Assembly (NCBI GenBank): GCA_913045195.1
Contig: CAJWQR010000012.1
Span: forward strand, 1-34,858
DNA: 34,858 bases
Reading direction: 5' to 3'
DNA from: an uncultured Legionellales bacterium
GTDB taxonomy: Bacteria; Pseudomonadota; Gammaproteobacteria; Eutrophobiales; Eutrophobiaceae
This document shows positions 1-34,858 of the stretch, piece by piece. Made by a program: the position numbers and the translations under genes. Under the pieces are notes generated by a model, which was given only the letters and a program-made list of their open reading frames with translations, searched no databases and was not told the origin of the DNA. Positions within the stretch are counted from its first letter, which is position 1. Each line of letters opens with the position of its first letter.

Positions 1-441
1 GCAGATTTCATATTTACAGCTGCTATACCGGAGGATGCGCGTCAATTGATTCCACAACTTCGTTTTCACTATGCTGATAATTTACCTGTATATTCTACTT
101 CACATATTTTTACGGGTATTATCGATAGCGCTAAGGATATTGATTTAAATGATGTAATTTTCATTGATATGCCATGGATACTTGATACTAAACAACAATT
201 GTCAATTATCCAGACTGCGCTGAACAAGAATTGGTCGCAAGAAAAATCTAGGTACCGCCGCCTATATGCTTTTGGTATTGATGCCTATAATTTAATCCCA
301 GATATAAATCGTCTCAATCATGAGGAAGATAGCTTCATGACTGGAAAAACAGGTGACTTAACAATAGTTCGGGATAATATTATCAAGCGTAATTTGCGTA
401 AAGCTAAATTTATTGAAGGAAAACCAGTATTATTGAATTAA
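1..441 (+). CDS. lpoA: LpoA, activator of penicillin-binding protein 1A, C-terminal part (5'-truncated by window edge)
   Basis: LpoA is an outer-membrane lipoprotein that reaches through the peptidoglycan to stimulate PBP1A. The reading frame is open from base 1 (ADFIFTAAIPEDARQLIPQL...) and ends in TAA, so the window holds only the last 146 or so residues. The ORF track begins it at an internal TTG, which is not a real start. The text DFIF-A--PE-ARQ--PQLRF-YA--LPVY-TSHI resembles the C-terminal periplasmic-binding-like domain of enterobacterial LpoA, as does RRLYAFGIDAYNLIPDI. It is followed 88 bases later by a DiaA-like gene and then dolP. That context supports LpoA over a generic amino-acid-binding protein. 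Confidence 0.88.
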   Translation, partial: ADFIFTAAIPEDARQLIPQLRFHYADNLPVYSTSHIFTGIIDSAKDIDLNDVIFIDMPWILDTKQQLSIIQTALNKNWSQEKSRYRRLYAFGIDAYNLIPDINRLNHEEDSFMTGKTGDLTIVRDNIIKRNLRKAKFIEGKPVLLN

Positions 442-508
442 ATGCTATCGCCATCTTTGTTATCAGCAGAGTGAATTAAAGGCATATTTCAGGCATAATG
501 TAATTTAA

Positions 509-1123
<615 letters not shown>

Positions 1124-1127
1124 TTAT

Positions 1128-1709
1128 ATGACTCTTTATAAAAAATCTCGATGGCTTATTTTATTCTTTATGATTCCGTATTTACTGGGATGTGCAATTA
1201 CGGCTGGTGGTGGTGCTGTAGCAGCAGGTGCAGCAACTTTAGAAAGAAGAACGACTGGAACCGTAATAGAAGACCAAACAATCGAATTAAAAGCATACAG
1301 AAGTATACAAGCTAATGAAGAACTGTCTAAAAAAACACATATAAATATCACTAGTTATAATACTGTTGTATTAATAACAGGAGAATCTCCATTAGATGAA
1401 ATGAGACAAGAAATTATATCGTTAGTTACTGCGGTTGAGAAAGTAACGCATGTATATAATGAAATAACTGTCGCTGCACCTAGCTCAATGGTTTCAAGAA
1501 GTGGCGATACTTACATAACAGCTAAAGTAAAAACCAAACTGTTCGCCGATAAAATACTAAATGGATTAACAATAAAAGTTGTTACTGAAAAAGGTGTAAT
1601 TTATTTAATGGGGCTTGTTAGTCGTAAAGAAGCAGAAATAGCAACTAATATTGCTAGAGAAACTGGTGGAGTCCAAAAAGTCGTTAAGTTATTTCAATAT
1701 ATTGACTAA
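1128..1709 (+). CDS. dolP: DolP (YraP) dual BON-domain outer-membrane lipoprotein
   Basis: DolP is an outer-membrane lipoprotein with two BON domains that binds anionic phospholipid and supports envelope integrity and BAM function. The 193-residue protein opens with a lipoprotein signal, MTLYKKSRWLILFFMIPYLLGC, whose lipobox LLGC puts the acylated cysteine at residue 22. BON1 follows (HINITSYNTVVLITGESPLDEMRQEI) and then BON2 (DTYITAKVKTKLFADKILNGLTIKVVTEKGVIYLMGLV). I chose the ATG at 1128 because it begins directly at the signal peptide and lies 4 bases after the diaA stop. The track start at 1092 (TTG) would add residues in front of the signal and overlap diaA; the ATG at 1116 is a weaker alternative. 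It is probably cotranscribed with diaA. Confidence 0.9.
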   Translation: MTLYKKSRWLILFFMIPYLLGCAITAGGGAVAAGAATLERRTTGTVIEDQTIELKAYRSIQANEELSKKTHINITSYNTVVLITGESPLDEMRQEIISLVTAVEKVTHVYNEITVAAPSSMVSRSGDTYITAKVKTKLFADKILNGLTIKVVTEKGVIYLMGLVSRKEAEIATNIARETGGVQKVVKLFQYID

Positions 1710-1789
1710 ATGTTATTTATATAATTTATTTATAAAAAAATACTAAAAATCCTATTTAAAGGGCTTTAGCCAGAAAAACTAAATACTGC

Positions 1790-2419
1790 TCAAGCTGCAT
1801 GATATTCTTTTTCTACTGCTGATAAGCTAGTGTTGAATGCTTGTCTTTCAAATAATCGATCAGCGTATTGCTGTAGTGGTTTACCTGATATTGGTAGTTT
1901 TATACCATACTGAGTTAAACGCCACATCAATGGGGCTAAACAACAATCAACAAGTGTATAAACTTCGGACATAAAATAAGGTGTCTGAGCAAAAGCTGGG
2001 GCTATTGCAGTTAGATTATCCCGAAGAATTTTTTTTGCATTTGCCGCTGCAATTTCATTATCCCCATCAAGTTCATCAAGAACCGAGTATAAATCGGTCA
2101 TTACTCTATAGCGTAACTGGCGTATAGCTGCCCGACTGACAGGGTCAACCGGCATTAGTGGTGGGTGAGGGAAACGTTCATCAAGATATTCCATTATTAT
2201 TTGTGCGTCAAACAGAACTAAATCCCGATCAATTAATGTTAAGACTGAATTATACGGATTAAGATCATTTAGAATTTCCGGTCTATCATTATCTTCAATG
2301 TAGTTTATTTCAACATTGACATCCTTCTCTGCAAGGACAATACGAACAGCATGCCCAATAGGACTAACCTTGTCTGAGTATAAAACCATTAACGAACGAC
2401 GATTGGCCATATTTGCCAT
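1790..2419 (-). CDS. sspA: SspA, stringent starvation protein A (RNA-polymerase-associated, GST fold)
   Basis: SspA binds RNA polymerase holoenzyme and reshapes transcription under starvation or acid stress. The 209-residue protein shows the family signatures: RIVLAEKDVNVEI in the thioredoxin-like N-terminal domain, IIMEYLDERFPHPPLMPVDPVSRA in the linker, and SEVYTLVDCCLAPLMWRL in the helical domain. It is the last gene of a petA-petB-petC-sspA string, 72 bases after petC. GGAGAAGAAT before the first ATG supports that start. Two oddities: the GST-fold cis-proline expected in SVPTL is a leucine (SVLTL), and no sspB follows, since the next gene is the convergent dolP. Confidence 0.92.
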   Translation of the reverse strand: MANMANRRSLMVLYSDKVSPIGHAVRIVLAEKDVNVEINYIEDNDRPEILNDLNPYNSVLTLIDRDLVLFDAQIIMEYLDERFPHPPLMPVDPVSRAAIRQLRYRVMTDLYSVLDELDGDNEIAAANAKKILRDNLTAIAPAFAQTPYFMSEVYTLVDCCLAPLMWRLTQYGIKLPISGKPLQQYADRLFERQAFNTSLSAVEKEYHAA

Positions 2420-2491
2420 ATTCTTCTCCAGAAAAATTTAAAAAAATAGGTGATTATATTGTGGAGTACAAAAACGCTTAATCAGTATACT

Positions 2492-3244
2492 CTAATGGAT
2501 GTCCTGCCAGTAATCTTTCTTTAACATATAAGCAACTACAAGAAAAATAAACAGATAAAACATAACCCAAACTCCAATTTTTGTTCGTTTTAACTTGATT
2601 GGCTCTCCAATATAGACAAGATAATTAACCAGATCATGCACCGTTCTATCATACTCTTTTTCGGTTTGTTTCCCCGTCGTTACCAATTCTAACGAATTCT
2701 TATAATTTGGGTTATAGTACACTGACCCTGTTTCTTCTAAGTGGACCAAACGCTGCATGCCTTGTAACTCCCATAAAACATGAGGCATCGCAACATCCTT
2801 ATACACAAGATTGTTAATGCCAAAAGGCCGAGAATCATCTACGTAAAATGTTTGGAAATAAGTATATAGCCAATCAGGACCACGCGAACGGGCAATAACC
2901 GACAGATCTGGGGGGGCTACACCAAAATAGTTAATAGAATCTTCATGCCTCATCGAAATGTTCATCACATCCCCGACTTTATCTGCTCCAAACATTAAGT
3001 TCTCTTTTAAAATATCATCACTTATCTTTAAATCTTCTCCCATACGGTTATATCGCATATACGCAGCCGAATGACAGCTCAAACAATAATTAACAAATAT
3101 TTTTGCTCCGCGTTGTAGTGATTGCTGGTCAGAAAGATCAACATCCATATGCATTAATTTCGATTCGCTTGTCGCCGAAACATCCATAAAAAATATCAAA
3201 AACAAAATTGATATTACACTATTTAATAATTTATATACTTTCAC
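2492..3244 (-). CDS. petC: Cytochrome c1 subunit of the bc1 complex
   Basis: This is the membrane-anchored c-type haem subunit of ubiquinol:cytochrome c oxidoreductase; it passes electrons from the Rieske centre to soluble cytochrome c in the periplasm. The 250-residue protein has an N-terminal signal segment (VISILFLIFFMDVSA), one haem-binding CLSCH at about residues 54-58 followed by SAAYMRYNRMGEDL, the family text GVAPPDLSVIARSRG, and a C-terminal anchor (VWVMFYLFIFLVVAYML) ending in basic residues. The start is GTG, sharing one base with the petB TAG stop (TAGTG), which suggests translational coupling. It is the third gene of the petABC operon. Confidence 0.95.
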   Translation of the reverse strand: MKVYKLLNSVISILFLIFFMDVSATSESKLMHMDVDLSDQQSLQRGAKIFVNYCLSCHSAAYMRYNRMGEDLKISDDILKENLMFGADKVGDVMNISMRHEDSINYFGVAPPDLSVIARSRGPDWLYTYFQTFYVDDSRPFGINNLVYKDVAMPHVLWELQGMQRLVHLEETGSVYYNPNYKNSLELVTTGKQTEKEYDRTVHDLVNYLVYIGEPIKLKRTKIGVWVMFYLFIFLVVAYMLKKDYWQDIH

Positions 3245-4503
3245 TAAGTGGTTACTCGATCTGGTACAGTTTTATCTTTATCTGATGCGGTATAAAAAGG
3301 CATTAAGAAAAAAAATGAAAAATAAACAACAGAAAAGAAACGCGCCATCCATGTATAAAAAGGTGTTACAACTTGCAGTCCAAGCCACCCAAGGAATAAA
3401 AAACTAATTACAAATAACGATAAAGCAATACGATAATTTCTACCGCGATAGCGAAATGATTTAACGGCACTTCGATCTAACCATGGTAAAAGTAGGAATA
3501 AATTTACTGCTAACCCCATAGCAATTACGCCACCAAGCTGGCTTGGGACTGCCCTTAATATTGCATAGAACGGGGTAAAGTACCAAACTGGCGCAATGTG
3601 TTCTGGTGTTTGTAAGGAATTTGCTTGTATAAAATTAGCGCTCTCTAAAAACAGGCCTTGTGTTCCAGGAACTTTCATTTCTGGCATAAAGAAAACAACA
3701 GCAAAAAAGAAGATTAAGAAAACGGCAGCGCCAACTATATCTTTAACTGTGTAATAAGGATGAAATGGAATACCGTCTAGTGGAATTCCTTCTGCATTTT
3801 TGTTCTGTTTAATTTCAACACCATCAGGATTATTTGAACCAACTTCGTGTAGCGCAAGAATATGAAATCCGACCAGGCCTAAAATTAATAATGGAAATGC
3901 AATCACATGAAGTGAGAAAAAACGATTAAGGGTCACATCCGAAACGACAAAATCACCACGAATCCATAAAGAAAGATCATCTCCAATTATTGGTAAAGCC
4001 CCAAACAATGAAATAATTACCTGTGCACCCCAATATGACATTTGTCCCCATGGTAATAAATAACCAAAAAACGCTTCTCCCATAAGTACTAGATAAATTG
4101 CCATACCTGATAACCATAATAATTCACGAGGCTTTTTATACGATCCATAGAGTAAAGCACGGAACATATGCAAATAAATTACGATAAAAAATGCGGAAGC
4201 CCCTGTTGAGTGCATATACCGAATCAACCAACCCCAATTAACATCACGCATGATATATTCAACTGAAGCAAAGGCCTCTTCAGCAGAAGGTTTATAATTC
4301 ATTGTTAGCCAAATACCGGTTAATATTTGAATTACGAGAACTAGTAATGCTAAAGAGCCAAAAAAATACCAGAAATTAAAATTCTTAGGGCAATAATATT
4401 GGGCAAGATGCTCATTCCATATTTTCATTAGTGGAAAACGAGAGTCCACCCAATCTCTTAAATTGTACAATCCATTAACTAAAGTTTTTATTGGTTTAGC
4501 CAT
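3244..4503 (-). CDS. petB: Cytochrome b subunit of the bc1 complex
   Basis: This is the di-haem integral membrane subunit that carries the Qo and Qi quinone sites of complex III. The full-length 419-residue protein has about eight membrane helices. Haem-ligand histidines appear in MHSTGASAFFIVIYLHMFR and in LHVIAFPLLILGLVGFHILALHEVGSNNP. The Qo region has GYLLPWGQMSYWGA and the ef-loop motif PVWY where mitochondria have PEWY. The helix-D histidine pair is spaced H-X14-H, one residue longer than the mitochondrial type; I recall both traits from beta/gammaproteobacterial enzymes. The ATG at 4503 overlaps the petA stop (TGATG). The track start at 4506 is a TTG one codon earlier and is less likely. 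Confidence 0.96.
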   Translation of the reverse strand: MAKPIKTLVNGLYNLRDWVDSRFPLMKIWNEHLAQYYCPKNFNFWYFFGSLALLVLVIQILTGIWLTMNYKPSAEEAFASVEYIMRDVNWGWLIRYMHSTGASAFFIVIYLHMFRALLYGSYKKPRELLWLSGMAIYLVLMGEAFFGYLLPWGQMSYWGAQVIISLFGALPIIGDDLSLWIRGDFVVSDVTLNRFFSLHVIAFPLLILGLVGFHILALHEVGSNNPDGVEIKQNKNAEGIPLDGIPFHPYYTVKDIVGAAVFLIFFFAVVFFMPEMKVPGTQGLFLESANFIQANSLQTPEHIAPVWYFTPFYAILRAVPSQLGGVIAMGLAVNLFLLLPWLDRSAVKSFRYRGRNYRIALSLFVISFLFLGWLGLQVVTPFYTWMARFFSVVYFSFFFLMPFYTASDKDKTVPDRVTT

Positions 4504-5096
4504 CAAACAGCCTCGCTGTCATCGCCAATCAGCAAACGAGTCGATGAAATAAATTTATAAGGCGGTATTACTAAATTACTCGGGGCAGGAACACCTTTAA
4601 ATACACGCCCGGCTAAGTCAAATCGCGAACCATGACAAGGGCAAAAAAATCCGCCTTTCCAGTCTGCGTCAATACTATCGCCTTCTTCTTTCATAACAAA
4701 ATTAGGAGAACATCCAAGATGTGTGCAAATCCCAATTACCACTAAAAATTCGTCTTCACGAGCACGAAACTCATTTTTAGCATAATCTGGTTGTGCGCTA
4801 TTGTCTGATGTCGGATCACTAACCTTATCATTTAAAGAAGAAATATCTTTCAGCATTTCTCCGGTTCGTCTGAGTATCCAGACTGGTTTCCCCTGCCATT
4901 TTTCGATCATGCGATCACCCGGCTCTAATTTACTTATATCAACTTCTACAGGAGCGCCAATAGCCTTGGTTTTAGCGCTAGGGTTCATATTTGACACAAA
5001 GGGAACTGCTGCTGCAACTGCGCCAACTCCGCCCACCACTGTGGCGGCGGTAGTCAAAAATCGCCGCCTACTTTGATCAATATTTTTATTTACCAT
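4503..5096 (-). CDS. petA: Rieske [2Fe-2S] iron-sulfur subunit of the bc1 complex
   Basis: This subunit takes the first electron from ubiquinol at the Qo site. The 197-residue protein begins with a Tat-type twin-arginine anchor (SRRRFLTTAATVVGGVGAVAAAVPF). Cluster box 1 is CTHLGC at about residues 124-129 and box 2 is CPCHGSRFD at about 152-160, giving the two Cys and two His ligands plus the disulfide pair. VPAPSNLVIPPY follows as the usual Pro loop. It is the first gene of petABC-sspA. AGGAAAGGA lies just before the ATG, a strong ribosome site. The promoter must lie in the 118-base divergent gap shared with the DegS-like gene, which holds an operator-like dyad. Confidence 0.96.
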   Translation of the reverse strand: MVNKNIDQSRRRFLTTAATVVGGVGAVAAAVPFVSNMNPSAKTKAIGAPVEVDISKLEPGDRMIEKWQGKPVWILRRTGEMLKDISSLNDKVSDPTSDNSAQPDYAKNEFRAREDEFLVVIGICTHLGCSPNFVMKEEGDSIDADWKGGFFCPCHGSRFDLAGRVFKGVPAPSNLVIPPYKFISSTRLLIGDDSEAV

Positions 5097-5141
5097 TCCT
5101 TTCCTCGTGTAAAAACTACTACTAATATTAATTAAGTCACC

Positions 5142-5159
5142 AGTCTAACATGATAGACT
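5142..5159. promoter_or_regulatory. 18-bp operator-like dyad in the divergent petA / DegS-like intergenic region
   Basis: The sequence AGTCTAACATGATAGACT reads the same on both strands except at one symmetric base pair (16 of 18 positions). It sits about 45 bases upstream of the petA ATG and 55 upstream of the protease ATG, where a dimeric regulator could act on either promoter. No T-run follows it, so it is not terminator-like. No regulator is identified and I could not place convincing -35/-10 boxes next to it. Confidence 0.45.
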
Positions 5160-5214
5160 TACCTAATTTTTAGATGTTAATAAAAAATCTAATTTTTTAC
5201 ACTCTTTTAGTACG

Positions 5215-6345
5215 ATGTCATTTAAATTAAAAGAAATTACAATTTTTACTCTGCGATTTTCTGCATACGGGCTTGCCGTCGCCTTTTTATTTTTATTAAT
5301 AACGCATGATAATTTACTGCAAAATATTTCATTTCCCTCTACTTTTAAACCAAACCACTACTCATTCAACAATGCTGTAGAATCTGCTGCGCCAGCTGTT
5401 GTAAATGTTTATGCTAGCAGATTATATCAAGAAAAAGAGTATTCCGTATTCCAAAACCCCTTATTACAGAGATTTTTTGGTAATCCTTCTGAATCAACAA
5501 AAACACGGCCTAACAGCTCAATTGGTTCTGGTGTAATTATGAATAAAGCTGGTTATATTCTTACTAATGCTCATGTAGTACAAGATGCTCAAAATATAGG
5601 GATTACACTAAATTCTGGTAATCAACTACAGGCTAAACTAATTGGGTTAGATACAGATACCGACTTAGCTGTTATAAAAATAAATTTACAAAACCCGCCA
5701 ACAATCGCAATAGGAGACTCATCTAAATTAAAAATTGGGGATATCGTGCTTGCGATAGGTAACCCATACGATTTTGGCCAAACAATCACTCAAGGCATTG
5801 TTAGCGCAACAGGTAGAAAACGACGCGGAATTTCATTTTTTGATGACTTTATTCAGACGGATGCAGATATTAATCAAGGTCATTCGGGTGGGGCACTGAT
5901 TAATATATTCGGAGAATTAATCGGAATTAATACAGCAATTGTATCAAGATCAGGTGGTTCTGAAGGTATCGGTTTAGCTACCCCAATAAATCAAGCCCTC
6001 AATGTGATGGATGAGATAATCAAAAATGGAGAGGTTGTAAGAGGTTGGTTGGGTATTGAGGCTCAAGTATTAAGTATTGAAAAAATCGAAGGAAATATAA
6101 AGGTAGATGGGGTTCTTATCACGGCCACTATTCGTAATGGTCCTGCAGAAAACGCTGGTATTATGCCTGGTGACATAGTGCTTAGTATTAATGGGGAAAA
6201 TACAAATTCTCCAGAACAAATTATTGAAATGATCACTAAACTTAAACCCGGGATGAGCGTTAAAATTAAAATTTTACGAGGCTGGGAAGAACGTGAATTA
6301 ACTGCTGTGATACTACAAAGACCGGCAATAAGATTCCCACTATAA
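5215..6345 (+). CDS. degS: DegS-like membrane-anchored periplasmic serine protease (HtrA family, one PDZ domain)
   Basis: DegS cuts the anti-sigma factor RseA when its PDZ domain senses unfolded outer-membrane proteins, starting the sigma-E response. The 376-residue protein has one N-terminal membrane helix (about residues 14-30) without a cleavage site. The trypsin-like domain has His120 (LTNAHVV), Asp150 (DTDTDLAVIKI) and Ser224, and a single PDZ domain lies at about 255-365 (GWLGIEAQ...GPAENAGIMPGDIVLSINGE). One PDZ and the membrane anchor fit DegS better than DegP/DegQ, which have two PDZ domains. The active-site loop reads GHSGGAL, where GNSGGAL is usual. It stands alone between the divergent petA and the convergent hisD. 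The start ATG has no clear ribosome site. Confidence 0.88.
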   Translation: MSFKLKEITIFTLRFSAYGLAVAFLFLLITHDNLLQNISFPSTFKPNHYSFNNAVESAAPAVVNVYASRLYQEKEYSVFQNPLLQRFFGNPSESTKTRPNSSIGSGVIMNKAGYILTNAHVVQDAQNIGITLNSGNQLQAKLIGLDTDTDLAVIKINLQNPPTIAIGDSSKLKIGDIVLAIGNPYDFGQTITQGIVSATGRKRRGISFFDDFIQTDADINQGHSGGALINIFGELIGINTAIVSRSGGSEGIGLATPINQALNVMDEIIKNGEVVRGWLGIEAQVLSIEKIEGNIKVDGVLITATIRNGPAENAGIMPGDIVLSINGENTNSPEQIIEMITKLKPGMSVKIKILRGWEERELTAVILQRPAIRFPL

Positions 6346-6379
6346 GTACTAGAAGTTTTTTATTTTCTCCAGAAAACTA

Positions 6380-7669
6380 CTATGAATCACAACGAAACTC
6401 AGCTGAACGTGCATGCGCAGTCAAACCCTCGCCGCGTGCTAAAACAGATGTCACCTTAGCTATATTCAAAACAGAGCTTCTATCACACTTAATAAGTGAC
6501 GTTTTTTTCTGAAAATCATAAACCCCCAACGGTGACGAAAATCTCGCTGTGTGTGCTGTTGGTAAAACATGATTAGGTCCCGCACAATAGTCACCAAGTG
6601 ATTCTGCTGAATAGCTCCCTATAAAAATGGCCCCAGCATGTTTTATGTCATCCAGCAATATTTCTGGATCAATAACTGCAAGCTCTAAGTGCTCTGGAGC
6701 GATAACGTTTACAATCTCAATTGCTTGTTTAAAATTTTCAGTTTTTATCATTACCCCATTATTCTCTAATGATGCCTTGATAATTTTAGCTCTTTCCATT
6801 TCAGGTAAGAAATTTGTAATACTATTTTCAACACACTTAATAAAATTTCTGTCAGGGGATATTAATATTGAGCTTGCTTGCTCATCATGTTCGGCCTGAG
6901 CAAGTAAATCCATTGCAACCCAGTCTGGATTTGCGCTCTCATCAGCAATAATAACAACTTCTGATGGCCCAGCGATCATATCAATACCTACAAAACCAAA
7001 GACCTCTCTCTTCGCAGCTGCAACATAAATATTTCCAGGTCCAACAATTTTATCAACTTTTGGAACAAGATTTGTACCAAAAGCTAAGGCGGCGATGGCC
7101 TGCGCCCCGCCAATACTAAAGATTCTGTCTACTCCAGCGATTTCTGCTGCGGCTAGTACCAAATCATTTCTTTCTCCATGTGGGGTTGGAACAACCATAA
7201 TGATTTCTCTAACTCCTGCAACTTTCGCAGGAATAACATTCATTAAAACTGAGGAAGGATATGCTGCCTTCCCGCCAGGGACATAAACACCAATACGGTC
7301 TATCGGTGTAACTCGTTGCCCTAACACATTGCCATCCTCATCTTTATACATCCAAGTTTCTTGTTTTTGTTTTTCATGAAATGTACGAATCCGTTTTGTT
7401 GCGTTCTCAAAACTATCTCGCATTAAATCAGATATTCTATCTGATGCTGCTTCAATTTCATCTTTTTTAATCTCCAATGTTTCAAGTGTTGCTGAAAGAT
7501 GATCATAGTGATTTGTATATTCAAGTAAGGCATCATCACCTCGTTTACGAACATCAGAAATAATTTTAGAAACAGTTTCTAATACATTCTTGTTGGGCTC
7601 TAACGTAGATAAAATTAGAGATTGAAATGATTTTTCAAAATCAGCTGAGGACGCGTCCAAATATTTCAT
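6380..7669 (-). CDS. hisD: Histidinol dehydrogenase
   Basis: HisD performs the last two steps of histidine synthesis, oxidising histidinol to histidine with NAD+ and Zn2+ in the cytoplasm. The protein is about 429 residues. Signatures are RVTPIDRIGVYVPGGKAAYPSSVLMN, VDKIVGPGNIYVAAAKREV, and the metal and catalytic text LLAQAEHDEQASSIL, IAPEHLEL and AGPNHVLPT. The track starts at a TTG (7678) overlapping the hisG stop. I prefer the ATG at 7669, which has GAGA a few bases upstream and gives MKYLDASSADF, matching usual HisD N termini. It is coupled to hisG. hisC, which often follows in this cluster, is absent; the next gene is the convergent DegS-like gene. Confidence 0.95.
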   Translation of the reverse strand: MKYLDASSADFEKSFQSLILSTLEPNKNVLETVSKIISDVRKRGDDALLEYTNHYDHLSATLETLEIKKDEIEAASDRISDLMRDSFENATKRIRTFHEKQKQETWMYKDEDGNVLGQRVTPIDRIGVYVPGGKAAYPSSVLMNVIPAKVAGVREIIMVVPTPHGERNDLVLAAAEIAGVDRIFSIGGAQAIAALAFGTNLVPKVDKIVGPGNIYVAAAKREVFGFVGIDMIAGPSEVVIIADESANPDWVAMDLLAQAEHDEQASSILISPDRNFIKCVENSITNFLPEMERAKIIKASLENNGVMIKTENFKQAIEIVNVIAPEHLELAVIDPEILLDDIKHAGAIFIGSYSAESLGDYCAGPNHVLPTAHTARFSSPLGVYDFQKKTSLIKCDRSSVLNIAKVTSVLARGEGLTAHARSAEFRCDS

Positions 7670-7674
7670 TATTC

Positions 7675-8307
7675 TCAATTTTCAATTACCTTAGATAGTC
7701 TTTGCATGAAAGATTTTATAATCGAATTTTTCATCTTCATTGCGGCTTTATTTACAATCAACCTAGAGCTGATATTCGCAATGAGCTCTAATGGAACTAG
7801 GCCATTTGCTTTTAAAGTTTCGCCAGTATCTACAAGGTCAACAATCTGATCTGCTAAACCTAATATTGGTGCTAATTCCATAGAACCATACAATTTAATT
7901 ATTTCAACTTGCTGGCCAAGATCAGCAAAATAATTCTGAGTTATGTTTGCATATTTTGTTGCAATACATGGTCGCGTATAAGTTTTATTTGCTTTTTTTA
8001 ATCCTGCTAACATCATCTGGCACTTAGCGATACCAAGATCAAATGGTTCATAAAAACCATTGCCTTGGTATTCAAGTAGCACATCCTTGCCAGCAATGCC
8101 AAGTTCTGCAGCACCTCGTTCTACGTAGGTTGGTACATCTGTTGCCCGAATAACTAGTATTTGAATATTAGTCTGATTGGTCTCTAGTATCAGTTTACGA
8201 GATTTCTTTGGATCATCTTTTGGAATAATATCCAGCTTAGCAAGCAATGGAATTGCTTCATCGTAAATTCTGCCTTTTGAAACCGCAATTGTAATCATGT
8301 CTGACAT
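7675..8307 (-). CDS. hisG: ATP phosphoribosyltransferase, short form
   Basis: HisG commits PRPP and ATP to histidine synthesis and is the feedback-controlled step. At 210 residues this is the short form, lacking the C-terminal regulatory domain of the roughly 300-residue enterobacterial type. It has the N-terminal ITIAVSKGRIYDEAIPLL, the GADVP-type region as RATDVPTYVERGAAELGIAGKDVLLE, and the PRPP loop VDLVDTGETLKANGL. Short HisG works only with the HisRS-like subunit HisZ, which is not in this window and should be elsewhere. The stop overlaps the upstream end of hisD. The ATG at 8307 is chosen; an internal ATG three codons later (MITIAVSKGR) is also possible. Confidence 0.94.
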   Translation of the reverse strand: MSDMITIAVSKGRIYDEAIPLLAKLDIIPKDDPKKSRKLILETNQTNIQILVIRATDVPTYVERGAAELGIAGKDVLLEYQGNGFYEPFDLGIAKCQMMLAGLKKANKTYTRPCIATKYANITQNYFADLGQQVEIIKLYGSMELAPILGLADQIVDLVDTGETLKANGLVPLELIANISSRLIVNKAAMKMKNSIIKSFMQRLSKVIEN

Positions 8308-8367
8308 TATGGTTTTAGCTAAATTATTGATCCTACATACATATTAAATAAAAACCGCACAGAATAC

Positions 8368-8405
8368 ATTAGAAACGAAAAGTCTTAAAAAGTTTCTTTT
8401 CTAAT
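8368..8405 (-). repeat. Imperfect 12-bp inverted repeat (RNA hairpin) between murA and hisG
   Basis: ATTAGAAA-c-GAAA pairs with TTTC-t-TTTCTAAT across a 12-base loop. That gives 8 pairs, one mismatch and 4 more pairs, with a further CTT/AAG possible inside the loop. It lies between two codirectional genes. On the minus strand the sequence after the stem is GTATTCTGTGCGG, so no immediate U-run is present and it is not a textbook terminator. It could instead be an RNA-processing or attenuation structure. Confidence 0.5.
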
Positions 8406-8422
8406 ACATTTTCAAATATTTT

Positions 8423-9694
<1,272 letters not shown>

Positions 9695-9726
9695 TTACCT
9701 TATTAAATAATTCAGAATGCTTGAGC

Positions 9727-9966
9727 TTACTTGTTTTTTTTATATTCTTGAGGAGTATATGTTTTAAACGATAACGCGTGTATTTCATTGCCAATTTTGT
9801 CACCTAATGCCTTATACACCATTCTATGTTGCTGTAGCATATTCTTCCCAGAAAATAATTCACAAACAATATTGGCATTAAAGTGTGTTCCATCATCGCC
9901 TTCAACTGTAACATCGGCACCCGGTAATCCTGACTCTATAAGTTGCTTAATGATCTGTGGATTCAT
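9727..9966 (-). CDS. ibaG: IbaG (YrbA), BolA-family protein
   Basis: IbaG is a small BolA-type protein that forms [2Fe-2S] complexes with monothiol glutaredoxin (Grx4) and is linked to acid stress. The 79-residue protein has the BolA fold signature GDDGTHFNANIVCELFSGKNMLQQHRMVYKALGDKIGNEIHALSFKTYTP. The conserved histidine lies in QQHRMVY, with another in the variable loop (DGTHF). It sits immediately upstream of murA, as in E. coli. A 13-bp palindrome occupies the space just before its ATG, where the ribosome site would be. Confidence 0.93.
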   Translation of the reverse strand: MNPQIIKQLIESGLPGADVTVEGDDGTHFNANIVCELFSGKNMLQQHRMVYKALGDKIGNEIHALSFKTYTPQEYKKNK

Positions 9967-9967
9967 A

Positions 9968-9980
9968 AGAATACTATTCT
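9968..9980. promoter_or_regulatory. 13-bp palindrome overlapping the ibaG translation initiation region
   Basis: AGAATACTATTCT is a perfect 6+1+6 palindrome one base upstream of the ibaG ATG (minus strand). It could be an operator or an RNA element masking the start. No purine-rich ribosome site is visible apart from the AGAGAATAG it contains. Confidence 0.3.
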
Positions 9981-10000
9981 CTAGCTTTTTAAGACGAAAA

Positions 10001-10040
10001 ATTATAATACGATTATACTGGGCTAAGAATGATCTTAAAT
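10001..10040 (-). promoter_or_regulatory. Possible promoter for ibaG-murA-hisG-hisD
   Basis: On the minus strand two TATAAT hexamers stand 11 bases apart, 35-51 bases ahead of the ibaG ATG. The start-proximal TATAAT has a weak TTCTTA 17 bases upstream; the distal one has TTTAAG 16 bases upstream. The -10 match is perfect but the -35 matches are poor, so this is a tentative call. Confidence 0.35.
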
Positions 10041-10096
10041 TAATAAAGTAAATAACCTGATCAAAAATTACTAAATTGATCTACAAAATATTTTAA

Positions 10097-10714
10097 CTAA
10101 TTTGAGATACTGCCCCCTAGTATTTCATTTTTTTCTGAGAGTTCATTAAGAAGCGAATCAAAACCTTTTTTCTTAATTTGTGTTGCAAAAGAATTTCTAT
10201 AAGTTGTCACTAAGCTTACGCCATCAACTGCCACATCAACAACTTTCCACTCCTCATTCTTTTGATGCATGCGATATAAAATAGGTAATTGCGTGTTGCT
10301 TGAACTTGTTAACTCCGTTTTTACAACGGCAAGAGTAGATGTGGAATTTTGTTCAACGGGATAGTATTTTATACTCTGTCCAGAGTACTCCAATAATGCT
10401 CGGGCATATGTACGCACAAGCAATGCTTTAAACTGTGCAATAAATTTGGAGCGTTGTTTCTCGTTTGCAGTCCTCCAATGTTTTCCTAGCACCCATTTGG
10501 ACATACTAATAAAATCAAAACGTGGAATTACCAATTCATTCACCATATCATATATTTTTTCAGGATGAGTTTCCAAAACAGAACGATTACTTTCAATATG
10601 ACTTATAACGCCTTCAGCTGTTTCCTTTACTACTTCGTCTGGAGTTGCCGTCCATGCAGTACCAACCGAAAAATATAATATAAAAAATAAGCACCCTAAT
10701 TTATTAAAACTCAT
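10097..10714 (-). CDS. mlaC: MlaC-family periplasmic phospholipid-binding protein (Ttg2D / HpnM-related)
   Basis: MlaC-family proteins carry phospholipids across the periplasm between the MlaA-porin complex and the inner-membrane MlaFEDB transporter; HpnM is a relative linked to hopanoid transport. The 205-residue protein has a signal peptide (LGCLFFILYFSVGTAWTA) and family text: PRFDFISMSKWVLGKHWRTANEKQRSKFIAQFKALLVRTYARAL and the C-terminal WKVVDVAVDGVSLVTTYRNSFATQI. AGAGGTAAG lies 8 bases before the ATG. The mlaF, mlaE, mlaD and mlaB genes that normally flank it are absent here. The gene upstream on the same strand is an RND/MMPL transporter, 236 bases away. Confidence 0.92.
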   Translation of the reverse strand: MSFNKLGCLFFILYFSVGTAWTATPDEVVKETAEGVISHIESNRSVLETHPEKIYDMVNELVIPRFDFISMSKWVLGKHWRTANEKQRSKFIAQFKALLVRTYARALLEYSGQSIKYYPVEQNSTSTLAVVKTELTSSSNTQLPILYRMHQKNEEWKVVDVAVDGVSLVTTYRNSFATQIKKKGFDSLLNELSEKNEILGGSISN

Positions 10715-10950
10715 TAAATCTTACCTCTGGAATTATTATTTTTTTACCTGAGTTGCAGAACAAACACTTCGTTAATAAAAAATTATCAATTTTTAAACTT
10801 TAAAAGAGATTGGTTATCGGTATTCTTACCTCTAATATCAGGGAAATATTGTAATAGGAATAGATTAAGAGAGATAGTACTTATGAGATATTTATTCCAC
10901 TTATTTAGCATTAAATAATAATCGCAAGATACTGTTTTATTGTAGTTTTA

Positions 10951-13419
10951 TCAAAAAGGTCTAAATAGTAAAATTAGTTTTGGCAGCAATGTTAACGCAG
11001 CAAATAAGGCGATAAACATCGCTAGAGCTGTTAATACTCCAAAATAAATTGTGGGAATAAAATTCGATAACACTAAAATTGAGAAGCCTATAATTATCGT
11101 ACTAGCCGTATAAAAGACTGCTTTCCCTATATTGGCATGGCAATAATGCATTGTAGATACATAATTTTTTGTTTTTGGGAATTCTTCGCGAAAACGATAG
11201 ATATAATGAATACTATTATCGACGGCTATACCAATTGTTATTGCGGCTATGGTAATTGTCATCATATCCAGAGGTATTCTAAGTAGGCCCATTAGACCTA
11301 ATATAATTGCTGCCGCTAGTAAATTTGGGATGATCCCAATTATTGCTAGCTGTGCCGAGCGAAATAAAATGATTAACATTAATCCAATCCCAGCCATAAC
11401 AACACCTAAAGTTAAAATCTGCGATTTATATAAACTTTGTAACATATTATTATAAAGAACAAGAATTCCCGTTATTTTTATTTTATCTTCATCTATATTA
11501 ATTCTTTCAATCAAATCGATTTTTATTTTTTCTAATAGCTCTTGACGTCGAAGATTTTTTAATGAATCAAGTATCCGAATATTTATACGGGCTTCGTTAT
11601 TTGCTTCAGAGATGTATGGGTTAATCATACTTTTTCTAAGTTCCTCGGGCATGCGTTTACTGACAATCGCCAATTCAAAAGCATCGAACTCTCCTTCATT
11701 TATTTGTTCCCCGACACGAATAATTGATGCAAGAGAAAGAACTTTTCCTACTTCTGGTAATGCTTCTAAATAATCATGGGCCTGTTTTACTATATCGATT
11801 CGATCTGGTGTAAACCATGCTTCTTCTTGATCTTCTTCAAATGCACTAAACAATGCATCGAAATCTTCAAAATCTTCACCCGTCTCTTTATTTTCAACAT
11901 TTTCGGAATTTTCCAAATTTAACAATATATCAACGGGTGTTGTCCCCCCTAGCTTTTCATCAATTAAACGTAACCCCTGAAAAATTTCAGTATCTTCGCT
12001 AAAATAATTTATAAAACTATTTTCTACTTGAAGACGACTAATGCCATAAGCACTAATTAATGTAAGAATTACAGTAAGCACTAATATCCTGTTACCATAT
12101 TGTTCGGTAATATTCGCAAGCTTTGATGTAAATTGAAACTCATTCCCCGAAGTTGTCTTTTCAATGATCTTTGGCAATAAAATTAGTAAAGAGGGAAATA
12201 AAATAAATGACGTCAAGAATGTTACGCTTAGCCCAATTGTCATCATCCATCCGAAATCAATAACTGGCTTGATACCGCTTACCACTAAAGAAGTAAACGC
12301 CATAATAGTTGTCAAGGCCGTGTATAAACAAGGCCAGACCATCTTGCTCATTGTGCTTAACACCAATTCATGTTGCGTATAATCGGGGAAATCATTCCTT
12401 AATTGCCTATAACGAACGATTAGATGGACATTCATCGACATAGTTATAATCAACATAAGTGAAATAAAATTTGACGATATAACCGTTACATTCCATCCAA
12501 CTAAACCAAGTAGCCCAACCATTAATAACCCAGCATAAAAACAACTTACCAAAGGAAGTAGCACCCATCTTAATTTTCGAAAAATAATTGTTAGCATAAT
12601 TATTAGGAAAAGAAACACTCCGATACCAAATATAATTAAATCATTTTTTATAAAAGTTATCATATCGTCTGCTATCATTGGTACACCACCGAGATGTAGT
12701 GAGCCATATCTGCTATACTCAGAAAGTATTTCTCTTATTCTTATTATGGTTTCATGATTTATTTTGTCATTTTCATTCTTCTTTTTTGCATACGCAGTAA
12801 GTATTTTCTCAAACTCTATTCTTTCGCTATCATCTAATTCATCATTCTTATCTTTAATTAACAATTGATTTCTTTTACGTTGTATTTCACGGAATTCTGT
12901 TTGATCTTCCAAATTAACTAATAGTGCAGTCGTAGCGCCATCTCTGCTTATGATTAGTTCTTTATATATGGGGCTGGTAAGTATTTCTTGCTTAGCTTTA
13001 TCGAGATCAATGTCTCCTCCTTCTATTGTACGAACATTATCTGCAATATCAGATAATGAACCATCAAATTGCATAACAAGAGGTATATCAACTAAGCTTA
13101 CTACCGAATGGACTAGTTCTAATTTGTTTATTTCGTCCCTAAGCTGTGTAATTTTTTCAAGAACAGTTTGGGTAAAAAGATTTTCTTTAGATGTGAATGT
13201 TACAAACAAAAATTCCTTAGTTGCATAACGCTCAATTGTTTCGCGAAATAACTTAAGATCTTGATCTCCTTCTAATAATAAGGAATCTGCAGATGCGTCA
13301 AGCTTAAAACTTTTTGTTTGAAATGCGAAAAAACATAAAACAACAGACATTATGAGACAAACTAAAACTGGCTTCTTAAGTACAGTTGCTAAATATATTT
13401 TTTTAATTATATTAACCAT
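10951..13419 (-). CDS. RND/MMPL-superfamily inner-membrane transporter (HpnN-like architecture)
   Basis: The 822-residue membrane protein has the two-fold RND layout: TM1 (about residues 15-35), a large periplasmic loop to about 265, a five-helix block to about 435, TM7 (ILVLTVILTLISAYGIS), a second periplasmic loop to about 660, and a final five-helix block. The text LEGDQDLKLFRETIERYATKEFLFVTF and the repeat-half GLLRIPLDMMTITIAAITIGIAVDNSIHYIYRFREEF are typical of COG1033-type predicted exporters, which include the hopanoid transporter HpnN. The second loop carries a very acidic stretch (GEDFEDFDALFSAFEEDQEE). No TolC or membrane-fusion partner is near; mlaC follows on the same strand. Lipid export to or within the outer membrane is inferred, not shown. 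Confidence 0.85.
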   Translation of the reverse strand: MVNIIKKIYLATVLKKPVLVCLIMSVVLCFFAFQTKSFKLDASADSLLLEGDQDLKLFRETIERYATKEFLFVTFTSKENLFTQTVLEKITQLRDEINKLELVHSVVSLVDIPLVMQFDGSLSDIADNVRTIEGGDIDLDKAKQEILTSPIYKELIISRDGATTALLVNLEDQTEFREIQRKRNQLLIKDKNDELDDSERIEFEKILTAYAKKKNENDKINHETIIRIREILSEYSRYGSLHLGGVPMIADDMITFIKNDLIIFGIGVFLFLIIMLTIIFRKLRWVLLPLVSCFYAGLLMVGLLGLVGWNVTVISSNFISLMLIITMSMNVHLIVRYRQLRNDFPDYTQHELVLSTMSKMVWPCLYTALTTIMAFTSLVVSGIKPVIDFGWMMTIGLSVTFLTSFILFPSLLILLPKIIEKTTSGNEFQFTSKLANITEQYGNRILVLTVILTLISAYGISRLQVENSFINYFSEDTEIFQGLRLIDEKLGGTTPVDILLNLENSENVENKETGEDFEDFDALFSAFEEDQEEAWFTPDRIDIVKQAHDYLEALPEVGKVLSLASIIRVGEQINEGEFDAFELAIVSKRMPEELRKSMINPYISEANNEARINIRILDSLKNLRRQELLEKIKIDLIERINIDEDKIKITGILVLYNNMLQSLYKSQILTLGVVMAGIGLMLIILFRSAQLAIIGIIPNLLAAAIILGLMGLLRIPLDMMTITIAAITIGIAVDNSIHYIYRFREEFPKTKNYVSTMHYCHANIGKAVFYTASTIIIGFSILVLSNFIPTIYFGVLTALAMFIALFAALTLLPKLILLFRPF

Positions 13420-13468
13420 CGTAGTTTACCGTAATTTTAACTTGGTTTTTTAAATTAAAACGATTTAT

Positions 13469-14062
13469 TCATAATATAATACGTTCTTCAATAATTTCTT
13501 GTATTGTTTTTACATACAAGCCATGTTCAATCTTCAAGATCTTTTTTGCTAATGACTCTGGAGTGTCTTCTTCATTCAATGTAACTGTTTCCTGTGCCAA
13601 AATTTTACCATCATCATAATCACCACAAACTAAGTGAATTGTTGCTCCGCTCTCTTTATCTCCAGCATCTACCACTGCTCTGTGTATATTCATACCATAA
13701 AAACCTTTGCCGCCATACTTTGGTAGTAAGGATGGATGTATATTGAGAATCTTGCCTTCAAATTCAGAAAGTACTTTGGGCCCTATTTTTTTCATAAAAC
13801 CCGCCAAAATAATAAGATCAACGTTATGTTTAAGTAAGGTGTTACGCATAACAGCGTCTAATTGCTCAGGGTTTGTATGTGTTTGTGAGCTAATATAAAC
13901 CGTATTAATTCTTTTTTCTTTTGCTATAGACAGTGCTTTCGCGTCGGCATTATTGCTTAAAACAATTTCAACACTAGCAGATATGCGGTCTTGTTCACAC
14001 GCATCAATTATGGCAGACATATTGCTGCCCCTTCCAGAAACTAAAATAGCAAGTTTTTTCAT
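13469..14062 (-). CDS. purN: Phosphoribosylglycinamide formyltransferase (Bacteroidetes-like subtype)
   Basis: PurN transfers a formyl group from 10-formyl-THF to GAR in purine synthesis. The 197-residue enzyme has GRGSNMSAI for the phosphate loop, the catalytic NIHPSLLP (Asn107, His109) and an aspartate at about 150 in DYDDGKIL. After HPSLLP it reads KYGGKGFYGMNIHRAVVDAGDKESGATIH. The usual proteobacterial type reads KYPGLHTHRQAL at this place, while GGKGMYG is what I recall from Bacteroidetes enzymes, so lateral origin is possible. The ATG overlaps the pdxB stop (ATGA). purM, the common partner, is absent. Confidence 0.92.
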   Translation of the reverse strand: MKKLAILVSGRGSNMSAIIDACEQDRISASVEIVLSNNADAKALSIAKEKRINTVYISSQTHTNPEQLDAVMRNTLLKHNVDLIILAGFMKKIGPKVLSEFEGKILNIHPSLLPKYGGKGFYGMNIHRAVVDAGDKESGATIHLVCGDYDDGKILAQETVTLNEEDTPESLAKKILKIEHGLYVKTIQEIIEERIIL

Positions 14063-15231
14063 ATACTTTTAAATTTGAACCCTAGTTTCTTTAATTTTTT
14101 TTCTACTTCATCACCAAATATATTAGAACCACTGTATTTACACATATCAATAACTCTATTCGTGTACTCATGTCTTATTTTATAATTCTTTCTTAGACTA
14201 TCATAAAATGACGGACGCTCCTCGCTTGTCAAATTACTATAATTTTGTAATAAAATATTGTCTTCTAAAATATCCCAATGTTGCGATATTATAGATTCGA
14301 TTAAATAATCTGGGTTATTTTTTTCTGGCACGAGAGTCATACTTTTACAGTTCACTAATTCAGGATATTCAAAATTAGTTTTAAGAATATCATTTAATGA
14401 ATAAAAAAGAATTTCTGTCGCTTTAATTTTGGCTTCATGGCTATATCCTGCAATATGCGGAGTGCCAATAAAAGCTTTGTGTAGTAAATCGGTATTTATT
14501 ACTGGCTCATTGCACCAGACATCTAGAATTAAAGTCGACTCTGGATTTCTTTTTTTAAAAGATAATAATGCCTGTTCATCAATAACTTCGCCGCGAGATG
14601 TATTAATAAAAATAACATTGGGCTTTAATCTTTCTAAAAATTTTTCATCAACTAAATTGTATGTAGGATAAGCCCCTTCTTTTGTTAATGGTACATGCAA
14701 TGTAATAACATCAGACTGGAGTACTTGCTCAAGTTCAAGAAGAGATTTATCTTTTGTCTTGTCATATAAAGGAGGGTCATTTAGTGCGCATTGAGCACCA
14801 AATATATCCATAAAATCTTTAACTTTAGAGCCTACATACCCATGCCCTATAATTCCAACTTTAATATCTGGAAAAGAAGAATGGGGGGTTGCATTTCTTC
14901 TGGTCTCAATCAAACTATTTAATACATATTCAGCAACAGATCGTGCATTACTGCCGGGAGCATATGAGAAAAATATATTTGATTCTCTAAGATAGTCAGT
15001 ATCAATGTGATCAATACCACTAGTTGCAGAACCTACAAATTTTATCTTACTATTCTTTAGTAATGATTCATTAACTCTCGTAACAGACCTAACTAAAAGA
15101 ATATCAGCATTCTTAACTCTACCAGAGTCAATACTACGTCCATCAACTAAATTGACATAGCCAAATTTTGAAAATATCTTATCGGCAAAAGGAATCTGAT
15201 CGTCTGCTACTATGGATAACGACCCCGTCAC
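14059..15231 (-). CDS. pdxB: Erythronate-4-phosphate dehydrogenase
   Basis: PdxB oxidises 4-phosphoerythronate in the DXP-independent branch of pyridoxal phosphate synthesis. The 390-residue protein is a D-isomer-specific 2-hydroxyacid dehydrogenase. It has LLVRSVTRVNESLL, FVGSATSGIDHIDTDYL, SYAPGSNARSVAEYVLNSL, the nucleotide loop VGIIGHGYVGSKV, the dinucleotide-domain text VIFINTSRGEVIDEQAL, and catalytic His in GTPHIAGYSHEAK. The C-terminal PdxB dimerisation region is present, separating it from SerA or GhrB. The start is GTG at 15231; there is no better upstream codon. It is followed by an overlapping purN, an unusual pairing. Confidence 0.94.
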   Translation of the reverse strand: MTGSLSIVADDQIPFADKIFSKFGYVNLVDGRSIDSGRVKNADILLVRSVTRVNESLLKNSKIKFVGSATSGIDHIDTDYLRESNIFFSYAPGSNARSVAEYVLNSLIETRRNATPHSSFPDIKVGIIGHGYVGSKVKDFMDIFGAQCALNDPPLYDKTKDKSLLELEQVLQSDVITLHVPLTKEGAYPTYNLVDEKFLERLKPNVIFINTSRGEVIDEQALLSFKKRNPESTLILDVWCNEPVINTDLLHKAFIGTPHIAGYSHEAKIKATEILFYSLNDILKTNFEYPELVNCKSMTLVPEKNNPDYLIESIISQHWDILEDNILLQNYSNLTSEERPSFYDSLRKNYKIRHEYTNRVIDMCKYSGSNIFGDEVEKKLKKLGFKFKSI

Positions 15232-15259
15232 TATATTCTTATTGTTTTTGGAGACTGCA

Positions 15260-16195
15260 TCAAGGTTGATTCTCTAGATCAACACCCTCTTTTTTCACAG
15301 GCATTAAGTCTTCTTTTTTTATTCCTAACATGAGTGTCACTGGGCTAGCAATGTAAATCGATGAATATGTCCCGATTAAAATACCAAAAATTAATGCCAT
15401 TGAAAAACCATGTATAATTTCTCCGCCTAGAAAAAATAACGCCATCAAAACTAATAGTGTTGTGAAGGAAGTCATTAAGGTTCTACTCAATGTCTGATTT
15501 AAAGAAATATTAAAAACTTCAACAGGTGTTTTATCGCGGATCTTACGAAAATTTTCACGGACACGATCAAAAACAACAATCGTATCGTTTAATGAGTATC
15601 CTATAACGGCAAGTAAAGCTGCTAATATAGTTAAATCAAAATTGAAACGTGTGATAGAAAAAAATCCTAGTGTTATTATGACGTCATGAATTAGTGCCGA
15701 AACAGCTCCAACGGAGAAACGCATTTGAAAACGAAATGCTATATAAACCATTATACATAACAGAGCATAAAGCATTGCTAATCCACCATCTTCCCTTAAT
15801 TCTTCCCCTACCTGTGGACCAACAAACTCAACTCTGCGCATTTCTGCACTAAAATTATTCGATGATAATAAATCAAGAAGCTTACTACTGACATCAGCAC
15901 TATTAAAGCCTTGTTGTGCTGGTATACGAATTAATATTTCTTTAGCTGAACCAAAGTATTGTATCGTAACATCGTTAAACTCTGAATCACTAAATGATTG
16001 ACGAAGTTTATCTAAATTTACTGCTTCTGGATAACCAACTTCGACTAGCGTTCCGCCAGTAAAATCAACTCCTAAATTCAATCCTTGATACGATAACGTA
16101 GAAATAGAAAAAATAATCAGTAATGCAGAAACAATAGACGTTACCTTACGCATTCCCATAAAATTAAATTGTATCTTTTTCATACCCATAATCAT
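15260..16195 (-). CDS. secF: SecF, protein-export membrane protein
   Basis: SecF pairs with SecD to use proton-motive force for late steps of Sec translocation. The 311-residue protein has six membrane helices, the N-terminal motif LGVDFTGGTLVEVGY, a periplasmic domain ending in VEFVGPQVGEELREDGGLAML, and the helix 4-5 text AVIGYSLNDTIVVFDRVRENFRK with TLSRTLMTSFTTLLVLMALFFLGG. AGGAATA precedes the first ATG; two more in-frame ATGs follow within five codons. It lies 28 bases downstream of secD. Confidence 0.97.
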   Translation of the reverse strand: MIMGMKKIQFNFMGMRKVTSIVSALLIIFSISTLSYQGLNLGVDFTGGTLVEVGYPEAVNLDKLRQSFSDSEFNDVTIQYFGSAKEILIRIPAQQGFNSADVSSKLLDLLSSNNFSAEMRRVEFVGPQVGEELREDGGLAMLYALLCIMVYIAFRFQMRFSVGAVSALIHDVIITLGFFSITRFNFDLTILAALLAVIGYSLNDTIVVFDRVRENFRKIRDKTPVEVFNISLNQTLSRTLMTSFTTLLVLMALFFLGGEIIHGFSMALIFGILIGTYSSIYIASPVTLMLGIKKEDLMPVKKEGVDLENQP

Positions 16196-16223
16196 TATTC
16201 CTAATTCCTACTTAACTTAATAA

Positions 16224-18083
16224 CTAAATAGTTAATTTTTTCAAATTTTTTCCGCCATAAATAAAATTTACTAATCCGCGTGTCACTATAATAGCAGTAA
16301 ACATGGAAGATATAATTCCAAGTGATAATGTAACAGCAAAACCCTGAATTGGTCCTGTCCCGAAACTAAATAACATTAACGCTGCGATCAAAGTCGTGAT
16401 ATTTGCATCAGCAATTGTTGAAAAAGCTTTTGCATAACCGGAATGAATGCTTGCTTGTGGAGAATTACCGTTACGTATCTCTTCACGAATACGTTCAAAA
16501 ATTAGAACATTGGCATCAACAGCCATGCCAACTGTTAGAACTATGCCTGCAATACCTGGTAGTGTTAATGTCGCTTGTAATAAAGAAAGCATCGCAACGA
16601 TTAAGACTAAATTTAGACCCAGTGCGATATCTGCAAACAAACCAAATATTTTATAATAAATAGCCATAAAAATTAAAACCAGAACGAAACCAATAGCAAC
16701 AGAATCAAATCCCTTATCAATATTATCTTGTCCAAGGCTCGGGCCAACGGTACGTTCTTCAATTATATAAATAGGCGCCGCTAATGCTCCCGCACGAAGT
16801 AATAATGCAAGATTTTTTGCCTCTTCTGATGAATCGAGGCCTGTGATATGGAATCGTTTGCCGAGTTGCTCCTGAATCACAGCAGCATTAATCACCTCTT
16901 CTATGGTTTCTTTTTCTTTTACAAACTCTCCATTCATCTCTATTGTTTCCATTTTATATTCCATGAAAACAACTGCTAAACGTTTGCCAACGTTATCTCG
17001 TGTGCCGCGGCTCATTCTTTTAGCACCTCTACCATCTAAAGTAATTGTAACGTCAGGTCCTCCAGTTAATGTATCAATTCCTGAAGCGGCATTAATAATA
17101 GAATCACCTGTTAACATAACTTGTTTTTTTAATAAAATTGGTTGTCCATTTCTCTCATAATAAAGTTTCGACCCTGCTGGTATACGACCATTAACAGCCT
17201 CTTGAGGCTCATGCTCTTCATCAACCAATCTGAATTCAAGTGTTGCGGTTGCACCGAGAATTGTTTTGGCGCGCGCCGTATCTTGGACGCCTGGTAACTG
17301 CACAACAACTCTTTTTAGTCCTTGCCTTTGAATTACAGGTTCTGCTACTCCTAATTCATTAACACGCTTTCTAAGTGTAGTAATATTTTGTTGTAATGCT
17401 AATCGTCGAGTTTCGAGTAATACTTCATCTTTAATCGTAATAATTAATGCGAATTTAGTTTCATTAGCATCTGGCGCTATAGCATTAAGATCGAGTAAAT
17501 TCTTCTCTATTAAAGATTGGCCATTATTACGTTCATTATCATCTTTAAAACGAATTAACAAACCGTTTGGTTTGTTACGTGTAATTGTTTTATAACGAAC
17601 TTTGTTTTCACGCAGAAAACTTCGTAATTCAGAAATATAGCGCTCTTCTGCTTTATCTACAGCAGCATCCATGTCTACCTCCATTAAGAAATGGACGCCT
17701 CCTCGAAGATCAAGGCCTAAAGACATTGGCTCTGCACCAAATTTACTTAGCCAGTCCGGTGTTGCGGGAGCGAGATTAAGTGCAACAACATAATTTCTAC
17801 CCAAAGATTCCTTTACAATTGGTTGCGCTTTTAATTGGGTCTCTTCATCATCAAACCTAATAGTAAGATTGCCGACACCAAGTACTATATTTTTATATGA
17901 TAATCCAGCCTCATCTAGCGCTGCACTAATCTGATATTCAGTAAGTTCTGTAATTTCTACAGACCGAGCTGCGGATACTTGTAGTGAAGGGTCCTTCCCG
18001 TAAATATTGGGTAAGGCAAATAATAGACCTAGACCTATTAAAAAAAGTATTAAAATATATTCCCAAGAAGAATAACGATTCAT
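16224..18083 (-). CDS. secD: SecD, protein-export membrane protein
   Basis: SecD is the larger half of the SecDF translocation motor. The 619-residue protein is full length for a gammaproteobacterium. It has TM1 (WEYILILFLIGLGLLFALPNIYG), the P1 head and base domains, SLGLDLRGGVHFLMEVDMDAA, VGPSLGQDNIDKGFDSVAIG, and the RND core text GIAGIVLTVGMAVDANVLIFERIREEIRNGNSPQASIHSGY with the conserved Asp. It sits between yajC (36 bases upstream) and secF, the standard operon order. Confidence 0.97.
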   Translation of the reverse strand: MNRYSSWEYILILFLIGLGLLFALPNIYGKDPSLQVSAARSVEITELTEYQISAALDEAGLSYKNIVLGVGNLTIRFDDEETQLKAQPIVKESLGRNYVVALNLAPATPDWLSKFGAEPMSLGLDLRGGVHFLMEVDMDAAVDKAEERYISELRSFLRENKVRYKTITRNKPNGLLIRFKDDNERNNGQSLIEKNLLDLNAIAPDANETKFALIITIKDEVLLETRRLALQQNITTLRKRVNELGVAEPVIQRQGLKRVVVQLPGVQDTARAKTILGATATLEFRLVDEEHEPQEAVNGRIPAGSKLYYERNGQPILLKKQVMLTGDSIINAASGIDTLTGGPDVTITLDGRGAKRMSRGTRDNVGKRLAVVFMEYKMETIEMNGEFVKEKETIEEVINAAVIQEQLGKRFHITGLDSSEEAKNLALLLRAGALAAPIYIIEERTVGPSLGQDNIDKGFDSVAIGFVLVLIFMAIYYKIFGLFADIALGLNLVLIVAMLSLLQATLTLPGIAGIVLTVGMAVDANVLIFERIREEIRNGNSPQASIHSGYAKAFSTIADANITTLIAALMLFSFGTGPIQGFAVTLSLGIISSMFTAIIVTRGLVNFIYGGKNLKKLTI

Positions 18084-18119
18084 ATCATAACCTACGTAAA
18101 ATATCTGTGATTAATTATA

Positions 18120-18446
18120 CTAGAGTGTTTTTAAAGTACCTTTTGGATAAACTATAGATACAGCTTGTTTTTGTATTTTAACTTCCGTTTCTTTAGATAC
18201 CTCAATAACAATAAAATTATCGCCAACCTCTTTAATTTTTCCTAGTAACCCGCCATTTGTTGCAATCTCATCGCCCTTTGCCAAAGAAGCAACTAGTTGC
18301 TTATGTTGTTTTGCCTGCTTTATTTGTGGGCGTATTAATATAAAATAAAAAATTACAAATAATATAATTAGTGGCACAAAACTCATAAAACCAGCTTGTT
18401 GTTGTGCGGGGGCAGCCCAGGCGTTATTGATGAAAAAATCTATCAT
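18120..18446 (-). CDS. yajC: YajC, Sec translocon accessory membrane protein
   Basis: YajC is a small single-span protein that associates with SecDF and YidC. From the ATG at 18446 it has 108 residues, close to the E. coli length of 110: MIDFFINNAWA, a membrane helix (FVPLIILFVIFYFILI), then RPQIKQAKQHKQLVASLAKGDEIATNGGLLGKI. The track start at 18521 adds 25 residues (MTLPILNFPLLWHN...) unlike any YajC N terminus I know and is rejected. It lies between tgt and secD, the usual order. Confidence 0.93.
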   Translation of the reverse strand: MIDFFINNAWAAPAQQQAGFMSFVPLIILFVIFYFILIRPQIKQAKQHKQLVASLAKGDEIATNGGLLGKIKEVGDNFIVIEVSKETEVKIQKQAVSIVYPKGTLKTL

Positions 18447-18565
18447 ATTAATATTAAACTCTATTTTTAAAAGCGCGGTATTATGCCATAACAATGGGAA
18501 ATTCAGTATAGGTAAAGTCAAATTTAAGTTTGCAAAAGGATATTAAATAATAGAAATTATGAGAA

Positions 18566-20703
<2,138 letters not shown>

Positions 20704-20750
20704 GGCGCGCGATATTATCAGAAAATGGATATTAAATATTGCAATGAAGT

Positions 20751-20778
20751 TTGATCCTAGCGTGAGTTTCCCTATACT
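20751..20778 (+). promoter_or_regulatory. Sigma70-type promoter for tRNA-Leu
   Basis: TTGATC and TATACT are separated by 16 bases, and the expected start of transcription falls about 15 bases before the mature tRNA. Both hexamers are close to consensus and no other gene on this strand uses the gap. Confidence 0.65.
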
Positions 20779-20799
20779 TGCGACCTATCACTTTACTCG

Positions 20800-20884
20800 G
20801 CCGGGGTGGCGGAATTGGTAGACGCGCCGGATTCAAAATCCGGTTTCTTCGGAAGTGCGAGTTCGATTCTCGCCCTCGGCACCA
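20800..20884 (+). tRNA. tRNA-Leu(CAA)
   Basis: The 85-nt class II tRNA reads UUG leucine codons. The acceptor stem GCCGGGG pairs with CCTCGGC (one G-U) and is followed by discriminator A and an encoded CCA. The anticodon stem CCGGA/TCCGG holds the loop TTCAAAA with anticodon CAA at 20834-20836. A long variable arm (TTTCTTCGGAAG) and the T loop GTTCGATTC complete the fold. The same neighbour order (tRNA-Leu beside queA) is known in pseudomonads as I recall. Confidence 0.96.
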
Positions 20885-20931
20885 ACTTTTTCACAATTAA
20901 ATAAAATAATTAATTGCAAAATGCTCAATCT

Positions 20932-21696
20932 TTATGTTTCGTCTGACAAATGAGTTTCTAAAATTTTTCCTTTTAGATTATTAACTAATTCTTCTATCAA
21001 TTTATGTTGATTTAAGAGTAAGTCTTTATCAGTTGAACGCAAAACAATATTAACACCTAGGTTGCCCTGCTTAAAAAAAGGATAACTACCGATACTTACA
21101 GCTTGGCATTCTTCTTGAATTTTACTCATACCATTTGCAAGTTTACTTTCGGTTAAATTGGTGCAAACACTGGAAGTTAAAATTGCTGGTCCTGATACTA
21201 GATGTTCAATTAATGAATCGAACATAGATCTCATGATCTCTGGTACACCCGCTAAAACAAATACATTGTTTATTTGAAAAGCTGGTGCCCCGCTAACATG
21301 ATTATTTATGAGTATTGCGCCTTCTGGAATATCGGCCATCTTCAAACGTGCCTCAGATAAATTACTATGCTGATAATGCTTTTCCATACGATTAGCAGCA
21401 TCTTTGTTTCTTACAACATTAACATTAAACGCCTTGGCAATTGATACGGTTGTTATATCGTCATGTGTTGGGCCTATACCACCAGTTGTAAAAACATAAT
21501 CATATCTTTCTGAATATACTTTAACTTTATTTATTATGTCATTTTCAATATCGGGGATTATTGTAACTTCCGATAATATAATTCCTAATCCTTCAAGTCT
21601 TTTACCAATATATGAAATATTAAGGTCCTGTGTGCGTCCAGACAAAATCTCATTACCGATTACTATAACACCCGCATTTTTAGGATTTTTATTCAT
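20932..21696 (-). CDS. CinA-type molybdopterin-binding-domain protein without the amidase domain
   Basis: The 254-residue protein matches the N-terminal (MoaB/Mog-like, COG1058) domain of CinA: GVIVIGNEILSGRTQDLNISYIGKRLEGLGI, DYVFTTGGIGPTHDDITTVSIAKAF and NVFVLAGVPEIMRSMFDSL. In full CinA this domain acts as an ADP-ribose or CoA pyrophosphatase, and a C-terminal PncC domain deamidates NMN. Here the protein ends after the first domain, as in the stand-alone family often labelled competence/damage-inducible or molybdopterin-binding protein. The true substrate is not known. It follows panD after 97 bases that contain an inverted repeat. Confidence 0.85.
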   Translation of the reverse strand: MNKNPKNAGVIVIGNEILSGRTQDLNISYIGKRLEGLGIILSEVTIIPDIENDIINKVKVYSERYDYVFTTGGIGPTHDDITTVSIAKAFNVNVVRNKDAANRMEKHYQHSNLSEARLKMADIPEGAILINNHVSGAPAFQINNVFVLAGVPEIMRSMFDSLIEHLVSGPAILTSSVCTNLTESKLANGMSKIQEECQAVSIGSYPFFKQGNLGVNIVLRSTDKDLLLNQHKLIEELVNNLKGKILETHLSDET

Positions 21697-21717
21697 ATAA
21701 AAGATTTTATTGCTTAA

Positions 21718-21758
21718 TAATTTCTATTATCTTCCAAATTAATCTTGAATAGAAATTA
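21718..21758 (-). repeat. Perfect 11-bp inverted repeat between panD and the CinA-domain gene
   Basis: TAATTTCTATT and AATAGAAATTA are exact reverse complements separated by 19 bases. On the minus strand the stem follows the panD stop by about 35 bases and precedes the CinA-domain ATG by about 20. The sequence after it (TTAAGCAATAAAATC) has no firm U-run, so it may be a weak terminator, an mRNA-stability stem or an operator. Confidence 0.45.
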
Positions 21759-21793
21759 CAGTTACTTGAACAGTTGCTTGATATGATAATTGA

Positions 21794-22174
21794 TTAAGCT
21801 GCTTGAACAGGAATATGATCTTTTATCCTAAGAATGTGATTCTCTTGATCTAAATACACAAGCTTGGGTTTGAATCGATCGATTTCATTTTCATTAATTC
21901 TGCCATACGCGCAAATGATAACTCGATCACCGGGATTTGCCTTATGTGAAGCAGCCCCATTAACAGAAATAATACGTGAATGATCTTCGGCCCGAATAGC
22001 ATAAGTCCTAAAACGCTCACCATTAGTTATATTGTAAATTTCTATCTGTTCATACTCATGAATGCCTGCCTTATCTAGTAAGACACCATCGATTGCGCAT
22101 GAGCCGTCATATTCAATTTCAGAATGCGTGACTGTTGCTTGATGAAATTTTGCTTTTAAGACAGTAATTTGCAT
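21794..22174 (-). CDS. panD: Aspartate 1-decarboxylase proenzyme
   Basis: PanD makes beta-alanine for pantothenate. It is a 126-residue pyruvoyl enzyme that cuts itself between Gly24 and Ser25, visible here as YDGSCAIDG; Tyr22 is the usual tyrosine of the HYEGSCAID motif. Lys9 of the substrate site lies in [33 protein letters not shown] is the family C-terminal signature. In enteric bacteria maturation needs PanM; no such gene is in the window. It follows panC by 56 bases. Confidence 0.96.
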
Positions 22175-22230
22175 TGATATCTAGTAAGTTTCTAAATTTA
22201 GGTACAATATTATCCCACACTTATCTGTTG

Positions 22231-23082
22231 TCAATCATAGGTATGCGCTGTTGCATTGTCAATTAGTCGCGTTTTCCCAAGCCATACAGCAGCCAATACC
22301 ACAAGAATTTTGCCCTGTACTGGCCCCAATGTTTCGCTATCACAAATATTATAATATTCTATTTTAAATTCAGCTTCTTCCAAAAATAGTTTTGCCTCTC
22401 TTTCTAATTTCTCATAATCTTTGGCGCCATTTATGATTAAATTAACAGTTGTTTTTATGCACTCATACAACATTGGTGCTTTTTTCCTCTCAGACTCAGT
22501 TAAATAATTATTTCTTGAGCTCATCGCTAATCCGCTTGCTTCCCTTACAGTGGGCAAACTAATAATTTCTATTGGTAAAAAGTGATTCTTAACTAAACTA
22601 CGTATGATTAATAGCTGTTGATAATCTTTTTCGCCAAAAATAGCAATATCAGGTTGTACTATATTAAATAATTTAGAAACAATCGTTGCGACGCCCCTAA
22701 AGTGACCGGGGCGATGTTTCCCACAATAAATTGATTCTAATTCGGGAATAGAAACTTCAGTAGAGATTTTATTATTCATTGGATAAAGCTCGATAACATC
22801 TGGGATGAAAACTAAATTTACATTTAATTTAGAAATTAATTCAATATCAGAATCTAAAGTACGCGGATATTCATTAAAGTCTTCGCCTGCAACAAACTGA
22901 GTAGGGTTAACAAAAATACTAACAACAACGTAATCACTCTGCTTCTGTGCATTTTTGATTAAAGATAAATGTCCTTCATGTATATTCCCCATGGTTGGTA
23001 CAAGGGAAATTTTTTTTTTCAATTTACGCGTCTCTGTTAATTCGTCACGCAAATCGACAATCGTTTTAATTTTTTTAGTCAC
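22231..23082 (-). CDS. panC: Pantothenate synthetase
   Basis: PanC joins pantoate and beta-alanine using ATP. The 283-residue protein has the nucleotidyltransferase motifs LVPTMGNIHEGHLSLI (HxGH), VVSIFVNPTQFVAGEDFNEYPRTLDSD, CGKHRPGHFRGVATIVSKLFNIVQPDIAIFGEKDYQQL and LAMSSRNNYLTESER. The start is GTG, and GTGA overlaps the panB stop, so the two are translationally coupled. Confidence 0.96.
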   Translation of the reverse strand: MTKKIKTIVDLRDELTETRKLKKKISLVPTMGNIHEGHLSLIKNAQKQSDYVVVSIFVNPTQFVAGEDFNEYPRTLDSDIELISKLNVNLVFIPDVIELYPMNNKISTEVSIPELESIYCGKHRPGHFRGVATIVSKLFNIVQPDIAIFGEKDYQQLLIIRSLVKNHFLPIEIISLPTVREASGLAMSSRNNYLTESERKKAPMLYECIKTTVNLIINGAKDYEKLEREAKLFLEEAEFKIEYYNICDSETLGPVQGKILVVLAAVWLGKTRLIDNATAHTYD

Positions 23083-23876
23083 TCGTAGGAATTAGATGGT
23101 GTAGGAAAAGAATTATTTTTTACTTGGTTTACATACTCTTCAATTGCATCAAAAATGGAATCATTGCCAGAAAGAAAATTTTTCGAAAATTTAGGTTGTT
23201 TAGGTGTAAGTCCGAGCATGTCATGCAAAACTAAAACTTGCCCATCACAATAAATGCCAGCGCCAATCCCAATAACAGGTATATCTAAAAGTTTAGTAAC
23301 GCTTGCTGCTGTTGATGATGGTACGCATTCGAGAACCAAGCAAGAAGCACCAGCCTCTTGCAGTGATAAGGCGTCTTTTTCTAGTTCTTTAGCAGCTTTG
23401 TTACTTACTGCCTGAACTCCAAACCCTCCAATCTGATGAATAGACTGAGGTGTTAAACCCAAATGGCCGCATACAGGTATGCCATGTTGCGTAATTAATC
23501 TGACTGTTTGCGATAATTCATCGCCGCCTTCAATTTTCACAACATGCGCCCCGCCTTCACTAACCAGTCTCGCAGCATTACCAAGCGCTTGTGCCGGAGT
23601 GGAATAACTCATGAACGGCATATCACTAACAATAATCGCACGTTGTGTTACACCGCTAACAAGTCGTGAATGGTAAATCATATCTGATATAGTAACCTTT
23701 AAAGTGTTATCGTCCCCCTGTAAAACCATACCCAATGAATCACCAACCAAAAGTAAATCAACTCCTGCTTTATCTTGTAATTTAGCAAAACATGCATCAT
23801 AAGAAGTTAAGCAAGCAATTTTTATGCCTTCTTCTTTCATTTCTTTCAGAGTATTAATTGTTATTTTCTGATTCAT
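23079..23876 (-). CDS. panB: 3-methyl-2-oxobutanoate hydroxymethyltransferase
   Basis: PanB adds a hydroxymethyl group from 5,10-methylene-THF to ketoisovalerate, the first step to pantoate. The 265-residue TIM barrel has LLVGDSLGMVLQGDDNTLKVT (metal-binding Asp), MPFMSYSTPAQALGNAARLVSEGGAHVVKIEGG, GIPVCGHLGLTPQSIHQIGGFGVQ and IPVIGIGAGIYCDGQVLVLHDMLG. It overlaps the upstream kinase by ATGA and the downstream panC by GTGA. Confidence 0.97.
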   Translation of the reverse strand: MNQKITINTLKEMKEEGIKIACLTSYDACFAKLQDKAGVDLLLVGDSLGMVLQGDDNTLKVTISDMIYHSRLVSGVTQRAIIVSDMPFMSYSTPAQALGNAARLVSEGGAHVVKIEGGDELSQTVRLITQHGIPVCGHLGLTPQSIHQIGGFGVQAVSNKAAKELEKDALSLQEAGASCLVLECVPSSTAASVTKLLDIPVIGIGAGIYCDGQVLVLHDMLGLTPKQPKFSKNFLSGNDSIFDAIEEYVNQVKNNSFPTPSNSYE

Positions 23877-24517
23877 AGCTCGACTGGATTAAAATAATGC
23901 CTCCCTGATGATAGGCTACCAATATGATCTAGTAACAATTTATAATTTTTTTCATCTTTAGAAAGATCAAAATCATCTGTATTAACAATTAATAAAGGCG
24001 ACATTGTATAACTATAAAAGAAATCTATATACGCATCTGATATTTTCTTAAGATAACTATAATTTATTGCTCGCTCATAATCATAACCTCGTTCCATTAT
24101 TCTTTGCATCAATGTTTCTGTTGGTGCTTGTAAATAAATAACAAGATCTGGTGCTTGAGCATCAATAGTTAATCGATCATATACTTGTTGATACAAGGTT
24201 AATTCATCGTTATCTAAATTTACGGATGCGAATAACTTATCTTTTTCAATTAGAAAATCTGATACCTGAATTGATCTAAACATGTCCTTTTGACGTAATG
24301 TTTCAATCTGCCTAGCACGTTGGAATAAAAAAAATAATTGTGTGGGTAGTGCAACTGTTTTTGGATCAGAATAAAATCTCGGTAAAAATGGATTCTCTGT
24401 CGCAAGTTCTAGCATTAATTCCGTATCAAATGACTTTGCTAATCGTTTAGCCAAAGTTGTTTTTCCAACGCCAATTGGGCCTTCAACAACAATATAATCT
24501 GGATGACGTTTACTCAT
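23873..24517 (-). CDS. Deoxynucleoside kinase (deoxyadenosine/deoxyguanosine kinase type)
   Basis: This is a 214-residue P-loop kinase of the dNK family, which phosphorylates deoxynucleosides for salvage. Visible are the Walker A loop EGPIGVGKTTLAKRLAKSF, LELATENPFLPRFY, a lid/DRY-like segment with the VYDRLTIDAQAPDLVIYLQAPTETLMQRIMERGYDYERAINYSYLKKISDAY block, and YTMSPLLIVNTDDFD. It overlaps folK by 8 bases and panB by ATGA. A dNK between folK and panB is a repeated arrangement in Legionella-like and other gammaproteobacteria, as I recall. The preferred substrate cannot be read from sequence. Confidence 0.88.
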   Translation of the reverse strand: MSKRHPDYIVVEGPIGVGKTTLAKRLAKSFDTELMLELATENPFLPRFYSDPKTVALPTQLFFLFQRARQIETLRQKDMFRSIQVSDFLIEKDKLFASVNLDNDELTLYQQVYDRLTIDAQAPDLVIYLQAPTETLMQRIMERGYDYERAINYSYLKKISDAYIDFFYSYTMSPLLIVNTDDFDLSKDEKNYKLLLDHIGSLSSGRHYFNPVEL

Positions 24518-24992
24518 ATAACAATTCTAAATCTTTTTGATTGTTAACTGCTAATAAATCACTTATCAGGCCTATCCCAGGTATTGAGCAATTAGAATCG
24601 ATCTCTGCTAAAGGAACAAGTACAAATGGACGTTTTTCAATCTCTGGGTGTGGAATCGTTAACTTTTTATCTTGTATTATTTTTTTGCCAAAAATTAAAA
24701 TATCTAAATCAAGTATTCTCGGGCCCCAATGTTCTTTGCGAATTCGCCCATGTTGATTTTCAATGTCCTGCATACAATCTAATAATTCAAGAGGCATAAA
24801 TTCTGTTTCTATTTTAATTACTGCATTTATATAGTCATTCTGGCCTTGGGGCCCTACAGGCTTACTCTTATATAAAGAAGATACCTTTAAAACCTGTATT
24901 TCTGGTATTTCTGAAATTGATTTAATAGCAGATTTGATTTGTTGCTTGGGTGACTGCATATTACTCCCCAAACCAATGTATGCAATGGTCAT
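24510..24992 (-). CDS. folK: 6-hydroxymethyl-7,8-dihydropterin pyrophosphokinase
   Basis: FolK (HPPK) moves pyrophosphate from ATP to the pterin before folate synthesis by FolP. The 160-residue protein has AYIGLGSNMQSPKQQIKSAI, VSSLYKSKPVGPQGQNDYINAVIKIET, the metal-binding GPRILDLDILIFG, and IPHPEIEKRPFVLVPLAEI. The ATG overlaps the pcnB stop (ATGA). Its product pathway feeds the THF cofactor that PanB uses, which may explain the grouping. Confidence 0.96.
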   Translation of the reverse strand: MTIAYIGLGSNMQSPKQQIKSAIKSISEIPEIQVLKVSSLYKSKPVGPQGQNDYINAVIKIETEFMPLELLDCMQDIENQHGRIRKEHWGPRILDLDILIFGKKIIQDKKLTIPHPEIEKRPFVLVPLAEIDSNCSIPGIGLISDLLAVNNQKDLELLYE

Positions 24993-26299
24993 AAATCTTT
25001 CTTTCTAGGATTACGCGAGCGTTGATATTTATTATTTCTATGTTGTCTTGATTTCTGTGCAAGAGGTTCATTTAATTGCTCTTTCGTCCAGTAATCAATT
25101 AAATTATCTAAACATTCTCCAGACTTAGCACGTAACAATAAAAAATCATAGGCAGCTCTAAATCTTGGATGCATTAAGACGCGGAATGTTCTTTTTTTAG
25201 TTTGTTTTAATCTTATTTGTAAGGTCCAAATATCACGAGCCATATGCGTAAATCGTCTAGGTATTGAAGTGCTTGAAATTTGCTTTGAAATAATTGCATC
25301 GCCTGCTAATTTTACAGCTTCCATTTCAGAAAGACTGTTCGACATATATTCGTTGGTCATTATTCTCATAGGACCCCATAACATAACTGCAAATAAAAAA
25401 CCTGGAGTTATGTGATCTCCTTCGTTTATTCTCTGATCTGTATTTTTTAAAGCATCTGTTATGAATTGATGTGAGTAATCTTGCTCAATTTGAACTAATA
25501 ATTGATCCATTTGAGGAAATAAATATTTAAATAAATTATATTTTCGTAAAGATATGAATGTTTCTAATGCATGTCCGCTCATAAATAATTTTAGTATTTC
25601 TTCGTACAAGCGAGCTGAAGGTATATTTTCTAATAAATTTGAACAATCCCCTATAGAACTTTCTGTTGTAGAATGAATACTTAAACCAAGCTTTGATGCA
25701 AACCTAATGGCTCTAAGCATGCGCACAGGATCTTCTACATATCGTGTTTTTGGTTCTCCAATTAATCTTAATTGACCGGTCTCAAGATCCTTAATACCCC
25801 CAACATAATCAACAACAGAAAAATCTTCAATGTTGTAAAACAAAGCATTGATTGTAAAATCTCGACGCCAAACATCATCATCTATATCGCCATACACATT
25901 ATCACGAATTATTCTGCCGTCCTTTGCATGGCTTTCGCTTTTATCAGATATATGATGTGTCGCACGAAAGGTTGATACTTCTATTATTTCTTTCCCAAAC
26001 TGAATGTGTGCCAATCTAAAACGCCTGCCAATTAAACGACAGTTACGAAATAATTCTCTAATCTGTTCTGGTTTAGCGTCGGTAACAACATCAAAATCTT
26101 TAGGCTTTCTTCCTAGTAAAATATCTCGTACAGCGCCACCTACAAGATAAGCTTTATACTTTGCATTCTTTAGGCGATACAGAACTTTCAAAGCACTATC
26201 GCTTATCTGCATGCGTGATATTATGTGCTGACTACGAGGTATAACTGTTGGAGTTATTTTTAACCTACTGATCTTTTTAGATTTTTCTGTGTCTATCAT
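24989..26299 (-). CDS. pcnB: Poly(A) polymerase I
   Basis: PcnB adds poly(A) tails that target RNA for decay. The 436-residue protein carries the class II nucleotidyltransferase core: AYLVGGAVRDILLGRKPKDFDVVTDAKPEQIRELF (GG plus DxD), RRFRLAHIQFGKEIIEVSTFRA, and DDVWRRDFTINALFYNIED, then RYVEDPVRMLRAIRFASKLG. RRFRLAH and the Arg/Lys-rich tail (QHRNNKYQRSRNPRKKDL) point to poly(A) polymerase, not CCA-adding enzyme. It heads the pcnB-folK-dNK-panB-panC-panD string, all overlapping or nearly so. Confidence 0.95.
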   Translation of the reverse strand: MIDTEKSKKISRLKITPTVIPRSQHIISRMQISDSALKVLYRLKNAKYKAYLVGGAVRDILLGRKPKDFDVVTDAKPEQIRELFRNCRLIGRRFRLAHIQFGKEIIEVSTFRATHHISDKSESHAKDGRIIRDNVYGDIDDDVWRRDFTINALFYNIEDFSVVDYVGGIKDLETGQLRLIGEPKTRYVEDPVRMLRAIRFASKLGLSIHSTTESSIGDCSNLLENIPSARLYEEILKLFMSGHALETFISLRKYNLFKYLFPQMDQLLVQIEQDYSHQFITDALKNTDQRINEGDHITPGFLFAVMLWGPMRIMTNEYMSNSLSEMEAVKLAGDAIISKQISSTSIPRRFTHMARDIWTLQIRLKQTKKRTFRVLMHPRFRAAYDFLLLRAKSGECLDNLIDYWTKEQLNEPLAQKSRQHRNNKYQRSRNPRKKDL

Positions 26300-26349
26300 T
26301 AATAAAGTAATATTTTATCTATAAACAAGAGAATCCTATTATAACAAAA

Positions 26350-26790
26350 TTGATAAATCCAAATAAATCGGGCGGGGATATTCAAAACTCCTGCTCATTT
26401 TTACGTCGTTTGGGAGCAATAATTTATGACACTATACTCCTAGGCTCAGTTTTTTTCTTTGCTACATTCTGCCTAATACCATTTCTTGGTGGTCAAGCAA
26501 TTGAAAGCAATAATCTTGCTTATAAGATATATCTATTAATTCTTGCTTACTTATATTTTGTTTGGCAATGGAATTTTGGTGGGAAAACTCTTGGTATGCG
26601 TAGCTGGCATATAAAAATAGTAAATGAATCTGGAATAAAACCTAATTTGCGACAAGCTACAAAAAGATATCTGGCATCAATTCTATCGATCATTTTATTG
26701 GGTACCGGTTTCTTATGGGCAATATTTGATCATAAGAGAAATACACTGCATGATTATCTTTCTAAAACAAAACTAATCGTGGAAAAATAA
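26350..26790 (+). CDS. RDD-family membrane protein
   Basis: The 146-residue integral membrane protein contains one RDD domain: FLRRLGAIIYDTILLGSVFFFATFCLIPFL, a second helix at YKIYLLILAYLYFVWQWNFGGKTLGMRSWHIKIV, and a third at YLASILSIILLGTGFLWAIFDHKRNTLHDYLSKTKLI. Function of bacterial RDD proteins is poorly known; some act in ion exchange. No ATG is available, so the start is taken as TTG. A TATAAC box lies only about 6 bases before it, so the message could be leaderless. It is convergent with lptG, 9 bases apart. Confidence 0.85.
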   Translation: MINPNKSGGDIQNSCSFLRRLGAIIYDTILLGSVFFFATFCLIPFLGGQAIESNNLAYKIYLLILAYLYFVWQWNFGGKTLGMRSWHIKIVNESGIKPNLRQATKRYLASILSIILLGTGFLWAIFDHKRNTLHDYLSKTKLIVEK

Positions 26791-26799
26791 TAAGTGTGA

Positions 26800-27861
26800 C
26801 TAATAATCTCTGCTGAGACTATAGTTAATATATAAAAAAACTAATATGCTCGGGAAAGCAACACTAATGAATATAGGAATGTTATAAACAATACCAAGAT
26901 GTCTTGTCACTTGATTTGCTAAATGAAAAGTAATGCCAAGCAAAACCCCCATAAAAACACGCTGCCCCAATCCAGTGGGTTTGGCATCACATTTCACAAT
27001 ACAAATAGCCAAAAGCATCATTATCAGGATCATCAGTGGGTTTAATAATTTCAACCATAATGCTTGCATATAAATTCTATTATCCTGATTATTTAATTTG
27101 AGATGCTTAATATAATTAACCAAGCCATACAAGGATAAATAACGAGGTTTAATAGTAACTAAATTAATTACTTCTGGATTTAATAAAGCTTCCCATTCGG
27201 CATTTTCATAACTATGGTTTATTATCTCGTCTCTTGAAATTTCAGTTTTTAAAATATTATGTAATAACCATTTGCCATTATCATATTTGGCGCTTTCTGC
27301 ATGAATAGTGACTCTTAACTGACGATTTTTATCAAACTCATAAATATGTATTTCTTCAAGTTTTTCATTTGACAGAATCTTCCTGATATTAATATAACTA
27401 TCGCCATCACGTGACCAAAAACCATGTTTACTTTTCATTGTTATCTGTTCTGTTAAAGCGACTGAACGTTTTTGTTGAGCAGCTTGCTCAGTTATTGGCG
27501 CTATAACTTCGCCAATTAAAATACTTATTATGATAAATATTAAACCCGTTTTAATTAGAGAATAAGCGAGTTGCATCTTTGATAGGCCGGATATTCTAAA
27601 TATCATTAATTCATTGTTATTAGCTAATATACCAAGACCTGCCATACAACCAATAACCGTGGCAATAGGGAATAACTCGTAAATCAATCTGGGAATTGTT
27701 AATAAAACATACTCTATAGCTTGGAAAACACCATAATTACCACGTCCCGTATCATCAAGCTGATCGACTAAAGAGAAGAAAGAGAAAATTGCAGTCAAAA
27801 CAATTAACGCCAATAAACTCGACGCTATTATGTTTTTACCTATATACCGATCGTGTATCAT
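26800..27861 (-). CDS. lptG: LptG, LPS-export ABC transporter permease
   Basis: LptG with LptF and the LptB ATPase extracts LPS from the inner membrane and feeds it to the LptC-A-D bridge. The 353-residue protein has six membrane helices and a periplasmic beta-jellyroll. Signatures are MIHDRYIGKNIIASSLLALIVLTAIFSFFSLVDQLDDTGRGNYG, PRLIYELFPIATVIGCMAGLGILANNNELMIFRISGLSKMQLAYSL and GLGQRVFMGVLLGITFHLANQ. It follows lptF by 16 bases, the usual order. Confidence 0.95.
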   Translation of the reverse strand: MIHDRYIGKNIIASSLLALIVLTAIFSFFSLVDQLDDTGRGNYGVFQAIEYVLLTIPRLIYELFPIATVIGCMAGLGILANNNELMIFRISGLSKMQLAYSLIKTGLIFIIISILIGEVIAPITEQAAQQKRSVALTEQITMKSKHGFWSRDGDSYINIRKILSNEKLEEIHIYEFDKNRQLRVTIHAESAKYDNGKWLLHNILKTEISRDEIINHSYENAEWEALLNPEVINLVTIKPRYLSLYGLVNYIKHLKLNNQDNRIYMQALWLKLLNPLMILIMMLLAICIVKCDAKPTGLGQRVFMGVLLGITFHLANQVTRHLGIVYNIPIFISVAFPSILVFLYINYSLSRDY

Positions 27862-27877
27862 CTGTTCAATAAAAAAA

Positions 27878-28954
27878 TTATCGTTTATTTTTCTCGAATT
27901 GAATCTGCGGCATGTAATATAAAAGAAATAATATCAATATAAATATTATATGTACCCACCACAAACCTATAAATTCTGAAATAATTTCTCTTCTTAATAA
28001 TGTTTGTGCAATACCAAGCAAATTACTATAAATAAGGTAAACTGAAATACCAATAATAAATGGTGTATATCGTTTTTCAGTAGAGCTTGATTGTACAAGT
28101 AGTACAGAAAATAGTGATAGACATAGACATATAATAATTAATGAAATCCGCCATTGAAATTCTGCTTCATATGTCATGTTATCTGAACCGATTATCTCAG
28201 CAGTTGTTAACGCAGCTGTTTTTACGCCTTCGTCTTTCCTTTCCCCATTTTCAATTAAGATCGCATATTTTTCATATTCGGTGATCTCATAATCCAATAG
28301 ACCTGGCTCGCCCACATATCTTCGGCCATCACTGAATATAATATATCTATTACCAGAATTTCGATCGAACTGAAAATGCGCATGATTAGAGGCTAGTACG
28401 CCTAAGTTTTCTTCTTGTCTAACTTGTAAGAAGACATCTTCCATTACAGATTTTTCTGGAAAAAAGTTTTGTACGTATACAACACGATCGCCTTGACTAA
28501 ATTCTTTAAACTGACCGGGTCTAATACCAGAAATATCAGACTCTTCTTTTGCTCTTTCTTTTAGGCTGTGAATATTTCTTTCTGCCCAAGGAGCAGCATA
28601 CAAAGTTATTAATGCAACAAATAAACAAAAAACAACTGTGAATTGAGTAACAATTTTCATCTGGAAAACTTTGCTTGCGCCAACTCCTTCTAAAATTATA
28701 AGTTCTCGGTCATTTGCCATACGAGTGAAGACCAATAAAGTTGCCATAAGAATTGAAACGGGAAAGATGTTCGGTAATGACGCTAATATTTTATACCCAA
28801 GTATCACGAATACCATGTCGGCTGGAAGATTTCCCTCCGCAGCATCTGATAGGAAGCCGACAAACTTATTACTTGCGAAAATCAAGATAAGCAAACCTAT
28901 TGTCCATACTAATTTTTGTAGTATTTCTTTATGTATATAATGCTTAATAATCAA
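27878..28954 (-). CDS. lptF: LptF, LPS-export ABC transporter permease
   Basis: LptF is the partner permease of LptG. The 358-residue protein has IHKEILQKLVWTIGLLILIFASNKFVGFLSDAAEGNLPADMVFVILGYKILASLPNIFPVSILMATLLVFTRMANDRELIILEGVG, then a periplasmic jellyroll and three C-terminal helices. The start is TTG (MIIKHYIHKE), with AGG about 10 bases upstream; no ATG or GTG is available. It is divergent from pepA, as in E. coli. Confidence 0.95.
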   Translation of the reverse strand: MIIKHYIHKEILQKLVWTIGLLILIFASNKFVGFLSDAAEGNLPADMVFVILGYKILASLPNIFPVSILMATLLVFTRMANDRELIILEGVGASKVFQMKIVTQFTVVFCLFVALITLYAAPWAERNIHSLKERAKEESDISGIRPGQFKEFSQGDRVVYVQNFFPEKSVMEDVFLQVRQEENLGVLASNHAHFQFDRNSGNRYIIFSDGRRYVGEPGLLDYEITEYEKYAILIENGERKDEGVKTAALTTAEIIGSDNMTYEAEFQWRISLIIICLCLSLFSVLLVQSSSTEKRYTPFIIGISVYLIYSNLLGIAQTLLRREIISEFIGLWWVHIIFILILFLLYYMPQIQFEKNKR

Positions 28955-29042
28955 ATTTATAACCTGTTTTTGTAAATGTTGCTTTGCTTAGTCATAGATA
29001 AATGAATAAACTTAGTAAAATAAATGTTTTCGTTGATTTTTA

Positions 29043-29064
29043 TTCTATTTTTAACAAAATAGAA
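29043..29064. promoter_or_regulatory. Perfect 9-bp inverted repeat in the lptF / pepA divergent region
   Basis: TTCTATTTT and AAAATAGAA flank a 4-base loop (TAAC) in the 224-base gap between lptF and pepA, roughly 90 bases from the lptF start and 115 from pepA. The rest of the gap is very AT-rich, with TATAAT at 29121-29126 that could serve pepA but lacks a good -35. The dyad could be an operator or simply a chance AT-rich palindrome. Confidence 0.4.
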
Positions 29065-29178
29065 CTGAATTATGACATTAATAGTGTTCAAATACAGAAT
29101 AAATGATTGCAATAGCTATATATAATTCTTCATAACTAACAATAACTTAGTTAATATAATTTAATTTTTGGAGCCTTT

Positions 29179-30669
29179 ATGGATTTTAATATAAAAAGTG
29201 GAAGTCCAGAAAAACAACGTTCTGCTTGTGTTATTGTTGGTATATTCTCATCAAGACTTCTTTCTCACCCCGCAAAAGCCATTGATAAAGCCAGTAAACA
29301 ATATCTTTCAACTGTAATTAGGCGTGGTGATATGGATGGGGATAAAGGACAGTATTTGCTGTTACATAATGTTCCTGGCGTCATAGCCGATCGCGTTCTA
29401 TTGATTGGTTGCGGGAAAGAAAGAGAGGTGAATGATAGGAATTACCGTGAAATTATAGGAAATAGTATTTCTGCTTTAAATAAAACTGGGGCGCTTGAAG
29501 GAATAAATTATTTAAGTGAATTAAATATAAAAGGCAGAGACCTCAATTGGAGAATAAAACAAGCTGTTGAGATTGTTGAGCATACCTTATACCAGTTTAA
29601 TGAATTAAAAAGTAAAAATAAAAAACCTAGACGCCCATTACGTAAAATTACATTTACAGTACCAACAAGACGAGAACTATCCAAATGTGAAACTGCAATA
29701 AAATATGCGTGTGCTATAGCAAATGGTGTAAAACTTGCCCGTGATCTTGCAAATTATCCCTCAAACATATGCACGCCAAGTTACTTGGCAAAACAAGCTA
29801 TTAAATTGGGTAAAAATCAAAATTCGCTTAACATTAATGTTTTAGAAGAAACAGATATGGAAAAACTTGGAATGGGTTCTTTATTATCTGTATCACAAGG
29901 TTCTTCTACGCCAGCTAAATTAATAACACTGGAATATAAAGCTTCAAAAAAATCACAAAAACCAATTGTCATTATTGGGAAAGGTGTAACATTCGATACT
30001 GGGGGTATATCAATTAAACCTTCACAGGCAATGGATGAAATGAAATATGATATGTGTGGTGCAGCCTCAGTTATGGGAACTATTTCTGCTGTCGCTGAAC
30101 TAGGTCTTCCAGTAAATATTGTAGGAATAATACCTGCAACGGAAAATATGCCAAGTGGGGAAGCAACCAAACCAGGGGATATTTTTACAAGCATGTCTGG
30201 ACAAACAGTCGAAGTTCTAAATACTGATGCTGAAGGTCGTCTAATTCTCTGTGATGCCATTACATACAGCAAAAAATATAATCCCGAAGTCGTTATTGAT
30301 ATCGCAACACTTACGGGAGCATGTGTTGTTGCTCTTGGCAAACACGCAACAGGTTTATTAAGTAACCACAATCCTCTGGCAAGAGAATTGATAAACGCTG
30401 GTGAAGAATCTGGTGATCGCGCTTGGCAATTACCTTTATGGGATGAGTACCAACAACAATTAAATAGCCCATTTGCTGATATAGCAAACATTGGTGGGAG
30501 AGATGCGGGGACTATAACCGCCGCCTGTTTCCTTTCGCGGTTTGCTGAAAAACTTCAATGGGCGCACCTAGATATTGCTGGAACAGCGTGGCTATCTGGA
30601 AATAAAAAAGGCGCGACAGGGCGCCCTGTTTCCTTGTTAATGCAATATATTCTTAACAAAATAAAATAA
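29179..30669 (+). CDS. pepA: Leucyl aminopeptidase (cytosol aminopeptidase A)
   Basis: PepA is a hexameric two-metal M17 aminopeptidase; in E. coli it also binds DNA for Xer recombination and carAB control. The 496-residue protein has the N-terminal macro-like domain and the catalytic domain with VIIGKGVTFDTGGISIKPSQAMDEMKYDMCGAASVMG, IPATENMPSGEATKPGDIFTSMSGQTVEVLNTDAEGRLILCDAI (signature NTDAEGRL) and WAHLDIAGTAW. TTGGAG lies before the ATG. It is followed by holC and valS, the classical order. Confidence 0.97.
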   Translation: MDFNIKSGSPEKQRSACVIVGIFSSRLLSHPAKAIDKASKQYLSTVIRRGDMDGDKGQYLLLHNVPGVIADRVLLIGCGKEREVNDRNYREIIGNSISALNKTGALEGINYLSELNIKGRDLNWRIKQAVEIVEHTLYQFNELKSKNKKPRRPLRKITFTVPTRRELSKCETAIKYACAIANGVKLARDLANYPSNICTPSYLAKQAIKLGKNQNSLNINVLEETDMEKLGMGSLLSVSQGSSTPAKLITLEYKASKKSQKPIVIIGKGVTFDTGGISIKPSQAMDEMKYDMCGAASVMGTISAVAELGLPVNIVGIIPATENMPSGEATKPGDIFTSMSGQTVEVLNTDAEGRLILCDAITYSKKYNPEVVIDIATLTGACVVALGKHATGLLSNHNPLARELINAGEESGDRAWQLPLWDEYQQQLNSPFADIANIGGRDAGTITAACFLSRFAEKLQWAHLDIAGTAWLSGNKKGATGRPVSLLMQYILNKIK

Positions 30670-30687
30670 TCCTTGGTTTCTTAAAAA

Positions 30688-31137
30688 ATGCCGCGAGTTG
30701 ATTTTTACCTATTATCGGACGAATCGGGTATGCATAAATTTGCATGCATCATGGCTTCAAAAGCTTGGTCTGCCGGTAATCATGTTTATATGCACGCCGA
30801 AACAGAAGATGCCGCCAAAAAATTGGATGATCTATTATGGACGTTTCGTGATATTAGTTTTGTCCCCCATGAAATATATAATGAAACAGAAAATAACGAA
30901 GCACCTATTACAATAGGATTCGGCAATCATTTTCCAAGCCATTCCCAAGTTATGATCAACCTTGATTACAAAATACCTAAATTTTCAGATAAATTTAGTC
31001 GCATTATTGAAATTGTTGAAAATAATGAAAAGAAGAAAGAAATTGCAAGACAACGATATCGACAATATAAAGAAAGCGAATATGAATTACATAATCATAA
31101 TATTGCTAATCTAAAAGAAATTTATCAAACCAAATGA
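30688..31137 (+). CDS. holC: DNA polymerase III chi subunit
   Basis: Chi, with psi, links the clamp loader to single-strand-binding protein. The 149-residue protein has VDFYLLSDESGMHKFACIMASKAWSAGNHVYMHAETEDAAKKLDDLLWTFRDISFVPHEI and APITIGFGNHFPSHSQVMINLDYKIPKFSDKFSRIIEIVE, matching chi throughout. It lies 18 bases after pepA and 35 before valS. The C-terminal tail is charged and helical (KKKEIARQRYRQYKESEYELHNH), typical of chi. Confidence 0.95.
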   Translation: MPRVDFYLLSDESGMHKFACIMASKAWSAGNHVYMHAETEDAAKKLDDLLWTFRDISFVPHEIYNETENNEAPITIGFGNHFPSHSQVMINLDYKIPKFSDKFSRIIEIVENNEKKKEIARQRYRQYKESEYELHNHNIANLKEIYQTK

Positions 31138-31172
31138 GTTATATCTCCCAATAAATATATTATTATTTCATC

Positions 31173-33947
31173 ATGGATAAAGCTTACGATCCCGAGTCAA
31201 TCGAAACCAATTGGTATAACCATTGGGAGAAAAATAATTATTTTTCTCCCAAAAATAAAGGAACACCCTATTGCATTATGTTACCACCGCCAAATGTAAC
31301 TGGCAGTTTACATATGGGACATGCTTTCCAACAAACATTAATGGATATATTAATTCGTTATCATCGAATGAATAATAGTGACGCTTTGTGGCAATGCGGT
31401 ACTGACCATGCAGGTATCGCAACTCAAATGGTTGTTGAACGCCAACTTCAACAAAAGAATATTTCTCGTCATACGCTTGGCAGAGAAAAATTTATAGACG
31501 AAATATGGAAATGGAAAGAAAACTCCGGCAATACCATTAGCAACCAGTCTCGCCGACTCGGCACTTCGATGGATTGGATAAATGAACGTTTTACGATGGA
31601 TGAAGGCTTGTCAGACGCAGTAAGGGAGGTTTTTGTAAAATTATATGATCGGGGTCTTATCTACCGAGGCAAAAGATTGGTTAATTGGGATCCTGTACTT
31701 CATACCGCAATTTCTGATCTTGAAGTAATTTCCGAAGAAGAAAATGGTCATCTTTGGCATATGCGCTACCCACTAAAAAAATCTGTAGATGGTTTTGATC
31801 ACGTTGTTGTTGCAACCACCAGACCAGAAACAATGCTTGGTGATGCTGCTGTTGCTGTTCATCCTGATGATGAACGCTATCAAAATCTAATAGGCAAAGA
31901 AATATTATTACCACTTGCCGATAGAATAATTCCTATTGTTGCTGATAATTATGTTGACCCAGAGTTTGGAAGCGGTTGTGTCAAGATAACGCCTGCGCAT
32001 GATTTTAATGACTATGAAGTTGGTGAACGACACAATCTTGAAAAAATAAATATCTTTACAATTGATGCTGTTATTAATGAACAAGCGCCAAAAAAATATC
32101 AAGGATTAGATCGATTTGATGCACGTAAACAAATCCTTGCTGATCTTAAAGAAAAAGATCTGCTAGAAAAAACGGAAGATCATAAATTAATGATCCCCCG
32201 GGGGGATCGCTCTAATGCAATCGTTGAGCCTTATTTAACTGATCAATGGTATGTAAAAGTAAAGCCGCTTGCTGGGCCTGCGATAAAAGCTGTTGAAGAC
32301 GGATCAATAAAATTTGTACCAAAAAATTGGGAAAAAACATATTTCGAATGGATGCGAAACATAGAAGACTGGTGTATTAGTCGACAATTATGGTGGGGGC
32401 ATCGCATCCCTGCATGGTATGACGATAAGGGTAATATTTTTGTGGGACATAGTGAAAAGGAAGTTAGAGAAAAAAATAAATTAGGTGATATTAATTTAAA
32501 ACAAGATGAGGATGTATTAGATACCTGGTTCTCATCATCACTGTGGCCTTTTTCCACTCTAGGTTGGCCTGAAAAAACAAAACGACTCGAAAAATTTTAT
32601 CCCACCAATGTGTTAGTTACCGGTTTTGATATTATCTTTTTCTGGGTAGCCCGCATGATCATGATGGGATTAAATTTTACTGGGGAACCTCCTTTCAAAG
32701 AAGTCTATATACATGGTCTTATTCGTGACGCAGACGGGAAAAAAATGTCTAAATCAAAAGGGAACGTACTTGACCCGTTAGATTTAATTGATGGTATTGG
32801 GCTTGAGGATTTAGTTTCAAAACGGACAACGGGGCTTATGCAAACCCATTTAACTGAGAAAATTGAGAAATCAACTCGTAAACATTTTCCTAAAGGGATT
32901 GCTCCTTACGGTACTGATTCATTACGATTTGCATTTGCATCTCTAGCGACTCAGGGTAGAGACATACGATTTGAAATTGGACGCATTGAAGGCTATCGGA
33001 ATTTTTGTAATAAAATCTGGAATGCAGCTCGTTTTGTAATGATGAATATTGAGTCTCAGAATATTGATATAAATGGTAATAAAAAAATATTTGGTTTAAC
33101 TGAACGCTGGATTATAAGTCGACTGTCAAATACGTTGACGGCAACGCATGAGGGGATTAAAACATATCGATTTGATCTGGCCTCACAAGCTTTATATGAA
33201 TTCGTTTGGAATGAATATTGTGATTGGTACCTTGAATTCTCAAAAACAACTTTAAATGATGAAATAACAAGCGAAGAAGAAAAACGGGGTACCCTGCATA
33301 CATTAACATATGTACTCGAAACGTTGCTTCGTGGATTACATCCCTTCATGCCTTTTATTACAGAAGAACTATGGCAGCGCATTTCTCCCATTTTAAATAA
33401 AAATGGTGAAACTATTATGCTGGAAACCTATCCTAGTGAAGACGAATTTGAAAAAAATAAAGATATCGATGAGCAAATTGACTGGGTCAAATCATTTATT
33501 ATGGGTATTCGACGTATTCGTTCCGAAAGAGACATCTCTCCTGGTAAAAAATTAACTGTATTAGTAAAGGATGGTACAAAAAATGAATCCGAATGGTTAA
33601 ATAGTAATAAAGCTTTCATTCAGACACTAAGTAAACTTGAAGAAATCCAAATCGCCGAAAATGAGATAAGTGGTGCCGCGGTGGCTTTAGCTGGAGAGAT
33701 GACGCTGCTTGTGCCATTAGCAGATCTGATTAATCCAGAGGAAGAATATAACCGAATAAATACTATAATGGGGAATCTGGAAAAAGAAAAAATGCAATTA
33801 ACAACCAAATTGGAAAACAAAGATTTTGTAGATCGTGCGCCGAAACATGTTGTCGAAGGGATAAAAACGCGTCTTACTGATACACTAAGCGATATTGAAA
33901 CTTATCAGGAACAACTTAAATCAATCTCAAAACTATTAACTAAATGA
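31173..33947 (+). CDS. valS: Valyl-tRNA synthetase
   Basis: ValS charges tRNA-Val. The 924-residue class I enzyme has the HIGH motif as [15 protein letters not shown] (residues 47-50), the CP1 editing domain ([26 protein letters not shown]), KMSKS at about residues 524-528 ([15 protein letters not shown]), the anticodon-binding region, and a C-terminal coiled-coil arm ([31 protein letters not shown]). Its TGA overlaps the cysE ATG (ATGATG). Confidence 0.97.
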
Positions 33948-34636
33948 TGTTTGATACAATAAAAGAAGAAATAAATGTTGTGTTTGAGCGTGACCCTGCG
34001 GCACGCTCTGTGGCAGAAACCATTTTTACCTGCCCGGGTTTCCAGGCCATCGTTTTTCACCGCTTTAATCACTGGCTCTGGGATAAAAAACTTTTTCTAA
34101 TTGCTCGACTGATGGCGCATATTGCCCGCTTTATGACGGGAATTGAAATTCATCCTGGTGCAGCAATCGGTCGACGTTTCTTTATTGACCACGGCATGGG
34201 AATTGTAATTGGTGAAACATCAGAAATTGGCGATGACGTATCAATGTATCACGGTGTGACACTCGGTGGGACTACATGGGATAAAGGGAAACGTCATCCC
34301 ACCATAAAAAATAATGTCGTCATTGGTGCCGGCGCTAAAATACTAGGCCCTATTGTTATCTCTGATGGTGCACGTATTGGCTGTAATGCAGTTGTTGTTA
34401 AAGATATTCCGCCTAATGCAACGGTTGTTGGTGTTCCGGGGCATGTTGTTATGCAAAGAGGGGCTCCTGAGAAATCAGAACAACGAGAAGCAATGGCTAA
34501 GAAAATTGGCTTTGATGCTTATGCAGAAAGTAAAGATATGCCAGATCCGATTCAAAACGCATTAAATTCGATACTTGACCATATGCATAAAGTTGATAGT
34601 GAATTAGAAGAAATTAAGAAAAAAAATAAAGGCTAA
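33944..34636 (+). CDS. cysE: Serine O-acetyltransferase (short EpsC/NifP-type CysE)
   Basis: CysE acetylates serine to O-acetylserine, the precursor of cysteine. The 230-residue protein has an N-terminal helical part and a left-handed beta-helix of hexapeptide repeats: [55 protein letters not shown]. The catalytic His lies in DHGMG, with another in YHGVTLGG. The N-terminal domain is shorter than the 273-residue E. coli CysE. Two ATG codons in tandem, the first overlapping the valS stop, begin it. Its codons look more GC-rich than those of valS: I count 133 G+C in 34021-34320 against 54 in 180 bases sampled from valS. The pairing with valS is not one I recall as standard. Confidence 0.95.
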
Positions 34637-34660
34637 TTATTTTTTAGAATTTTGCCTGTA

Positions 34661-34858
34661 ATGCCTCACCTACAATTTGAAATTAACAGAAAAGTTGACC
34701 CAGAAGTAAAAGAAAAATTTATTAAATCTGTTTTGAAAATCTTTGGTGATGTCATGCAAACGGACACCAGTCATGTTGCAGTTAGTCTAAGAGAACATGA
34801 TGACGGTAATTTATCGCTCGGCAGAACAAATTATCAAGATCCGATCTGTTTAATGAAT
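34661..34858 (+). CDS. Tautomerase/MIF-family protein (3'-truncated by window edge)
   Basis: The first 66 residues are visible (MPHLQFEINRKVDPEVKEKFIKSVLKIF...), running open off the end of the window. Pro2 directly after the initiator Met fits the catalytic N-terminal proline of the tautomerase superfamily. The spacing to HVAVSLREHDDGNLSLGR fits a MIF-like or 5-carboxymethyl-2-hydroxymuconate isomerase-like protein. The ORF track omits it because it has no stop in the window. It begins 24 bases after cysE and may be cotranscribed. Substrate unknown. Confidence 0.72.
   Translation, partial: MPHLQFEINRKVDPEVKEKFIKSVLKIFGDVMQTDTSHVAVSLREHDDGNLSLGRTNYQDPICLMN

Follow-up and report, generated by a model that had tools for sequence, protein, structure and literature searches.

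Which inner-membrane machine serves the periplasmic lipid carrier MlaC at a site from which its usual partner genes are missing? In E. coli, the carrier is encoded in the order mlaFEDCB-ibaG-murA (b3191-b3195 being the Mla genes). In the stretch of DNA analysed here (34,858 nucleotides, contig 12 of its host genome, hereafter the window), a gene for an RND transporter stands in place of mlaF, mlaE, mlaD and mlaB. The original prediction had read this layout as a sign that an RND pump, and not an MCE/ABC machine, partners the carrier. We therefore asked how far this reading holds for the site, for the host genome and for other bacteria.

An RND gene at the mlaC-ibaG-murA site

The genes that make up the site are:

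8423..9685, minus strand: murA, kept neighbour of the ancestral mla locus (open reading frame; adjoins mlaC in relatives, with the same order in E. coli)
9727..9966, minus strand: ibaG (BolA family), kept neighbour of the ancestral mla locus (PF01722, 69 bits)
10097..10714, minus strand: mlaC, MlaC-family periplasmic lipid carrier of 205 amino acids (PF05494, 180.3 bits against a cut-off of 26, profile positions 2-165 of 166)
10951..13419, minus strand: RND (MMPL/HAE3-like) transporter of 822 amino acids, proposed inner-membrane partner of MlaC (PF03176, 96 bits against 20.5)
13469..14062, minus strand: purN, upstream boundary of the RND-mlaC slot (PF00551, 162 bits; the same boundary in relatives with mlaFED or without an insert)

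Open reading frame calls and profile scores confirmed that these genes are real and that the RND gene and mlaC are paired here. As had been predicted, ibaG and murA are kept, and none of mlaF, mlaE, mlaD and mlaB is present at the window site. Along the minus strand the order is a pdxB/serA-like gene, purN, RND, mlaC, ibaG, murA, hisG and hisD, with purN to murA all codirectional (the names pdxB, murA, hisG and hisD being assigned from the sequence). mlaC lies downstream of the RND gene at a distance of 236 nt, and a scan across both genes found promoter and terminator sites no more numerous than in shuffled sequences. The MlaC protein scored above the gathering cut-off of PF05494 over the whole domain and is thus a member of this family; its hydrophobic N-terminus reads as a signal peptide, and it matches MlaC/Ttg2D structures.

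In the RND protein, the MMPL domain was found in two stretches, covering both halves. An AF2 model (pLDDT 81, pTM 0.73) gave MmpL3/4/5, HpnN and NPC1-type proteins as top Foldseek matches, most of which are lipid or sterol transporters, MmpL5 being also a drug efflux pump. The best fold matches, the mycobacterial lipid RNDs MmpL3/4/5, reached TM-scores of about 0.63-0.70 by query, but at about 12 percent identity, and their partners are MmpS and AcpM rather than MlaC. The protein stayed below the cut-offs of all three curated models applied, namely HAE3 (TIGR00921, 174.3 versus 351.9 bits), HpnN (TIGR03480, 114.6 versus 751.85 bits) and BstA (NF045600, 23.6 versus 1400 bits). MMPL/HAE3-type RNDs are expected to have an aspartate in both TM4 and TM10. 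The corresponding codons of the window are:

11218..11220, minus strand: Asp734 in TM10, the one of the two usual RND aspartates that is kept (Asp in 116/117 homologues)
12436..12438, minus strand: Ser328 in TM4, a position held by Asp in HpnN-type RNDs (Ser or Ala in 117/117 homologues)

The HpnN encoded elsewhere in the genome carries an aspartate in both halves, the window RND in TM10 only, and this one-sided aspartate sets a distinct RND subfamily apart.

Other lipid transport genes of the host genome

The host genome (1.39 Mb, 86 contigs, 90.9 percent complete) encodes three MlaC-family proteins, one in the window and one each on contigs 15 and 3. The sets found outside the window locus are:

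Contig 15 (L012:6987-9718): mlaF-mlaE-mlaD with its own, convergent mlaC; the MlaD passes TIGR04430
Contig 26 (L014:7346-10867): a second MCE/ABC system without MlaC, comprising a STAS protein, MlaE, an MlaF-like ATPase, a 329-aa MCE protein and a weak ABC_trans_aux lipoprotein
Contig 3 (L013:2993-6938): an MlaC-family gene after hpnH and hpnB and before mlaA
Contig 10: the squalene-hopene cyclase gene (shc) and a true HpnN (816.6 bits on TIGR03480)

The original prediction had counted on there being no complete mlaFEDB set with a second mlaC elsewhere in the genome. This expectation largely failed given the set on contig 15, next to which no mlaB was found. The layout of this set, with a convergent mlaC that is not co-transcribed, is conserved across the family. 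A loss of all MCE systems from the host is ruled out by the sets on contigs 15 and 26.

The search of the genome for mlaA and hopanoid genes, proposed along with the prediction, was likewise positive away from the window locus. Two mlaA copies were found on contigs 3 and 16, and shc, hpnH, hpnB, an HpnM-like gene and HpnN lie on contigs 3 and 10. We call the contig 3 carrier HpnM-like, as it scored 160.0 bits on the HpnM model (TIGR03481, cut-off 160.1). The hpnB-MlaC-mlaA row recurs in four further genomes (G021, G022, G023 and G030); the hpnH-hpnB-hpnM-like-mlaA row and this recurrence hint at an additional role of MlaA in hopanoid transport. That is, the RND-MlaC pair of the window is an additional set in a host that lacks neither MCE transport nor hopanoid transport genes.

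Recurrence of the MlaC-RND linkage

Within the family (Eutrophobiaceae), the RND is present in 44 of 53 genomes, and in all 30 family loci fetched MlaC adjoins it, with PurN and MurA flanking most stretches and the order purN-RND-mlaC-ibaG-murA conserved. Relatives without the RND at this site differ in what the slot holds:

G020: purN, two further ORFs, mlaF, mlaE, mlaD, a STAS protein (MlaB), mlaC, ibaG, murA
G022: purN, one further ORF, mlaF, mlaE, mlaD, mlaC, a STAS protein (MlaB), ibaG, murA
G021: mlaE-mlaD-mlaC-murA
G004, G005, G009, G011, G019: purN, mlaC and murA, the RND and mlaFED both being absent from the site

A lone mlaC between purN and murA, with no RND or mlaFED at the site, was seen at loci L056, L057, L059, L061 and L063. 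Since mlaC stands alone at the site in several relatives, its linkage to the RND gene is not obligatory.

In an unrooted MlaC tree, the window protein belongs to a clade of 29 rows (21 with RND, 5 with none and 3 with MlaED at the site; SH-aLRT 97). The MlaC proteins of the mlaFED-carrying relatives fall inside this clade, whereas the contig 15 type and HpnM lie outside it. Site comparison and shared clade together demonstrate that one orthologous mlaC neighbours either an MCE/ABC transporter or the RND, depending on the genome; as the tree is unrooted, it leaves the direction of this exchange unshown. RND and MlaC distances co-vary beyond those of MurA (partial Mantel test on 19 loci only, partial r 0.39, p 0.0005). 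The E. coli MlaC residues Y72, L76, Y82, I130, R134, R147, R153, N179 and R186, which affect MlaD binding (PMC10245069), did not discriminate between RND-linked, MlaED-linked and HpnM groups in an alignment that indels possibly distort. A second RND paralogue of the family, about 43-46 percent identical to the window RND, is directly preceded by an MlaC of its own in 4/4 loci examined.

Three minor observations concern two further genomes. One genome (G037, contig 12:344489-349452) carries two tandem RND copies of the subfamily upstream of mlaC. In another (G048), the second MlaC-RND paralogue pair is followed by a cytochrome c'-like gene (L082:4958-8551), and an MlaC-like match (contig 2:40923-41306), interrupted by two TAG stops in frame, is perhaps a remnant.

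Beyond the family, genome contigs were scanned by RND alignment alone. The subfamily is large, and the best 80 loci of a longer list were analysed. MlaC adjoins the RND in 44 of these 80, which bears out the predicted recurrence of the adjacency in relatives. Among the best 80 loci, MlaC lies beside the RND in Gammaproteobacteria, Desulfobacterota, SAR324, Nitrospirota and Planctomycetota, although several contigs are metagenome bins and single phylum labels may be wrong. The 44 loci are arranged as follows:

MlaC downstream, same strand: 13 loci, mostly gammaproteobacteria, including Thioglobus
MlaC downstream, convergent: 6 loci, small-genome marine gammaproteobacteria
MlaC upstream, same strand: 24 loci, Desulfobacterota and other deltaproteobacteria, SAR324, Nitrospirota, and Planctomycetota including Scalindua
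MlaC upstream, divergent: 1 locus

The RND tree splits deeply into two sides, which correspond to the two main arrangements. When the neighbours of the best 80 loci were clustered without labels, MlaC was the most frequent family, followed by one later found to be MlaA. MlaA is clustered with the pair in 26 of the best 80 loci, often overlapping or a few nucleotides apart, as in tight operons. Since genomes hold one to few MlaC genes, an adjacency in 30/30 family loci and 44 of the best 80 lies far beyond chance. In SAR11, Marinobacter and several alphaproteobacteria the RND is present but not beside mlaC.

At the level of whole genomes, MlaC was present in 48/48 of the RND-bearing genomes searched, and the MlaE permease was missing in 29 of them. 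Among 80 MlaC-bearing Pseudomonadota genomes picked as controls regardless of RND, MlaE was missing in four. The difference (Fisher p 4e-12, a value that ignores relatedness) compares controls filtered for completeness with unfiltered RND-bearing genomes; but MlaC turned up even in genomes that have it away from the RND, which speaks against incomplete genomes as the reason for the missing MlaE. In six Pelagibacteraceae genomes, mlaA and mlaC form an operon, MlaE is missing and the RND lies at another place. Among SAR11 and marine alphaproteobacteria, the mlaA-mlaC operon likewise occurs with a distant RND and, in most cases, without MlaE. Pqi and Let systems do not use MlaE, so its absence excludes MCE/ABC systems but not Pqi or Let. 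In the four controls with MlaC and without MlaE, no such RND lay within about 7 kb of mlaC, and none was found in the 2.0 of 4.7 Mb searched of one of them (G106); MlaC may thus have a further partner besides the RND. At two loci (L178 and L179, in G106 and G114), mlaC and mlaA are divergent; MlaE is missing from these genomes, and no RND of this subfamily lies nearby.

A candidate MCE-free lipid route

Taken together, we give a probability of about two in three to the reading that the RND and MlaC belong to an MCE-free intermembrane lipid route driven by the proton motive force, the RND as its inner-membrane part and MlaC as its periplasmic part. The analysis establishes the gene identities, the conserved linkage, the differing partners of one orthologous mlaC, the co-occurrence in genomes that lack MlaE and the lipid-RND fold, while contact, cargo and energy source are inferred. 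The RND would do the job of E. coli MlaFEDB, with the proton motive force in place of ATP, and would contact MlaC, which would shuttle lipid between it and an outer-membrane MlaA-type lipoprotein. In the window lineage, the RND would fill the place of mlaFED(B) in the mla-ibaG-murA locus, next to a retained mlaC. The cargo would most likely be a glycerophospholipid, as MlaA is clustered with the pair and SAR11-type RND carriers are, to our knowledge, not hopanoid producers. HpnN, MmpL3 and similar lipid RNDs transport outward, whereas in E. coli MlaA takes part in retrograde transport. Our judgement tips slightly towards a broader form of this reading, in which MlaA-MlaC-RND would be a widespread, MCE-free and ATP-independent counterpart of Mla in several phyla, and apparently the RND would be the only MlaC-linked inner-membrane candidate in SAR11, within an RND subfamily that would use a single transmembrane aspartate.

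The paralogous mlaFED with its own mlaC means that the RND is not the sole candidate partner in the host, and this part of the original prediction has to be qualified. The RND could be an unrelated neighbour, with the window MlaC serving the MlaFED of contig 15 (or several partners) and the purN-murA linkage reflecting inherited synteny. The presence of mlaFED in the genome, the gap between RND and mlaC and the lone mlaC surviving at the site in some relatives all fit such an explanation. We nevertheless consider it unlikely, given that the contig 15 set has its own mlaC across the family, that the MlaC-RND linkage recurs in other phyla and other gene orders, and that many RND-bearing genomes lack MlaE; the last two points also give good support to the predicted partnership of carrier and RND. 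Equally concerned with function is the possibility that the RND exports another hydrophobic compound (a solvent, toxic amphiphile or pigment lipid), with MlaC as periplasmic acceptor and no role in phospholipid homeostasis. MMPL/HAE3 RNDs do transport a variety of lipids. Toluene tolerance gave MlaC homologues their first name (Ttg2D, PMC8035174). But the frequent clustering of the pair with MlaA, the outer-membrane phospholipid component, and the pairing of the only MlaC of SAR11 with MlaA make such a cargo quite improbable.

That the window pair is the hopanoid transport pair HpnM and HpnN appears very improbable to us, even though the host makes hopanoids by gene content and the window MlaC gets 108.3 bits on the HpnM model. 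Both window proteins are well under the curated cut-offs (160.1 bits in the case of MlaC), a real HpnN sits with shc, the HpnM-like protein sits with hpnB and hpnH, and SAR11-type carriers of the RND are not among the hopanoid producers we know of. An HpnM/HpnN identity is thus rejected, both on the curated scores and because the genome has a true set elsewhere; the comparison drawn in the original prediction survives as an analogy, both pairs consisting of an RND and an MlaC-fold protein and the AF2 model of the window RND resembling HpnN (5khn, 6wu0). The window pair differs in lying outside the hopanoid cluster, and its RND in lacking the TM4 aspartate.

If the RND is the partner of MlaC in Desulfobacterota, Nitrospirota, Planctomycetota, marine gammaproteobacteria and SAR11, lipid traffic at the outer membrane would, in some of the commonest bacteria of the sea, be powered by the proton motive force through a different machine. 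The same carrier and outer-membrane part, coupled to two unrelated motors, would then offer a test of Mla direction, and a large, little-characterised RND subfamily would gain a function. The pump-and-ferry pairing across phyla suggests a widespread mechanism of lipid transfer between inner and outer membrane.

Among open-access full texts (subscription papers and preprints being outside this scope), we found no description of an MlaC/MlaA-RND system, and an MlaA-MlaC-RND route is apparently undescribed in that literature. With E. coli Mla (MlaA-MlaC-MlaFEDB), the window system shares the MlaC fold, the mlaC-ibaG-murA site and an MlaA in the genome, whereas its inner-membrane part is an RND instead of the MCE/ABC complex, as mlaF, mlaE, mlaD and mlaB are not encoded with mlaC. 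The BstABC sterol transport system of Methylococcus likewise combines an RND, a periplasmic carrier and a third component and is MCE-free, but its BstB is a bilobed two-domain binding protein and not an MlaC (PMC10942540). Other Mla variants with missing components are the minimal MlaEFD of Veillonella (PMC10665443) and Mpc of Brucella (PMC12436622). Both keep the MCE/ABC part and are without MlaA and MlaC, while the window system retains MlaC (and MlaA) and has another machine in place of the MCE/ABC part.
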